This document shows positions 1 to 64,000 of a DNA stretch of 64,000 nt, piece after piece. A program made the translations under genes and the position numbers. Below the pieces are notes generated by a model. It had not been told where the DNA came from. It saw nothing but the letters and a program-made list of their open reading frames with translations, and searched no databases. Where the stretch lies: contig AYMD01000009.1 of assembly GCA_000495735.1 (NCBI GenBank), positions 158,575-222,574 on the forward strand, given 5' to 3'. Numbering within the stretch: position 1 is the first letter of the stretch; each line of letters starts with the position of its first letter. The DNA is from an uncultured Acidilobus sp. JCHS. GTDB lineage: Archaea > Thermoproteota > Thermoprotei_A > Sulfolobales > Acidilobaceae.

Positions 1-1
1 T

Positions 2-112
2 CAGGACGGCCAACACGTATATCCACAGGGTCCTTACAGTAATGTTCTTAATTAACCTCGTCAGGGCCTTGGTCTTTCTTGCCTTCCCCTCTTCCTCCTT
101 CTCGTCTGCCAA
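2..112 (-). CDS. N-terminus of a probable membrane protein (runs off the left edge)
   Basis: An open frame enters the window edge on the minus strand. It begins at a TTG (112-110) and gives 37 residues: a highly charged start rich in Lys and Glu, then a basic segment, then the start of a hydrophobic stretch (LWIYVLAVL). This is the usual shape of a cytoplasmic tail leading into a first transmembrane helix, as in transporter permeases, but the family cannot be named from this fragment. The start is a guess because a TAG lies two codons upstream and TTG is the only start codon between that stop and the charged region. It is divergent from tRNA-Leu. Confidence 0.4.
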   Translation of the reverse strand, partial: MADEKEEEGKARKTKALTRLIKNITVRTLWIYVLAVL

Positions 113-162
113 GGTCTATCCCACTTAAAGCCTTCCGGCCCTTGTTTTAGCAGAGAAAAACC

Positions 163-172
163 CTTTATATAC
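163..172 (+). promoter_or_regulatory. TATA box for tRNA-Leu
   Basis: CTTTATATAC lies about 31 nt (centre to start) before the first base of tRNA-Leu, preceded by an A-rich stretch that could be a BRE. This is the normal archaeal TBP/TFB promoter spacing. Confidence 0.7.
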
Positions 173-198
173 GCTCTCCTAATCCCTAGATCACAGGT

Positions 199-286
199 GC
201 GGGGGTGCCCGAGCCTGGTCAAAGGGGTCGGGCTGAGGGCCCGATGGCGTAGGCCTGCGTGGGTTCAAAGCCCACCCCCCGCACCA
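199..286 (+). tRNA. tRNA-Leu (anticodon GAG)
   Basis: Class II tRNA of 88 nt including an encoded CCA. The acceptor arms GCGGGGG and CCCCCGC pair perfectly and the discriminator is A. The anticodon stem TCGGG/CCCGA closes the loop CTGAGGG, giving anticodon GAG (Leu, CUC/CUU). A long variable arm and the T-arm GTGGG-TTCAAAG-CCCAC are present. No intron is seen. Confidence 0.93.
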
Positions 287-294
287 CACGCTGC

Positions 295-1221
295 CTAATG
301 GCCTCCCTTCAGCAGCTTACCGGCCCTCTCGGCTAGTTGCGAGTCCCTCCTCTCGTACTCGTAATATCCTATCAGCTCATAGAACTCCTGCCTCGTCATC
401 AGCTTGTCCAGGATGTGCTTCTGGGTCCCCCTCTGCTTAAGCTCAATTAGGACGTCCTTGATCGCCTTAATCGCGGCCCTGAACGTGGTCACTGGGAATA
501 TCACTATTTTGTACCCGGCCTCCCTGAACTCATCAACGGTTATGTATGGCGTCCTGCCGAACTCTGTCATGTTGGCCAGCAGGGGGGCCTTAACCCTTCT
601 GGCGAACTCGCGGAACTCCTCAAGGCTGTGAAGGGCCTCGGGGAATATGACGTCGGCGCCGGCCTCAACGTAAAGCTGCGCCCTCTCGATGGCCGCCTCG
701 AGCCCCTCGACCTCCCTTGCGTCGGTCCTAGCTATTATCACCATGCCCTTCCTCCTGGCCTCAGCGGCCGCCATTACCTTCTTCACCATCTCTTCAGGGG
801 GGACCACGCTCTTGCCTGACAGGTGCCCGCACTTCTTCGGCATGACCTGGTCCTCTATCTGTACAGCTGCCGCCCCGGCCTCCTCGAGCTCCTTGACGGT
901 CCTATAGACGTTAAGTGGCTCCCCGAAGCCTGTGTCCGTGTCCACTATCAGCGGCAGATCAACGACCTCGTTTATCCTCCTGACGGCGTCGAGGACCTCT
1001 GAGAAGGTTATGATGCCGAGGTCGGGCATGGCGAGGCTTCCCGTGAGGGCGGCCCCGGAGAGATATAACGCCTCAAAGCCCACGGACTCGGCCAGCAGGG
1101 CTGAGATAGGGTCGAAGACCCCAGGCGCAACTATGACGTCCCTTTTAGCTATGAGGTCCCTCAGCCTCTGTGAGGGATGAACGTCGCCTTTGATCCTATA
1201 AAGGTAGGCCATAGCCCCCAC
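295..1221 (-). CDS. prpB: Methylisocitrate lyase / isocitrate lyase superfamily protein (PrpB-like)
   Basis: 308-residue TIM-barrel lyase of the PEP mutase/isocitrate lyase superfamily. The catalytic loop signature KKCGH is at residues 129-133 and the metal-binding DTDTGFG at 94-100, both typical of PrpB, which cleaves 2-methylisocitrate to pyruvate and succinate in propionate breakdown. Length matches the bacterial/archaeal PrpB class (about 290-310). The first ATG (1221) is used; Met4 (1212) is an equally plausible start. No prpC/prpD partner lies nearby, so the exact substrate (methylisocitrate, oxaloacetate or another short acid) is inferred from motif only. The gene converges on the 3' end of tRNA-Leu with 8 nt between. 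Confidence 0.82.
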   Translation of the reverse strand: MGAMAYLYRIKGDVHPSQRLRDLIAKRDVIVAPGVFDPISALLAESVGFEALYLSGAALTGSLAMPDLGIITFSEVLDAVRRINEVVDLPLIVDTDTGFGEPLNVYRTVKELEEAGAAAVQIEDQVMPKKCGHLSGKSVVPPEEMVKKVMAAAEARRKGMVIIARTDAREVEGLEAAIERAQLYVEAGADVIFPEALHSLEEFREFARRVKAPLLANMTEFGRTPYITVDEFREAGYKIVIFPVTTFRAAIKAIKDVLIELKQRGTQKHILDKLMTRQEFYELIGYYEYERRDSQLAERAGKLLKGGH

Positions 1222-1334
1222 CGCTACAGAACAGAGGCTGGGTCCAACTATTATTTGGTTGTTGAGACAGCATAACCAGCTTAACGTGAAAGCTCGTTAT
1301 GTTTATAGCCTGAAGTCTGTGACCAGCGCTGAGG

Positions 1335-1415
1335 GTGAGAACGTTGGGAGGCAGGCAGAGGACCACGCTCTTCATGACTAAGGAGCAGAGGCAGGAGAAG
1401 GGTAAGAAGTCTTGA
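1335..1415 (+). CDS. Possible 26-residue basic peptide upstream of the SPOUT methyltransferase
   Basis: A GTG-initiated frame of 26 codons plus stop encodes a Lys/Arg/Gln-rich peptide. A TATA-like element (TTATGTTTATA, about 1297-1307) sits about 30 nt before the GTG, as expected for a leaderless transcript. The stop overlaps the TTG start of the next gene (TTGA), so translation could be coupled. I do not recognise the sequence. It may be a real microprotein, a regulatory leader peptide, or simply the 5' leader of the downstream gene. Confidence 0.3.
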   Translation: MRTLGGRQRTTLFMTKEQRQEKGKKS

Positions 1416-2251
1416 GCCTGAGCTGGGCGCCCTGGCAGCCCCTGAGGAGGCGCCAGCCCCTTGAGGTCCTGATGCCAGGCAGCGTGCTCTCCGTCGAGCA
1501 GGACCTAAGGGACAAGACCTATAAGGCTGGCCTCATTTCAAGGGCCCTTGCCCTCTTTAGGGTAGACAGGGTCACTATATTCTCGGACGAGGAGACGGCC
1601 GAGCGGGACAAGTCGCTGCTGGCTGAGCTGCTGAGGTACCAGGTCACGCCACCTCACCTTAAGCGGAAGGTCTTCCCCCTGAAGGAGGAGCTGAAGTATG
1701 CCGGCCTCATGCCGCCCCTTAACCTGCCTAACCACAGGCCCCCTAAGGAGGCCAGGGCAGGGGCCATAATTGACGGCCTCGTCATCTCTAAGGGGGAGGA
1801 GGGCTGTGAGGTGTTCCTCGGAGACGTTGGCACAGGCCTCCTTCGTAGTTGCAAGGAGAGGCCTGGCGACGTGGTGACGGTCGTCATAACCTCGACCTCT
1901 GGTGAAAGGGTCTTCCTGGAGAGGGCGAGCTGGGGAAGGGTGTACGTGGGCTATGAGGTAGAGTTGGGTGATGACCTAATGAAGGAGCTGGAGAGGCTGC
2001 GCTCCTCCGGCTTCGCAGTGATAGGCACCAGCAGGTACGGCTCCACCCAATATGGCCTCCTCAAGGAGCTGGCCGAGAGGCCGCTGGCGGTGGTTATCGG
2101 CGGGCCTAGGACGGGCCTCCTTCAGTACGCAAGGAGAACAGATTTTGACCTAGTAATTAACACGGTCCCTGGCCAGGGCACCGAGACAGTGAGGTCTGAG
2201 GAGGCGCTCTTCTCGACGCTTGCCCTCATCAACTCGGTCCTCTTAGCTTAA
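1412..2251 (+). CDS. SPOUT-class RNA methyltransferase (DUF171 / C9orf114-like)
   Basis: 279 residues resembling the archaeal SPOUT methyltransferase family related to human SPOUT1/C9orf114. The N-terminal half carries the family region (SVEQDLRDKTYKAGLISRA and LAELLRYQVTPPHL, roughly residues 26-90). An inserted OB-like region (about 110-170) follows. The C-terminal knot region has VVIGGPRTGL near 229 and a Pro/Gly-Gln-Gly-Thr-Glu turn (VPGQGTETVRSEEA, about 253-266) typical of SAM binding in SPOUT enzymes. Likely modifies rRNA or tRNA in the cytoplasm; the target base is unknown. TTG start, overlapping the stop of a possible upstream microORF. Confidence 0.78.
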   Translation: MSLSWAPWQPLRRRQPLEVLMPGSVLSVEQDLRDKTYKAGLISRALALFRVDRVTIFSDEETAERDKSLLAELLRYQVTPPHLKRKVFPLKEELKYAGLMPPLNLPNHRPPKEARAGAIIDGLVISKGEEGCEVFLGDVGTGLLRSCKERPGDVVTVVITSTSGERVFLERASWGRVYVGYEVELGDDLMKELERLRSSGFAVIGTSRYGSTQYGLLKELAERPLAVVIGGPRTGLLQYARRTDFDLVINTVPGQGTETVRSEEALFSTLALINSVLLA

Positions 2252-2326
2252 TAAGGCCTTCCTGTCGCCTGAGGAACGGGATGATATGGAATCCGGGATC
2301 GGACCCTTCAGGGGGATGGCGATAAC

Positions 2327-3124
2327 ATGGCTGATGACCGCCCCCTCGCTGGCAAGGTAGCGCTGGTCACAGGCGGGGACAGGGGAATAGGGAAGGCCAT
2401 AGCTTTAAGGCTGGCTAAGATGGGGGCTGACATAGCTATAACGTACAGGAAGAGGGCTGAGGAAGCCGCTGAGGCCCTTAGGGAGGTGGAGGCTGAGGGA
2501 GTGAGGGCCGTCAGCGTCCAGGCCGACCTAGGCGTTGCTGAGCAGGCCATAGAGGCCGTGAGGGCCGTGAGGGCCAGGCTTGGACCCGTCTCAATACTTG
2601 TTAACAACGCGGGCGTCGGCTTTGCCTCCCCCTTTGAGGAGATTGAGCTGGAGTCCTGGAGGAGGCAGATAGAAGTAAATCTCAACGGCGCGTACCTGGT
2701 CACCAGGGAGTCGCTAAAGGACATGCTAAGCGCTGGCTGGGGAAGGATTATCTTCATGTCAAGCGTGGCGGGTCTGAGGGGCGTTGAGTTCCTGTCAGCC
2801 TACTCGGCAGCAAAGGCAGGGCTCATAGGCCTGGCCAGGGCGCTGGCCGCCGAGGTGGCGTCAAAGGGCATCACGGTGAACGTCGTCGCGCCTGGCTTCG
2901 TAGGGACCAGGCTTGGGCTAAGCTACTTCCAGTGGCTCGACCAGAGGCTGGCCAGGAAGCCCGGGGAGTCGCTGAAGGAGTTCCTGTCAAGGATACCCCC
3001 AAGGAGGCTCGTGACTGAGGAGGAGGTGGCTGCCGTCGTCGCCTTCCTAGCAAGCCCTGACGCAAGCGGCGTCAACGGCCAGGTAATAGTTGTGGACGCC
3101 GGCGCCTCCTTAGGCCTAGGATAG
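2327..3124 (+). CDS. Short-chain dehydrogenase/reductase (FabG-like)
   Basis: 265-residue classical SDR with a Rossmann fold. The cofactor loop TGGDRGIG is at 15-22, NNAG at 93-96, and the catalytic Ser(145/146)-Tyr159-Lys163 set lies in IIFMSS and YSAAK. The sequence is closest in style to 3-oxoacyl-ACP reductases, but archaea lack a standard fatty-acid synthase, so the physiological substrate (alcohol, sugar or ketoacyl-CoA) cannot be told. Residues after beta-2 (TYRKR) suggest NADPH preference. Its last 9 nt overlap the convergent 3' end of rnp4. Confidence 0.85.
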   Translation: MADDRPLAGKVALVTGGDRGIGKAIALRLAKMGADIAITYRKRAEEAAEALREVEAEGVRAVSVQADLGVAEQAIEAVRAVRARLGPVSILVNNAGVGFASPFEEIELESWRRQIEVNLNGAYLVTRESLKDMLSAGWGRIIFMSSVAGLRGVEFLSAYSAAKAGLIGLARALAAEVASKGITVNVVAPGFVGTRLGLSYFQWLDQRLARKPGESLKEFLSRIPPRRLVTEEEVAAVVAFLASPDASGVNGQVIVVDAGASLGLG

Positions 3125-3418
3125 TGGAAGCCTGTGTATGTAGCCGCAGACCATGCACCTCCTCACTATGTACTTGTGCCTGCCCTGGGACCTAGTCCTT
3201 ACTGAGAGGGTCACGCCAGGTACGAGGGAGACGTGGCACCTCTTACAGATAGAGATCTTCATCTCCCTTGGCAGCCTCACCCTGTTCGCCTGTGCCATCC
3301 TTAGGACTAGCTCGTTAATCCTTGATGACCTCTCGTAGTCGCCCTCGAGGGCGGCCCTCGCCGCCTCAGCGAGAAGCCTCTGAGCGTCCTCAAGCACGAT
3401 ATCAACTACGTCCGTCAC
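3116..3418 (-). CDS. rnp4: Ribonuclease P protein component 4 (Rpr2/Rpp21 family)
   Basis: 100-residue homologue of Rpp21/Rnp4, the zinc-binding protein subunit that with Rnp1 supports the specificity side of archaeal RNase P. An N-terminal helical region (1-45) is followed by a zinc ribbon with Cys58/Cys61 and Cys88/Cys91. Size and architecture match archaeal Rnp4. It begins one nucleotide after the DNA ligase stop, so the two are almost certainly cotranscribed, ligase first. Another RNase P protein gene, rnp3, lies in this window at 61243-61875. Confidence 0.88.
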   Translation of the reverse strand: MTDVVDIVLEDAQRLLAEAARAALEGDYERSSRINELVLRMAQANRVRLPREMKISICKRCHVSLVPGVTLSVRTRSQGRHKYIVRRCMVCGYIHRLPLS

Positions 3419-3419
3419 C

Positions 3420-5234
3420 TTAGGCCTCCTCTGCCGCTGGCTTCTCCTCTATCTTCCTCAGCTGTCTCTTATACATCTCCAGGAGCTCCTCCTCGGTGGT
3501 CGCGTCCTCAGGGCCCTTGTCGTCCCTCCACCTTATGAACCTCGGGAACCTTATCGATATGCCTGCGCCCTCGCGCACCGCACCCATGCAACAGGTGTGC
3601 GCTGGCGAGAGGGTAAGCTCAGCCCCTATTATTTCGGCCACCTTGACTGGCTCAAACCAGACGTCGGCCTCAAGGCTTGAGACTACCCGCGGGTGCCTGT
3701 GATCAATTATGTAAGGGCTGAACAGGTCATACATCTTATTTATGTCCTCGTCTGTGAAGCCTGTGCCGACCTTGCAGACCGTCTTAAACACGTCGCTCTT
3801 CGGGTCGTAGGCCGCCATTAGCAGGGTCCCGAGCTTCCCGCCCCTCTTGCCCTTCCCGTAGAAGGCTCCAACGGCCACGAGGTCGACGGTGTCGGTCATC
3901 TCGCTCCTGTAGTCCCTCTTGAACTTAACCCAGAGCCAGCCCCTGACGCCAGCCCTGTAGATGCTCTCGTCGTGGACGGCCTTTATCATTACCCCCTCCG
4001 CTCCCTCTGAGACGGCCTGCAGGAAGAAGTTCATTATCTCGTCAGGGTTCGAGCTCTCTATGTAGTTCGCCAACGTGACCCTGTCGTTAGGCTCGAGTAT
4101 GGACTCCAGCACCTTCCTCCTGTAGGGCAAGGGCGTCATCGTGAGGTCCTCGCTGTCTTTCATGAGTACGTCGAACAGGAAGACCCTGGTCGGCACCTCC
4201 TTCATCATCTTCTCTATGTCGTACTTCCTCCTCCTCTGCATAAGCTCCTGGAAGGGCCTGAACTCGCCCGTGTCAGGGTCTATGCCCACTATCTCGCCCT
4301 CAACGATCGCCCTCTCCGCCTTGATGGCGCTCTTAATGCCCTCCACAACGTCAGGGTACATGGCCGTTATGTCCTCGAGCCTCCTTGAGAATATCTTGAC
4401 CTTGTCGCCGTCCTTATGTATCTGGCCCCTCTCCCCATCGTACTTGTACTCAACGAAGGCCCTGCCTCCGACCTTTGTGAGTATCTCCCTGACGTCGCTG
4501 GCCCTCTCTGCCAGCATGGGCCTTATGGGGGTGCCTATCTCGGGCTTGATCCCCTTAAGGGACTCCACACCGTTCATGGCCACGAGCCTGGCTATCTCGC
4601 CCAGGTCGGCCCTCAGGTTGTAGGCCCTCTCTATGATTTCCCTTGCAGCGCTCCCGCCCCCATAGGCCACGGCCAGTGCATCAAGTATGGTAGCGTCCCC
4701 TATGCCGAGCCTAAGCCGTCCCTCAACGAAGCGAACTATGTACCTCGCTTCAACGGGCTTGGCGTCCTTTAGGAGGCCAGCCATGACCCTCAGCTTGAGG
4801 TCCCTGCTCGCCTCGCCCACGGCATAGGCTATCTTCATAAAGGACTCGAAGACCCTTGACACGGTTAGCTGGGCCCCACCCCCGCCCATGAAGGCAGCGA
4901 GGCTGCTCTTGACGTGGCCTCCTGCCTGGGCCAGCTGCTCGGCCACCTTGCCCGGGTCCCCTAGCTTGTCTACGAGCTTGGAGACCTCGCCCTCGGTCTT
5001 GCCGTAGGCCATAGCTACGGCCTGTATGAGCAGCTTCTCCCCGACGCCCAGCTCGGGTATGCCCTTCCAGTCGGGCCCCAGCTTCCCCTGTATCAGGTAG
5101 ACGACCTTGTCTATAGCGTCAGGGGGTGTCCTCTTCAGGAGGCCTGCCAGGAGCTGGGTCAGCTGAGTCCTTGAAGTTATTCCCTCCATGCTAGCGAACG
5201 TCTTAGCTATCTCCTCGAACTTGAAGTCTGCCAT
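3420..5234 (-). CDS. lig: ATP-dependent DNA ligase
   Basis: 604-residue replicative ligase sealing nicks in DNA (Okazaki fragment joining and repair). An N-terminal DNA-binding domain (about 1-230) precedes the adenylation domain with motif I EYKYDGERG, catalytic Lys264. A C-terminal OB domain follows (motif V region EGVMIKAVHDE, then WVKFKRDY). The length is standard for archaeal LigI-type enzymes. The ATG at 5234 is preceded by an A/T-rich element. The C-terminus is Glu/Ala-rich and could hold the PCNA contact, though no clear PIP box is obvious. The gene is followed directly by rnp4. Confidence 0.96.
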   Translation of the reverse strand: MADFKFEEIAKTFASMEGITSRTQLTQLLAGLLKRTPPDAIDKVVYLIQGKLGPDWKGIPELGVGEKLLIQAVAMAYGKTEGEVSKLVDKLGDPGKVAEQLAQAGGHVKSSLAAFMGGGGAQLTVSRVFESFMKIAYAVGEASRDLKLRVMAGLLKDAKPVEARYIVRFVEGRLRLGIGDATILDALAVAYGGGSAAREIIERAYNLRADLGEIARLVAMNGVESLKGIKPEIGTPIRPMLAERASDVREILTKVGGRAFVEYKYDGERGQIHKDGDKVKIFSRRLEDITAMYPDVVEGIKSAIKAERAIVEGEIVGIDPDTGEFRPFQELMQRRRKYDIEKMMKEVPTRVFLFDVLMKDSEDLTMTPLPYRRKVLESILEPNDRVTLANYIESSNPDEIMNFFLQAVSEGAEGVMIKAVHDESIYRAGVRGWLWVKFKRDYRSEMTDTVDLVAVGAFYGKGKRGGKLGTLLMAAYDPKSDVFKTVCKVGTGFTDEDINKMYDLFSPYIIDHRHPRVVSSLEADVWFEPVKVAEIIGAELTLSPAHTCCMGAVREGAGISIRFPRFIRWRDDKGPEDATTEEELLEMYKRQLRKIEEKPAAEEA

Positions 5235-5298
5235 GTCTGCCCCCGTATTTGAAGTAGCGTCCGGAAGTTAAAACTCGGAAGAGGATAGTTGAGGAAGA

Positions 5299-5384
5299 CG
5301 CCGGGGGTGGGATTTGAACCCACGCGCCCCTTATGGAGCAACGGGTCTCAAGCCCGTCCCCTTGGGCCGCTCGGGCACCCCGGC
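5299..5384 (-). tRNA. tRNA-Ser (anticodon TGA)
   Basis: Class II tRNA on the minus strand with acceptor GCCGGGG/CCCCGGC and discriminator G, which is typical of tRNA-Ser. The anticodon stem ACGGG/CCCGT encloses loop CTTGAGA, giving anticodon TGA. A long variable arm and T-arm GTGGG-TTCAAAT-CCCAC are present. CCA is not encoded, unlike several other tRNAs here. No intron. Confidence 0.92.
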
Positions 5385-5425
5385 GCCGCCAGGAACCTAA
5401 CACGCCCAGGAGTAAAAAGGCAAAC

Positions 5426-5740
5426 TCATCTGCTTGACTTAATCTCTATGTAAACGTCCGGGGGAACCTGGATCCTCATGAGCCTCCTGAGGACCCTCTC
5501 GTCAGCCTCTATGTCTATAAGCCTCTTATGTATCCTCATCTCCCAGTGCTCCCAGTGCTTGCTGCCCTCGCCGTGGGGCAGCCTGAATATGGGGACCTCG
5601 AGCCTCTTCGTGGGAAGCGGCACAGGACCCCTCATCGGGGCCCCGGTCTTCTGCGCTATGTCTTTTATCTGCTGTACTACCTGTTCGAGGCTCCTTGGGT
5701 TGGTGCTCCACAGCCATATCCTAACGTTGAATGCCGCCAT
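5426..5740 (-). CDS. rps10: 30S ribosomal protein S10
   Basis: 104-residue uS10 of the small-subunit head. The conserved core is present: an RIWLWSTN start, GPVPLPTKR at about 38-46 and the acidic-basic C-terminal [14 protein letters not shown]. Full length for archaea. It lies 33 nt downstream of the elongation factor 1-alpha gene, the classic archaeal rps7-tuf-rps10 order, and is the last gene of that unit. Confidence 0.97.
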
Positions 5741-5773
5741 GACCTGACACCGCTTGGGTTGGCGGGGTCAGCT

Positions 5774-7093
5774 TCACTTCTTGACCTCAACCTTGGCCGG
5801 CTTTACGTCAACTACTACCCCTATCCCTATGGTCCTGCCCATGTCCCTCATAGCGAACCTTCCGAGCTGCGGGAAGTCGCTGAACTTCTCAATCACAAGC
5901 GGCTTTATGGGCTTGAACTTCACTATAGCGGTGTCGCCGGCCTTCAGGAACTGCGGGTGCTGCTCTACCGGGTTGCCAGTCCTCGGGTCCAGCTTAGCAA
6001 CTATCTCGGTTATCCTTGAGGCCACCGAGGCCGTGTGGACGTGTATCACTGGCGTGTACCCCACGGCTACGGCGCTCGGATGCCACACTATGACCACCCT
6101 TGCGGTGAACTCCTCGGCCACGGTCGGCGGCGCGTCAGTGCGGCCGATTACGTCACCCCTCTTCACCTGGCTCTTCTCGACGCCCCTGAGGGCAACGCCA
6201 ACGTTGTCGCCAGGCTCGGCCTGCGGCAGGTCCTGGTAGTGCATCTGGATGCTCTTCACGTCAGCCACTATGCCTGCCGGCATTATCATGACCTTGTCGC
6301 CTGGCTTGAGAACGCCCGTCTCCACCCTGCCGGTCACCACGGTTCCAGCGCCGGGTATGCTCAGGACGCCCTGGATGGGGAGCCTCAGCGGCTTGTCGAC
6401 AGGCTTGGGCGGCAGCTTGAGGTTGTCAAAGGCCTCAACCAGCGTGGGGCCGTTGTACCATGGCGTGTTGGGGCTCCTCTCTATAAGGTTCTCACCGGTC
6501 CAGGCGCTCACGGGCACGAACGGTATGACGTCAGGGTTGTACCCAATACTCTTGAAGTACTTCTTGAGGGTGTTCACTATCTCGTTGTACCTCTGTTGGC
6601 TGTAGCTTACGTCAGGGGCGTCCATCTTGTTAACGGCCACTATGACCTGCTCTATGCCCAGGGTCCTCGCCAGGAGCACGTGCTCACGTGTCTGCCCCTC
6701 AGGGCTCATGCCGGCCTCGAACTCTCCCTTCCTGGCAGAGACCACGAGGAGCGCCGCGTCAGCCTGGCTGGCGCCGGTTATCATGTTCTTGACGAAGTCC
6801 CTATGGCCTGGGGCGTCTATGATCGTAAAGTAGTACTTCTTGGTCTCGAACCTCATGAACGAGAGGTCTATCGTGATGCCCCTCTCCCTCTCCTCCTTCA
6901 TCTTGTCGAGTACCCACGCGTACTTGAATGACTCCTTGCCCGCCTGCTTGGCCTGCTCCTCTATCTGCTGCATGACCTTGGAGTCGATGAACCCGAGCCT
7001 GAAGAGCAGGTGACCCGTCAGGGTGCTCTTACCGTGGTCTATGTGACCTATCACCACTAGGTTCAAGTGTGGCTTCTCGGGCATATCCTTCAC
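5774..7093 (-). CDS. tuf: Translation elongation factor 1-alpha
   Basis: 439-residue aEF1A, the GTPase that delivers aminoacyl-tRNA to the ribosome. G1 is GHIDHGKST (residues 16-24), the switch II region holds DAPGHRDF and G4 is NKMD, followed by two beta-barrel domains. Full length. A TATA-like CTTTTAAAT (about 7128-7136, minus strand) sits between rps7 and this ATG, so the gene may have its own promoter as well as readthrough from rps7. Confidence 0.98.
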   Translation of the reverse strand: MKDMPEKPHLNLVVIGHIDHGKSTLTGHLLFRLGFIDSKVMQQIEEQAKQAGKESFKYAWVLDKMKEERERGITIDLSFMRFETKKYYFTIIDAPGHRDFVKNMITGASQADAALLVVSARKGEFEAGMSPEGQTREHVLLARTLGIEQVIVAVNKMDAPDVSYSQQRYNEIVNTLKKYFKSIGYNPDVIPFVPVSAWTGENLIERSPNTPWYNGPTLVEAFDNLKLPPKPVDKPLRLPIQGVLSIPGAGTVVTGRVETGVLKPGDKVMIMPAGIVADVKSIQMHYQDLPQAEPGDNVGVALRGVEKSQVKRGDVIGRTDAPPTVAEEFTARVVIVWHPSAVAVGYTPVIHVHTASVASRITEIVAKLDPRTGNPVEQHPQFLKAGDTAIVKFKPIKPLVIEKFSDFPQLGRFAMRDMGRTIGIGVVVDVKPAKVEVKK

Positions 7094-7159
7094 CCTCTGC
7101 CTTGCGTTATGACAGGAGGTAGCGGGGATTTAAAAGCTCACTGGGGGAGAGGACGTCGC

Positions 7160-7774
7160 TTACCTGGAGCTGAGCGCTATCCTCTCTATTTCCTCCTTCT
7201 GCCTTATCGCATAGCTTGAGGGGTCGCCGCGCGACGCCGCCATTATCTCCTCGGCGAGACACTCCTCGATGCTCTTAGGGCTTCCGAAAGCGCAGAGCCT
7301 GGCCCCCTCGGTTATGAACCTCAGCGCCAGGTCGACCCTCCTCTGGGCCGAGACGTCGACTGAGACCCTGTAGATTATGCCGCCGTACATTATCCTCGTG
7401 GTCTCCTCCCTGGGAGCCGCGTTCTCAATGGCCCTGACCAGGACCTGTATTGGATTCTCGCCCGTCTCTGCGTGGATGATTTCAAAGGCCGCCTTTACTA
7501 TGTTATAGGCCAGCGCCTTCTTGCCGCCGTTCTTGCCAGGGTACATCAGCCTGTTTATCAGCCTCTCAACGATGGGCACCTCGGCCTTGCCAAAGCGCCT
7601 GTGCTCGTGTCTACCCCCGGTGTGCGGCAGTAGGACAGGCCTCAGGCTTATGTACTTCTTGAGGCTGGGGTCCCTCACCTCAACGCCTGCCCAGTCCCAC
7701 TTGCCGAAGAGCCTTACACTGGCTGCCCCGGAGCCCACCACTGCTGGGTCTGGCACCTTGGACTCCTGCGACAT
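7160..7774 (-). CDS. rps7: 30S ribosomal protein S7
   Basis: 204-residue uS7, which nucleates assembly of the small-subunit head. It has the archaeal/eukaryotic type N-terminal extension, then the conserved [18 protein letters not shown] region (about 70-90) and a helical bundle. A TATA-like CTTTTAAAC on the minus strand (about 7804-7812) lies about 34 nt before the ATG. Heads the rps7-tuf-rps10 unit and is divergent from the DUF151 gene. Confidence 0.97.
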
Positions 7775-7864
7775 GTTGATCCAGGGCCTGAGCCCGGGCG
7801 AGGTTTAAAAGCAAAAGGCAGTCCCAGTTGTGCTTAGGATAGACTTAAGAGCCTCCGTTTCAAG

Positions 7865-8395
7865 TTGTGGCGCTGGGCCTCACAGGTCTTGAGCGAGGAA
7901 GAGCTGGTAAGGGTGACCTCGGTTGAGCCCTTCTACAGGGTGGTGGAGGACAGCAGGACCCATATGACCTTCTCGCTGGTGGGCCTTTCGCTGACCCTTG
8001 AGGACGGCGGCGAGTTCACGCTCGTAAACATACCTTACGACGTGGCCGAGGCCATAAAGATACTCAACGACGGCAGCGTCCCGCCCCGCAGGCAGAGCAT
8101 ATACACGTTCCTCGCGTCACACGAGGAGTTCAAGGAGCTGATAGGCAGAACCCTGAAGAGGGTCATAATAGACGAAGTTGACCTCACCACGGGCCTCTAC
8201 ACAGCCACCGTAGAGTTCGAGGGTTCAGGCATAAACCTGAGCGTGAAGATGATACCCAGCCAGGCCATATACCTGGCCATGATAACGGGTAAGCCCATAT
8301 ATGTGACCCGTAGGCTCGTTGAGATGGAGAGGAAGATGAACGAGGAGGGTGGCGAGGAGGGAGGAGAGGGCGAGGAGGGAGAGACCTCCTTCTGA
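7865..8395 (+). CDS. DUF151 / bifunctional-nuclease-domain protein with acidic tail
   Basis: 176 residues. Residues about 15-155 resemble the DUF151 (BFN) family, including the SVPPRRQSIYTFL segment and the C-terminal half with SQAIYLAMITGKPIYV. Plant and mycobacterial relatives were reported as nucleases; archaeal members are uncharacterised. The last about 20 residues are almost only Gly and Glu, a flexible acidic tail. TTG start. It is the only plus-strand gene inside the minus-strand translation/transcription block, running between rps7 and rps12. Confidence 0.72.
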   Translation: MWRWASQVLSEEELVRVTSVEPFYRVVEDSRTHMTFSLVGLSLTLEDGGEFTLVNIPYDVAEAIKILNDGSVPPRRQSIYTFLASHEEFKELIGRTLKRVIIDEVDLTTGLYTATVEFEGSGINLSVKMIPSQAIYLAMITGKPIYVTRRLVEMERKMNEEGGEEGGEGEEGETSF

Positions 8396-8416
8396 CATTC
8401 CGTCAGCTTGTGCAGG

Positions 8417-8854
8417 CTACCTCTTGACCTTCTGCTTCTTGCCCTTCCACAGCGCGTCGAGCGAAACGCCATTGACAGCTATGACCTTGTACTTGACGCC
8501 GGGTATGTCGCCCATGGCCCTTCCCTTAGGACCCCCTATGCCCTCTATTATAACCTCGTCGTGCTCGTCTATGAACAGTATCCCGCCGTCACGGGGCACG
8601 AAAGCCGTGACGACCTTCTTGTTCTTAACTAGCTGGACCCTGACGCACTTCCTTAAGGCCGCGTTAGGCTGCCTTGAAGGTATGCCCACCTTCTCCAGGA
8701 CTATGCCCCTTGCCATAGGGGCGCCCTCTAGCGGGTCGTACCTCTCCTTAAGCTTAAGCGACCTGACCTTGAACTCCCTCTTAGCCCACCTGAACTTGAG
8801 CCTGCTCTTCCTGAGCTTCCTGGCCGCGAAGAGCCCATTTGGTCCCTCTGGCAA
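8417..8854 (-). CDS. rps12: 30S ribosomal protein S12
   Basis: 145-residue uS12 of the decoding centre. It contains [17 protein letters not shown] (about 77-93) and the conserved PRDGG loop near residue 107, which contacts the A site. The start is TTG at 8854. A clear TATA element (CATATAAACC, about 8887-8896 on the minus strand) lies between nusA and this gene, so it probably has its own start of transcription as well as belonging to the RNA polymerase operon. Confidence 0.96.
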
Positions 8855-8904
8855 GGCGCTTCCCTAAGGGCTTGTATGAGGTGGGTTTATATGCGCTCCC
8901 CTGC

Positions 8905-9360
8905 TCACCTTATCACGACCCTGTCAACGTTGAAGAGCCTGTTCAGGACCAGCCTGGCCCTTTTGACGTTCCTCCCGTCCCTACCTATGGCCTTACCTTT
9001 CTCGTCATCCTTCACCTTAACGTAGACGGTCTTCAGGCCGTCCCTCTCCGTGACCTCAACTTTAAGTACCGTCACGCCAGGAAGAAGGTTCCTAACCATG
9101 TTATCAATGTCGTTTGCGTATTCAACTATCTCGATGTTCTTGTTGAGTATTTTTGACAACATCTTGACGTTCCTCCCGTCCCTACCTATGGCCTTACCGA
9201 CGTCGTTTCTGTCAACGAGGTATATTATCCTGTTGTCATTATCGTCCTCGAGGGCCCTGTACACCATGGCCCCCGTGAGGTCCTGGAGGATTGATATGTA
9301 CCGAAGCTCCTCAAGGCCTATTCTATCGCTCTTGTTCTCCCCCATGGCCACGCGCTTCAC
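8905..9360 (-). CDS. nusA: NusA-like KH-domain transcription factor
   Basis: 151-residue archaeal NusA homologue made only of the tandem KH domains, without the bacterial N-terminal and S1 domains. Both KH motifs contain KAIGRDGRNVK (about 53-64 and 120-131). Presumed RNA-binding factor acting with RNA polymerase. GTG start overlaps the L30e stop (GTGA). Met6 could be an alternative start. The two KH loops are encoded by an identical 35-nt DNA stretch, listed separately. Confidence 0.93.
   Translation of the reverse strand: MKRVAMGENKSDRIGLEELRYISILQDLTGAMVYRALEDDNDNRIIYLVDRNDVGKAIGRDGRNVKMLSKILNKNIEIVEYANDIDNMVRNLLPGVTVLKVEVTERDGLKTVYVKVKDDEKGKAIGRDGRNVKRARLVLNRLFNVDRVVIR
8963..9198. repeat. 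35-nt exact direct repeat inside nusA
   Basis: Positions 8963-8997 and 9164-9198 are identical over 35 nt and are 201 nt apart, so they are in the same reading frame. They encode the GxxG loops of the two KH domains. Protein constraint explains part of this, but identity at every synonymous position suggests gene conversion or a recent internal copy. Confidence 0.9.
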
Positions 9361-9677
9361 CTTTGCTCCTCGAGCAGTAGGTCAATTATCTTGGAGTCGC
9401 CAGGGTCTATGATACCTATGGCTGATACCTTAAATGGCTTGCCTATCACCGAGCCCAGCTCTGCTGAGGTCCCCTTAAAGATGGCGACAGGTACGTTATT
9501 AAGCCTGGCCACATATGTGAGCCTCTCCCTTACCTCATATGGCGTGTTATCAGCTATTACGAGACCCTTAAGCTCATTCCTGAGAAGGAGCTGGAGTGAC
9601 TCCTTGGCCCCTAAGACAACCTTACCTGACTTCATTACAGCCTTCAGCTCTCTCTCAAGCGCTATGGCCTCAGGCAA
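9357..9677 (-). CDS. rpl30e: 50S ribosomal protein L30e
   Basis: 106-residue L30e, an L7Ae/L30e-family RNA-binding protein of the large subunit that recognises a kink-turn. The family core GKVVLGAKESLQLLLRNEL (about 18-36), the LVIADN segment and the NNVPVAIF strand are intact. Its stop overlaps the nusA start; it begins 11 nt after rpoA2. This position between rpoA2 and nusA is conserved in archaea. Confidence 0.96.
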   Translation of the reverse strand: MPEAIALERELKAVMKSGKVVLGAKESLQLLLRNELKGLVIADNTPYEVRERLTYVARLNNVPVAIFKGTSAELGSVIGKPFKVSAIGIIDPGDSKIIDLLLEEQR

Positions 9678-9688
9678 CCGCTTTCACC

Positions 9689-13679
<3,991 letters not shown>

Positions 13680-13683
<4 letters not shown>

Positions 13684-16600
13684 CTCCTGTCCTCTGAGCC
13701 GTTGCCCGAGCCGCCCTTACCGTTGTCACTCTCGTTCGCAGCCGCGGAGAGCTTGGAGAGGCTTAAGGGGCTTACTCTGCTAACCAGGGCCGTCTTATCA
13801 ACTACCTCTATCTTCGGCTTTATCCCCATACTCATGATCTCCTGTAAGAGCAACTTGAAGGCGTAGGGCACCTTTACGGGCCTTATGTCGCCGTTTTCCC
13901 CGTGTACTGGACACTCGTAAACGCCTTTCTTGGCGTTGTACCACGCTATGTGGCCGCAGAGGGTGCAGACGTACATTGTGAACGCGTCACTGCCGTCCAG
14001 CATCCTGTCACGTAGCAACATAGTGGCCCCGTGCCCTACGAGACAGTCCCTCTCCATCTCGCCAAACCTCAGGCCTCCCTGCCTTGCCTTGCCCTCTGTC
14101 GGCTGCCTAGTAAGCAGCTGGACCTTGCCCGTCGCTCTAGCGTGCATCTTGTCTGCAACCATGTGGTATAGTCTCTGATAGAAGACCAGACCTATCGCTA
14201 TGGGCTTCTCAAAGAGCCTGCCCGTCCTCCCGTCGTACATGACTTCCGTTCCGTCAGGCGCGTAGCCGTTCTTCAGAAGAACCACCTTAAGCGGCTCGAT
14301 GTCCTCCTTGAAGAACGGCGTCCCATCAACGTACCTGGCCTCAAGGGCCCCCGCCTTCCCAGTTATCAGCTCTAGCAGCTGGCCTACGGTCATCCTTGAC
14401 GGTATGGCGTGAGGGTTAATTATGGCGTCTGGCACTAAGCCCTCCTCCGTGTAAGGCATATCATACTTAGGGAACAGCATGCCTATGACGCCCTTCTGGC
14501 CGTGTCTGCTGGCGAACTTGTCACCGAGCTCAGGTATCCTGAGGTCCCTGACCCTCACCTTCACAAGCTTGTTCCTCTCGAGGGTCTGAGTCACAACTAC
14601 CATGTCCACGACGCCCTTCTCGCCGTAGCGGAGCTGCACGCTTGTGTCCCTCCTCATCAGCGCCCCTGGAGTCATGACCCTCTCCTCACCCAGGAACCTC
14701 GGCGGGCTCTCCCGCCCTACCAGAACGTCGCCTCCGGCGACCTCAACCTCGGGCTCTATTATCCCGTCAGGCCCTAGCTTGGTGTAGTACTGATCGCCCT
14801 TGTGGTCGTAGAGCTTTGGCGAGGGGACTGTTATCCTGTCAGTAAGGCCGCCAGGGTATTCGTTCTCCTGGGCTACGTAGACCCTGAAGAAGTGGGCCCT
14901 CGCAAGGCCGTAATCGACGCTGGTCCTATTCATTATCAGCGCGTCCTCCATGTTATAGCCCATAAAAGTCATGACGGCTACCACGAAGTTCTGCCCTGAG
15001 GGCCTATCGTTATAACCTATCAGGTCTAAGGACCTCGTCAGGACTATCGGCTTCTGGGGGTAGTGCAGCAGGTAAGCGTGGCTGTCCATCCTAAGCTGGT
15101 AGTTAAGGGCGTAAAGGCCCAGCGCCTGCTTGGCCATGGCTGCCTGGTAGGTGTTCCTTGGGCTCTGGTTGTGCTCAAGGTAAGGTATGATTGACGTGAC
15201 GACGCTGAATATGCCCGGAGACCAGAGCTCAAGGTGTGTGTGCTCAGGGGTCAGCTCCTCAGGGGTCTCAGCGATGTAGGCGTTCTCCTCCTCGTCAGGG
15301 TCCAAGAACTCTATTACCCCCATCTTGACAAGGTCCCAGAAGGAAAGCTCTCCAGCCTCGAGGCGATCAACCAGGTCCTTCGTGAGCCTTGGCGTGCCGT
15401 TCTCAACCACTATGACAGGCCTCATCAGCCTGCCCTCGTCGGTGTTGATGTAAACCTCCTTGGCCTCGCCCTGCTCAAGGTACGCCACGCTCACCTCAAA
15501 GCTTATCTCGCCTTTCCTCCTGCGAGACCTTATGGTCTCCGCTAGCGACCTGCCGTCTTGGACGTAGCCTATTGGCCTGCCGTTAAGGAACACCTTAGCC
15601 ATACTGATGTACTTGGAGGAGGCCTCAGGCTCCCCTGAGGCCATCTCCTTAATCGCCTCATCTATCGGTACCACGCCAAGGCCGTATAGGAGCCTCTCGA
15701 CGGGCTCCTCGTCAACGCCAACTGATATGTAGGCAGTCATGGCCAGGTTCTTAACGAGGCCACAGTTTATGCCCTCAGGCGTCTCAAATGGGCAGAGCCT
15801 GCCCCAGTGCGTGCCGTGGAGGTCCCTTGCCTCAAAGTTCGACTGGCCCCTGCTAAGGGGCGAGATGACCCTGCGAAGGTGACTCAGGAGGCTCATCCAG
15901 TTAGTCCTGTCGAGGGCCTGGCTTACGCCTGTTCTGTTTCCTGTCCAGTTGCCTGTGGCCAGCGCCGCCCTGACCCTCTCCGTAACTATGTCGGGCCTGA
16001 CCAGGACGTCAAGGCTCTTTATCTTCTTGTGCTGGCTTATGTACTCCTCGAGCTGGCTTGACATAGTGTTGACAAGCTGCTGGAAGGCGTCTCTGAATAT
16101 CTCGGCTATCAGGTCCCCTGCCAGCCTGAGCCTCTTGTTGGCCAGGTGGTCTTTGTCGTCCTCAGGCCTCTTGCCGAGGTAGAGCTGAAGGACCCTGTTA
16201 GCCATCTCGCCCAGGAAGTAGGCCTTGATCTTTCTGTCGGAGGGCCTTGTGCCCAGGTGAGGCAGGAACTGGGTGTCTATGAACTCCTCAGCCCTCTGTA
16301 TCCTTATCTCCTTAGGCTGCCCAGAGGCTATCCTGTTGCCCAGGAACTCAAGGGCGTCCTCCTGGGTCTTAATGGAGGCGGAGACCTTCTCAAAGCTGGG
16401 CAGGAGCTCCCTCTGTATATCGGGGTCAGGCGACACCGCGGCCGCTATGTCCGCGTCCTTCTCGAGGCCAAGCGCCTTCATCATTACGACGAAGGGTATC
16501 CTGTAGTTCAGTCTGCTCATGCTTATCTCGAGCGACCCATCGCTCATCCTGTCAACTATTACCTGTCTCCTAAGGCCGAGGACCGTGGATACTGTCTTAG

Positions 16601-17210
16601 CGCTATGAGTTATCTTGGCAGTGCTGGCCGTTGAAACGCCTACTATGATCCTGTTTACCGCCAGGTCCTCCTGGGCCACTACGACCCTCTCGCTGCCATT
16701 TATTATGAAGTAGCCTCCTGGGTCCCTGGGGTCCTCTCCATGCCTTATGAGCTCCTCCTCACTGAGCTTAGAGAGGGGGTCCGCCACTGACTTTATCATA
16801 ATGGGGAAGTCCGCTACCTTGACCTCCTGATGGTCAACCTCCGTGTTGTTCTCGATAAGCGTCATCTCCAGGTAAAGGGGGGCTGAGTAAGTGAAGTTCC
16901 TCAGCCTGGCCTCAAGCGGCGTCACGCTCGGGAACTGCCTGACGTTACGGTCGGCCTCCTTGACCTGCGGTATCCCTACACGGACCTTTCCGAAGACCAC
17001 CTTCACGTCAGGGCCTATCGCCTGCTCAGCCCCCTTCTTAGCTAGCCTGTAAGCAGGCCTTACCTCCTTAAAGGAGTCGACGATCTTCTGAATCCTCTCG
17101 CTTACGAACGCGTTGTAAGAGTCCAGGTGCTGCCTGGCAAGGCCTGTCTCCTTGATGAACTGCTTGAAGACAGCCCATAGGTCATCCTTTGTGACATTAT
17201 TGGACGACAA
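13680..17210 (-). CDS. rpoB: DNA-directed RNA polymerase subunit B
   Basis: 1176-residue second-largest subunit, unsplit as in crenarchaea (many euryarchaea split it into B'/B''). It shows the lobe/protrusion N-terminal half, the GYNMEDALIMN and GDKFASRHGQKGVIG motifs of the hybrid-binding domain, and a C-terminal zinc-binding clamp (CTLCGH ... CPVHG). The C-terminal about 25 residues are Ser/Gly/Asn rich. Lies 12 nt downstream of rpoH and overlaps rpoA1. Confidence 0.98.
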
Positions 17211-17222
17211 CTTCTTTTCCCC

Positions 17223-17477
17223 TCAATAAGCAACCACTATCCTATAAACCTTGTACTTGCCTGCCGTCGGCGAGTCCCTCTCTATCTCAACTATGTCGCC
17301 CGGCTTTCCCCCTAGCAGCCTCACAACAGGGTCGTTGACACTAATGCGCGGCAGCTGCCAAGGCTTCACGTTAAGCCTGTTAAGGACCTCCACGGCCTCC
17401 TCAAGGCTTAGCAAACGGTGCTTTGGCACCAGGAAGTGACTAAGTATCCTCTCGTCAGGTTGCCTCCCAGCGGGCAA
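17223..17477 (-). CDS. rpoH: DNA-directed RNA polymerase subunit H (Rpb5-like)
   Basis: 84-residue archaeal RpoH, equal to the C-terminal domain of eukaryotic Rpb5 and located at the downstream jaw. Typical segments are ILSHFLVPKHRLLS, PWQLPRI and DPVVRLLGGKPGDIVEI. The TTG at 17477 is the likely start; a GA-rich stretch precedes it. First gene of the rpoH-rpoB-rpoA1-rpoA2-rpl30e-nusA-rps12 run. An A/T-rich GTTATAGTTTA on the minus strand (about 17570-17580) is a possible promoter. Confidence 0.95.
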   Translation of the reverse strand: MPAGRQPDERILSHFLVPKHRLLSLEEAVEVLNRLNVKPWQLPRISVNDPVVRLLGGKPGDIVEIERDSPTAGKYKVYRIVVAY

Positions 17478-17636
17478 GCCTTCTCTAACACCCCTCTGGG
17501 GAGCGGTAGTACCCTGAGGTTTTCTAGTTAACTGATCTATTGACCGAATTGAAGCGTAAAGAGTCCGTGTAAACTATAACTTAGTCTATGACATAGCTCG
17601 GCCTAGTAACGCGATGAACCTGTAGCCGACCGATGT

Positions 17637-17743
<107 letters not shown>

Positions 17744-17778
17744 CTCAAGGGGAACTGGCCACTGGGGTCAAAAGGCTT

Positions 17779-18207
17779 TCACTCAGTGACCTCAATGCCC
17801 ATGTAAGCGAGCCACTCCGTAAATACCTCAATGGCCCTGTCAACGTCCATGTAGCCGGCCCTCCTTATGATGTCCCTCAGGACCTCCCTCCCTATGCTGT
17901 CATCCTTTATAGAGTTGAAGATCTCCTTGAAGGGCTCCACGTCATCACTTAGCTCCTTTATCAGCGCCCTTAACCTCTTGCCCCTTAGCTCGACGGACTT
18001 TCTGCCCTCCTCCGTCACCACCAGGTCGCCGCCCTCTCGCCTCATCAGCCCAAGGACCACGGCAGCCTCAACAACGTGCGGCAGCAAGTCCATATCAACG
18101 TCAAGCAGCTCGTCTAGCTTAGATGAGTCCACACGGCCTCCGAGCGAGGCCACATACTTCACGAGCCCCAGCACCTGGTCAACGGTTACAGGAGGTACCA
18201 GTCTCAC
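17779..18207 (-). CDS. AAA-associated-domain-like winged-helix protein (stand-alone)
   Basis: 142 residues, resembling the C-terminal AAA-associated domain found fused to or beside nitrate/sulfonate-type ABC transporter ATPases in archaea and bacteria. The N-terminal about 75 residues look like a winged helix (LPHVVEAAVVLGLM followed by a VVTEEGRKS turn); the rest is helical and acidic. No ABC transporter gene is adjacent, so this is a solo copy that may act as a regulator. The family call is tentative. It lies between tRNA-Lys and the divergent DsrE gene. Confidence 0.5.
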   Translation of the reverse strand: MRLVPPVTVDQVLGLVKYVASLGGRVDSSKLDELLDVDMDLLPHVVEAAVVLGLMRREGGDLVVTEEGRKSVELRGKRLRALIKELSDDVEPFKEIFNSIKDDSIGREVLRDIIRRAGYMDVDRAIEVFTEWLAYMGIEVTE

Positions 18208-18369
18208 CCTAAGCCCCGTCCACGGACAGAACTATCGAGAACCGAACTTTTTAGCTTTAGCCTGCCGTTGCATGTACAGTGAACGCCGATATTAACAGAA
18301 GCCTGTACCCTGCGATCTTATAGGCTTATTTATCCCAACTCACTTTCTCTAAATAGAGAGGGCGGGAGC

Positions 18370-18777
18370 ATGGGGAACAAGCTCTCAATAATAGTCTTTT
18401 CTGGAACCGAGGACAAGTTCATACCTGTTGGCGTCATATCCCAGGCGGCTGCAGCCCTGGGCTTTGAGGTCAGGGTATTCGTGACCGGGTGGGCCATGCT
18501 GAGGTTCCTTAAGAAGGCCGCTCAGCCCACGTGGCCGAAGGAGTTTGAGTCCATGGTGCCTGCCTTGATGAACGGTATGAAGTCTATCAACGCGCCCAGC
18601 TGGGTTGACATGATCAAGCAGGCCAAGGCCATGGGGGCCAAGATCTACGTCTGCAGCATGATGGCGCAGGTCATGGGGCTTAAGAAGGAGGACTTCGACC
18701 CTGAGCTAGTTGACGACATAGTGGGAGTTACAACGTTCCTCCAGGAGGCTGAGGGAGGCCAGGTCCTCTTCATCTGA
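18370..18777 (+). CDS. DsrE/DsrF-like sulfur-relay family protein
   Basis: 135-residue alpha/beta protein of the DsrE/F superfamily, similar to the DsrE2-type 'peroxiredoxin family' proteins of sulfur oxidisers. The N-terminal LSIIVFSGTEDKFIPVG strand-loop and FLKK near 42-45 are typical. Cys97 (YVCSMMAQVMG) matches the single active cysteine that carries persulfide in characterised DsrE/TusD proteins. A promoter-like stretch (TTATTTATCC, about 18327-18336) precedes it. It lies 10 nt before the first flavoprotein gene, suggesting a sulfane-sulfur carrier for that enzyme. Confidence 0.78.
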   Translation: MGNKLSIIVFSGTEDKFIPVGVISQAAAALGFEVRVFVTGWAMLRFLKKAAQPTWPKEFESMVPALMNGMKSINAPSWVDMIKQAKAMGAKIYVCSMMAQVMGLKKEDFDPELVDDIVGVTTFLQEAEGGQVLFI

Positions 18778-18787
18778 AGGTGGGCCG

Positions 18788-19984
18788 ATGGCCAGCGCTA
18801 GGAGGAAGGTAGTGATAGTGGGCGGCGGGGCCGGCGGGCTGATACTGGCCAACTCGCTTGCGATCAGGGGCGAGTACGACATAACGCTGATCAACGACAC
18901 ACCCTATCACTACTACTGGCCCCAGCTGCTCCAGATAGCGTTCAGGGGTGACGACAGGCAGCTGAGGAGGCCTATAGACTCACTGGTCAGGAGGGGCGTT
19001 AACCTGGTCATTGAGAGGGCTGAGACCGTTAACCTCCAGGAGAGGAAGGTGGTCCTGGCCTCGGGCCGCGAGCTCACGTATGACATTGTAGTCATCGCGC
19101 CTGGGCTGACCATAGATCACAGCGCAGTAAAGGGGAACGACAAGCTCGTCGAGCAGTTCGGCGACTTCCACTCGACACCTGAGAACGCCTGGAAGGTCTA
19201 CTCCACCGTAAGAAATATCAAGAAGGGCAGGCTGGTAATAGCCGTCGCTGACCCACGCCATCGCTGTCCCCCCTCTCCCTATGAGGGCGTCCTTCTGGCT
19301 GACGAGGCGCTGAGGACCTATGGCGTAAGGGATAACGTCAATATAACCATAGCGGTCCCCTACCCGAGGGCCTACCCTGCTGAGACCTTTAACGAGGTCC
19401 TGGAGCCCGTGCTCAAGGAGAGGGGAATAGAGGTTGAGACCTTCTTCACCGTCGACTCGGTAGACCTTGACAACAAGAAGCTGATAGCCTTAGAGGGGGG
19501 CGAGATGCCCTTTGACGCAGCCATCATAGTGCCCATGCATAAGGGGCCTAAGCTTAAGGTCGTCCCTGAGGACGCCAAGGACGAGGACGGGTTCGTAAAG
19601 GCGGACAAGCTCACCAACCAGGTAGCTGGCTTTGATGACGCCTTTGCGATAGGCGACGCCTCGACCTCCACTAACGCCAGGACCGGCGTCACCGCCCACC
19701 TGCAGGCCAAGGTGGTTGAGAGGAGGCTGAGGGGCGAGGTCGCTGTCAACACTGGCAGGACCAACTGCCCTACAGAGCTGGGCTTTGGGCTCGGCACTTT
19801 CGTGATAAGCGACTTCAAGCACCCGGCAGTTAAGCTGCCGCCTATGAGGGTCTTCTACGTTATGAAGAGGTTCTTCGCAGATGCCTACTGGGACATAGTC
19901 AAGTACCCCGAGTTCTGGGACCCAATATTTGACACCTACTTTGACGCCACGTCGCCTGAGAGGCTCTGGCAGATATTCAAGTGA
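18788..19984 (+). CDS. Sulfide:quinone oxidoreductase-like flavoprotein (copy 1)
   Basis: 398-residue FAD enzyme of the SQR/FCC family. VGGGAGG (11-17) binds FAD, VVIAPGL (101-107) and AIGDAS (287-292) are the usual two-dinucleotide-domain motifs. Cys160 (HRCPPSPYE) and Cys327 (TNCP) could be the redox-active pair; they are the only cysteines I see. The C-terminus has an amphipathic, aromatic stretch suited to membrane-surface contact. Likely oxidises sulfide or another sulfur compound and passes electrons to quinone. It lies between dsrE-like and DUF1641 genes with about 10-nt gaps, so an operon is likely. Confidence 0.8.
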   Translation: MASARRKVVIVGGGAGGLILANSLAIRGEYDITLINDTPYHYYWPQLLQIAFRGDDRQLRRPIDSLVRRGVNLVIERAETVNLQERKVVLASGRELTYDIVVIAPGLTIDHSAVKGNDKLVEQFGDFHSTPENAWKVYSTVRNIKKGRLVIAVADPRHRCPPSPYEGVLLADEALRTYGVRDNVNITIAVPYPRAYPAETFNEVLEPVLKERGIEVETFFTVDSVDLDNKKLIALEGGEMPFDAAIIVPMHKGPKLKVVPEDAKDEDGFVKADKLTNQVAGFDDAFAIGDASTSTNARTGVTAHLQAKVVERRLRGEVAVNTGRTNCPTELGFGLGTFVISDFKHPAVKLPPMRVFYVMKRFFADAYWDIVKYPEFWDPIFDTYFDATSPERLWQIFK

Positions 19985-19994
19985 GGTGAGGTAA

Positions 19995-20393
19995 ATGACT
20001 TCAGAGGCTGAAAGGCAGGCCGAGGCCCTTCAGAGGCTGATGGACCTACTTAGCACCTTAAACGAGCTGCTGAGCGACGAGGAGCTGCTCAGGACAGCCT
20101 CTAAGCTCATAATGACGCCTGAGCTCTTCATGCTGCTTGAGAGGTTGCCCCAGATAATACCGCTCCTTGAGAGGCTCACAAGGCCTGAGACGCTGAAGCT
20201 CTTAGAGTCGCTCCTAGAGGTCCTCTCGAAGATGAACGTGCAAGCCCTAGCGCCGGCCCTGGAGGCCCTCGCAAAGCCGCCGACGACCGCGCCGACGCTA
20301 AGCCAGCTCCTCGCTCAGCTTGGAGACCCCGCGGTTCTCAGGGGCCTCTCAGTGATGCTGGCCCTGGCCAAGGCGCTAGGGGGCTCCTCTTAA
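19995..20393 (+). CDS. DUF1641 protein (copy 1)
   Basis: 132 residues, almost entirely helical and Leu rich, with the DUF1641-type C-terminal half (LLAQLGDPAVLRGLSVMLALAKALG). No catalytic motif or transmembrane segment. DUF1641 genes commonly accompany SQR-like or formate dehydrogenase genes; their job is unproven and may be membrane docking or complex assembly. A GAGGTGAGG ribosome-binding site precedes the ATG by a few bases, 10 nt after the flavoprotein stop. Confidence 0.72.
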   Translation: MTSEAERQAEALQRLMDLLSTLNELLSDEELLRTASKLIMTPELFMLLERLPQIIPLLERLTRPETLKLLESLLEVLSKMNVQALAPALEALAKPPTTAPTLSQLLAQLGDPAVLRGLSVMLALAKALGGSS

Positions 20394-20480
20394 GAGAGGG
20401 CTTTTTGAGGTCTTTCCTAAAATAAGACTATAGCTTTCTTTACCCTTTTATCTGGTATTCAATGACCTTGATGGAACTAG

Positions 20481-20490
20481 CTTTATATAC
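20481..20490 (+). promoter_or_regulatory. TATA box of second flavoprotein/DUF1641 module
   Basis: CTTTATATAC is centred about 26 nt before the GTG start at 20512, which implies a leaderless mRNA and a separate promoter for module 2. Confidence 0.75.
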
Positions 20491-20511
20491 GACTAAAGGC
20501 TAACCTGCCTG

Positions 20512-21687
20512 GTGTCGCCCTTGCCGAAGGAGGTGCTGGTCCTAGGCGGCGGCGTGGGTGGCTACGTTGCGGCGAAAAGGCTAGCCGAAGGCTTCAGGAA
20601 GCACGGCGTGGACGCGAAGGTGACTATAATGGAGAAGTCCACATATCACTACATGCCTCCCCTCTTCTTTGACGTGGCCCTTGGCTACGCTAGGCCTGAG
20701 GAGACCAGGGCGCCTATACAGAACATGATGAAGTACGGGATAAATGTGGTGATTGATGAAGCCCAGTCCATAGACGCCGCCAACAGGACCGTGATAGGCG
20801 CAAGGGGTAAGTACAGCTACGACTACCTTGTCGTGGCGCTAGGCGTCGACTATGGCTGGAGCGCTTACCCAGGCCTTGACAAGGAGGGCGTTCATAACTT
20901 TGACCTAGAGGGCGCCATTAAAATGAAGGAGGCCCTGAACCAGGTCAAGGACGGCCAGAACATAACGATCCTCGTCCCTGAGGTACCCTACAGGTGTGGC
21001 ATATACCCCTATGAGGCTGCGACGGCCATCTCTGCCTTCTTCAGGACCCGCAACAAAAAGGTAAGCGTCAGGCTGATAGACCCCTTGCCAGCCCCTGCCT
21101 CTCCGCTAGGTCCTTCTATATCTAGGTTCCTGCTCGAGGAGCTTGAGAAGTACGGCGTTGAGTACCACCCCAACTCCAAGTTCAGGGAGGTCGACCCCCA
21201 GAAGAAGGCCGTCGTGACCTCGGACGGCGAGTTCAAGTACGACCTGCTCGTGAAGGTGCCTCCGTCCAGGCTGCCCAAGGCGTTGGCCTCCAGCGAGGGC
21301 TTTGCCTGGAAGCAGGACAGCAGGTGGACCCCAGTGCTGCCTAACACCAGGCACCCCCAGTACGATGACGTTTACCTTGTCGGTGAGCACGCCTTGCCTC
21401 CGCTAGGGATTGGCCTCGCGGGCGTCTTCGTAGAGTCGCTCGCTGTAACGGCCGCCACCAACATACTTGGTGACCTAATTGGCGGCTTCGGACCCGCCTT
21501 CGCCCCAAGCCCCGTATCATGCGTTGGCTACGCCGGCGAGAGGGGCTGGGCAGGTACCTGCGAGCTGCCCTTCGACCCCAGCAAGGGCACCTATGCCATG
21601 AAGTGCTACTTCACCGGGGTCTACAGCATAGGCAGGCTCCTCAAGCAGGCCTTCTACCACGGGTGGATAGATGGACTGACGTTCTGA
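20512..21687 (+). CDS. Sulfide:quinone oxidoreductase-like flavoprotein (copy 2)
   Basis: 391-residue paralogue of the preceding SQR-like enzyme, clearly diverged. FAD motif LGGGVGG (11-17); Cys162 (YRCGIYPYEA) aligns with Cys160 of copy 1. Extra cysteines appear at 337, 350 and 365 (VSCVGY, GTCELP, MKCYF). The second FAD-binding motif is VGEHA rather than the usual GDA. The aromatic, basic C-terminus (LLKQAFYHGWIDGLTF) resembles the membrane-binding tail of SQR. GTG start fixed by the TATA box 26 nt upstream. The different cysteine set suggests a different sulfur substrate or acceptor from copy 1. Confidence 0.8.
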   Translation: MSPLPKEVLVLGGGVGGYVAAKRLAEGFRKHGVDAKVTIMEKSTYHYMPPLFFDVALGYARPEETRAPIQNMMKYGINVVIDEAQSIDAANRTVIGARGKYSYDYLVVALGVDYGWSAYPGLDKEGVHNFDLEGAIKMKEALNQVKDGQNITILVPEVPYRCGIYPYEAATAISAFFRTRNKKVSVRLIDPLPAPASPLGPSISRFLLEELEKYGVEYHPNSKFREVDPQKKAVVTSDGEFKYDLLVKVPPSRLPKALASSEGFAWKQDSRWTPVLPNTRHPQYDDVYLVGEHALPPLGIGLAGVFVESLAVTAATNILGDLIGGFGPAFAPSPVSCVGYAGERGWAGTCELPFDPSKGTYAMKCYFTGVYSIGRLLKQAFYHGWIDGLTF

Positions 21688-21702
21688 TGGGGGTGAGAAG
21701 GG

Positions 21703-22182
21703 ATGGCACAGAGCCCTGAGGCATCAAAGGCCGAGGCCAAGGCGCCCCTGCCCCCAGCTCCAGAGGTCCCGCCTGAGGTCCAGGCCCAGGCGCTAGCCCA
21801 GCTACTTGACGCAATAGTCGGCCTCAAGAGGAGCGGCCTCCTCGGCCTCCTCTCCTACCTCGCTGACAAGGCCGACGAGTCCTTCCTCGCGGTCGCCACG
21901 GACCCGGCCCTCATGAGGCTCCTGGCGGTGCTGGCCTCGCTTCAGAGGGGCATAACCAAGGTAGAAGCAGAAGACCTATCCAGGGCCCAGAACAACTTGG
22001 AGGACCTGACGTCATGCGCCTTCAAGGCGCTCGGAAGCGTTGACCTGAGCCAGCCGCGCAGGATTGGCCTCTTCGGACTTCTGAACAAGCTGAATGACCC
22101 AGACATATCCCAGGGGCTTGGAATACTGTTTGACATAGCTAAAGGCCTGGGTTCCTGCGTGAGGGCTAAGTCTAAGGCCTAA
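21703..22182 (+). CDS. DUF1641 protein (copy 2)
   Basis: 159 residues with a Pro/Ala-rich N-terminal extension (about 1-30), then the same helical DUF1641 pattern ending in LLNKLNDPDISQGLGILFDIAKGLG, parallel to copy 1. Two cysteines (about 105 and 154) are absent from copy 1. A GGGGGTGAG ribosome-binding site sits before the ATG and the gene starts 15 nt after flavoprotein copy 2, so the pair is cotranscribed. Confidence 0.72.
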   Translation: MAQSPEASKAEAKAPLPPAPEVPPEVQAQALAQLLDAIVGLKRSGLLGLLSYLADKADESFLAVATDPALMRLLAVLASLQRGITKVEAEDLSRAQNNLEDLTSCAFKALGSVDLSQPRRIGLFGLLNKLNDPDISQGLGILFDIAKGLGSCVRAKSKA

Positions 22183-22202
22183 CATCAGTTATCATGTGAG
22201 CG

Positions 22203-22213
22203 TTTTTATATAT
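22203..22213 (+). promoter_or_regulatory. TATA box for the surface-protein/MFS pair
   Basis: TTTTTATATAT lies 29-39 nt before the ATG at 22242. This favours that ATG over the in-frame TTG at 22230, which would fall too close to the box. Confidence 0.65.
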
Positions 22214-22241
22214 CGTTTAACTTAGCTTTTTGGGACCTGAT

Positions 22242-23651
22242 ATGACAGGCGGCGAAGCTGAAAGGCTCTATGGTAGAGCCTGGAAGCCATCAGGGCGCCT
22301 TTTAGCCGCCTTAGCTCTCCTGGTCGTCTCGGTCGCAGTCTTTGCCAGTCCCCTTAAGTCCCTCAGCGTCTCAGCCGAGACGCTTCCATCCATTAAGCCC
22401 ACCTTTGTGGCCTTCAGCCACTGGGGAGTCAACGAAACTTACCTAGTAGCCTATCCTGGCGCCTCCTTCATGCCCTTAACCATAGCCCTCCTCTACGAGG
22501 GCCCCGTGACTCTATATGATGTTAACGTCACGCTGAACGTTAGCTACCCCCTGTCATTGGTTCAGGGCGAGCCAACGCCCAGGCTTCAGGTCCTCGAGCT
22601 TCAGCCAGGACAAGAGTTAACAATGCTTGGACTCTTCAACGTTAGTGAGCAGGCCTCGCCAGGAATCTACAATGAAACCCTTAACGTGACCTACGTTGCT
22701 GAGGTTCAGACGCCTCTTGGGGCTGAGACAATTAAGGGCAGCTCCTCTGTGCGCTTCACCGTAGCCATCACTGGCTACTCAAGTCTCGAGGTTGAGGGCT
22801 TCAGGACCGTTCCCCCTCTAATTTATGCTGGCATGCAGGCCGCTGAGCTGGTAGTGTACATAGCTAACAAGGGCACCTCGCCGGCCTCCAATATAACGGC
22901 CACTCTTAACGTAAGCTCCCCTTTGTACCCGCTGTACCCAGGCTCTAACGTTGTAAGGATCCCCTACCTGCCGCCGGGCTACACCGTTAACCTGACCTTC
23001 CCGCTTGGGCTCAGCAACGTCACAAAGCTCGCATCCACGAGCTTTGGCAACTACGAGGTTCCTGAGCCGTACAACGTCACTGTTGACCTAATTTTGACTG
23101 GAAATGGGCTCAGGTACGTGGTCCCGCTCACGCTTTACGTTGCCCCTTCGGCCTACTTTGTCCTGGTCGCCAGCTACTATCCTCACGTAGCTCCAGGCTC
23201 CTCAGACTTCTACGTAACGGTAACCCTTGGCAACGTTGGGACCTCCAAGGCCAGGTTTGTGACGGTGACCCTTCTGCCTAACCCTGTCTTCACCCCCTAC
23301 ATATCGTCCAGCGAGAACCCTGTCATAGCGCTCTCGCTCTGGAACTGCAGCCTGGGTGACGTAAATGCCGGGGCGGAAGCCAACGCGACCTTTGTGTTGT
23401 CTGTCAGCTCCGCTATAAGGCCTGGGACGTATTACCTGCCCCTTCTGGTCAGCTGGCTTCAGCCGCCAACCATGCAGCCCATGCATGAAGTGATAATGGT
23501 GCCTATCAGCGTCTCGCCCTCTTTTAGCTTTACCTCACTTCTGAAGCCCTCACTCCTGACATCGTCAGGTACAACAACGTTGTACCTAGTGGCGGCGACC
23601 GTTGTCATAATAATAGTAGTCATGGCCGCCTTAGGGAGGAGGCGGTCTTGA
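22242..23651 (+). CDS. Secreted, membrane-anchored surface protein with CARDB/NEW3-like repeats
   Basis: About 469 residues. An N-terminal hydrophobic helix (LAALALLVVSVAVFA) is a signal peptide or anchor. The long outer part is rich in Asn, Ser, Thr, Val and aromatic residues with many NxS/T sequons (for example NVTLNVSY, NITATLNVSS), and shows at least three strand-rich units of the CARDB/NPCBM-associated type (VYIANKGTSPASNITATL, VTLGNVGTSKARFVTVTL). A C-terminal transmembrane helix with RRRS ends it. Overlaps the MFS gene by 4 nt. Probably an N-glycosylated cell-surface protein; ligand unknown. A TTG at 22230 is the alternative start. Confidence 0.7.
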   Translation: MTGGEAERLYGRAWKPSGRLLAALALLVVSVAVFASPLKSLSVSAETLPSIKPTFVAFSHWGVNETYLVAYPGASFMPLTIALLYEGPVTLYDVNVTLNVSYPLSLVQGEPTPRLQVLELQPGQELTMLGLFNVSEQASPGIYNETLNVTYVAEVQTPLGAETIKGSSSVRFTVAITGYSSLEVEGFRTVPPLIYAGMQAAELVVYIANKGTSPASNITATLNVSSPLYPLYPGSNVVRIPYLPPGYTVNLTFPLGLSNVTKLASTSFGNYEVPEPYNVTVDLILTGNGLRYVVPLTLYVAPSAYFVLVASYYPHVAPGSSDFYVTVTLGNVGTSKARFVTVTLLPNPVFTPYISSSENPVIALSLWNCSLGDVNAGAEANATFVLSVSSAIRPGTYYLPLLVSWLQPPTMQPMHEVIMVPISVSPSFSFTSLLKPSLLTSSGTTTLYLVAATVVIIIVVMAALGRRRS

Positions 23652-25087
23652 CAGCCTCGCGCGATCCAAGGATAAGGCCTAATGTGATATTGGGCGTCCT
23701 AACCCTAGTTAGCCTCATGACCAGCTACGTTGAGGCCATGGTAGTGCCGTCACTCCCCCACATAGAGTCAGCCCTCTCAGCCACCGATGAGGAGGCCGCC
23801 TGGATAGTCTCGGCTTACTTAGTGGTGGGCGCCGCCATAGCGCCGCTCTTTGGCAAGATGGGGGATGTCTACGGTAAGCGGAGGCTTTACCTCATCTCCT
23901 TAGCGCTCTACTCAGTGGCAGTGCTCATGGCCGGCTTCGTCCCTAACGTGTACTACCTGATAGCAGCGAGGGCGGTCCAGGGCTTCGGCTTTGCCCTCTT
24001 CCCCTTAGGCCTGGCCATAGTCACCGACGTGTTTCCCAGAGAAAGGGTTGCTGTAGCTCAAGGCATACTGAGCGCCACGTTCGCAATAGGCATGACAGTA
24101 GGCATGATAGCAGGGGCCTATATTGAGGAGTACCTTGGCTGGAGGGCCATGTTTCATACAGCCTTTGCCATATCGATCATCATGCTGGTTCTGGCGTCGC
24201 TCCTCCTCTGGAGCCCATCCCCGGTGGCCAGGGAGCGCATAGATTTCGCCAGTACCGTGCTCCTCGCGTCAGCGACCACCGTCATCCTTGTGTACCTGAC
24301 CGAGGCCCCCTACAGGGGCTGGCTGTCGCTCGGCCAGCTCTCGCTACTCGCGACGGGCTTCGCGTTGTTCGGAGGCTTCATAGCCTATGGCTCCAGGTCA
24401 ACAAGGGTCCTGATAAGGTTTGACCTGCTGAAGAGGAGGAACGTGATGGTTGCTAACCTGCTAGGCCTACTCTCGGGCGTAATAATGTTCCTCCTCTTCA
24501 TGGGGGTCATCTACTACGCCGAGGAGCTCCCACCCTACGGCCTCGGGTTATCCGTTATAAGCGCTGCCATGACGCTGTTGCCAGCCACTCTCGCGATGAT
24601 ATTCATAGCCCCCTTAGTCGGCGCCGTCACCTCAAGCCTGGGGCCGAGGCCTGTCCTCATATATGGCTCCCTGGTCTCAGCTCTGGGGTTTTACCTCTTC
24701 GTGTGGGATAGGGCGAGCTCCACAGCCCTTGTCCTCGACTCCTTTGTGACAGGCGTTGGCGTGGTTTCAACGACCATACCAATAGTTAACATGGTCGCCG
24801 TCTCGATGCCCCCCGATAGCGTTAGTGTGGGGCTAGGCTTCAACACCATGGTTAGGTTCCTAGGGGCGTCTGCAGGTCCTGTCCTTGCCGCGACCCTCCT
24901 GACGGACTACAGGGCCTACGCCGAGTACATAATCCCGTACTTAGGCACGCTTACGTTCGCAGAAGGAGGCCCGCAGGCCTTTAACATGATATTTTACATA
25001 GGGTCGGCCATATCGATCGTGATGATGGTAATATCCCTGTTCACGAAAAACTATAGGGCTCGTGGCAGCGCCGCCTTGACGCTCTAA
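23648..25087 (+). CDS. MFS exporter, DHA2-like (about 14 transmembrane helices)
   Basis: 479-residue major facilitator superfamily protein. Motif A is seen in the first cytoplasmic loop (GKMGDVYGKRRLY, about 73-85) and hydrophobic segments number about 14, matching the DHA2 drug:proton antiporters. The Asp/Glu-rich start of TM1 (SYVEAMVVPSLP) is characteristic. Substrate unknown. The 4-nt overlap with the surface-protein gene implies coupled translation, so the two may act together, for example in export or resistance. Confidence 0.82.
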   Translation: MTASRDPRIRPNVILGVLTLVSLMTSYVEAMVVPSLPHIESALSATDEEAAWIVSAYLVVGAAIAPLFGKMGDVYGKRRLYLISLALYSVAVLMAGFVPNVYYLIAARAVQGFGFALFPLGLAIVTDVFPRERVAVAQGILSATFAIGMTVGMIAGAYIEEYLGWRAMFHTAFAISIIMLVLASLLLWSPSPVARERIDFASTVLLASATTVILVYLTEAPYRGWLSLGQLSLLATGFALFGGFIAYGSRSTRVLIRFDLLKRRNVMVANLLGLLSGVIMFLLFMGVIYYAEELPPYGLGLSVISAAMTLLPATLAMIFIAPLVGAVTSSLGPRPVLIYGSLVSALGFYLFVWDRASSTALVLDSFVTGVGVVSTTIPIVNMVAVSMPPDSVSVGLGFNTMVRFLGASAGPVLAATLLTDYRAYAEYIIPYLGTLTFAEGGPQAFNMIFYIGSAISIVMMVISLFTKNYRARGSAALTL

Positions 25088-25188
25088 GTGGCTCATCTTA
25101 AGTTTAAAGTACTACCCGTGCCTTACCTCTTTACGTGTCTCGGTCCGAGGCCTTGAGGGCATAGGTAATATACGCTGACAAGCACATA

Positions 25189-25770
25189 GTGGGCGGGCTA
25201 GCCTCGAGGGGATGGCAGGCGGAGGCCGAGAAGGCGGAGGAAACTTCATGGGATTCTAAGCTCTTGGGGGTTTCGAGGTTTCACGCTAGACTCCAGTACA
25301 TTGTGGCCTCTTATCTTAAGGAGAAGGGCTACAGTGTTGACGTAGAACATTGCGTCGATGGCACACACTACGCTGATGTCTATGCCGACAACGGTAAGGA
25401 GACGGTGATCGTTGAGGTCGAGACGGGCTACGTCCCTCCCATTTTCATAGAGCGCGCTGAGGAGTACCTGTGGGCAAGAACCATAGTCAAGACAATAAAG
25501 TATGCCTGCCTGGCCAGCGAGTTCTACATAGCGACTCCTTCGTACGTGAAAATTGCTGTGCCCTCTATACTTTTGAAACCTACTGACAGCTATGACGAAG
25601 TTTTGAGCGCTTCAAGGCTCGTAGGCCTTTACTTTGGGGAGAGGTGGGCCGAGGAGACCCTCAAGAGGGTTCACGAGTGCAGGCTTACGGGCCTCATGCT
25701 GGTGAACATATCCAGGAGGGAGGTCAAGGTGCTGAAAGATCGTGAGCTTAGGGCCCTGACGGCCCTTTAA
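25189..25770 (+). CDS. Uncharacterised protein with a possible PD-(D/E)XK nuclease fold
   Basis: 193 residues. Residues about 30-80 read HARLQYIVASYLKEKGY, then YADVYAD and VIVEVETGY, the order helix, Asp strand, Glu-x-Glu strand expected of a PD-(D/E)XK-like core, though the usual ExK is EVE here so activity is uncertain. The remainder is alpha/beta. GTG start with a TAATATAC element about 20 nt upstream. Neighbours are an MFS exporter and a convergent ArsR-like regulator; no restriction-modification partner is seen. Confidence 0.4.
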   Translation: MGGLASRGWQAEAEKAEETSWDSKLLGVSRFHARLQYIVASYLKEKGYSVDVEHCVDGTHYADVYADNGKETVIVEVETGYVPPIFIERAEEYLWARTIVKTIKYACLASEFYIATPSYVKIAVPSILLKPTDSYDEVLSASRLVGLYFGERWAEETLKRVHECRLTGLMLVNISRREVKVLKDRELRALTAL

Positions 25771-25844
25771 CGTGTAGGCTAATGCCTTAAACGTAAAGGA
25801 AAACCGAGAAGTGAAAAGGGACTTGAGGCCCTGTCCGTCCCCCT

Positions 25845-26201
25845 CTAACGGCCCTGAGCTCGCTCAGCTGATTCCTTCGGAGGAGATATCAGGAAGACTA
25901 TCCTGTGCACTGTCAGCTCCACTACCTTCTTTATCCCCCTCTGGCCTGGCACGTACCGCGACTTAACTATGTTGGCTTCCTCGAGCTTCCTTATCTGGCT
26001 GCTGACGTTCGCCTTGCTCTGGTTCACCTGAGTCGCTATGTCCTCTAGGTCTGCCGCCCCCTTCTGCAGGATCGCTAATATGCTGGCCCTGCTCTCACTG
26101 GCCAGGGCCGAGGAAACTTTAGCTATATGATGAGGACCTATAACGTAGAGTGTATCACCCCTGGCATAAATCCCCTCCTTCGTGGGTATGCTCTCCTCCA
26201 T
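25845..26201 (-). CDS. ArsR/MarR-type winged-helix transcriptional regulator
   Basis: 118 residues. The helix-turn-helix lies at about 34-80 (SRASILAILQKGAADLEDIATQ and a recognition helix around SKANVSSQIRKLEEANIV), followed by a winged strand (SRYVPGQRGIKKVVEL). No metal-binding cysteine pair, so arsenic-type sensing is unlikely. Divergent from rio2 across 155 nt with A/T-rich stretches on both sides; it may autoregulate there. Confidence 0.78.
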   Translation of the reverse strand: MEESIPTKEGIYARGDTLYVIGPHHIAKVSSALASESRASILAILQKGAADLEDIATQVNQSKANVSSQIRKLEEANIVKSRYVPGQRGIKKVVELTVHRIVFLISPPKESAERAQGR

Positions 26202-26356
26202 ATCTATTTTCCCCTCCCCCTTTCAGTTCCCTATGGCTTTTAATTATGCAGAGTTAATATTTCTTTGTATCCCATGCGATAATAAGACTTGACTTGATAG
26301 CTAAGGTTATTTATTACCACAAAGCCATTAGGGTTCCTGCCTAACAGTAAGGCGCC

Positions 26357-27253
26357 GTGTTAACGTTACCTGAGAGGCTAGAGGCCGTCGACATCAATGA
26401 TGTGAGGCTACTCGAGCTCATGCTGAGGCTTCACAGGAGGTATTCCTTCATACCCCTTAGCGTCCTCGAGGGCGCCCCTAAGGACGTAACAAACCTCAGC
26501 TCAACGCTCGCGAAGCTGTTGGACCTTGGTCTGGTCAGGTCCAGGGTAGGACCTGAGTACATGTACCAGATAACTTTCAGAGGCCTTGACATACTTGCCG
26601 TTGCCGAGCTGACTAGGAGAGGCGTGTTGGCCAGGGTAGGGGACGTCATAGGGGTGGGCAAGGAAAGCGAGGTATACCTCGCCTGGACGCCGGCTGGGAC
26701 CCCGGTAGCCCTGAAGCTTCACAGGGAGGGGGCCAGAAGCTTCAGGAACCTCAAGAGGAGCAGAAAATATAGGGGGCTCGAGGGAAGGCAGCTATGGATT
26801 GATATAGCTATTGAGGCGGCCTCTAGGGAGTTCATAGCGCTCGTGAGCGTCTCAAGGGCAGGGGGGTTGGTGCCGAGGCCTATTGACAGGGCCCTTCACG
26901 CGGTTGTGACAGCTTACCTTGATGGGGCAGAGCTCGAGAAGGTGAGGGGGCTATCTATGGAGGAGGCCTCTAAGGTGCTCGATGACGTGGTGTTGACTGT
27001 GAGGTCGGCCTTAAAGGTAGCCAGAATAGTCCACGGCGATCTTAGCCCTTACAACGTACTGGTCGTAAGGCAGGAGGGTTCGGTCTCAGGATATGTAATA
27101 GACTGGCCTCAATATATAAGCGCGGAGGACCCCGCCGCCAAGGAGGCGCTGGTCAAGGACCTGAAGAGACTAGCAACGTATTTCAATAAAAGCTTTGGCC
27201 TTAGCATAAGCGCGGAGGACCTACTAAGGGAGGTGCAAGGAGGGGAAGGGTAA
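26357..27253 (+). CDS. rio2: RIO2-family atypical serine/threonine kinase
   Basis: 298 residues. The N-terminal winged helix (1-95) is diagnostic of Rio2, then the ATP loop GVGKESEVYLA (about 99-109), Lys in VALKLH, catalytic VHGDLSPYNVLV and metal-binding VIDWPQ. Rio2 acts late in small-subunit ribosome maturation. GTG start. It heads a two-gene unit with the DUF460 gene, which begins 4 nt after the stop. TATA-like TTATTTATT lies at about 26307-26315. Confidence 0.9.
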   Translation: MLTLPERLEAVDINDVRLLELMLRLHRRYSFIPLSVLEGAPKDVTNLSSTLAKLLDLGLVRSRVGPEYMYQITFRGLDILAVAELTRRGVLARVGDVIGVGKESEVYLAWTPAGTPVALKLHREGARSFRNLKRSRKYRGLEGRQLWIDIAIEAASREFIALVSVSRAGGLVPRPIDRALHAVVTAYLDGAELEKVRGLSMEEASKVLDDVVLTVRSALKVARIVHGDLSPYNVLVVRQEGSVSGYVIDWPQYISAEDPAAKEALVKDLKRLATYFNKSFGLSISAEDLLREVQGGEG

Positions 27254-27257
27254 CTTA

Positions 27258-29285
27258 ATGTCCTCAGGTCCCCAACGCCTTTACATGGGTGTTGACATCG
27301 AGTCAGGTAGCCCTGAGACTCCTGAGAGGGCCAGGTACTCTGTAGCTGTCGTGGACCAGGACCTGAGACTTGTCCTGAAAGCCCAGGGAGTCTCGCTGGC
27401 TGGCGTCGTAAGGCTCTGTTGGGAGAGGAGACCTAACGTCATAGCTGTTGACAACGTCTTTGAGCTGGCCCCTGGCGGTTCAGCTGAGGGCCTAGCCAGG
27501 TTCTTGTCACTTCTGCCCCCAGGGACTCAGCTGATCCAGGTGACGGCCACCGAGGAAGGCTTTGTCGACATACGCGAGGCGGCCAAAAGGGCAGGGCTCG
27601 ACGTAGGCGGCCAGAAGCCCAGCTCGGCCAAGACGGCGTTCATTGCCGCTGCGATAGCGGCCAGAGGCGGAGGCCAGAGGGTCGGCTTCAGCAGGGAGAA
27701 GACCTACATATTTGTAACGAGAGGCCGTGGCGTGCACAGCGGTGGGTGGAGCCAGTCAAGGTATCAGAGAAGAGTTAGGGCTTCAGTTAAGATAGCGGCG
27801 GAGAAGGTCAAGGAGAAGTTAGAACAGGCTAACCTGGATTATGACGTCTATTATAGGGCTAGCGAGGGAGGCATCGAGTCCGCTACGTTCATCGTTTACG
27901 CCCCTAGGGAGAGACTGATCGGGCTCGTCAGGCCGCACAGAGGGGTGGACTACACAATAAGGGTTGAGACCAGGTATGAAGGGGAACTGGCGTTTGGCAA
28001 CGATAAGGGTTCTCTGAATATGAGACCTGTAATAGTCGGTATCGACGCAGGCATGACAACAGGGTTGGCTGTGCTTGACTTTGAAGGCAAGGTACTACAC
28101 CTGGGAAGTTATAAGGAGGTCGACAGGGGCGAGATATTAAGCGTCATCTCGAAGCTCGGCAGGCCAGCGCTAGTAGCCACCGACGTTAAGGACCCCCCTG
28201 ACCTAGTTAAGAAGCTGGCTGCACAGCTCGGGGCGCAGCTTTACCTACCTGATTACGACCTATTGGTCGCTGAGAAAGAGGACCTCTCCTCAAGAGCTGT
28301 TGAAGGCTCTGAGCTAAGGCCCAGGACACCGCATGAGCGTGACGCCTTAGCTGCCGCCTACAGGGCCTACCTTGACTTTAAGTCAAAGCTGTCCCAGGTC
28401 GAGAGCTACCTCTCCTCCATGGACATAGACGTAGACATAGACGAAGTTAAGGCTGACGTAATAAAGGGCCTAACGATAGCCGAGGCCGTAGAGAGACAGA
28501 TAGAGAGGCTGATGAGTGCGGCCTCAGCAGGTCAGGCCCAAGGGCCACAGCCTGAAAGGCGCGAACAGCCCAAGGAGTGTGACACCTCTAAGTACGAGCT
28601 ACTTGAGGCCCAGAAGATGGCGCTGGAGAAGCAGGTCCAGGAGCTCAGGGCAGGCCTTGACAACGCTGAGAGGGAGCTTGAGGAGCTCAGGAAGAGGCTT
28701 AAGGTTGAGCTCCTGAGGGATCCTGAGGTGGCTAAGCTCAAGGCAGAGGCCGAGAAGGCCAAGGCCCTCCTGGCCGATGCCTTGAAGCGCTCTGAGGCCC
28801 TTGAGGCTCAGCTTGAGGACCTCAGAGGAGCCCTTACCCTTCTGAGGTCAGGGGAATTCCTCGTGGCTCGGAGGCTCAGCGAGCTTAAGGTCCAGGAACT
28901 GAGGCGGAGCGAGGCCGCTTTTGGCGAGCTGACAGCAAACGAAATCGTTGTGATAGACAGTTGGGCCCAATTTGAGCAGGAAGCTGTAGACAAGCTGGCG
29001 AAGGCCAACGTAGCCGTGGTCGTCCTGGCTGATGTCTCGTCCCCCCTAGCTAACGCCCTTAGGTCAAGGGGGGTACCGACGCTCCAGGCCTCTAAGTATA
29101 GGGTTATCGAAGCCGGCGGTCTGACATTAGTTGAGGCCAGGGTCCTCAAGGACGCCGAGGCGGAGAGATCAAAACTTAGGTCGAGGGCCTCTGACTACCT
29201 CCTTGAGAGGCTGCTTAAGGAGTACAGGCTCTCAAGATCAATGACGAGCAGGAGCAAAGACGTTAATGAGGCCAACCGAGGCTAG
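27258..29285 (+). CDS. DUF460 protein (COG2433), RNase H-like and coiled-coil
   Basis: 675 residues. The N-terminal part (about 1-250) and the domain around IVGIDAGMTTGLAVLD (about 256-271) look like RNase H/RuvC-fold units with an RPRTPHERDALAAA motif near 350. A long coiled coil follows (about 440-540; many Leu, Glu, Lys, Arg), then a C-terminal alpha/beta domain. Matches the archaeal DUF460 family, of unknown function. Its adjacency to rio2 hints at a role in RNA or ribosome metabolism, but this is inference. Confidence 0.78.
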   Translation: MSSGPQRLYMGVDIESGSPETPERARYSVAVVDQDLRLVLKAQGVSLAGVVRLCWERRPNVIAVDNVFELAPGGSAEGLARFLSLLPPGTQLIQVTATEEGFVDIREAAKRAGLDVGGQKPSSAKTAFIAAAIAARGGGQRVGFSREKTYIFVTRGRGVHSGGWSQSRYQRRVRASVKIAAEKVKEKLEQANLDYDVYYRASEGGIESATFIVYAPRERLIGLVRPHRGVDYTIRVETRYEGELAFGNDKGSLNMRPVIVGIDAGMTTGLAVLDFEGKVLHLGSYKEVDRGEILSVISKLGRPALVATDVKDPPDLVKKLAAQLGAQLYLPDYDLLVAEKEDLSSRAVEGSELRPRTPHERDALAAAYRAYLDFKSKLSQVESYLSSMDIDVDIDEVKADVIKGLTIAEAVERQIERLMSAASAGQAQGPQPERREQPKECDTSKYELLEAQKMALEKQVQELRAGLDNAERELEELRKRLKVELLRDPEVAKLKAEAEKAKALLADALKRSEALEAQLEDLRGALTLLRSGEFLVARRLSELKVQELRRSEAAFGELTANEIVVIDSWAQFEQEAVDKLAKANVAVVVLADVSSPLANALRSRGVPTLQASKYRVIEAGGLTLVEARVLKDAEAERSKLRSRASDYLLERLLKEYRLSRSMTSRSKDVNEANRG

Positions 29286-29345
29286 ATTATTTAGAACGCC
29301 CCTCTAAAAGACTCGTCGTACATTGCTAGCTAAAAGCCCTAGGCC

Positions 29346-30566
29346 TCAGAACAGCTGCACAGCGCCTATCAGGAACCTCTCTGTCAGCTGAGGCAGCTTG
29401 GACAGGTATTCGTCAACAATCGATGTGATCTCTGCCTTTACGTTGCTGGATACGCTGACCCCCCTCTCCATCAGAAGGGAGACGTCGGCTATGAGCGGGT
29501 CATCTATGGGTCTGCCTATCTGGCCCAGGAGCCTGACGTAAACCTCCCTTACGTTCGGGACCTTAGTGTAAATAAGCTGGGCCAGCTCGGTCGCGACCAC
29601 GTTGTATATCTTGCCTATGTGGTTAACGGGGTTCTTCCCTGCGGCGGCCTCGAGGCTCATAGGCCTCATAGGGGTTATCAACCCGTTCACCCTGTTGCCT
29701 CTGCCAGTGGCCCCGTCGTCCCCGTGCTCAGCGCTGGTGCCTGTCACCGTTATGTAGAACACCTCCTCCTCCGGTATGTCCCCATTATTCACGTAAACCC
29801 TTACGTCATAGTTAGGAGCTATCTTAGAGGCTACGTCTAAGACCTTCTCCTTTATCTCCTCCTTGACGCTCATGTACTCGTCTTTGTCCCTCACGAACCT
29901 ACTGACGATAGCGTTAGCCACAGTTATGTCTATAACGTTGCCGTTCCTGAGTCCCATGACCTTAACGTCCTCACCCGACGCCGGGACCCTTGACTTAAAC
30001 TCCTGGCTATTCAGCATGCGCTCAGTCTCTATCACAAGCCTCTCGAGCGTAGTCAGGGGCGCAAAGCCAGCCCCAAAGCTTGTGTCGTTAGCCCTATGCG
30101 ACGCTGACCTGGACTCGAATATCCCCCTGAGGTCCGCGCTGCCCTTGCCTATCTTATAGTCGACCACGACGTGGGTCTCGGGATCGAGGAACCTAAGGTT
30201 CCGTTTGACCCATTCCTTTACGGCCTTAAGTATAATCCTTCCTACAGGCACCTCCTCGACGCCTGAGGAGGTGCGTACCTCCGTCGTGGCCCTCCCAGAC
30301 ACTATGATGTATATGGGCTGAAGCACGTCACCGCCTCCCCACCTAGGCGCTGCCTGGCCGCCTACCAGGAGGACCTTGTCAAGGTTGTGATGCATTATGG
30401 TGCCGAACCTCTCGCGGTAGTAAAGGCTCAGTTGCCTGCTTGCCTCCTCAGCGACGGCGTCACTTATGTAATCAGGGTGACCAAGGCCCTTCCTCTCAAC
30501 GAGCTCCACCTGGCCCTCCTCAACTGCTGGCTGCTGCAGCTCCCTGACCACTATGTTCCTGGGCAC
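29346..30566 (-). CDS. mat: S-adenosylmethionine synthetase, archaeal type
   Basis: 406 residues, the standard length of archaeal MAT, which makes SAM from methionine and ATP and differs strongly from bacterial Met[21 protein letters not shown] (28-47) and [21 protein letters not shown] are family hallmarks; [20 protein letters not shown] near 285 is the metal/substrate loop. GTG start. A TATA element (TATATTTAAAAAG, about 30601-30613, minus strand) precedes it. A Cys/Met-metabolism PLP enzyme lies two genes away. Confidence 0.96.
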
Positions 30567-30634
30567 CTTGTATCACACCGCAAGGCCCTGATATGCCTGG
30601 CTTTTTAAATATACCCCCAATGGACTGAACTACG

Positions 30635-31426
30635 TCAAGGTCTTGCGCCCCTCATTGACTCGCGGATCCTCTTCTTAACGTCCTCAGGGAGCGTCAGGTC
30701 CTCCCTGCTTATCTCCGCCGGCTCAAGTATTACTAGGCCCTTGCCATCAACTATGTCTATGTAGTGTACCTTAAGGTCGTGCGGCGTCTGCCTCATCTTC
30801 TCAATTAGGACGTACCTCTTGAGTTCGCCGCTCACTATCCTCCTGCCGAACCTTATTATGCCATCGGCTACGTGCTCAAGCCCCCAGCCGAACGCGCTTG
30901 ACGTAGTTATTGCGTACTGACTGGTCATAAGGACTGTGAAGTCCCATCTATATAGGACCCTCTTGACGGCATAGCTGTACTTCCTTGCCAAGGCAGGCTT
31001 GTCAAGCCAGAAGGTGCTCATGCTGTCTATGATGAGCCTCGACCTGCCGTAGCCCAGCTTCCTCTTGGCCTCTATCACCTTGTTGACTAAAGTCTCAACG
31101 TCTATTTCTTCGAGCGACCACTCGTCGCCTTGTGACTTAAGGAGGGCGTCAATTATAATCACCTTGCCTTCGTCAACGGCCTCGCCAAGCCTCATGCCGA
31201 ACATCTTAGCCTGCCTTATTATGCTCTCGCGGCTCTCCTCGGTGGTCACGTAGATGACCTTGTCGCCCTCCCTTACACCCTCCCAGGCGAAGTGCAACGC
31301 AAAAACGGTCTTACCGGTGCCTGGCTCGCCCACGACAGCGACAAAGAAGCCCCTTGGTATGCCGCCAGCTAACATATTATCCATGCCAGGGACTCCTGTT
31401 GAAAGCCTCTCTATGGTCTGTACCAC
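30635..31426 (-). CDS. KaiC/RadA-like P-loop ATPase
   Basis: 263-residue single-domain RecA-fold ATPase. Walker A GEPGTGKT is at about 33-40, Walker B is RLIIDSMS near 134, and the N-terminal GVPGMDNMLAGGIPRG is the standard KaiC-family entry. Archaeal relatives are linked to signalling, motility or circadian-like phosphorylation, but none is assigned here. Starts at GTG (31426). It lies between the PLP enzyme and mat on the same strand with short gaps. Confidence 0.85.
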   Translation of the reverse strand: MVQTIERLSTGVPGMDNMLAGGIPRGFFVAVVGEPGTGKTVFALHFAWEGVREGDKVIYVTTEESRESIIRQAKMFGMRLGEAVDEGKVIIIDALLKSQGDEWSLEEIDVETLVNKVIEAKRKLGYGRSRLIIDSMSTFWLDKPALARKYSYAVKRVLYRWDFTVLMTSQYAITTSSAFGWGLEHVADGIIRFGRRIVSGELKRYVLIEKMRQTPHDLKVHYIDIVDGKGLVILEPAEISREDLTLPEDVKKRIRESMRGARP

Positions 31427-31472
31427 GCTCTCCCCAGGACCTAGTCGCTTTGGAAGGCTAAAACCCAGGGCC

Positions 31473-32642
31473 CTAGCTGATAGAGCTCAGGGCCCTACCA
31501 AAGTCCTCTATTAGGTCCTCAGGGTCCTCAAGGCCCACCGCGACCCTCACGAGGGAGTCCTCTATGCCGAGGGCCTTCCTGTCCTCAGGGCTTATGTTGC
31601 TTGCTGCAGTGAGGGCAGGTAATGTGACGAGCGTCTCAGTGCCGCCTAGGCTCGGCGCGGCCTTAGCCAGCCTCAGTGACTTGAGGAACTTCTTAGCCGC
31701 GTCAGGGCCTTCCCTGAGCGTGAACGAGAGCACTCCGCCGTAAAGCTGCCTATCAAAGAGCCTTGTGGCCACGGAGTGATAGGGGTCGTCCGGGAGGCCT
31801 GGGTAGTTCACAGACTTCACCTTGCTGTTGCCCCTGAGGAACTCGGCAAGCGCCATGGCGGTCCTGCTGTGCTTCTCGAACCTCAGGGGAAGGGTCTTGA
31901 GGCCACGGTACGTCAGGTATGCCTCCAGAGGCTGCTGGGCTGTCCCAAGCCTCCTTCTCCACTCCCATATCACCTCCACAAGCTCCTCGTTCGCCGCCAC
32001 CACGCCGCCCATTACGTCATTGTGGCCTGAGAGGTACTTCGTGCTGCTGTGGATGACTGCGGAGGCCCCTGACCTGAGGGGCTTCACGAGGATAGGCGTC
32101 GTGAACGTGTTATCAACAATCAGCGCAGTGCCAGCCTCCGCGGCAACCTTCCCAACCTCACTGACGTCTATGACCTTAAGCGTGGGATTAGTCATAACCT
32201 CCATGATGACCAGGTCGTACTTCCTGCCCTTCAGCTCCTCTAAAATGGCCTCAGTTGAGGGGTACACCTTGACCAGCTCGCCTCCGACCATGGCCACTAG
32301 CTCCTGGAGCAACTGAATAGTAGTGCTGTACATCTCCTTGAGGGTCAGCGCCCTCAGGCCTCTTCTCATAAATGCCATCAGGGTAGTGGCTATGGCGCTC
32401 ATCCCACTGTTGAAGGCCAGCCCATCGTCTGCCCCCTCGAGGGCAGCTATCGCCCTCTCAAGGGGCCTTAGCGTCGGGTTCTCCTCCCTCGAGTACTTTA
32501 CCACCTCGCCCCTGTCGTCCCTTGCCGACTCCTCATCGTCCACATACCTGTAGGCCACGCTGAGGTATATGGGTGGGACTACCGAAGAGAAGGGGTCCTC
32601 ATAGAAGTACTGGGACTCCAGGATCCTCGTAGATTCAGGCAC
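31473..32642 (-). CDS. Cystathionine gamma-lyase/synthase or methionine gamma-lyase family PLP enzyme
   Basis: 389-residue Cys/Met-metabolism PLP enzyme. The PLP lysine lies in IHSSTKYLSGHNDVMGG (about 192-208) and substrate contacts in DPEDLIEDF near the C-terminus. The family covers cystathionine synthase, cystathionine lyase and methionine lyase; sequence alone does not decide. Closeness to mat suggests transsulfuration or methionine turnover. The 5' end overlaps the flippase gene by 8 nt on the same strand. Confidence 0.85.
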   Translation of the reverse strand: MPESTRILESQYFYEDPFSSVVPPIYLSVAYRYVDDEESARDDRGEVVKYSREENPTLRPLERAIAALEGADDGLAFNSGMSAIATTLMAFMRRGLRALTLKEMYSTTIQLLQELVAMVGGELVKVYPSTEAILEELKGRKYDLVIMEVMTNPTLKVIDVSEVGKVAAEAGTALIVDNTFTTPILVKPLRSGASAVIHSSTKYLSGHNDVMGGVVAANEELVEVIWEWRRRLGTAQQPLEAYLTYRGLKTLPLRFEKHSRTAMALAEFLRGNSKVKSVNYPGLPDDPYHSVATRLFDRQLYGGVLSFTLREGPDAAKKFLKSLRLAKAAPSLGGTETLVTLPALTAASNISPEDRKALGIEDSLVRVAVGLEDPEDLIEDFGRALSSIS

Positions 32643-34134
32643 TTGGGCTCACCGAGCCCTGCCCCCTGCCGCCAAATATTATGCCTGACAGCAGGGAGCG
32701 CGCCATGGACCTGATATCCCTGTCGACCAGCAGCAAAGCGAAGTAGGAGGCTAGGAAAGCAAGGCCTGGAAGCGCCAAAACCTTGACCGACCCCACAAGG
32801 CCCTTCACGGGCGGGGACCATGGACTTATTGCAAAGGCCAGGGCTGCCGCCAACAGAGACGACAGAGCGACCTTTGACACGTAAGGCCTTATGGCGCTCT
32901 TCGCCTCCTTGGGAAGCAACCAATAGTTTATCAATGTGCTAGTTATGAACCTGAGCCCATAAGCTATGGACCAGGCCAGTATGAGGTCCTGGGGACCATA
33001 CTCTCTGAGGGCTACCATGAGGGCCGCCAGGGCGCCAAAGTATACCGCTGACGGAACTGAGCCCCAGACGTTTATCCTGGTAAACGCGCCCACAGACTCA
33101 AGCCCTACCTCTCTTATAGAGCCTGCCAAGACGTTTGAGATGCCGACGTTCATGACCTCAACTATGGCTATTACCATGAAGACCCTCGTAGCGGTCGCGG
33201 CCCAATAGTAGACAGGATTAAAGACATAGATTACGTAAATGGGGTGAACGGCAGCATAAATGAAGAACGGCACCGTGGCAGTTGTGACCAAGTATACAGC
33301 CCTTGCAGCGCCATTCACGTCGCCCGTCCTCAGGACGTACTGATGCAGGTATGATAGCCCGTTGTTAGCAGCCTCCCTGACAAGCGTCGCCGCAGCGGCC
33401 ACTACGAAGAAGGCTGCCACTACTTCATAACCCCCTAGGTCATAAGCTACCACTGCGTCAAAAGACGTCAAAGTGCCTATCACAAAACTTATGATCAGTG
33501 GCTGAGACCCCTTAGCCCACTCAAGCAGCGTCTCCTTGCCACCCCTCAGGTACTCAGGCCTCACCTCCTCAGCCAGCCAGTAGGCCCCTAACACGGCTCC
33601 CATAAGCAGGGCTGCTAGGGTTCCAATGAAGGCATGGGTGAGGGTAGGGGCCATGAGATACAACGCTATTAATATGCCGACCAGGTAAAGGAGCCTGTAA
33701 AGCGGTGACAGCAACGCCCTCCTAACGGGCCTCATTGCGTCAAGGGCCGAGGTTATAGTGAAATATACGTTCTGGCTGGCCACTACAAGTCCTGCCAGGG
33801 CTGCAGCCTCAAGCCCTACGTTTGATTCATCTAGCCCAAGTACTATGCCTAGAGGGATCGAGATCGCTACGCTTATAGCGAGGAGAACTAGAAGGGCTCC
33901 CAGGGACCCTCTCCTCCTAGTCGCAACATACCTGTATGACCAGAGGCCGAAGAACGAAAGGGGTATCGAGGCGTACTGGATCACTCTCTTGGTTACAAAC
34001 TGGTACGCCGCGTAATCCTTGGCCACGAGCCTCCTGGCCAAAAGGACGCTGATGACAATGTTAATGACCAGCGAAAGCCCATAGAAGACAGCCCTAATGA
34101 CAGCAGCCCTGACGGGCCCCGCTGGTCTCCTCAA
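32635..34134 (-). CDS. Polysaccharide/lipid-linked oligosaccharide flippase (MATE/Wzx-like)
   Basis: 499 residues, strongly hydrophobic with about 12-14 transmembrane helices starting right after the N-terminus (VIRAVFYGLSLVINIVISVLLARRL). The pattern fits the Wzx/MurJ-like polysaccharide export superfamily, which flips lipid-linked sugars for glycan or S-layer glycosylation. No glycosyltransferase is adjacent. It starts 10 nt after the nicotinate phosphoribosyltransferase stop and overlaps the PLP enzyme gene, so the three are probably cotranscribed. Confidence 0.72.
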   Translation of the reverse strand: MRRPAGPVRAAVIRAVFYGLSLVINIVISVLLARRLVAKDYAAYQFVTKRVIQYASIPLSFFGLWSYRYVATRRRGSLGALLVLLAISVAISIPLGIVLGLDESNVGLEAAALAGLVVASQNVYFTITSALDAMRPVRRALLSPLYRLLYLVGILIALYLMAPTLTHAFIGTLAALLMGAVLGAYWLAEEVRPEYLRGGKETLLEWAKGSQPLIISFVIGTLTSFDAVVAYDLGGYEVVAAFFVVAAAATLVREAANNGLSYLHQYVLRTGDVNGAARAVYLVTTATVPFFIYAAVHPIYVIYVFNPVYYWAATATRVFMVIAIVEVMNVGISNVLAGSIREVGLESVGAFTRINVWGSVPSAVYFGALAALMVALREYGPQDLILAWSIAYGLRFITSTLINYWLLPKEAKSAIRPYVSKVALSSLLAAALAFAISPWSPPVKGLVGSVKVLALPGLAFLASYFALLLVDRDIRSMARSLLSGIIFGGRGQGSVSPSA

Positions 34135-34144
34135 GAGCCGGCCC

Positions 34145-35332
34145 TCACTTGATGAGACCTAGCTCCCTGAGCTGGGATAGAACATAAGACCTTATGTCGC
34201 CGATGGACGGCAGGTCACGGACTATCTCACCGTTCTCCATGTACTCCAGGAGCAGAGGCTCGGCCTTGCTACCGTTAGGACAAGTAGGTGGCTCAGACCC
34301 CCAGGGCACCACTAGGTGGTTGAGCGGGCCGCAGCTGTAGACCATCTTGGCTCCCGGCATCTTGCCCCTCTTTGATATAGCCTCCCATCCCTTGCCCCTA
34401 TCGACCTCTACTATGTCCATGCTCAGGTCAACGCTTCTGGGCATAGCAACAGAGGTCCCTACACCAAATCCGTCTACGACATCGCGAAGCTCCCTTATCT
34501 CCTCCTCATCAAGGCCTCCGCTCACTATGATCTTTACATGTTTAAACCCGTTCAGGTCGAGTGTCCACCTGACCTCCTCCACTATGTCCCTCATGTTACC
34601 CCTCCTACTTGAAGGCGTGTCGAGCCTCACCCCCCATAGCTTGTCGCCTAGCTCCCTTGCAGCCATCAACGCCTCGTTCCTTTCATCATCAAATGTGTCG
34701 GCAAGCGCCGTTACGTTGACCTTGCCGCCAAAGACGTCAGCGAATATCCTCCAGGCCTTCCTCTGATCCCCAACCGTTATTATAAAGGCGTGGGGCATCG
34801 TGCCCTGAGGCTTCAACTCCAAGTACCTTTCAGACAGCACCCCGCTTACCGAGTCAGCCCCACCTATGTAAGCTGCCCTGTCGGCAGCCGGGAACACGGC
34901 CGGGTGCAGGGCCCTGAGGCCGAAGAACAGGAACAGCTTATCGCCAGCGGCAGCCCTTATCCTCGCTGCCTTAGTGGCGATGCTGCTCTCAAACCTAAGC
35001 ACGCCAAGCACCGCCGCCTCGTACGGGGCGAAGGCCTCGTATGGCGCCTCTATCAGCATGACAGGCGTCTTACGCCTGAACAGGGTGCCCTCAGGAAGCG
35101 AGTAAACAGTGAAGGGCTTACCCTTCATTATTGCTAGGGCCTCCTCGAGGCCGGCGTAGACCGCCCAGTCGCCTTCCGGCGGATTGCTGTAAAGGTGGAC
35201 CTCCATTCTGACCCTGACGTTCTGAAGGCCTGCTGCCCTGAGCGCCTCCTGCGTCCTCTTGAAATAGACGTCCGTAGCGTCCCCGTTAGCTATTTCGTCG
35301 TGGCTGGCCACATAGAGCTTCGGTTCCCTCAT
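34145..35332 (-). CDS. pncB: Nicotinate phosphoribosyltransferase
   Basis: 395 residues. Forms nicotinate mononucleotide in NAD salvage. Family motifs: [14 protein letters not shown], the [27 protein letters not shown] block (about 138-164) and [17 protein letters not shown] near 269. The C-terminal [22 protein letters not shown] resembles the zinc-ligand tail of archaeal forms. A TATA-like TTTATAATTT on the minus strand (about 35359-35368) sits about 30 nt upstream, suggesting a leaderless start at this ATG. Confidence 0.9.
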
Positions 35333-35420
35333 GGTTACCCTGGACCTGGCAACGGGCTAAAATTATAAACCTCACGTAAAGGTTTTTGAAGTCGTGAAGG
35401 CGCTTATACTCGACTATGTA

Positions 35421-35430
35421 AAATATAAAA
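35421..35430 (+). promoter_or_regulatory. TATA box for the 85-residue AbrB-like gene
   Basis: AAATATAAAA lies about 33 nt (centre to start) before the ATG at 35458; the transcript leader would be very short. Confidence 0.6.
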
Positions 35431-35457
35431 GGCCTACCTCTTTTCTCTTTAAAGAAA

Positions 35458-35715
35458 ATGGTGTTAAAGGTGAAGGTAAGGCACATAAAAGCCAGAGAGG
35501 TAAAGGGCAGGAAAGAGGTGGGGTCTAAGGTCTACGAGTATGAGTACTTCACGCTGCCTCTGAACCTTTACGTCAAGAAGCACGTAATAGAGAGGTGGGG
35601 TAGCGAGTTCACGATAGAGGTTGATGATGATTTAGGTGTGATATGCGTAAAGCCCAAGAGCATAGGCGACCTATTAGGCCTGGCTAAGTGCCCTTCAGTT
35701 TCCCTTAGGAGCTGA
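35458..35715 (+). CDS. Small basic protein, possible AbrB/SpoVT-like
   Basis: 85 residues, basic N-terminal half (VKVRHIKAREVKGRKEVG), then LPLNLYVKKHVIERWGSEFTIEVDDDLGVICVKP. The strand-helix-strand with a hydrophobic-Gly-acidic turn recalls swapped-hairpin AbrB DNA-binding proteins, such as antitoxins, but the match is weak. No toxin gene is next to it. It sits just upstream of a tnpB relic. Own promoter. Confidence 0.5.
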   Translation: MVLKVKVRHIKAREVKGRKEVGSKVYEYEYFTLPLNLYVKKHVIERWGSEFTIEVDDDLGVICVKPKSIGDLLGLAKCPSVSLRS

Positions 35716-35736
35716 TCCTTTTTACATTAATAGAAA

Positions 35737-35746
35737 CCTTTTATAG
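35737..35746 (+). promoter_or_regulatory. TATA-like element before the tnpB relic
   Basis: CCTTTTATAG predicts a transcription start about 26 nt downstream (near 35765-35770), just at the edge of the relic. Whether it is used is unknown. Confidence 0.5.
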
Positions 35747-35760
35747 TAATAACTTGTTGA

Positions 35761-36010
35761 CAGGTCTCACGGATGACCCCTCACCTGATGGGGGCGCTGC
35801 CCCAAGGGCCAGGCGATAATGTGATAAGGGGCGCCAACCACCGTAGATGGGGCCCCGTGCCGTTGGGCCTGACGGCCGCCCATGACGCCGCGGAGGGCGT
35901 AAGCTCCCTGCGGCAAGAGGTGGAAGTCCCTAGGCACAACGAGTGAACGTAAAACAGGATGAGGATGAGAGCCTAGGGACAAACGGTCTAGGGAGCCCCC
36001 TAGCGCAGTA
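35761..36010 (+). pseudogene. TnpB (IS200/IS605-type) 3'-end relic with structured downstream sequence
   Basis: An open frame from 35761 to a TGA at 35944-35946 encodes MTPHLMGALPQGPG and, further on, NHRRWGPVPLGLTAAHD. The same two motifs (GALPQ and RR-x-GP) occur, out of frame and with stops, in the second relic at 51909-52012 just after a recognisable TnpB C-terminus. I therefore read it as the tail of a TnpB-like transposase gene. Past the stop, GTCCCTAGGC (35927-35936) can pair with GCCTAGGGAC, and a terminal hairpin CTAGGG/CCCTAG follows, as expected of a right end or guide-RNA region. The whole 341-nt intergenic stretch holds nothing else I can name. Confidence 0.5.
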
Positions 36011-36023
36011 ATGTTGTTTAAAA

Positions 36024-36034
36024 CCCTTATAACC
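36024..36034 (+). promoter_or_regulatory. TATA box of phosphohexomutase gene
   Basis: CCCTTATAACC is centred 28 nt before the GTG at 36057, which supports that start and a leaderless transcript. Confidence 0.65.
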
Positions 36035-36056
36035 AAGCCCTGCCGTCCTTACTAGG

Positions 36057-37490
36057 GTGCAAGGCCTGCTTTTCGGAACCGCAGGCGCAAGGGGACCTTA
36101 TCCAGCTCGCATAAACCCCAAGCTAATTTATGACATAGCCCTGACAGCGTCAGGCGTGGTGGCTAAGAACTCCGGCAGTGCCGTAGTTGGCCACGACCCA
36201 CGTACCACAAGTCCCCTGCTTTCCCTTTCCGCCGCCGCAGGATTCATGGCAGGAGGACTAGATGTGATAATGATAGGCGAGGCACCTCTTCCTGTTGTAG
36301 CTTATGAGGTAAAGAGGTCAAGGTCTAGCTTAGGGGCTGCGATATCAGCAAGTCATAATCCTCCCACTGATAACGGGATTAAGCTGTTCAAGGCAGGCGG
36401 CTTTGAGCTGTACAGGTCTGAGGAAGAGGCCATTGAGAGGTCTATTGGCTCGCGTTCAGAGGTGGAGTGGAGCAGGGTGGGCTCTTACATTTTGGAGCCC
36501 TCGGCCCTGGAGGCCTATATTAATGACGCGGCCCTGAGGGTCGACCCCTCCGAGTGGAGGAGAGGTGACCCGCCACGCCTTGTAGTGGACTGCGCCAACG
36601 GGGCCGCCAGCATAGTGACGCCCAAGCTGCTCAGGAAGGCTGGCCTAGGCAACGTGGTCACGGTCAACTGTAACCTTGACGGCATGTTCCCTGGCAGGCT
36701 TCCAGAGCCAAGGCCTGACGTGTTGCAGTCCCTGACGCCAGTCCTGGACGCGACTAACGCCGAGGCCATGATGGCCCACGACGGTGACGCCGACAGGCTC
36801 GCCCTGGTAGTTCGCGGCCTGGGCTTCATTAAGCAGGACCTTGTCATAGCCCTCCTGGCCGAGAGGGCCCTAAGGGATCACAAGGGCACGGTAATAGTGT
36901 CTGTTGACGTAGGTTACGAGGTAGAGGAGGTAGTAGAGAAGAACGGGGGCAGGCTTGTAAGGGCGCCGCTTGGCAGACTGCATGAGTATCTGGCTTCGAA
37001 CCCTGACGCCCTGATGGCAGCTGAGCCCTGGAAGTACATAGAGCCCCGTTGGGGCCCCTGGCCTGACGGAATCTACCAGGCCCTAGTGGTCACCGATGAG
37101 GTCATGGTAAGAGGTCAGAAGTTCGGCGAGGTCTTCACGAAGATGCCCAGCTATCCCAGCATGAGACTCTCGTTCGTTGTACCTGGGCCTGAGGAGAGGG
37201 GGAGACTCTTTAAAGGGATGCTGGCTGACTTGGAGGGAGTACTGAGGCCAGCGAAGGTCGTAAGCCGCCTTGATATAGATGGCCTAAGGCTTCAGGCTGA
37301 CGACGGCTCATGGGTCCTGCTGAGGCAGAGCGGCACCGAGTACAAGGTTAGGGTTTACGGCCAGGCGCTTACGCCTGCCAGGCTCATTGAGCTGCTGAAG
37401 GGCGTTAAGGACCTCGCGTCAAGGGCTGCCTCAAACATTAACGCCAAGATACTGAGCTTAGAGGAGGCCTACGACCTGGCCTCTCGCTGA
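36057..37490 (+). CDS. Phosphomannomutase/phosphoglucomutase family enzyme
   Basis: 477-residue alpha-D-phosphohexomutase. The phosphoserine loop SASHNP is at 97-102 (Ser99), the metal loop is DGDADRLAL, and the C-terminal phosphate-binding loop is RQSGTEYKVRVYG. It interconverts sugar 1- and 6-phosphates for nucleotide-sugar synthesis; glucose, mannose or glucosamine preference is not decided by sequence. The N-terminus LFGTAGARGPYP is the normal family start, which supports the GTG. Confidence 0.92.
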   Translation: MQGLLFGTAGARGPYPARINPKLIYDIALTASGVVAKNSGSAVVGHDPRTTSPLLSLSAAAGFMAGGLDVIMIGEAPLPVVAYEVKRSRSSLGAAISASHNPPTDNGIKLFKAGGFELYRSEEEAIERSIGSRSEVEWSRVGSYILEPSALEAYINDAALRVDPSEWRRGDPPRLVVDCANGAASIVTPKLLRKAGLGNVVTVNCNLDGMFPGRLPEPRPDVLQSLTPVLDATNAEAMMAHDGDADRLALVVRGLGFIKQDLVIALLAERALRDHKGTVIVSVDVGYEVEEVVEKNGGRLVRAPLGRLHEYLASNPDALMAAEPWKYIEPRWGPWPDGIYQALVVTDEVMVRGQKFGEVFTKMPSYPSMRLSFVVPGPEERGRLFKGMLADLEGVLRPAKVVSRLDIDGLRLQADDGSWVLLRQSGTEYKVRVYGQALTPARLIELLKGVKDLASRAASNINAKILSLEEAYDLASR

Positions 37491-37503
37491 GGAGCGCAGG
37501 CCT

Positions 37504-37917
37504 TCACTGCTTGGCCATCGCGACATACGCCTTGACCTTTCTCTCAAGCTCTGACTTAGAGACGGACCCGACCACTGTATCCATGACCTTACCATCGACA
37601 AGTATAAGTATTGATGGTATGTGCCTTACCTTGTACTTGTCTGCCACGCTGTAGGCAGCGTCAACGTCAACCTTCCCATAGGCTACACCGGGTGCTAGGT
37701 TCTCAACAGCGACGTCCCTGTAGGTCTTATAGAACGTGACGCAGGGGCCGCACCACTCGGCCGTGAAGTACAGGAACACGACCTTGTTCACACCTATGAT
37801 GTCCTGAAGGTTTGACGAAGTTACGTCCACTATGAACTCCTTTAGTACCTTTTCGAGCAGGGAGGCCCTTTCGTTAAGGGCCTTTGCGAGCTCAAGCCAA
37901 GCATCGCCTGTGGACAT
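37504..37917 (-). CDS. Thioredoxin family protein
   Basis: 137 residues. A thioredoxin domain with the active site WCGPC (Cys56/Cys59) and cis-Pro in HIPSILI follows an about 40-residue helical N-terminal extension. Acts in disulfide exchange. Converges on the phosphohexomutase gene with 13 nt between. The extension is unusual compared with the about 105-residue minimal thioredoxin; it carries no signal peptide, so the protein should be cytoplasmic. Confidence 0.9.
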   Translation of the reverse strand: MSTGDAWLELAKALNERASLLEKVLKEFIVDVTSSNLQDIIGVNKVVFLYFTAEWCGPCVTFYKTYRDVAVENLAPGVAYGKVDVDAAYSVADKYKVRHIPSILILVDGKVMDTVVGSVSKSELERKVKAYVAMAKQ

Positions 37918-38065
37918 GCCTAAATCCTCAAGGTTAAACCCAAAGGAGAGTTTATATTAGCTCCGTACTAGACGGTCATTATATAACTAACAATGACTGT
38001 GAAAGGCTTTATACTTGCGTAAGCTTATAAAACTGAAGAGAGGGCTAGACGTGGAGGTTTGAGGC

Positions 38066-39841
38066 TTGGCCGTAACGCAGGTGACCAAAGCTAATAACGC
38101 GTCCTTGACCGTGCTTCCGTCGCCAGCGAGGCTTATCAGAGAGAATAACGCTGGCTACGTTGAGATAGCCGAGAGGAAGATCCCCATAGGGGGTCCTATA
38201 CCACCCCTGAGGGAGGGGGAGAAGCACCTTAACTTCACAACAAGCCTATGTCCTGTCTGTATGAGGCTGCTGCCCGCAAGGGTCTTCGAGAGGGATGGCA
38301 AAGTATACATAAGGAAGATCTGTCCAGAGCACGGGGAGTTCGAGGAGCTTTACTACGGCGATGCCGAGCTTTACCATAAGATGATGAAGTATGAGGAGAC
38401 AGGTCATGGCACAGGCAAGGTTAAGGCCTACGTCCAGCTGACGGCCCCCTGCCCGTTCAACTGCGGCCTCTGCGCCATGCATGAGAACCACACAGCCCTC
38501 GTCAATATAGTTGTGACTAACAGGTGCAACCTGAGCTGCTACTACTGCTTCTTCTACGCCGAGAAGGCGGGCTACGTCTATGAGCCCACGATTGAGCAGA
38601 TCAGGTACCAGATAAGGCAGGTCAAGAAGCAGGGGTTCACGCTGGCCGTGCAGCTGACGGGCGGCGAGCCCACCATGAGGGACGACCTGGTCGACATAGT
38701 TAAGATGTTGAGGGAGGAGGGAGTCCGCCACATACAGCTCAACACCGAGGGCATAAAGTTCGCCGAGATGTATTTCAACGACCCAGCCTCCGCCATAAAC
38801 TACGCTAAGCAGCTCAGGGAGGCCGGCGTCAACACTGTCTACCTCAGCTTTGACGGCGTGACCCCTAAGGCCAACCCCAAGAACCACTGGGAGATACCCT
38901 ACATCTTTGAGGTATTCAGGAAGTCCAACATGACGAGCGTGGTCCTCGTGCCGACCCTTATAAAGAACATGAACTTCAACGAGATGAGCCTCATACTCAA
39001 GTTCGCAGGAAAGAACATGGACATAGTGAGGGCGGTCAACTTCCAGCCCGTGAGCCTCACGGGGCAGCTAAAGAAGAGCGAGAGGGAGAAGATGAGAGTC
39101 ACGATAGCGGACGCCATAAATGGTATCGAGGAACAGACGGAGGGCCAGATAAGCAAGAACACCTGGTATCCGATACCTGTCGCGGCCAAGTTCGCTAAGT
39201 TCATAGAGGCGGCCGTAGGCGGCGAGCAATTCTGCATGGCCAACCACCCCATGTGTGGGGCAGCCAACTACGTCTTTGTTGAGAGAGGCCCAGACGGCAT
39301 ACCTACCAGGTTCGTTCCGCTCGCCGACTTCTTTGACGTTGAGGGCTTCATAGAGTACCTTGACGAGCAGAGGTTCAACTTGGAGGACTCGAGATTCAAG
39401 AAGCTCGCGCTCGTAAAGGGGCTCATAGACCTCAGGAAGTTCGTGGACGAGGAGAAGATGCCGAAGGAGCTGAGCTTTTCAAAGCTCCTCAGGAGCGTCC
39501 TTATAAAGAGGAGCTATGAGGCGCTAGGAGAGCTTCACTACAAGATGCTCTTCATAGGCATGATGCACTTCATGGACCTCTACAACTATGACGTTGAGAG
39601 GGTGAGGCGCTGTAACATACACTACACGCTCCCTGACGGAAGGGTTGTGCCGTTCTGCGCGTTCAACGTTCTTGAGAGCCTGTACAGGGACTACGTACAG
39701 GCCAAGTACAAGAAGGCCGAGCTGTCAAAAGACGCTACGAAGACCTTCAACCCTGGCGAGAAGTATGATAGGTCAAAGTATATACTGAGGATCAGGAAGG
39801 ACCCGCTTTACATCGAGGCCTACAAGGGCTTCCTGTTCTAA
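38066..39841 (+). CDS. tes: Radical SAM enzyme of the tetraether-lipid synthase (Tes) type
   Basis: 591 residues. Three cysteine sets occur in order: Cys62/Cys65/Cys86 (LCPVC, ICPEHG), Cys129/Cys133/Cys136 (CPFNCGLC) and the radical SAM cluster Cys154/Cys158/Cys161 (CNLSCYYC), followed by LTGGEPT. This multi-cluster architecture matches the Tes/MJ0619 family, which couples phytanyl chains to form tetraether (GDGT) membrane lipids; archaeal homologues are usual in thermoacidophiles. TTG start preceded by GGAGGTTTGAGG, a good ribosome-binding site. Monocistronic. Assignment is by architecture; close radical SAM relatives exist. Confidence 0.75.
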   Translation: MAVTQVTKANNASLTVLPSPARLIRENNAGYVEIAERKIPIGGPIPPLREGEKHLNFTTSLCPVCMRLLPARVFERDGKVYIRKICPEHGEFEELYYGDAELYHKMMKYEETGHGTGKVKAYVQLTAPCPFNCGLCAMHENHTALVNIVVTNRCNLSCYYCFFYAEKAGYVYEPTIEQIRYQIRQVKKQGFTLAVQLTGGEPTMRDDLVDIVKMLREEGVRHIQLNTEGIKFAEMYFNDPASAINYAKQLREAGVNTVYLSFDGVTPKANPKNHWEIPYIFEVFRKSNMTSVVLVPTLIKNMNFNEMSLILKFAGKNMDIVRAVNFQPVSLTGQLKKSEREKMRVTIADAINGIEEQTEGQISKNTWYPIPVAAKFAKFIEAAVGGEQFCMANHPMCGAANYVFVERGPDGIPTRFVPLADFFDVEGFIEYLDEQRFNLEDSRFKKLALVKGLIDLRKFVDEEKMPKELSFSKLLRSVLIKRSYEALGELHYKMLFIGMMHFMDLYNYDVERVRRCNIHYTLPDGRVVPFCAFNVLESLYRDYVQAKYKKAELSKDATKTFNPGEKYDRSKYILRIRKDPLYIEAYKGFLF

Positions 39842-39914
39842 CGAGAAGCCGTAAAGGCCTTTCATACGATGTCAGGCCTTCTGATCACGCTCAGCGACCT
39901 CAGCATTAGCCAAG

Positions 39915-40568
39915 TTAAGAGCGCCCAGAACCCAGAACCTTGTACCTCAGGTTGACCCAGCCGCCGCAGAGAACCTCATAGGACGTGAGGTAGAGCCTGA
40001 CCCCCAGGCTCCTGGTCTGTGGGCCTCCTATTATTGGCGTGCCAGCCCCAAACACGTAAGGCGCGATGGTGATCCAGAGCTCGTCAAGGAGCCCCTCCTT
40101 CATGAGGCTGTATATAGTGAGGCCTCCGCCCTCAACCAACAGCCTCTTCACCCCAAGCCTCTCCCTTAGCTCTTCTAAGGCCTCCGTAAGGTTAACCCCC
40201 TCGGGCGTCCCAGACTCTATTACAATGACCCCCCTGCTCCTGTAGGCCTCCAGCTTTGACCGTGGGTGACCTCTTCTCGTTATGATGACGGAGCGGCCCG
40301 GTACCTCGAATACCCTCAGATCGGGCGGCACCTGCAGGCTTCCGTCGAGCACCACCCTGATGGGGCTCCTTCCTATAGCCAGCCTAGTGGTCAGTGAGGG
40401 GTTATCAAGTATGGCCGTCCTTGCTCCCACCATGACCCCGTCAGCCCATGCCCTGAGACTGTGAAGGAGCTCAAAGTCCTCATTACAGCTAAGCCTTGAG
40501 AAGCCCCTGTCGTCAGCTATCCTGCCGTCAGCCGTCATCGTTGAAAACGCTATGGTGTAGGGCCTCAA
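39915..40568 (-). CDS. arfC: 2,5-diamino-6-ribosylamino-pyrimidinone 5'-phosphate reductase (RibD C-terminal type)
   Basis: 217 residues of the dihydrofolate-reductase-like RibD_C family. Features: N-terminal YTIAFSTMTADGRIAD, VGARTAILDNPSLTTR (about 47-62) and LLVEGGGLTIYSLM (about 139-152). As a single-domain protein without a deaminase domain it fits archaeal ArfC, which makes the second step of archaeal riboflavin/F420 synthesis using NADPH. Faces the YjbQ gene divergently across 49 nt. Confidence 0.87.
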   Translation of the reverse strand: MRPYTIAFSTMTADGRIADDRGFSRLSCNEDFELLHSLRAWADGVMVGARTAILDNPSLTTRLAIGRSPIRVVLDGSLQVPPDLRVFEVPGRSVIITRRGHPRSKLEAYRSRGVIVIESGTPEGVNLTEALEELRERLGVKRLLVEGGGLTIYSLMKEGLLDELWITIAPYVFGAGTPIIGGPQTRSLGVRLYLTSYEVLCGGWVNLRYKVLGSGRS

Positions 40569-40617
40569 GGTCCCGCTTCAAGCAACGCTTTCTACGCCCC
40601 GGCCTAAAAGTTAGCTG

Positions 40618-41037
40618 GTGAGCGCCCTGAGAGTTGAGAGTTTCTCATTCACGGTCAAGACCACAAAGAGGTTTGAGGTTGTAGACGTAACCCAGCAAAT
40701 CCAGAACTGGCTCTCATCAATAAAGGCAGCCGACGGTATTGCCCTGATATCAGTACCCCACACGACGGCGTCCTTGACCGTTAACGAGTCAGAGGCTGGA
40801 TTGAAGACGGACATAATAGACGCGGCAACAAGCCTCTTCAACCCCCAAGGTCCCTGGAAGCACAACATGATTGACGATAACGCCCACGCCCACCTGACGT
40901 CGGTCTTCATAGGCTCTTCTCAGTGCCTGCCAGTGGAAGGAGGCAGGCTCAAGCTGGGGACGTGGCAAAGAGTCATGTTGATTGAGATGGACGGTCCTAG
41001 GACGAGGACCATAGAGGTAAAATATCTGGGGCTCTGA
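40618..41037 (+). CDS. YjbQ/UPF0047 family protein
   Basis: 139 residues. Conserved ALISVPHTTASLTVNE (about 40-56) and DDNAHAHLTSVFIGSS, with the histidines proposed to form the active site, and the LGTWQRVMLIEMDGPR tail. The family is described as secondary thiamine-phosphate synthase in some organisms, but its true role is not settled. GTG start. Converges on the frameshifted phosphoesterase with 9 nt between. Confidence 0.87.
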   Translation: MSALRVESFSFTVKTTKRFEVVDVTQQIQNWLSSIKAADGIALISVPHTTASLTVNESEAGLKTDIIDAATSLFNPQGPWKHNMIDDNAHAHLTSVFIGSSQCLPVEGGRLKLGTWQRVMLIEMDGPRTRTIEVKYLGL

Positions 41038-41046
41038 AATCGAAAT

Positions 41047-41641
41047 CTACGCGAGACTCCTCAAGCTCACCTTCACGTCAGTTTCTGTTAGCTCGATCAG
41101 CGCGTACCTGCCGTCCCTCAGAGGACCTGGGTTAACAGCGACTATGCCCTCATAAGCCTGGTGGCCTGGAGACTCATGTACATGTCCAAAGAGATGAACC
41201 CTGGGCTTAGCCATCAACGAGAGCTCTCTAATGCTCTTGAGACCTACTCTGACCCCCATAAAGGTCCTGTCAAGGACGCCCTTGGGGGGATGATGTGTGA
41301 CCAGAACGTCAAGTCGGCCCGCTTTAGAGAGATCCGACCTGAGCGCCATGACGTCACCCGCGTGATCTATGCCGCCGACTCCGCCAAGCCGAAGCCCGCC
41401 CAGCTCGCGGACCCTCCCATCAATAAGTACGCCAAGGGACTGAAGATATCTCCTCACGGAGATATCATCGACGTTACCAGTCACGGCAACCGCCCTGTCC
41501 TTGAAAGGCTCCCAGCTCCTCAGCGGCTTCAACGCACTCTAGGTCGCCGCTAACTACGACTATATCGAAGGACTCAGTTGATAGAACCCTGTGTAAAGGC
41601 TCAAGGCCGCAGTGGACGTCAGTTATGTGTAAGATTCTCAC
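41047..41641 (-). pseudogene. Metallophosphoesterase (YfcE-like), split by an apparent frameshift
   Basis: The gene is in two frames. From a GTG at 41641 (overlapping the DUF763 stop as GTGA) the first frame encodes ILHITDVHCG and then DIVVVSGDLECVEAAEEL, the N-terminal metal ligands (Asp-x-His, Gly-Asp). The second frame continues with SWEPFKDRAVAVTGNVDD, then THHPP and FGHVHES, the remaining ligands (Gly-Asn-x-Asp, His, Gly-His-x-His). One extra base lies somewhere between 41477 and 41538. Together the parts form one complete calcineurin-like phosphodiesterase of about 198 residues. It is either a sequencing error, a recent mutation, or programmed frameshifting; no slippery homopolymer is obvious. 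Confidence 0.85.
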
Positions 41642-42765
41642 CTGCTCTCACCAAGCCTTTCAGCTAACGCCCTTAGCCTGGCTAAGGCCATGAGCTTTTC
41701 CCTGCTTCCCACCCTTGCCTCCTCAAGGGCCTGCCTCAGGTACTCTATAACCTTGGCAGCCGTCTCCCTATCGTAAGGGTAAGGCACGCCGTCCTTGCCC
41801 CCAACCGCGTACGCGTAGGCGAACGGATCGAGGGGGACCGTTACAGGGTCCCTCACAGAGGTAGGCACTGAATATATTACGTCAGCCACCAACGCTAGCG
41901 CCCTCACTACCTTAGGCCCGAGCCCAGGCGCTACGGCAAGCTCGCCCTCTGAGCTTGGCTGCGCCCTGAACAGCGCCTCTAGGGCCTTCGTGAACTGCCT
42001 AGACGGCATGACTGGCTTGTAGTAGGCCTTCACAGGAACCCTTAGCTCGCCCTCTAAGTACCTAAGCAGCGAGGGAGCGCCGATGGCCGCGTTGGCCTCC
42101 GCTAAAAGCCTGAGGAACCTCTCCTTACCCTCGCCCAATATATCGAGGTATGCCCTTCTTGCGGCCCTGCTCTCGGCAGCCGTCGCGTTGAGGGTCACGG
42201 TCCCCCTGAAGCCTGCTACCCCACTGAAGGGTTCGTCGAGTGAGTCCTTGTCTACGTGATACCTTCTAGCCATCCCTGCCGTGGGGTTCATCCCCTGCTG
42301 TATTACTACGGCCTCGCCAGTCTCGGCCACCACGAGCCCGTGTATGTACGTGTCGTAGCCGTCCTGAAGGAACGTTGAGGCCGCCCTCGCGGCTACCTTG
42401 CTGAACCTGAAAAGCCTTGAAGCGTCAAGACCGTACCTCCTCTCGGCCTCCTCGGTTTCATCCTTTACCTGTAACATCCTCCTTCCCTTGCCTCCAAGCA
42501 CTATGAAGCCAAGGTCCTCAGACCAGCTGATCTCCTTGAGCAGGGACAGGACAACAGTTGTGCTGCCGCTGCTGTCCCAGTCCATACCGATTACGTTGTT
42601 AAACGCCTGGAACCAGACGGGGTCAGCGAGGGCCCTGACAAGGTTCGAGGGACCCCTCTCCTCAACGATGACCTTGACGATCCCTCTGGAAAGCTCCCTC
42701 ATAATCCTCAGTAGCCCCGGAGGCACGTGCCCGTCGTGAAGTGGTAGCTCCGCAGCCCCTGTCAA
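41638..42765 (-). CDS. DUF763 protein (COG1415)
   Basis: 375 residues. The N-terminal GAAELPLHDGHVPPGLLRIM (3-22), RKG-like GGKGRRMLQVKDE (about 92-104), and the central HGLVVAETGEAVVIQQGMN block match DUF763, a family common in archaea and some thermophilic bacteria with no proved function. It has no membrane segment. Its stop overlaps the phosphoesterase start, so those two genes are translationally coupled. Confidence 0.87.
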   Translation of the reverse strand: MTGAAELPLHDGHVPPGLLRIMRELSRGIVKVIVEERGPSNLVRALADPVWFQAFNNVIGMDWDSSGSTTVVLSLLKEISWSEDLGFIVLGGKGRRMLQVKDETEEAERRYGLDASRLFRFSKVAARAASTFLQDGYDTYIHGLVVAETGEAVVIQQGMNPTAGMARRYHVDKDSLDEPFSGVAGFRGTVTLNATAAESRAARRAYLDILGEGKERFLRLLAEANAAIGAPSLLRYLEGELRVPVKAYYKPVMPSRQFTKALEALFRAQPSSEGELAVAPGLGPKVVRALALVADVIYSVPTSVRDPVTVPLDPFAYAYAVGGKDGVPYPYDRETAAKVIEYLRQALEEARVGSREKLMALARLRALAERLGESR

Positions 42766-42825
42766 GGCTCCAACTCTTAGGGTTCCTCTAGAAGGTATAA
42801 GGTCAACGCAGGGCCGCAGGGATCG

Positions 42826-43491
42826 CTAGGCCTTGCCCATAGACTTCATGAGCCTCTCACGGGACTGTACGTCCACCAATAACGCCTTAGTGCTGTCTAT
42901 CAGGGCCCTCGCGACGTCAACCTTGTGCCTTACGTTAGGAAGCACCGAGTCAGGGTAGTCAAGGCTCTTTAGGGCATTGTGTATGGTCTCCATGATCGCC
43001 AAGGCTCTCCAGGCCTCCTCCAGGTTCTCCTTAGCTACGCTGTCCAGTGCGTGTCTCCTCAGCTCGCCAACGACGTCAGCAAGCCCCTGAAGGTATGGAA
43101 CTGGGTCAACGCCCAGCTCCTTAAATGATGGGACCTTTGCGTGCGTCATTAATGAGAAGAACACCTTAGCCTCAACGTACTCGCTGACGGCGTTGTAGAC
43201 GAGGCCTGAGTGAAGGAGCTCAGGATATGGGGACGCTGACTCTATTAGCCTCCTCACAAGCCTCTCGCACTCGCCTAAGGCCTCAGAGGCCTTATTGATG
43301 TCACCCTGATGCAAATAGGTTATGCTGAAGCCGCTGTACCTTATTACGTCGCGACTGACCTTAACAGCCTCCTCCCTTGCCGCGTCTAGCCTCCTCAGGT
43401 ACTCGTCAGCTTCCTGCACGGACCTCTCTATGTTCGCAATTACATCGCTGACCTCTGCGCCGCTCACGGCGCCCACACCGGCTTCCGTCAA
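42826..43491 (-). CDS. Translin family protein
   Basis: 221 residues, all helical, matching archaeal translin (COG2178): AREEAVKVSRDVIRYSGFSITYLHQGD (about 39-65), HSGLVYNAVSEYVEAKVFFSLM (about 94-115) and the acidic residues of the C-terminal bundle (for example Glu in NLEEAWRALAIMETIHNAL). Translin and TRAX bind or cleave single-stranded RNA/DNA; whether this copy keeps nuclease activity is not clear from sequence. The Met-rich C-terminus is short. Confidence 0.85.
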   Translation of the reverse strand: MTEAGVGAVSGAEVSDVIANIERSVQEADEYLRRLDAAREEAVKVSRDVIRYSGFSITYLHQGDINKASEALGECERLVRRLIESASPYPELLHSGLVYNAVSEYVEAKVFFSLMTHAKVPSFKELGVDPVPYLQGLADVVGELRRHALDSVAKENLEEAWRALAIMETIHNALKSLDYPDSVLPNVRHKVDVARALIDSTKALLVDVQSRERLMKSMGKA

Positions 43492-43527
43492 AACCTTTTT
43501 ATCTCCTTAAAAAGGATATGATTTGAA

Positions 43528-43621
43528 GGGCCCGTAGCTCAGCCAGGTGGAGCGCCCGGCTGATAACGTGAGGCCGGCAGAGACCGGGCGGTCGGGGGTT
43601 CAAATCCCCCCGGGCCCACCA
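43528..43621 (+). tRNA. tRNA-Ile (anticodon GAT) with a 17-nt intron
   Basis: Acceptor GGGCCCG/CGGGCCC, discriminator A and encoded CCA. Anticodon stem CCCGG/CCGGG; the loop begins CTGATA (anticodon GAT). 24 nt lie where a 7-nt loop is expected, so an intron of 17 nt, about 43566-43582, sits at the usual 37/38 site. T-arm GGGGG-TTCAAAT-CCCCC is intact. TTTTTAT at about 43496-43502 is the likely promoter. Confidence 0.9.
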
Positions 43622-43624
43622 CCT

Positions 43625-44863
43625 TTAGTGATAACGTCTCTCGAGGCTGATCAAATCGAACTTTATGCCTAGCTGCTTGGCGTATTCGTACGCGGTCCTT
43701 ATCTCCTCATCTGTGGGCCTCCTCGCTATGTCAGAGTACTTGAGGTCGTAGAGAGGGGACGTAGGGTCAGCGTAGGCCTCAGGCCTGTACTGATCCATTA
43801 TGTTCACCCACACGCCTGGGGTATTCTTCGCTATCCACTCAAGGACAGGCTTCGTGTCGCACTCCACGTGGTTAGGCATCACGAGGTGCCTAATTACCAT
43901 GTCCTCACCCCAGTCATGGACGAGCTTCAGGTTACGGGTGACCGTCCTCACGTAGAACGGGGTCCTAGCAAGTCTTATTGCGCACTTATCGTTACCGAAC
44001 TTGAAGTCGGGGAGCCAGATGTCAACTATGACCCTGAGGAACCTCGTGAACTCAGCGGTCATGTAGAAGTTGCTGTTCCACAGCACTGGGAAGTTCACGA
44101 GCCCCCTGTAGAGGGCGTGGGAGGGCGAGACCGGGTAGTAAAGGAAGTCGCTGTTCGCCTGGACCACTGAGTCCCAGCTGTCAGGCCTGACGTTAAGGCC
44201 CTGCCTGGCAACGACTCTGAGCGCGTCAACTATGGTGTGTATATGCGGCGTCGGCTCGCCCCCAACCAGGTTTATGTTGTGAACGCCCTCAAGCCTCAGC
44301 TTAACCATAGTGAAGGCCAGGTCGTTAGGGGTGAAGACGGCACCGTTGAAGCGGTCCCTCGATATGTCGCTGTTCTGGCAGAAGGCGCACCTCATATTAC
44401 ATGACGTGAAGAATATGGTGCCAGAGCCCAGGACTCCCCTGAACACTAGCTCCTCGCCATGATGATGGAAGTACGAAGCGACGCGGGTCGTAGTGTCAAG
44501 CATACAGGCCCCTAGGAGCTTAGGCCTCGTCCTATCAACCCTGCACTTCCACTCGCAGAAGGTACACCTCTCCAGGGTCTTCCTGGCTATGGCTGACATT
44601 AGGTCTAGGAGGGATCTCTGAGGCCTTTCAAGCTTAGTTATGTCCTCGTCGTTGTACCTGACGTCAGACCACAGCCTTAGGAACTCCTGCTCGGCCCTGA
44701 AGAACCTGGACCAAAGCGCGTCTACGTTATCGTCGTCAGAGAAGTCGACAGGGACCCTATCCGCTATCAGGAACTTCGCCGGCTTCTCATTATCGGCCAC
44801 CGCGAAGTACCATGGCAGGTCGTCCTTTAGGTACTTCGAGATCCACAGGTCCTTCAGCGACAA
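43625..44863 (-). CDS. Radical SAM protein, PflX/COG1313 type
   Basis: 412 residues. An N-terminal CTFCEWKC (about 98-105) and GACML segment precede the radical SAM cluster SCNMRCAFCQNSDIS and a VGGEPTPH motif. This is the arrangement of COG1313, homologues of the pyruvate formate-lyase activating enzyme with no known partner in most archaea. Probably activates a glycyl-radical or modifies a protein; inference only. Its 3' end lies 3 nt from the tRNA-Ile CCA. Confidence 0.85.
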   Translation of the reverse strand: MSLKDLWISKYLKDDLPWYFAVADNEKPAKFLIADRVPVDFSDDDNVDALWSRFFRAEQEFLRLWSDVRYNDEDITKLERPQRSLLDLMSAIARKTLERCTFCEWKCRVDRTRPKLLGACMLDTTTRVASYFHHHGEELVFRGVLGSGTIFFTSCNMRCAFCQNSDISRDRFNGAVFTPNDLAFTMVKLRLEGVHNINLVGGEPTPHIHTIVDALRVVARQGLNVRPDSWDSVVQANSDFLYYPVSPSHALYRGLVNFPVLWNSNFYMTAEFTRFLRVIVDIWLPDFKFGNDKCAIRLARTPFYVRTVTRNLKLVHDWGEDMVIRHLVMPNHVECDTKPVLEWIAKNTPGVWVNIMDQYRPEAYADPTSPLYDLKYSDIARRPTDEEIRTAYEYAKQLGIKFDLISLERRYH

Positions 44864-44924
44864 GCCTCCCTTTCGCTGTTATAAAAAGAAGGAAGGGCTA
44901 TATTGGCTCCTGGCTAAGGTTCAG

Positions 44925-45554
44925 CTAACCTGGCGGCAACGAGAGCTTGAGGAGCTGGGCGTGCTCGTCGGTTATGTCCTCCTCCTTGTACTTAACGAGC
45001 TCCACGCCGCCTTCCTTGAACTTGACTATGTGGAAGAAGAACTTCTTAGCGTTGGCGTCGGCTGTGAACACCTTTACCTCCTTCAGCGACCCGAGGTACC
45101 CGCTGAGGGATGGGTCGGCAAGAACCGTTGACAGCTGCTTCGTCGCCAGCCACGCCCTGACGTGGATCAGGAGGGACCCCTTAAAGCCCTTGTCCATCAG
45201 GGCCTTGAGCAGCTCGACTGTCATGTTGTTAACGTCGGTCATCCTCTGCTCGCCGCCAAAGGCTATGTAGATGGCCTCGGGATTCCACGAGATCACCTTT
45301 TCAGCTAGGGCTTTCAGGTCCTCCTGGTAGTCGAAGATCATTACCTTGCCAGGCCCGTAGCCGAAAGTCTCTAGGTAGGCCACGGCGGCCGCTGCCGCTA
45401 TGGACTCGCAGACCCTGTCTGGGTAAGTAATTATGGCGACCTTGTTGTACCCCCTGAAGAGCTCCTTGCCAACAAGCCTGCCGGTGAGAGCCCTCAGGTA
45501 GGCCTCCTCCCCTATCGAGAGCCTCCCAGATATCGCCGCCAAGGCGCTCGCCAT
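44925..45554 (-). CDS. Uncharacterised alpha/beta protein
   Basis: About 209 residues from the ATG at 45554 (a TTG at 45572 would add 6). I chose the ATG because a TATA-like ACTTTTATG on the minus strand (about 45579-45587) lies about 29 nt upstream. Contains alternating strands and helices ([51 protein letters not shown]), a Rossmann- or PRTase-like pattern, but no motif I recognise. Divergent from rpl40e. Confidence 0.6.
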
Positions 45555-45649
45555 GCTTAGAACCTTTTTCAAGCATAAAAGTTTTCCTTATAAGAAACTC
45601 TTTAAGAAGGCTTTTAAGGGGTTGCGTCAATGCGATAAGGGGCCTGACG

Positions 45650-45823
45650 ATGCCTGTCACGGACCCTGAGCTGGTTAAGATAGTTCAGGAGAGGGTGTTC
45701 AACGTGCTAATATGCCGCAAGTGTGGAGCCCATAACCCGCCTGGAGCCACGAAGTGCAGAAGGTGTCATAGTAAGGACCTCAGGCCGAAGAGGAAGGAGC
45801 TGGCCAAGATCAAGGCGGCCTGA
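45650..45823 (+). CDS. rpl40e: 50S ribosomal protein L40e
   Basis: 57-residue zinc-binding eL40. The four cysteines form [19 protein letters not shown], followed by a basic tail with [11 protein letters not shown]. Length and pattern match archaeal L40e, which lacks the ubiquitin fusion of eukaryotes. The ATG at 45650 is the natural start. CTTTTAAGG at 45611-45619 is the likely TATA element. Confidence 0.92.
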
Positions 45824-46017
45824 GGTCAATGCCTTTTCCTTACCAGGCGCCTTTAGGCTCCCCCACTTACAAGCAACACTATGGCTAGACTCGGTAAGGC
45901 TCTTCCTTAGCGCGCTCCCTTGCTGGGTGACTTAAAGCCTGAGAAGCCTGTGACCCTGAGGCTGCTCTGCAAAAGGCCTCATGGCACGTTGCCAGTCATG
46001 CGACAAGGTAGAACGGC

Positions 46018-46698
46018 CTAAAGGAGTGTCGCCTCAGCCCCGCTGTTGTCGATACCTGTCACAAAGTAACCCTCGAGTGCCGTTTCACCATGTCCAAGGG
46101 CTACCTCAAGGCCAAGCCTTGCGTCAGTACACCTGCACAGGACGCCCTTAGTTCCACGAGCTGTTAAGGCCTTCGACATGATTTCCAGCAGGCTTGGATG
46201 TGCTAGGTCTTTGTTACCTGAGGGCTTAACAAGAACTAACAAGTAACCAGGAAGCTGCCATCTCGACAGAGCCACGCTGCCCTTCTCAGACCTTTTAGTG
46301 AGGATGGCTCCTCCCAACGATATTGCGTAAGCCAGCCCCTCTAGGGGTAGGACCTCCTTATCCCTTGTCGCAGCTAAAGCGTCCGAAACCGATGTAGATC
46401 CTCCCCTGCATATCCTGGCTGCCAATATGCTTACTGCAACCTTTGCTATTAGCTCTGCGTAAATGTCAAGGCCTTTAGCTCCCTGGAGCTGCCTGGGCAC
46501 ATCAATAGTGTAGGAAAACCTTAACTCGCCGCAAGGAGTCATTGCTGACGCTGTGGGGCCCTCAGGCCCTGGAGGGCTTAAGACCCTGACCCTTGGCTCC
46601 CTTAGCGCTAGAAGTAACCCGTAGCCTCCCTCGCCCTCTAGGTGGACCACAAACGGTGATGATATGGAGAGCTCAGTCCAAGAGCCAGAGCCTGACAT
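46018..46698 (-). CDS. Uncharacterised protein downstream of rps26e, weak GHMP-kinase-like features
   Basis: About 226 residues. It starts at an ATG that overlaps the rps26e stop (TGATG), so the two are coupled; a TTG one codon earlier is also possible. The segment HLEGEGGYGLLLALREP recalls the start of beta-RFAP-synthase/GHMP-fold proteins, and SDALAATRDKEVLPLEGLAYA resembles a helical region of that fold, but the ATP-binding P-x3-GL-x-SS motif is not evident. Treat as unknown. The rest is alpha/beta with three late cysteines (CRC..., residues about 188-192). Confidence 0.5.
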   Translation of the reverse strand: MSGSGSWTELSISSPFVVHLEGEGGYGLLLALREPRVRVLSPPGPEGPTASAMTPCGELRFSYTIDVPRQLQGAKGLDIYAELIAKVAVSILAARICRGGSTSVSDALAATRDKEVLPLEGLAYAISLGGAILTKRSEKGSVALSRWQLPGYLLVLVKPSGNKDLAHPSLLEIMSKALTARGTKGVLCRCTDARLGLEVALGHGETALEGYFVTGIDNSGAEATLL

Positions 46699-46985
46699 CA
46701 AATTATGTTCACTTTGGGCTTACGCTCCTCCTCAGCCCTTATCTTGACGAGCCCATAGTGTATTGCACAGCTTATGCAGTAGCACTTGGTTACAGGGTAG
46801 CGGGGTATTATGGCCCCCTTCTTCTCTAGCTCAGCTGCCAGCTGGGGGTCCACAGGGCTGTACGTACGTGTCACGCAGATGGCCTTGTCCTCTGGGACCA
46901 GCCTTCCGCAGTTGTCGCACTGTATGACCCTGGCCTTGCCCTTGTCGCCCTTCCTTCTTCCTCTGCTCTCACGCTTCTTGGGCAT
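46698..46985 (-). CDS. rps26e: 30S ribosomal protein S26e
   Basis: 95-residue eS26 at the mRNA exit channel. The zinc ribbon has VIQCDNCGR and CYCISCAIH. The start is taken at the ATG at 46985 (MPKKRESRGRRKGDKGK) because S26e proteins normally begin there and a TTTATAAAG element (about 47014-47022, minus strand) fits it better than the earlier ATG at 47003. Followed by the unknown gene in overlap. Confidence 0.94.
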   Translation of the reverse strand: MPKKRESRGRRKGDKGKARVIQCDNCGRLVPEDKAICVTRTYSPVDPQLAAELEKKGAIIPRYPVTKCYCISCAIHYGLVKIRAEEERKPKVNII

Positions 46986-47277
46986 GCTTGTCGCCTCTAG
47001 CATGCCTTAGTCCTAACTTTATAAATTTAAGGCCCTTCAAGGCGCAAGGCGGAGGAATTCAGTTCTCACAGAGGCTCACGTGATCTACTTTCATCGCCTC
47101 ATCCTTATCCCCCTACGTCTAATTCAGGGTTTCATTGGGCTTAGGGGGCGTTCAGAGTCACTCCAGGAGCCCCGCATCTCGAGTACTCTATCACATACTT
47201 CTTGTGCACGTTGATTGTAGTAACAACTTATAAACCTATATGAGGACCGAAACAGTTACAGGACGGCGGAGAAAGCC

Positions 47278-47541
47278 ATGGGGGAGGCTGAAATCAAGGT
47301 ATTTGAGATAAAGGGGCTGATGATGCTTTCGCACGACAGCTTTCCAACGTGGCATAAGTTCACCGTTTACGTAAGGGCCCTCAGGGAGCAGGACGCCTTA
47401 GAGAAGGTCTTTTCGGAGCTGGGAAGTCGCCATAAGCTCAAGAGAAAACACATAAGGATAGAGTACATCAGGGCAGTTAGCCCTGAGGAAGTTGACGACG
47501 CGAGGGTGCTGGCGCTTTCGCAGGCTACAAGGGTGAGTTAA
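47278..47541 (+). CDS. rplX: 50S ribosomal protein LX (L18Ae/L20e family)
   Basis: 87-residue LX, the archaeal counterpart of eukaryotic eL20. Typical VFEIKGLMML start, WHKFTVYVRAL and RKHIRIEYIRAV segments. First gene of the conserved rplX-pfdA-ftsY operon; promoter-like CAACTTATAAACC lies at about 47223-47235. Its stop is immediately followed by the pfdA TTG. Confidence 0.93.
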   Translation: MGEAEIKVFEIKGLMMLSHDSFPTWHKFTVYVRALREQDALEKVFSELGSRHKLKRKHIRIEYIRAVSPEEVDDARVLALSQATRVS

Positions 47542-48003
47542 TTGTCCGAGAGCTCCAGAGGCAGAGCCGTGACGCTTGACGAGCTGGTTGCCCAGCTGGA
47601 CATAATCAGGGCTGAGGCCGCCAGGCTTAGGGACCTCCTGAACCAGCTGATGACAGAGAGGGACCTCATAGTGAGGGCTAAGGAAGGCATAGACGCCATG
47701 ATCAGGTCTAACCCAGACAGCCCTATACTCTTCCCGCTTTCGACAGGTCTTGTCGCGCTTGTAGAGGCGAAGCCAGAGTCCAGGAACAAAGTCATAGTGC
47801 ACCTCGGGGCTGAAGTCTATGCAAAGGTCGACGCCTCAGAGGGCCTGAAGCTCCTGGCCGAGGAAGAAGGGGAGATAAACAAAGCCATAAATGAAGTTGC
47901 TAAGCGGTTAAGCGAGGTTGAAAGCCTGCAGAGCCAATACGAGTCTGTCATACAACAGGCCTTGGCAGCAGCGCAGGCCCGACAGAGAGCCCAGGGTAAG
48001 TAA
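47542..48003 (+). CDS. pfdA: Prefoldin subunit alpha
   Basis: 153 residues with two long coiled-coil arms (about 7-50 and 105-150) linked by a short beta region around SPILFPLSTGLVALVEAKP, the normal alpha-prefoldin plan. Prefoldin holds unfolded proteins for the thermosome. TTG start directly after the rplX stop, 2 nt before ftsY. Member of the conserved rplX-pfdA-ftsY operon. Confidence 0.93.
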   Translation: MSESSRGRAVTLDELVAQLDIIRAEAARLRDLLNQLMTERDLIVRAKEGIDAMIRSNPDSPILFPLSTGLVALVEAKPESRNKVIVHLGAEVYAKVDASEGLKLLAEEEGEINKAINEVAKRLSEVESLQSQYESVIQQALAAAQARQRAQGK

Positions 48004-48005
48004 AG

Positions 48006-48926
48006 GTGTTCGATAAGTTCAAGGAGGCTCTGGGCAGGTTCGTCTCTAATGTCAAGGAGAAGATAGAAACTAAGGAGGTTAAGCCAGAGGACCTCGAGGG
48101 TCCACTCGAAGAGCTGGTCCTTGGGCTAGTGGACGCTGGCGTGGCCTATGACGCTGCCGCTTCAATAGCCGAGTCGCTCAAGAAAGGCCTTATTGGCAAG
48201 CGGGTGTCCAGGGGTTCCAATGCTGAGGACCTGGTTAAGGAGGCCCTCCAGGAAGCCCTAATTAAAGAGCTGTCCCTGACAGGACCTGACATAGTCTCTG
48301 AGGCGAAGAGCGCCTGCTCCTCAGGCAAGCCCTACGTGATAGCCTTCTTCGGCGTTAACGGCGTTGGCAAGACCACAACGATAGCTAAGGTTGCCAAGTA
48401 CCTGAAGGACCACGGGGTCAGCTGCCTGATAGTGGCCGCTGACACCTTCAGGGCTGGCGCCCAAGAACAGCTTAAGGTCCACGCCGAGAGGCTAGGCGTT
48501 CCGTTTCTCGGAGGCCCTTATGGATCTGACCCGGCCAGCGTGGCCTATAACGCCATAGCGTCTGCCCAGAGAAGGGGGATCTGCGCAGTTCTGCTTGACA
48601 CGGCTGGCAGAATGCACATAGATGTGGACCTGATGAACGAGCTTAAGAAAGTTGTTAAAGTAGCTAAGCCCCACCTAAAGGTTCTCGTCGTGGACTCGCT
48701 CACAGGAAACGACGCAGTCGAGCAGGCCCGGACGTTTAACGATAACATAGGCGTTGACGCGGTCATAGTCACTAAGGTCGACGCCGATGCGAAGGGCGGA
48801 ACGATAGTCTCCGTTGTCTCTACCATAAAGAGGCCAGTGATATTCGTGGGCATAGGCCAGGGGTATGAGGACCTAGAGAGCCTTGACGTCAAAAAATTCG
48901 TGTCGACGCTGATTAGCGGCCTCTAA
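48006..48926 (+). CDS. ftsY: Signal recognition particle receptor FtsY
   Basis: 306-residue SRP GTPase. N-terminal helical N domain (about 1-100), then G1 GVNGVGKTT (about 114-122), AADTFRAGAQEQL insertion box, DTAGRMH and TKVDADAKGG, ending in GIGQGYEDLESLD. Receives SRP-ribosome complexes at the membrane. GTG start two nt after pfdA. No long acidic A domain, as is usual for archaea. Its last 4 nt overlap the convergent CBS gene. Confidence 0.96.
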   Translation: MFDKFKEALGRFVSNVKEKIETKEVKPEDLEGPLEELVLGLVDAGVAYDAAASIAESLKKGLIGKRVSRGSNAEDLVKEALQEALIKELSLTGPDIVSEAKSACSSGKPYVIAFFGVNGVGKTTTIAKVAKYLKDHGVSCLIVAADTFRAGAQEQLKVHAERLGVPFLGGPYGSDPASVAYNAIASAQRRGICAVLLDTAGRMHIDVDLMNELKKVVKVAKPHLKVLVVDSLTGNDAVEQARTFNDNIGVDAVIVTKVDADAKGGTIVSVVSTIKRPVIFVGIGQGYEDLESLDVKKFVSTLISGL

Positions 48927-49786
48927 AGCGCCCTTGCCACAAGCGCTACATAATCGTACTTCGTGACTATGCCTACGACCTTGTTTCCCTCGTCAACTAC
49001 TGGGATGCACCCTATTCTCTCCTTCGCCATGGTCTTCGCTACATCAGCGGCTTCATCGTTCGGCGAAGCAGTTATGGGGTCCTTCGTCATGATGTCCTCA
49101 GCCGTGGGGACTAGGTAGCTTCTCAGGCTCACTATCTTATCCTTAAGCGCGTCAACAACCTTCCTTCTGAGATACCGGTCCTTACCTCGCGAGGCAAGGA
49201 CCTGCATGGGTATGTAGGCTAAGGCCACGTCCTTCTCCGCGATGACCCCAAGCAGTCTCCCCTCGTCGTCCGTTATAACGACCTTCTTAGCCGGATCCGC
49301 TTCCATTAACTTGATAACATAAAATATAGAGTGCGTTGGCCTGGCCTTCGGGAACTCTGACCTCATTATATCGCTCACCTTGAGCTCTCCTGCGTACTTA
49401 TCTCCATAGGCCCTGACCAGGTCTGTCCTCGTTATGATGCCAACAAGCTTGTCCTCCTTGCCTACAACCGGCAGACCCCCTATCTTGTGCTTGATCATGA
49501 GATGGGCAGCGGCCTTAATTGACCTAGAGGGGCTTATAGTCACAAGGTCCTTGGACATAGCTTCAGAGACCTTTATCTCGTCCAGCGTCTTAGCGTAGTT
49601 GACTCCTGTTACGGCCTCCACTACGTCGGCCATAGTAATTATGCCTACGGGCTTCTCTGACCGGTCCACTACAACGAGCCTGCCGACGTCCTTCTTAAAC
49701 ATGAGGTTCCTTGCGTAGGCCAAGGTGTCCGTAGGACTGATGACATATACTGGTGAACTCATGTAGCCCGAGACCCTAGGCGCCAT
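48923..49786 (-). CDS. Four-CBS-domain protein (array member 3)
   Basis: 287 residues forming four CBS motifs: about 5-58 (YMSSPVYVISPTDTLAYA), 70-125 (EAMSKDLVTISPSRSI), 137-190 (IMRSEFPKARPTHSI) and 230-285 (IMTKDPITASPNDEA). CBS pairs (Bateman modules) bind adenosine nucleotides or SAM and control enzymes or channels; here no catalytic domain is attached. 4 nt separate it from the next CBS gene upstream. Last of three related genes in one transcription unit. Confidence 0.88.
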   Translation of the reverse strand: MAPRVSGYMSSPVYVISPTDTLAYARNLMFKKDVGRLVVVDRSEKPVGIITMADVVEAVTGVNYAKTLDEIKVSEAMSKDLVTISPSRSIKAAAHLMIKHKIGGLPVVGKEDKLVGIITRTDLVRAYGDKYAGELKVSDIMRSEFPKARPTHSIFYVIKLMEADPAKKVVITDDEGRLLGVIAEKDVALAYIPMQVLASRGKDRYLRRKVVDALKDKIVSLRSYLVPTAEDIMTKDPITASPNDEAADVAKTMAKERIGCIPVVDEGNKVVGIVTKYDYVALVARAL

Positions 49787-49790
49787 GTTC

Positions 49791-50783
49791 TCACCTCAGG
49801 GAGAGGGCAAGAAGGACGTCCCTTTCCGTTATTATACCCTTGGCCTCACCGGCCTCGTCAATCACTATAAGGCTGTTAGTGTTAAGCTTGTTCATTAGCT
49901 CTGCCGCGGCGCTGACGTCCTCAGAGTCCTTTATAGTATAGATGTCCTTGGACATCACCTCTGTGACCTTAGTTGAGAGCGCCTCCTCGATGTTACGGCC
50001 CGTTATTACGCTGAAAGCGGTATGGGAGCCGAAGTAGGACACTATGTCGAGCGCGCTCACTACGCCAACTATTGTTCCCTCCTCCCTTGATACCACCGGA
50101 AGCCTCCTAAAGCCGTAAAGCGACATAAGCTGCGCAGCCCTCTTTATGCTATCGTCGCTGTACGTCACGACGAGGTTTGAGGTCATAACATCGGTTACCT
50201 TAATGCTGATCTCCTTGTTCACTAGGTGCCTAACAAGGTCGTGCTCTGTCACAACGCCTTGGGGCAACCCCTGCTTGTCAATAATAGGCAGGAAGCCTAT
50301 GCCATTGAGCACCATGACTCTCAAGGCGTCTGTTATCCTGGCGTTGCTTAAGACATAGACTGGCGTTGGGTTCATTATGGACTCTACGGTCTCAGAGTTA
50401 AGCGCTCTATATATGTCACCCCCATGGCGCTCTCGCACAATGTTATAAGAGGAACCTCCAAGGTAACCTATGAAGTCCATCGCCGTGACCGTTCCCTTTA
50501 GCGCGCCCCTAGCGTCAACTACTACGAGGCCACGGACCCTCCTCTTATACATGAGCTCCACAGCGCTGATAATGGGACTAGTGAAAGTTATCGTTACCGG
50601 AGGCCTTGACGCTATAGTCATTATCTCGCCCTCCTTCTCCTTCACCCTCTGGCTCCAGTTCGGCTCGGCGTCAACCCTAAGGTAGCGGTAGACCTCAGCC
50701 TTCCTGACCGAGGGACCGCTCACTATGTTAGCCCTAGGGGAGATCCTTATTGTGGCGCGAGGCCTCTTGCTCATGGGCATCAC
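49791..50783 (-). CDS. Four-CBS-domain protein with basic N-terminal extension (array member 2)
   Basis: 330 residues. An N-terminal extension of about 55 residues rich in Arg/Lys and Pro (SKRPRATIRISPRANIV) is followed by four CBS motifs (about 60-115, 137-190, 198-253 and 273-330), the last beginning VMSKDIYTIKDSEDV. The extension could bind nucleic acid or a partner. Overlaps the upstream CBS gene by 4 nt and is 4 nt from the downstream one. Confidence 0.87.
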   Translation of the reverse strand: MMPMSKRPRATIRISPRANIVSGPSVRKAEVYRYLRVDAEPNWSQRVKEKEGEIMTIASRPPVTITFTSPIISAVELMYKRRVRGLVVVDARGALKGTVTAMDFIGYLGGSSYNIVRERHGGDIYRALNSETVESIMNPTPVYVLSNARITDALRVMVLNGIGFLPIIDKQGLPQGVVTEHDLVRHLVNKEISIKVTDVMTSNLVVTYSDDSIKRAAQLMSLYGFRRLPVVSREEGTIVGVVSALDIVSYFGSHTAFSVITGRNIEEALSTKVTEVMSKDIYTIKDSEDVSAAAELMNKLNTNSLIVIDEAGEAKGIITERDVLLALSLR

Positions 50784-51625
50784 CTCAGCACCTTAATTAC
50801 GTCCTCTCTGTCAACTATACCTATAAGCTTGAGATCCCTCACGCTATTAACAACTGGCACCCTGCCATAGCCCCTTGTAACCATGAGATCTGCTGCATCA
50901 ATGAGCTTCGACCAGGGCAGGACGTAGCTCGGAGGCCTAGTCATAGCGTCTCTGACCCGAGGCCCCTTAGCGGCCCCAGACTCGCTCTCCAGGTGGATCC
51001 TCGTGTAGCCCTTGGCCAAGAGGTCGTACTGTGTTATCATACCTATGAGCCTCCCGTCGCCGTCTATGACGGGTAATCCTGCATACCTAAGCTCGACCAT
51101 CTTCCTCCATATCTTCGCGACCGAGTCATCAGCCAGGGCTGACACGGGGTCAGAAGTCATGTAATCACTCACCGTCTTCTCCTTTAAGACCTCGGGGTAC
51201 TTCTGAACGAGGACCCTTATTACGTCACCTAATGAGAAGAACCCCAAGAACTTGTCCCCTTCCGTTACGGGGGTCTCCCACATATCGTAGCCTAACATCA
51301 TGTCCAAGGCTCTTGACACTGTTAAGGAAGGCTGAAGGACCAGCGGCGGAGCGACCGCCAGAGACCCCGCTGTGGCCTCGCTCTTTGATGAGGAGACCAT
51401 AAGAACATCCCCTCTAGTGATCATGCCAACGAACTTCCCTGTCTCAGCCTTGATTACAGCAATGCTCCTATACCCCTTTTCCCTCATCAACTTCCTAACG
51501 AAGGTCACGCTCGTGTCGTCAGATACCTTAGCTGAGATCGAAGCCTTGTCAAATATACTAGATATAGGGAGCCCCAACAGCTGATTAAGGACCTCCTTCC
51601 TCTGGGTAGGAGCCGTCACAGTCAT
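50780..51625 (-). CDS. Four-CBS-domain protein (array member 1)
   Basis: 281 residues with CBS motifs at about 17-72, 85-142, 155-210 and 228-281 (YMTSDPVSALADDSV and AMTRPPSYVLPWSKL are clear). First of three consecutive four-CBS genes; the three proteins are paralogous but well diverged. The gene starts at 51625, with a Rho-like A/T-poor upstream stretch; no obvious TATA box is seen within 40 nt, although AGATTTAAGTT occurs at about 51668-51678 on the other strand. Confidence 0.87.
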   Translation of the reverse strand: MTVTAPTQRKEVLNQLLGLPISSIFDKASISAKVSDDTSVTFVRKLMREKGYRSIAVIKAETGKFVGMITRGDVLMVSSSKSEATAGSLAVAPPLVLQPSLTVSRALDMMLGYDMWETPVTEGDKFLGFFSLGDVIRVLVQKYPEVLKEKTVSDYMTSDPVSALADDSVAKIWRKMVELRYAGLPVIDGDGRLIGMITQYDLLAKGYTRIHLESESGAAKGPRVRDAMTRPPSYVLPWSKLIDAADLMVTRGYGRVPVVNSVRDLKLIGIVDREDVIKVLR

Positions 51626-51908
51626 CTTAAAGCCCTCAGACCCAAAATAAGTTATTGCGTCAGGAAAGATTTAAGTTCTAATGAGATGCAGGCCGTAGTT
51701 GTGGCCTCGCAGAGATAGCTGACCGAATTCAGGCTTTGAGTACCTGAGGAAGCCGTCTAACGTTCTGGACGTTGACGTTATGCGCAGCGTTCTGAGAGCC
51801 AGAGGAGTACAAGCGGGAGGTCCTAAGGACGCGCCTAATGCGCTGCGCCGAGACGATCTATGAGAGTAGGGGCAGACACAGCGTCTACTTAAAGGAGGGA
51901 AGACGTAG

Positions 51909-52012
51909 CACAGGGACTTAGTCGCCCGCTATAACCTCCCCCTGAGGGCCCTGTGCGGCAATAGGAGCGCTGCCCCAAGCCGCGTGAGGGCCGTGGTTGC
52001 CGTAGATGAGGG
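51909..52012 (+). pseudogene. Second TnpB C-terminal relic
   Basis: From 51909 one frame reads HRDLVARYNLPLRALCGN, the recognisable C-terminal RuvC/zinc-ribbon end of TnpB-type proteins (compare the usual RDV-V-A-YN). A stop codon (TAG) precedes it in the same frame. A shifted frame then gives GALPQ and RR-stop-GP, matching the relic at 35761-36010, and DNA words GCGCTGCCCCAAG (51967-51979) and CCGTAGATG (52000-52008) are shared. The remaining bases from 51626 to 51908 show short open frames only and nothing I can identify. Confidence 0.55.
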
Positions 52013-52019
52013 CCAACGG

Positions 52020-52841
52020 TTAGCTCTCCTGTCGGGTCTTCTTAACTTCGGGACACAAGTCTTCCTGTCCTTCACAGTACTTAGCCAGCACCAGCACCTT
52101 GACGTCCGAGCCCGTCTTAGACTTAACCAAGTCCCTTATCTTGGGCTCTGAACCAAAGATCGCCAGAACCCCTGCTATGGAGACCTGCCTCATCTTTACC
52201 ACGTCTATAAGCGCTAAGAGCTGAGAGGCCTTATCTCCATCCACTGATACAAGCAGCGCCCTCCCCCTCCTCTGTATGCACTCCCTCGGGAAGATCAGGG
52301 TATCATAATAGTCCTGAGACACCTTGTAGCTCTTCACTATTAGGTGCCTTGAGTGCGGCGACCTACTGGCGACGCAGAGCCTAGCGTGAAGGGCGTCGGC
52401 CAGGATAGCGCCGAACGCCGTCGAGTAGCCATCGGGGCCCGTTATTACAACGTTAACCCTGTCCCCTTTAAGGGTGCTGATGACCTTCAGCTCAGCCAAC
52501 TCCATGATCCCAGGACTGCTGAGAACCTGCCATGGCTCCTTGCTATCCTTTATAGCCCTCTCAAAGGCCTCGTCTATCAGCTTCTCGTCCTCTATCCTCT
52601 GGAGGAGCCTCTCTGCAGTGACCCTCTCAGGCACGCTCCGCAACGAGACGTACCTCCACAATATTTGGGCTGAGACTCCGAGCCTCTCCTCGAGCTCCTT
52701 AAACGAGTAGAAGTGCTTAAGCGCGTTGAGGACCTTGAACAGCGTGAACTTCAAGTTCCCCTCGCTGTTAGTCAAAGACGGAAGGGCAGAGCCTGATTTC
52801 TCGGTCCCTCCCTTGCTCTGATCCTCAACGGAGGCCTCCAT
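52020..52841 (-). CDS. HTH plus phosphoribosyltransferase-like regulator (GfcR/PurR-type architecture)
   Basis: 273 residues. After a polar tail, a helix-turn-helix occupies about 35-85 (FYSFKELEERLGVSAQILWRY), followed by an alpha/beta domain of PRTase-fold shape (VNVVITGPDGYSTAFGAILADALHARL, about 128-154). The PRPP-binding stretch, normally Asp-Asp rich, is degenerate here (RALLVSVDGDKASQLLALID), so the domain probably senses rather than catalyses. Archaeal relatives regulate sugar or purine metabolism. Its stop touches the tnpB relic. Confidence 0.6.
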   Translation of the reverse strand: MEASVEDQSKGGTEKSGSALPSLTNSEGNLKFTLFKVLNALKHFYSFKELEERLGVSAQILWRYVSLRSVPERVTAERLLQRIEDEKLIDEAFERAIKDSKEPWQVLSSPGIMELAELKVISTLKGDRVNVVITGPDGYSTAFGAILADALHARLCVASRSPHSRHLIVKSYKVSQDYYDTLIFPRECIQRRGRALLVSVDGDKASQLLALIDVVKMRQVSIAGVLAIFGSEPKIRDLVKSKTGSDVKVLVLAKYCEGQEDLCPEVKKTRQES

Positions 52842-52910
52842 AGGTCTAAACTCTCTCCTGGCGCCAGAAACATATACAAGGACCTTTAAAATAATTTATG
52901 ACCTTCTGAT

Positions 52911-53084
52911 CTAAAACTTCTCTTCTTCCTCTTCCTCGAACTCCTCCTCTTCGCCTTCCTCCTCGAACTCTTCGAACTCCTCCTCTTCGCCTTCCTCGCC
53001 TAGCTCTTCCTCCTCGCCGAACTCCTCCTCTTCCTCGAACTCCTCCTCTTCGCCTTCCTCCTCGTCAAAGACCTTCACGGGCAT
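52911..53084 (-). CDS. 57-residue poly-glutamate protein
   Basis: ATG at 53084 to TAG at 52911 gives 57 residues, of which 37 are Glu, 7 Phe and 5 or so Gly. The Glu runs are broken by Phe or Gly at regular intervals (EEEEFEE, EEFGEEEE type units), giving an imperfect repeat about 10-14 residues long. Only MPVKVFD and the C-terminal EKF lie outside it. A TATA box (TTTATATAAT, about 53121-53130 on the minus strand) and a GAGTGAT ribosome-binding site precede the ATG, which argues for expression. Function unknown; a DNA-mimic, chaperone-like or metal-binding role are possibilities only. Confidence 0.72.
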   Translation of the reverse strand: MPVKVFDEEEGEEEEFEEEEEFGEEEELGEEGEEEEFEEFEEEGEEEEFEEEEEEKF

Positions 53085-53289
53085 TCAAATCACTCTATTG
53101 GCTTAGGCGCTCTGGGGCAAATTATATAAATTTATACCTATAGAGCTTGATATTTTGTATCGCTGAGCGTTTAAAATAAAACTACAAGAAGTTAGCAGCC
53201 AAAGGAATGAGGAGGTCACCAATCAACGTTAGGCGGAGACCATAATAAGAAGTATAACCCTCTAAGCCCGGCTCGTGTAGGGAGACAGG

Positions 53290-53520
53290 ATGCCAACGAG
53301 GGCCCCTGTCAGGAGGGTTTCACTTAAGGCGTGCAAGAGCTGCGGGGCTTTAGTGCCAAGGAATGTCAACGTTTGCCCCGTATGCGGCGGCACCGCGTTC
53401 GTTGACGAGTGGGAGGGCGTAGCTATAATACTTGACAACTCTGAGCTAGCCAAGAGGCTTAAGGCAAGCTATAAGGGGACCTTTGCTATTAAGGTAGCCG
53501 GGACCTATGTCTTCAAGTAG
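53290..53520 (+). CDS. spt4: Transcription elongation factor Spt4 (RNA polymerase subunit E'')
   Basis: 76-residue Spt4, partner of Spt5 in the elongation clamp on RNA polymerase. Zinc ligands Cys15/Cys18 and Cys29/Cys32 (KACKSCG, CPVCGG). The C-terminal SYKGTFAIKVAG strand pair is conserved. An ATAATAAG stretch at about 53241-53248 may be its promoter. Overlaps the next gene by 14 nt, a common archaeal arrangement. Confidence 0.94.
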   Translation: MPTRAPVRRVSLKACKSCGALVPRNVNVCPVCGGTAFVDEWEGVAIILDNSELAKRLKASYKGTFAIKVAGTYVFK

Positions 53521-54052
53521 GCGTAGGCGGCTGCAGCTCGGCCTGAAGGCAGATGAAAGGGCCGACTTCGCCCAGCCGCGCGGAGCCCTTGTCAGAGGGG
53601 ACCTGTCGCCTTTCATCAGTGAGCGCAGCTGGACTAAGGTCATCTGCGTTGGTGACGTTGTAGCCAGTTATTGCATTAAGTCAGGAAGACCCCCTGACGT
53701 CGTGATTGTGGACGGTAAGACTAAACGACAACAGCCCATAGGCCTAGACGTTGAGGCTAAGGCGCTAGGCTATGACGTAATCCGTATCGTAAACCCTCCT
53801 GGGGGAGTCACGCCTGAGGCTATTGAGCACCTGTGCAAGACCCTTAAGGGATCGGGACGCCAACTCTTACTTATCGAGGGCGAAGAAGACATGCTTGCCC
53901 TCCCAGCCCTTATGTGCGCTCCCGTAGGGTCGCTCGTAATATATGGCATACCTGACAGGGGGGCCTCGCTGGTTGTCACAAACAGGGACATCTCAAGGGA
54001 GGCCCAGACAAGGCTGCTAAGGCTCCTAGTTATGTCTTCATCGCCTTCCTAG
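53507..54052 (+). CDS. GTP-dependent dephospho-CoA kinase (DUF359)
   Basis: 181 residues. Conserved family segments: KVICVGDVVASYCI (about 44-57), PPDVVIVDGKTKRQ (about 62-75), NPPGGVTPE and LLIEGEEDMLALPAL with VVYGIPDRGA-like end. The archaeal DUF359 family was shown to phosphorylate dephospho-CoA with GTP, the last CoA biosynthesis step. The start overlaps spt4. Confidence 0.9.
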   Translation: MSSSRRRRLQLGLKADERADFAQPRGALVRGDLSPFISERSWTKVICVGDVVASYCIKSGRPPDVVIVDGKTKRQQPIGLDVEAKALGYDVIRIVNPPGGVTPEAIEHLCKTLKGSGRQLLLIEGEEDMLALPALMCAPVGSLVIYGIPDRGASLVVTNRDISREAQTRLLRLLVMSSSPS

Positions 54053-54173
54053 GCTGGTAGCTCGTATTGAGCTTACTTGACGGCCTCGCGAGAACAGAAG
54101 TGGGTTCTGTAAACTCTGTAGGCTTTTTAACGTACAACGGCCTTTAAAATGACTCCTAATGAGGCGAGCGCCT

Positions 54174-54410
54174 TTACTTCGCTTCTCCGCCCTGGTTTGC
54201 TGCGCCTTTTATAACATAGGTGTAGGTCCTCAACAGCCAGGCTGGGACCCTTTTGATAAGGTCGTAGGCTTCCTCCCACCCGTTAAGCCCCAGCTCAGCA
54301 GCCAGCTGCTCCAGGGTCATGCTGGTCTTCACGTACTTCCTGAGCACCTCAAGCACCTCATCGGTCAGCTCTATCTCTCTATCCCCTACCTTGACCTTGG
54401 GCCTCTCCAA
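54174..54410 (-). CDS. Small conserved-looking archaeal protein
   Basis: 78 residues: a short strand pair (VKVGDREIELTDEV), then two helices with SMTLEQLAAELGLNGWEEAYDLIKRVPAWLLR, which resembles a helix-turn-helix-like or SAM-like helical unit. No motif or named family recognised. Located between spt4-CoA kinase and tRNA-Pro, transcribed towards the former. Confidence 0.6.
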   Translation of the reverse strand: MERPKVKVGDREIELTDEVLEVLRKYVKTSMTLEQLAAELGLNGWEEAYDLIKRVPAWLLRTYTYVIKGAANQGGEAK

Positions 54411-54455
54411 GGCGTCTCCCTTAGCCGTTAGCCCCCTTGTAGGAAATTATAAGCA

Positions 54456-54561
54456 TGGTGGGGCCGCGGGGATTTGAACCCCGGACCACCAGCGATCCGG
54501 GCGGCCTGGCATGGGGGTCCGCTCCCCAGGCTGGCATCCTACCAGGCTAGACGACGGCCCC
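54456..54561 (-). tRNA. tRNA-Pro (anticodon GGG) with a 29-nt intron
   Basis: Acceptor GGGGCCG/CGGCCCC, discriminator A, encoded CCA. Anticodon stem CCAGC/GCTGG; the loop begins CTGGGG (anticodon GGG). 36 nt lie where 7 are expected, so a 29-nt intron, about 54495-54523, fits the canonical 37/38 site. T-arm CGGGG-TTCAAAT-CCCCG. Confidence 0.9.
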
Positions 54562-54812
54562 ACCGCCGCCAATATGGGGGAGGCTGACTTTAAAACGTTA
54601 CACATTGAAGGTTTGCATCAGCGTTCTGCAGGTACTTGACGCTGTAAGGAGGTTTACCTTAGTATTACACTGTCTTCAATAGGGCGAGCCAGGCCCTCGC
54701 CAATAAAATTTTCAACTGGCCCTGCCGCTGAAACCTTTGGTAAACCTTCGCTGCCTGAACAGCGTAAAGGTCGCAAACCCCTTTTAGAGCCTCCATTAAT
54801 GGTATTACCCTG

Positions 54813-55163
54813 GTGCAAGCCTTGTCAAACCTGGCCTACTCTGTCGGCAGAATTATAATTAAATGCCATCACTGCGGCGCAATACTGTACAAGTACGCCA
54901 TAGGCGACAGGGCCGACAAGAACAAGTTCAACGGGCCGCCGGTGCCCAAGAGGGTGCTTGGCGAGTTCGACGATATGACTTGCCCTGTATGTGGAGCGAA
55001 GCTGTCTGTTAGACCTCTGAGGGTTGTATTCCTTCCCGCCACAGAGTACGAAAAACTCTACGTTGAGGGCAAGTATAGGCTGGTTTCAAGGGCCGCCGTA
55101 CAGGAGCCTAAGGCCGTAGCGACTCAGGCGATAACTGATGAGGTCGAGGTCCACGACCTTTAA
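54813..55163 (+). CDS. Zinc-ribbon protein of unknown function
   Basis: 116 residues. CHHCGAILYKYA (from Cys18) and CPVCGAKLSVRPLR (from Cys57) form a probable zinc ribbon. The rest has a strand (VVFLPATEYEKLYVEG) and a flexible tail. Starts at GTG with CCATTAATGG about 20 nt earlier. Resembles small crenarchaeal zinc-ribbon proteins without assigned role. It is a monocistronic gene bordered by 120-250 nt intergenic stretches with no further features. Confidence 0.65.
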   Translation: MQALSNLAYSVGRIIIKCHHCGAILYKYAIGDRADKNKFNGPPVPKRVLGEFDDMTCPVCGAKLSVRPLRVVFLPATEYEKLYVEGKYRLVSRAAVQEPKAVATQAITDEVEVHDL

Positions 55164-55290
55164 TTGAAGGTCATAGCCTCCTACTTAACGTTTCTTGTCT
55201 AGACCCTAAAAGTCCTTGAAACCCTTAACGTCTATTGACGATCATTTAGCTTTAACGTCTAATGAGGTACTCTTATGAGGCCCTAACGGC

Positions 55291-56070
55291 CTAGGTTGTG
55301 AACGCCTGATCTAGCTTCTCCTCTATCATCACGTAGAGGTCCCTTGGACAACCTGCTAGCCTGTAGTCCCTGAGAAGCGACGTAAGGGCCTCCACTGCGC
55401 GACCCCTGAGCAGCCCTTTCGCGATCATGAAGCTCAGGACCTTGTTAACGTTGCCGCACTCTCGCGAAGAGGACTCAAGGTCTATGATAACGGCCTTTGG
55501 GCTTGAGGGCCACCTTGGGTAAAATACATTACGAAGGGGCCTGTGGAGTTCAGCATGTAATATCTTAACTGCGTCAAGAGCCCTGGCCGCCCTCACGGCC
55601 TCCAGAAGGGACCTCCTTAGGAGAGGTGATGGGGAGGCCTTGAGGACCTGCTCAAGGCTTACATCGCCCACGTACTCCATAACTATCAAGTCCTTTGAGT
55701 AGTAAAGGGGCGCTGGGGAGGCGCCGGCCCTGCTGGCTACCTCGAGCAGCCTCCCCTCGCCTTCGAGGCTTGACCTCTTGCTGTCAGTCCTCCTCACCTT
55801 GACCGCTACGACCTGTCCGTCAAACGTTAGGCCGGCCACGACCAGGCTGGCGTGGCCCTTGCCCAGGACCCTGATCCTGACGCCCCCCACATTGATTTCA
55901 GCAACTCCCATGTTTATAATGCAACAGACGCCAGCCGACGAGGCCTCCGCTGCCAGCCTGAGGGGGTCACACCTGTATGCGCGAGGATAACAAAAAGCTG
56001 CTGCCGCCTGAGGTGAGCTCAGAGGCCAGCCAGCCATGAAGGCACCGTGTAGAACTCCTTCCAAAGCCAC
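55291..56070 (-). CDS. Predicted serine/threonine protein kinase (COG2112)
   Basis: 259 residues by the longest frame. Glycine-rich loop LGKGHASLVVAG (about 69-80), Lys in VVAVKVRR, and a catalytic region around ILHAELHRPLRNVFYPR where the usual HxD is HAE, plus VIIDLESS as the metal motif. These features fit COG2112, RIO/Bud32-like archaeal kinases, though the altered catalytic residue makes activity doubtful. The ATG at 56070 overlaps cca by 52 nt; ATG at 56037 (residue 12) is another candidate start. Confidence 0.7.
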   Translation of the reverse strand: MALEGVLHGAFMAGWPLSSPQAAAAFCYPRAYRCDPLRLAAEASSAGVCCIINMGVAEINVGGVRIRVLGKGHASLVVAGLTFDGQVVAVKVRRTDSKRSSLEGEGRLLEVASRAGASPAPLYYSKDLIVMEYVGDVSLEQVLKASPSPLLRRSLLEAVRAARALDAVKILHAELHRPLRNVFYPRWPSSPKAVIIDLESSSRECGNVNKVLSFMIAKGLLRGRAVEALTSLLRDYRLAGCPRDLYVMIEEKLDQAFTT

Positions 56071-57374
56071 TCCCTTAGAGGCCCCGGTACGCCTGATAGG
56101 TCGCCCCCACTAACGCTTACAGCCCTACAGGCGTCGCCTAACAGCTTGCCGTGCGCGGCGAGCCAGCCCCTGGCCACTGAGCCTGCTTCTGTGAGCCTGC
56201 GACCCCTGAAGCCGTAGAGCCTGTCGCTTACCCAGAGCCCTCCCTCTTCAAGCCTTTTCCCTATGAACGCCCTGATGTTCTCTACGTTGGCCCAGGCGTC
56301 AGGCCCCTTCAGTACCTCAAGGCCTTCAAGCCTGTCGCTGGCGAGCGAGACCCCTACAGCGGCCAAGGACCCCTCGTCGGTGAAGTAGCTCGCCTTAAGC
56401 GGCGTGAAGCCCCACGCCTCCAGCTCCTTGGCTAACATCCGGGAGGCCCTTGAAAGCCTTCCCCAGACTCCCTCAGGGGGTTCCTCGTAATATTTACCAT
56501 TACATACTATGACTATGACGGGAGGCCTTTGCTTAATCTCTATTCGATCAGCGAAGACGTGAAAGAATGATAAGGATGGCCTATGTAGATAGAGTTTAGA
56601 GGCCAACACGGCTAAAGCCAGCTTGTCCTCGGATACCGCGGCGGCAGCGTTTCTCATAGGGTCCACGGGATCTACCACTATGAGCGGGCTCTCGGGATAC
56701 CTCCTCTCAAGCTCCTCTCTGTTGCCTACGCGTTCTGGGTCGACGAACGCCCTCCTGGTCCACTCACTCATGGCCTTCACTGCTGCCCTGAACGAGCCGT
56801 AGGCTATGGTCAGCAGCTCCGCCATGTAGCCTGAGAAGCCCCTGACGTGGGTCTCAGCTCCATAAGCCCCTATCCCCTTGAGGAAGGACTTAAGGAGCCT
56901 CACTTCATCAGCCATGCAGCTGTCAAGCTTTGACCTCACGTACCTGGTGTGGAAGGGCGTCCTTCCAACTCCCAGGCCAGTAGACGGCCTCTCCGCGTAG
57001 ATGGCGGGAACTACGTCTATCTCCATGCCCATTAATGACACCGTGAGGTAAGGGTGCTCGCTGAACTTCGAAATGACGGGAAACCCCTGTAGGGCCTCCC
57101 TCAGGGGCCCCAGGGACTCGCTTAGGACCCACCCCTCGTCAACCCCCTTGAAGAGGACAAAGACGTCCATCTCCCACCTGTCCCTCAGCAGGGTCCCCTT
57201 GGCAAAGCTCCCCTCAGGCTCTATCACGAAGTCGAGGCCGTGAGCGGCGAGGGACCTCTCAAGGGCCCTCCTTATTAAATCATAAGCCCTGCTCAGGAGC
57301 CTCAGCTGAATTTCCGTGGGCCTTATGGCCTCCAGGACCCTCTCCTCGATCGGCCCTCTGCCAGGACAGCTCAT
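56019..57374 (-). CDS. cca: CCA-adding enzyme (tRNA nucleotidyltransferase, archaeal class I)
   Basis: 451 residues. The nucleotidyltransferase signature GSFAKGT with EMDVFVLF (about 51-75) and later ValAspVal acid (EIDVVPAIYA, about 115-124) are clear. It repairs or adds the 3' CCA of tRNAs; several tRNA genes here lack or encode CCA, so it is needed. The gene overlaps thpR by one nt. The C-terminal helical body (DLSGVPGPLREWLWKEFY) is typical of the archaeal class. Confidence 0.93.
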   Translation of the reverse strand: MSCPGRGPIEERVLEAIRPTEIQLRLLSRAYDLIRRALERSLAAHGLDFVIEPEGSFAKGTLLRDRWEMDVFVLFKGVDEGWVLSESLGPLREALQGFPVISKFSEHPYLTVSLMGMEIDVVPAIYAERPSTGLGVGRTPFHTRYVRSKLDSCMADEVRLLKSFLKGIGAYGAETHVRGFSGYMAELLTIAYGSFRAAVKAMSEWTRRAFVDPERVGNREELERRYPESPLIVVDPVDPMRNAAAAVSEDKLALAVLASKLYLHRPSLSFFHVFADRIEIKQRPPVIVIVCNGKYYEEPPEGVWGRLSRASRMLAKELEAWGFTPLKASYFTDEGSLAAVGVSLASDRLEGLEVLKGPDAWANVENIRAFIGKRLEEGGLWVSDRLYGFRGRRLTEAGSVARGWLAAHGKLLGDACRAVSVSGGDLSGVPGPLREWLWKEFYTVPSWLAGL

Positions 57375-57925
57375 TAAACCCTTGCCTCCGCTAGGGTCTC
57401 ATAGATGGGGCCGCGAGGGGTCAGGGTGCTCTTCTTCAGCCTGACAGACGTGACGGTCATCTCGCCGATCTCATAGTTGGACCTCTCCATAAGGAACTTC
57501 AGGACGGCTGGCGACCCCCTCTCCTTAAGCCTAGCCAAAGTTATGTGGGGGACGAACTCCTCTTCCTCCAGCCTGAGGCCCAGGTCCTTAAGGCCCTTAT
57601 CGACCTGCTCCCTTATGGCCTTGAGCTCCTCAAAGCCCTCAGTGATGCCAACCCATATAACCCTTGCATTAGAGGGGCTTGGAAAGGCGCCAAGGCCTGC
57701 GAGCCTTAGCTTAAAGGGCCTGAACCTCAGGCTGGGAAGCACCTTTGACCTGATCTCGCCAACTATGAAGTCCGAGACCTCGCCGATGAACCTTATCGTT
57801 ACGTGTAGGTTCTCGGGCTCCACTAGCTTCATAGGCACCCTCAGCGAGGACAGCTCCTCCTCAAGCGCCCTCAGGCTCTGAACCATCTCGGGCTGATCTA
57901 CGTCAACGGCTATGAACACCCTCAA
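57374..57925 (-). CDS. thpR: RNA 2',3'-cyclic phosphodiesterase (ThpR/LigT)
   Basis: 183 residues of the 2H phosphoesterase family. The two His-x-Thr/Ser motifs are LHVTIRFIGE (about 44-53) and PHITLARLKE (about 130-139). Opens 2',3'-cyclic phosphate ends in RNA, typically of tRNA half molecules. Starts at an ATG; overlaps cca by one nt (ATGA-like), so the two are coupled. This matches the RNA-repair/tRNA processing theme of the region. Confidence 0.92.
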   Translation of the reverse strand: MRVFIAVDVDQPEMVQSLRALEEELSSLRVPMKLVEPENLHVTIRFIGEVSDFIVGEIRSKVLPSLRFRPFKLRLAGLGAFPSPSNARVIWVGITEGFEELKAIREQVDKGLKDLGLRLEEEEFVPHITLARLKERGSPAVLKFLMERSNYEIGEMTVTSVRLKKSTLTPRGPIYETLAEARV

Positions 57926-58009
57926 GCCCAGGGCCCCCTCTTTGATCTTACGGCCTTGGCTTTTAAGATGTTTTATTAGCCCTCTACGGCTAAAGCTATA
58001 GGGTCCGCT

Positions 58010-58372
58010 ATGAGCAGCTATGACTCTACGGACAGCTACGACGAGGAGCTTGAGGAGCTGAAGAGGAGGAAGCTTGAGGAGCTTAGGCGTGAGGCTGAGG
58101 AGAAGAGGAGGCTACAGGAGGAGCGGGCGCGTAAAGAGGCTGAGCTGATGGCCCTGCTTCGCGTCATACTGGAGCCCGAGGCCTTGGACAGGATAACCAA
58201 CCTCAGGCTCGTCAGGCCTGAGCTCGCACAGGCCGCCATCCAGACGATAGTAACCCTTGTCCAGTCCGGCAGGCTCAGCCCTCCCGTGGACGATGATACC
58301 GTTAAAAGCATATTAATGGAGCTAGACAGCAGGTCCCGGAGAGAGTACGAAATAAGGTTCAAGCGGAAGTGA
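58010..58372 (+). CDS. PDCD5-like DNA-binding protein
   Basis: 120 residues. An N-terminal acidic/Ser-Asp segment, then a long charged helix ([21 protein letters not shown], about 16-36) and a compact helical core ([28 protein letters not shown]). The family (TFAR19/PDCD5) binds DNA and is widespread in archaea next to rpl39e and rpl31e, as here. ATG start; stop is 10 nt before the L39e start. Confidence 0.92.
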
Positions 58373-58382
58373 GGTGAGGGAG

Positions 58383-58538
58383 TTGTCGAGACACAAGCCC
58401 TTGGCCCGAAAGCTCAGGCTTGCCCGCGCGTCCAAGAGCAGCCAGCCCGTTCCAGCGTGGGTGATAGTTAAGACCCTCAGGAAGTTCACATTTAACCCCA
58501 AGAGGAGGCACTGGAGGTCGACCAAGCTGAAGGTCTGA
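58383..58538 (+). CDS. rpl39e: 50S ribosomal protein L39e
   Basis: 51-residue, strongly basic eL39 ([15 protein letters not shown], then [14 protein letters not shown] and [11 protein letters not shown]). The start is TTG at 58383, preceded by a GAGGTGAGGG ribosome-binding site; an in-frame GTG nine nt earlier sits inside that site and is unlikely. Lines the peptide exit tunnel. Lies between the PDCD5 gene and rpl31e, the conserved order. Confidence 0.93.
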
Positions 58539-58549
58539 GGTGACGTAAC

Positions 58550-58864
58550 GTGGAGCCAGGCGAGAAGTCTGTCTATGTTATCAACCTGAGCAGGGTTTAC
58601 TATGGAAGGAGCACCAACAGGGCTAAGAGGGCTGTTGACTTAATTAGGAGGTTTGTGTCAAGGCACGCCAAGGTGCCCGTCGATTCCGTTGTAATACTAA
58701 ACGACGTAAATAACTTCGTGTGGAGCCGCGGCATAAAGAGGCCGCCGAGAAGGGTTAAGGTCCTGGTAACGCTGGTAAGCGGAGAGGAGGGCAACAGGGC
58801 CATAGTGTCGCTGGCCAGAGGTAAGCTGCCTCCAGGGCGACTTTCCAAGGAAACTCCGCGGTGA
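58550..58864 (+). CDS. rpl31e: 50S ribosomal protein L31e
   Basis: 104-residue eL31. Core VYVINLSRVYYGRSTNRAKRAVDLIRRF and a conserved WSRGIKRPPRRVKV (about 61-74). GTG start, 11 nt after rpl39e. Converges on the eIF6 gene with 4 nt between. Operon PDCD5-rpl39e-rpl31e. Confidence 0.95.
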   Translation: MEPGEKSVYVINLSRVYYGRSTNRAKRAVDLIRRFVSRHAKVPVDSVVILNDVNNFVWSRGIKRPPRRVKVLVTLVSGEEGNRAIVSLARGKLPPGRLSKETPR

Positions 58865-58868
58865 GCCC

Positions 58869-59546
58869 TTAGAGGCCTGTGAAGGTAGTCTGTATCCTGG
58901 CTATCTCAGGTCCGCTAGTGTCATTACCTACTATTGCTCCCTTGCTATTTACGACTAGTCCTGTCCTCACGAACGAGACCCCGAAGTTGACCGTGCCCGT
59001 CCTGAAGGGGACCTTGAAGAGGTCCTTCAAGAACTCTACTTCCTCATCTGTTGCGTCAGGGTGCACGAGGCCTCCCACGTCAGTCACGGCGACTACGGTT
59101 CCCACGCTGCTTATGCCTCCTATTGACCTCTTGACCACCTCAACCCCTAACGCGTCCCTGATGACCTTGATCACCTCGTCCTCGAGGTTTGGATAGACCA
59201 GCGCCCCATGGCTGTTAGCCACTATGATGTTCCCTAACGCGTTGCTCCTGCTTCGCACGACGATCACGTTGAAGTCCCCTAAAGATGACCTTAGCCTGCT
59301 GAGCTCGTCCTGGGTTATAGTGTCTGGAACTAGGAGAGCGTTATTGTTACCTGCTACTAGGACCCCCAGCAGCCTTGTGCCCATCACTGTAGTCTCATAG
59401 ACGTCCACCTGTAACACCTTAGAAATGGTGTCGATGTCCTTCGGCGTCAGCCCCGGTGGCACTAACGCAAACCTGTCATTAGCGTAAATGTAAACCCCGA
59501 CGTTGCTATTGCCGAAGACCTGGAGCTTGGCGACCTCAAACGGCAC
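58869..59546 (-). CDS. eif6: Translation initiation factor 6 (aIF6)
   Basis: 225 residues with five quasi-repeated alpha/beta units ([14 protein letters not shown], then [16 protein letters not shown] and [14 protein letters not shown] as the strand-turn marks). aIF6 prevents subunit joining by binding the large subunit. The ATG at 59546 is normal. Usually next to rpl31e in archaea, here convergent to it. Confidence 0.95.
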
Positions 59547-59604
59547 GGCTGCTCCCTGAGTAGACTACCTGTCGACCAAAATAAAGCAGTCGCGAGAAGC
59601 CTTG

Positions 59605-59714
59605 TGGTAGCCGGGCGGGGATTCGAACCCCGGTCACGGGGGCTCCCCCGGCGCCGTCTGTCTAGCGGCCCGCCGTCCAGAGCCCCGCATCCTGGGCCGC
59701 TAGACGACCCGGCT
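59605..59714 (-). tRNA. tRNA-Gln (anticodon CTG) with a 34-nt intron
   Basis: Acceptor AGCCGGG/CCCGGCT, discriminator A, encoded CCA. Anticodon stem CGGGG/CCCCG; loop begins CTCTGG (anticodon CTG). 41 nt occupy the 7-nt loop, giving a 34-nt intron, about 59643-59676, at the 37/38 site. Variable region is only 4 nt. T-arm CGGGG-TTCGAAT-CCCCG. Confidence 0.88.
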
Positions 59715-59778
59715 ACCCACATCCTGCTAACCTTGTTGGGTTAATAAGGGTTTAACACCTACGTGGTGATGGGACCCT

Positions 59779-60237
59779 ATGGCTGAGAGCTTCGAAAAGG
59801 CCCTCTCGCTCTGCTCTGACGAGGAGAGCTGCAGGCGGGCTGCCGAGGAGCTGTTGAGGGGGCTGTGCCCGGACGCAGCGCTGTGTAGTGGCCAGAAGGT
59901 CGCTTCATCTAGGAACTACGATTGGATCGAGCTACTCCTCAAGAAAGGCGTCCCTGACGGAAGGCGGAGGCTCGTACTTTACGTAGTCTCTAGGTATCTA
60001 GTTAACGTCAAGGGCTTAAGCGAAGAGGACGCTATAGCTGAGGTGAAGGACTTCCTAAGGAAGAGCTGCGAGAACTACAACAACTGTAGCAAAGTCTATG
60101 ACTCGTGGATCAGAAACGTAATCAGTAGAGTCAAGTCAGGGGGCTGGAAGCCGTGGACCTTAGAGAAGCTGAAGGAGAAGGACCCGCAGCTCTACTCTGC
60201 CGTGAGCGACATAGCGTTAAAGGGCTCTGAACTCTAG
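59779..60237 (+). CDS. priX: PriX-like primase accessory subunit
   Basis: 152 residues, helical. The segment GVPDGRRRLVLYVVSRYLVN (about 56-75), then SCENYNNCSKVYDSWIRNVI and GGWKPWTLEKLKEKDPQLY match my memory of the PriX family, the third subunit of the Sulfolobus primase with PriS and PriL that helps bind the initiating nucleotide. Cysteines at 12, 18, 29 and 36 also occur. Isolated between tRNA-Gln and thyX; priS/priL are not in the window. Confidence 0.68.
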   Translation: MAESFEKALSLCSDEESCRRAAEELLRGLCPDAALCSGQKVASSRNYDWIELLLKKGVPDGRRRLVLYVVSRYLVNVKGLSEEDAIAEVKDFLRKSCENYNNCSKVYDSWIRNVISRVKSGGWKPWTLEKLKEKDPQLYSAVSDIALKGSEL

Positions 60238-60297
60238 CGTTTGCCCCTTATAGGCTCTACAGAGGAAGCCTGACCCAGGGAACAAGAGATAGAGGCC

Positions 60298-61317
60298 TTG
60301 ACAAAGCTTGGGCTTGGAATAGAAGTAAAGCTTGTGCAATACACGCCGGAGGCCCCAAAGCTTGTAGCAGCAGCGTCAAAGATGAGTATATCGCATAAGG
60401 GCTCAAGCGAGCTCCTTAGCATAGGCGATGAAGAGGTAGAGGTGTGGATTAAGGAAACCCTGAAGAGAGGGCACCTAAGTCCATGGGAGCATGCAAGCTA
60501 CACTTTCATAGTTGAGGGGTGTTCAAGGGTCTGCTCCCATCAGTTGGTGAGGCACAGGATAGCAAGCTATACTCAGCAGTCCATGAGGTACACGGAGGCC
60601 TCGCTCAGGGCAATGGCCCTTGAGGCTGCCAAGGCGCTTGGAGCTGAGTGCCCTAGCAAGCCGAAGGGCAGCGCTGCCAGGGACGCCTACCTTTGCTACT
60701 CTAGGTCGCTCAGGACAGCGGCTGAGAGGCTCGGAGCCGAGGAAGCCTTGAGGCTGGCCTGGTTAAGCTACGTCATACCGCCATCGCTAGCGGTCAACGT
60801 TGAAAAGGCCCTGGCCTACGCTAGGGAGCTACTAGAGGCTACCTCAAGTTATTATGAGCTGCTCTCAAAGGGCGTTCCCCGTGAAGACGCTAGGTTCGTC
60901 ATACCTATGTCAGTGAGAACTAAGATCACGTTCACGATGAACGCAAGGGAGCTCGTACAGTCGTTCCTGCCGCTCAGAATGTGCACACATGCTCAGTGGG
61001 AGATAAGACATGTGGCCTGGCTGACCTGGAGGGAGCTGGTGAAAGTTCATCCACAGATCTTCAAGTACGCGGGCCCCTTCTGCGTCTTCTTTAACAATTC
61101 TCAGTTGCCAGAGCCGGCGACACTGGAGGACTACTTATCGGGAAAGGCCAAGTTCGTGATAAATAGGTGCCCTGAGCTCATCGAGAGGGACAAGATCCAC
61201 AGCTGCCTGCTCCTTGCCTACAGGTCGCTCTCGGAGGACCCTTTAAGGGGGTCTAAGGCCTCTTCTGGAGATAACGAAGCCGGGCGCGCTGGTGAGGCCC
61301 ATCAAGGCGACGCTTGA
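60298..61317 (+). CDS. thyX: Flavin-dependent thymidylate synthase (ThyX)
   Basis: 339 residues. The ThyX signature appears as RHRIASYTQQSMRY (85-98). It makes dTMP from dUMP using FAD, NADPH and methylene-folate, so no ThyA is required. TTG start; TATA-like CCCTTATAGG at about 60244-60253. The last about 25 residues (Gly/Asp/Ala-rich) lie inside the overlap with rnp3 and may be a random extension. Confidence 0.9.
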   Translation: MTKLGLGIEVKLVQYTPEAPKLVAAASKMSISHKGSSELLSIGDEEVEVWIKETLKRGHLSPWEHASYTFIVEGCSRVCSHQLVRHRIASYTQQSMRYTEASLRAMALEAAKALGAECPSKPKGSAARDAYLCYSRSLRTAAERLGAEEALRLAWLSYVIPPSLAVNVEKALAYARELLEATSSYYELLSKGVPREDARFVIPMSVRTKITFTMNARELVQSFLPLRMCTHAQWEIRHVAWLTWRELVKVHPQIFKYAGPFCVFFNNSQLPEPATLEDYLSGKAKFVINRCPELIERDKIHSCLLLAYRSLSEDPLRGSKASSGDNEAGRAGEAHQGDA

Positions 61318-61875
61318 GGGGAGCCCAAGAGATGATATAAGTCCAAATATATGATCTGGGTGCCACAGCTCGCTGGCGCTCATAGCGTCACTCGTTATTA
61401 CTATCCTGAGGCCCCTTGAGGCCCCTCTTATGAGAATCTCCCTGAGGTCTCTAAGGTCCCACTCCCCGCTTAACAGGGGCCTTAGGGGTACCTCTAAAGC
61501 GCCGCCTCCCTTTGACCTAAACAGGTTAAGCGTGGACCTATCCGGTAAGAGTCTGGCTGAAGGGTTAAGCCTCAACATGTCAACTCTCTTCAACCTGGCC
61601 GCATACCTATAGCCTTCCAGGTTACAAGGCCTCACAGACGCTATTACATCCAGTTGCAGCCTTGACAGGAACTTGACAAGTTCACGTCTCTCTTTAGCAT
61701 CTACAGTGACCTTAGGGTAAATAATAACTCCCGCTTTGGCGGCCTCCTCTAATGCTTCCTCGTACAGCGACGGCCTAACTCCAAGAGCTGCATAACCCAT
61801 TCTGCTGGCGAGGCTGATTATCTTGACCAGCTCCTTCTCGTCGTCAGCCCCTATGGACAGGTCCACGAACTTCAT
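61243..61875 (-). CDS. rnp3: Ribonuclease P protein component 3 (Rpp30)
   Basis: 210 residues of a TIM-barrel-like protein. N-terminal FVDLSIGADDEKELVKIIS, central IASVRPCNLEGYRYAARLKRVDMLRL and IVITSDAMSASELWHPDH are the conserved parts. Rpp30 pairs with Pop5 to activate the catalytic RNA. Its 3' end overlaps thyX by 75 nt on opposite strands. Four nt after the COG1325 gene. Located in the archaeal run rpl15e-COG1325-rnp3. Confidence 0.88.
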   Translation of the reverse strand: MKFVDLSIGADDEKELVKIISLASRMGYAALGVRPSLYEEALEEAAKAGVIIYPKVTVDAKERRELVKFLSRLQLDVIASVRPCNLEGYRYAARLKRVDMLRLNPSARLLPDRSTLNLFRSKGGGALEVPLRPLLSGEWDLRDLREILIRGASRGLRIVITSDAMSASELWHPDHIFGLISSLGLPSSVALMGLTSAPGFVISRRGLRPP

Positions 61876-61879
61876 TTTG

Positions 61880-62302
61880 TCAGGCCTGAGAGCTTATCCT
61901 TGACCTGAGGTAGTCCTCGGCCTTACTCCTACCTCCTGAGAACCTTACGGTGAGCTTTATCACATCATCTGAGTCGCTGAGGACGAACTTGTTAGTTAAC
62001 GCCTTCTGCTTGTCGAGACGAATGTGAAGGACGCCGTCCTTAGCGAGCCTCTCGTCAAGCGTTGATAGCAAGTACTTCCTGTCAGGCGGCGAGAGCCCCT
62101 CGAGTATCCTATCAAAGACCTCCGAGGCCTTGTCTTCGTCGCAGGCAGCTGTCAGGACTATTATGGGATTACCGAAATACCCCCTAAGGTCCTCCTCGAC
62201 TATCTGCGCGTCGCCGACTACGTTAGTCAGCGCCTTGAGGACCTTGGCCTTATCCTCGGTCGCGTGGACGAAAACCCTTGCCTCCAAGGACCTAATCAAC
62301 AC
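61880..62302 (-). CDS. COG1325 RNA-binding (exosome-associated) protein
   Basis: 140 residues. Strands and helices EARVFVHATEDKAKVLKALTNVV, LRGYFGNPIIVLTAACD and VLHIRLDKQKALTNKFVL match the COG1325 family, which is always close to exosome and RNase P genes in archaea. Function not proven; presumed RNA binding. Stop 4 nt from rnp3 start, start 17 nt from rpl15e stop. Confidence 0.83.
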   Translation of the reverse strand: MLIRSLEARVFVHATEDKAKVLKALTNVVGDAQIVEEDLRGYFGNPIIVLTAACDEDKASEVFDRILEGLSPPDRKYLLSTLDERLAKDGVLHIRLDKQKALTNKFVLSDSDDVIKLTVRFSGGRSKAEDYLRSRISSQA

Positions 62303-62319
62303 TATATTCCCACCAGGGG

Positions 62320-62970
62320 CTACCTCTCCTCAGGCTCGATTAGCCTGGCGCCCCTGCTGGCCTCGTGCCTCCTCTTCTCCTCCCTCTCTTTCTGCTTCTT
62401 CTTCCACTTATGTATGTGTGTGCCCCTTAGGCCGCGAGAGCTCAGCAGGCCCCTGGCCCTCTTGCCTGCCGAGGTAAGGCCACGGAAAGGCCTGCCCTTA
62501 GCGCTAGCGCTCTCTGCGACCCACCCGAGCTGGGGGTCGCTCCTTATGGTAGGGGCGTTCGGGTCAACCATTATTACCTCATACCACGTGTACTGGCCGT
62601 CCTCACCTACGTAGTAGCTCCCAAGGACGACTAGGCTCCTGTACTTTCTCTGAGCCTTCTCCTCAGCCACCGCCTGAAGGCTCTTAGCTAGGGTGTAGCC
62701 CTCGACGCCCATCCTCTTAGGCCTTCTGCCGGACCTGGGCCTAGGCTTCCTCTGGCCCCCCTTCCTGACCCTGACCCTGACCACTATAATGCCCTGCTTA
62801 GCCTTGTAGCCCAGCGCCCTCGCCCTGTCAAGCCTTAGCGGCTTGTCGACCCTAACTACGGCTGGCTGCCTTCTCCACTCTATGAGCCTCTGCTTCATCA
62901 GGGCGCCATGCTCACCTTCCATGGGCCTCTTCCAGGCTTCAGCAATGTAGTGGTATAGCCCCTGCGCCAC
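62320..62970 (-). CDS. rpl15e: 50S ribosomal protein L15e
   Basis: 216 residues. The [13 protein letters not shown] start, [28 protein letters not shown] (about 43-70) and [10 protein letters not shown]-terminal region are diagnostic of eL15. Heads the rpl15e-COG1325-rnp3 unit. Its start is probably the GTG or TTG at 62970 preceded by a CTTTAAGG-like box; this was not settled further. Confidence 0.94.
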
Positions 62971-63044
62971 GTTGAACCCTCTGCACCATCTGCTGTAAAG
63001 CTGAGGGTTTTTAACCTAATCATGAACTCTTCTCTTGAGGCAAG

Positions 63045-63329
63045 TTGAAGCTAGAGACATTGTTGAAGGCCATAGGCAACAACCCTATGTATCACGTAAC
63101 TGTGACCAATGAAAGGGTGATGCTGAGGGCTAGAGCGCCTTCGGAGAGCGAGGCGGCCTCGGTTGGTTCAGGGCCCAGTGGCGACAGGGAGGTCGTTGTA
63201 CTGTTCTCAGTAGAGAGCTCAGGCGAACTGAAGGTCTTGGAGGCTTATGTAGAGACGCCCTCAGGCAGAAGACCTATACCACCTGATGAGATAGAGTGGT
63301 GGCTGAACATATTAGAGTCTATGGCCTGA
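63045..63329 (+). CDS. Small uncharacterised protein
   Basis: 94 residues with alternating strands (MYHVTVTNERVMLRARAP, REVVVLFSVESSGELKVLEAYVETP) and a short C-terminal helix (DEIEWWLNILES). I do not recognise the family. TTG start. It runs divergent from rpl15e and its last 11 nt overlap the pcc1-like gene on the other strand. Confidence 0.5.
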   Translation: MKLETLLKAIGNNPMYHVTVTNERVMLRARAPSESEAASVGSGPSGDREVVVLFSVESSGELKVLEAYVETPSGRRPIPPDEIEWWLNILESMA

Positions 63330-63579
63330 GATAGCCCTTCTCCAGTTTCCTGAGGCTGCTGTAGGCCGCGTGGACTAGGTATAAATAGGAGTTGAGGATC
63401 GCACGCAACCCATTAACGTCCTCTGCAGTAAGATATACTGATAGACAGCCCCCCTCAGCGACCACCTTGACGTGACCCTTGGCAGGCTGAACTGGCTGAG
63501 AGGCCTCAGCTTCAAGGGCCCTGAGCACGTGTAACGTCGACTCTCCTAGGCATAGAGACACCTTTGCCTCAGCCTTCAT
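63319..63579 (-). CDS. pcc1: KEOPS complex subunit Pcc1
   Basis: 86 residues: two beta strands and helices in the order KVSLCLGESTLHVLRALEAEA, VVAEGGCLSVYLTAEDVNGLRAILNSYLYLV, matching Pcc1. KEOPS (Kae1-Bud32-Cgi121-Pcc1) makes the t6A modification in tRNAs; Pcc1 dimerises the complex. Overlaps the upstream Brix gene by 4 nt. The partner kinase/Kae1 genes are outside the window. Confidence 0.82.
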   Translation of the reverse strand: MKAEAKVSLCLGESTLHVLRALEAEASQPVQPAKGHVKVVAEGGCLSVYLTAEDVNGLRAILNSYLYLVHAAYSSLRKLEKGYLRP

Positions 63580-64000
63580 GGCTTCACCCTAATTATAGGG
63601 CCTGAGAAGCCCTTCTCGTTTCGCGGCACAATCAGGTAAACGCCCTCTTCTTCCCTTACTTCTAGGTAGTTACCAACAGGCTCACTTAGCACCTGAAGCG
63701 CGAAGGCCTTAGCGACATCGTCGACTACTTTAAAGGTCCTCTCAGAGACGCCGTAAACTCCCCTACACCCGTTTACCTGAACCCTTGACCTAAGCTCCCT
63801 TCTCAGGGTGACGCCAACTATGGGGAGCCTGGTCACCTCGACAAGGCCTCTCTCCTCAGGCCTGAAGCTGACTATTATGCCAGGGTTGCCTTTCCTCTCC
63901 ATAAGCATCACGAGCCTCTCTACGCTGAGCCTCCTCGCTATCACGCCAAGCTCGTCCATAGAAAGGTGACCTCGCGTGAGCCTGACAGCGCCATATATCG
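63576..64000 (-). CDS. Brix-domain ribosome-biogenesis protein (N-terminus beyond the window edge)
   Basis: Partial gene; the frame continues through 63960-64000 (IYGAVRLTRGHLS) before the first in-window ATG at 63959, so that ATG is internal. The residues AVRLTRGHLSMDELG, ERKGNPGIIVSF and VGVTLRRELRS follow the Brix pattern (RGK-SxxEL, RKGNPG, LxRE). Archaeal Brix/Imp4-like proteins bind rRNA during large-subunit assembly. The gene stops in overlap with pcc1. At least about 40 residues are missing at the edge. Confidence 0.75.
   Translation of the reverse strand, partial: IYGAVRLTRGHLSMDELGVIARRLSVERLVMLMERKGNPGIIVSFRPEERGLVEVTRLPIVGVTLRRELRSRVQVNGCRGVYGVSERTFKVVDDVAKAFALQVLSEPVGNYLEVREEEGVYLIVPRNEKGFSGPIIRVKP

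Follow-up and report, generated by a model that had tools for sequence, protein, structure and literature searches.

The microprotein gene and its neighborhood

The window, a 64,000-nucleotide stretch of a contig from an uncultured Acidilobus sp. JCHS, contains a short ORF that starts with ATG and whose product, MPVKVFDEEEGEEEEFEEEEEFGEEEELGEEGEEEEFEEFEEEGEEEEFEEEEEEKF, is 65% glutamate (Table 1). An earlier note on this DNA had described it as a glutamate-dominated protein encoded by a genuine gene under a promoter of its own, with a composition foreign to known archaeal families, and on all these counts the description stands. A TATA box lies ~40 bases upstream of the ORF, with TTATATAAT common to 4/4 genus members in the alignment and CATATAAT in one base-variant, and the SD-like sequence before the start is matched at the same place by a fuller GAGGTGA in the other three genus members. 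Profile searches, of Pfam with the window ORF and of NCBIfam with five members of the family described below, each recovered 0 families at E <= 1. Relatives neither lack the ORF nor retain just a GA-rich repeat without a frame, the two outcomes that the same note had named as speaking against a gene: the reading frame stays open in three genus relatives although its length differs, the start, SD and C-terminal aromatic residue are likewise kept, and the orthologs in G001-G003 and G007 all end in EF or KF, the window ORF itself in KF.

Table 1. Features of the microprotein locus in the window
Feature	Coordinates	Strand	Remarks
Acidic-aromatic microprotein ORF	52911..53084	-	57 aa, 37 Glu, Phe/Gly interruptions, C-terminal Phe
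SD-like GAGTGAT	53089..53095	-	few bases 5' of the ATG; read from the sequence
TATA box (TTTATATAAT) of the microprotein gene	~53121..53131	-	aligned in four genus members
HTH + phosphoribosyltransferase (PRTase)-like gene	52020..52841	-	NF006328, E 1.2e-16, below cut-off
spt4	53290..53520	+	PF06093, E 2e-9; divergent neighbor, context only

The flanking genes are those given in the earlier note, an HTH/PRTase regulator and spt4, but their arrangement calls for a different reading: the HTH/PRTase-like gene lies downstream on the same strand, across a 69 bp gap holding its own TATA-like sequence, whereas spt4 is divergent, and the microprotein ORF thus sits in a divergent promoter region. Among the loci examined, this arrangement is common to G001-G003 and G007 only. 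The HTH/PRTase-like neighbor was found only in Acidilobus and Caldisphaera-like genomes, and is probably context lying outside the system. Elsewhere in the window (48923-51625, minus strand), three consecutive same-strand genes encode proteins of 281-330 aa that look like CBS-domain proteins, an apparent tandem amplification.

Composition and distribution of the family

The window ORF belongs to a previously unnamed archaeal family of acidic-aromatic microproteins of 21-67 aa, of which a literature search found no description. Glu accounts for two thirds of all residues in the family and Trp for 15%, with Phe instead in the window genus; typical products are MREEEEWEEEEWEEEEWEEEEW, MLEEEWEEEEWWEEEEEWEEEEW and MEEDWEDIEEEDWEDIEEEDWEEDEW. 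When relatives' loci were translated, an acidic ORF was found at nearly every poly-Glu DNA match, with Trp replacing Phe in most genera.

The genome-wide counts come from pattern searches. In the window genome, both matches to the codon pattern for EEEE[F/W]EEEE fall inside the one microprotein ORF. At the scale of the order it is present in 93/197 genomes, nearly always at a single locus, as against ~4 for a reversed-pattern control, which places the pattern of the window ORF far beyond chance. The Trp-only pattern was found in 69/144 genomes at class scale and in 147/397 at phylum scale (reversed controls: 2 and 3 genomes, respectively). The strict terminal form, EEEWEEEEW followed by a stop, retrieved 59 stretches from ~85,000 named prokaryote genomes, exclusively from archaea, the carriers including Bathyarchaeota, Desulfurococcales, Pyrodictiaceae, Ignisphaera, Sulfolobales, Thermoproteaceae, Fervidicoccus and two Thermococcus genomes; none of the viral contigs had it. 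A relaxed pattern recovers relocated copies that the strict one misses, in Saccharolobus-like genomes and other families. There is usually one family locus per genome, and none was found in the Nitrososphaeria-like families f17 and f51, though ABCE1 is present there.

For what we propose to call the EW microprotein family, the defining features are a short ORF with at least ~55% acidic residues, spaced aromatic residues, a C-terminal aromatic residue and an SD, usually at one locus per genome. All of these are seen in the window ORF, with its 57 aa, 65% Glu, spaced Phe, KF end, GAGTGAT and, by pattern, single locus. Its composition, single copy, terminal aromatic residue and SD, together with its Trp-bearing and mixed relatives, lead us to place it in the family as a putative divergent member of Phe-type, longer and relocated: Trp occurs in the genus-level relatives G002 and G003, and mixed Phe/Trp members are seen in sister genera (L005, L026, L030). 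Common descent of the Phe- and Trp-types is beyond proof for two-letter sequences such as these; a convergent origin in the window genus is possible, if less economical.

The two Thermococcus genomes encode Glu/Trp/Phe ORFs of 51-53 aa (L205 4235-4396 and L177 2450-2605, both on the minus strand), which are syntenic by a metallophosphoesterase gene, followed in L205 by a phosphate permease, and lie away from ABCE1. These copies fall outside Thermoproteota, and either transfer or old inheritance is possible.

Coding evidence and peptide architecture

Coding tests were performed on 127 distinct reading frames of the family, and show it to be constrained and translated-looking, the gene having a promoter, an SD and a terminator of its own. 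The ratio of Glu to Asp codons (GAR:GAY) is 2818:87, i.e. 32:1. Close relatives differ almost solely by synonymous changes, with pN/pS at ~0.04 (0.036) across 30 independent pairs, a rough figure because synonymous sites are near saturation. An SD-like sequence precedes the start in 107/127 frames (shuffled sequences: 20.8 +/- 3.9). Across the family, TATA-like sequences are most frequent between -60 and -40. T-tracts, the usual archaeal termination signal, occur within 80 bases past the stop in 106/127 (~28 expected).

In almost every member, the Glu runs set in around residue 2-10, and a terminal Trp is present in 107/127 frames. The aromatic residues are most often spaced by 5 and their positions lack helical periodicity, which speaks for a chain of stickers and spacers and against an amphipathic helix. 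Thus, the family peptides are predicted to be intrinsically disordered, with regularly spaced aromatic stickers. AlphaFold2, run on the product of the window ORF alone, predicted a single long helix (pLDDT 84 for the best model and 61-68 for the remaining four), which says little given the lack of an alignment and the poly-Glu sequence.

Linkage with ABCE1

When the neighboring proteins were clustered, only one partner came up repeatedly: ABCE1/Rli1, an ATPase whose task is to split ribosomes once termination has occurred. Its gene follows the ORF directly, on the same strand, at 28 loci of a first set and 52 of a second (Bathyarchaeota and Thermoprotei), the two sets overlapping in organisms. 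The ORF is located immediately upstream of ABCE1, on the same strand, in most lineages (Bathyarchaeota, Ignisphaera/Pyrodictiaceae, Sulfolobaceae and others), and the genes further upstream vary by clade: MoaD/ThiS-type or ribosomal S17e neighbors in some and asparaginase in others. The stop-to-start gap clusters within clades (~125 bases in Bathyarchaeota, 55-120 in Ignisphaera-type genomes) and spans 42 to 416 bp; in Sulfolobaceae, a MEEDWEDIEEEDWEDIEEEDWEEDEW-type ORF lies 35-53 bp upstream at 16/20 ABCE1 loci.

A converse scan started from ABCE1 in genomes picked regardless of adjacency, many of them for being without the strict pattern, plus Sulfolobaceae. At 25/48 ABCE1 loci, it recovered a family-type ORF on the same strand within 700 nt upstream. 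Qualifying ORFs numbered 26 in 33.6 kb of upstream strand sequence, one of them an RPB9-like acidic tail, against 1 in the other 261 kb scanned, which is itself a family member.

An RPB9-like zinc-ribbon gene adjoins ABCE1 and separates it from the ORF in three more families. A protein of this RPB9/TFS-like type, with a single zinc ribbon and an acidic tail (e.g. EYYEVFLETFSEEESGSEE), is coded directly beside ABCE1 at L219, L228, L229 and L236 (families f9, f13, f14 and f18), and is possibly another recycling-linked factor.

In the window's family (f1), in f5 and in part of Sulfolobaceae, the ORF has left the vicinity of ABCE1 and keeps its own signals. The window genome has its ABCE1 gene on contig C8 (L233) and its microprotein ORF on C9, and the two are also apart in the other f1 members examined. 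To read the ORF as a local peculiarity, placed by the earlier note between a regulator and spt4, is too narrow: that position is particular to Acidilobus and Caldisphaera-like genomes, and the phylum-wide neighbor is ABCE1. The relocated copies adjoin unrelated, often convergent genes; retention of TATA, SD and T-tract terminators in such settings argues that the product works in trans.

The Saccharolobus-like genome G183 (L088, L241) has a family member upstream of ABCE1 and another at a distant locus, and its congeners examined have a distant copy only; the pair is possibly a snapshot of relocation by duplication. In ABCE1 itself, residues 82, 117 and 503 (L213 numbering) are K/R in the peptide-bearing lineages and neutral in Nitrososphaeria-like ABCE1. 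The peptide-negative family f6, within a peptide-rich order, still has K/R at these positions, and the pattern is probably one of phylogeny.

A predicted accessory of ribosome recycling

The long association with ABCE1, and the survival of the gene when separated from it, lead to the proposal that the family encodes a trans-acting peptide functionally tied to recycling. Tentatively, we favor a disordered microprotein that acts as an accessory of ABCE1-driven ribosome recycling, though we stop short of regarding it as established. Under this proposal, the polyanionic chain with its Trp/Phe stickers would bind ABCE1, or a ribosomal surface exposed by ABCE1, loosely and multivalently, and would promote the action of ABCE1 on the 30S subunit or its release from it; both the binding and the effect on recycling are suggested by gene linkage. 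Ribosome binding, an alternative raised in the earlier note, would come near to this explanation. Adjacency may, however, reflect shared regulation rather than physical contact, and the ORF is off ABCE1 in several lineages, that of the window included, as well as in both Thermococcus copies. Moreover, since Nitrososphaeria-like genomes have ABCE1 without the family ORF, the peptide is not required for recycling as such.

The closest parallel in style is with eukaryotic eIF3j/Hcr1, of which we know no archaeal version. Its N-terminus in yeast has three acidic Trp motifs (SWDDE, DSWDAE and QSWDAEEEE), and the human protein has D-R/Q-W-E and NWDDDDDE. The short acidic segments around a single Trp resemble the archaeal peptides, the Sulfolobaceae form MEEDWEDIEEEDWEDI being close in style, a likeness of composition and not of homology. 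Work by Kratzat in 2021 on ABCE1-43S complexes is said to show eIF3j contacts to ABCE1, a detail on which we do not rely. The eIF3j protein has 258-265 aa, including a helical domain as well as basic regions, whereas the archaeal peptide consists of the acidic-aromatic part alone, coded beside ABCE1. Membership in the eIF3j/Hcr1 family is ruled out: the peptides are 21-67 aa of Glu and Trp only, lack the eIF3j domain of ~260 aa with its helical C-terminal half and show no detectable homology, and a search of the PDB with Hcr1 reached only eukaryotic eIF3j chains. The factor eIF3j/Hcr1 is a direct partner of ABCE1/RLI1 and an accessory of recycling (PMC3836723; PMC7196836): Hcr1/eIF3j binds RLI1 through the ABC2 domain of the latter, surplus RLI1 rescues Hcr1 loss (PMC3836723; PMC5737393), and eIF3j/Hcr1 has been discussed as an aid to recycling and to ABCE1 release (PMC5737393; PMC7196836; PMC3836723). 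The archaeal peptide would fill a role that in eukaryotes may belong to the acidic-Trp motifs at the N-terminus of eIF3j/Hcr1.

Two further classes of proteins invite comparison. Bacterial SSB and T7 gp2.5 likewise have an acidic run with a terminal aromatic residue, there as the C-terminal tail of an OB-fold protein, whereas here the whole protein is the tail. Eukaryotic acidic activation domains and the acidic-aromatic segments of histone chaperones share the combination of acidic and aromatic residues, presumed disorder and multivalent binding; unlike them, the family has no DNA-binding or chaperone domain, occurs in organisms without Mediator and is linked to a translation gene.

The likeness to activation domains underlies an unlikely alternative, in which the peptide is a nucleic-acid mimic or transcription-linked factor that, like a free activation domain, attaches to the basic surfaces presented by chromatin proteins or by the transcription machinery. 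Neighbors such as spt4 in the window, the RPB9-like zinc-ribbon gene (f9, f13, f14, f18) and a distant TFB-like gene could be taken to favor it, but these switch between families while ABCE1 recurs, and the RPB9-like gene itself adjoins ABCE1. Mimicry of DNA or RNA and a chromatin partner of the Alba/Sul7 type, as suggested in the earlier note, find no backing: no link with Alba, Cren7 or Sul7 genes was seen, and nothing connects the ORF to chromatin proteins or DNA binding.

Still less probable is a cis-acting leader, in which the N-terminal Glu run destabilizes the translating ribosome, and the ORF, as a sensor, adjusts expression of ABCE1 downstream of it to the stability of ribosomes, to Mg2+ or to the capacity for recycling. 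N-terminal D/E runs are known to destabilize bacterial and yeast ribosomes, and E. coli uses them as a Mg2+-linked environmental sensor (PMC9718836). Like MgtL-type leaders and other cases of intrinsic ribosome destabilization, the family ORF is short, carries its acidic run in the first residues and precedes what would be the regulated gene, ABCE1 being directly downstream in many lineages and, in Sulfolobaceae, very close. Against this, the ORF is often monocistronic: T-tract terminators follow it even where ABCE1 is next (48/60, 14 expected), and copies in several families are relocated or convergent, so that co-transcription with, and invariable position upstream of, a target are not observed. 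The gaps to ABCE1 vary, the downstream gene differs (f1, f5, f9 and other lineages keep the sequence without a translation gene downstream), and the mechanism needs neither regular Trp spacing nor a terminal Trp. On account of the terminators, relocation, gap variation and Trp regularity we reject a reading as leader peptide only; members in Sulfolobaceae may have a leader role.

We consider it more doubtful again that the peptide is a general polyanion, serving as charge buffer, anti-aggregation agent or sink for polyamines or metals in thermophiles, with the ABCE1 site merely securing high co-expression. Extreme charge and the many thermophiles among the carriers fit such a role, and a function free of partners would allow both relocation and change of length (21-67 aa). 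However, the preference for Glu over Asp, the regular Trp and the conserved C-terminal Trp exceed the needs of a charge sink, there is usually one locus per genome, and Bathyarchaeota include non-thermophiles. Finally, that the locus is not a protein gene at all but a repeat of purine-rich DNA or RNA, or else a poly-Ser frame on the antisense strand, such Ser frames being left open by GAR repeats, is very unlikely and is rejected on the wobble and SD tests: GAY is 32 times rarer though equally allowed in the Ser frame, and the start codon, SD, stop after the terminal Trp and third-position-only divergence all match the sense frame.

Implications

Going beyond the recycling accessory proposed above, and with slightly greater reserve, we suggest that the Glu/Trp microproteins could be an overlooked core accessory of archaeal recycling, the functional counterpart of the ABCE1-contacting part of eIF3j in lineages near the eukaryotic stem. 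The family would then have been largely missed because many members are below gene-calling length limits and because of low-complexity filters. If true, archaea would have a minimal cofactor for recycling, composed almost wholly of two amino acids. This would bear directly on the release of ABCE1 from the archaeal small subunit, the trigger of which, at the 30S, has been stated to be an open question (PMC7196836), and would hint at the role of the acidic-Trp motif of eIF3j. Even without a mechanism, a phylum-wide family of conserved proteins of 21-30 residues that the searched family libraries lack illustrates how much can escape notice through length cut-offs and low-complexity filters, and would represent an extreme natural case of function achieved via composition and spacing rather than via a fold.
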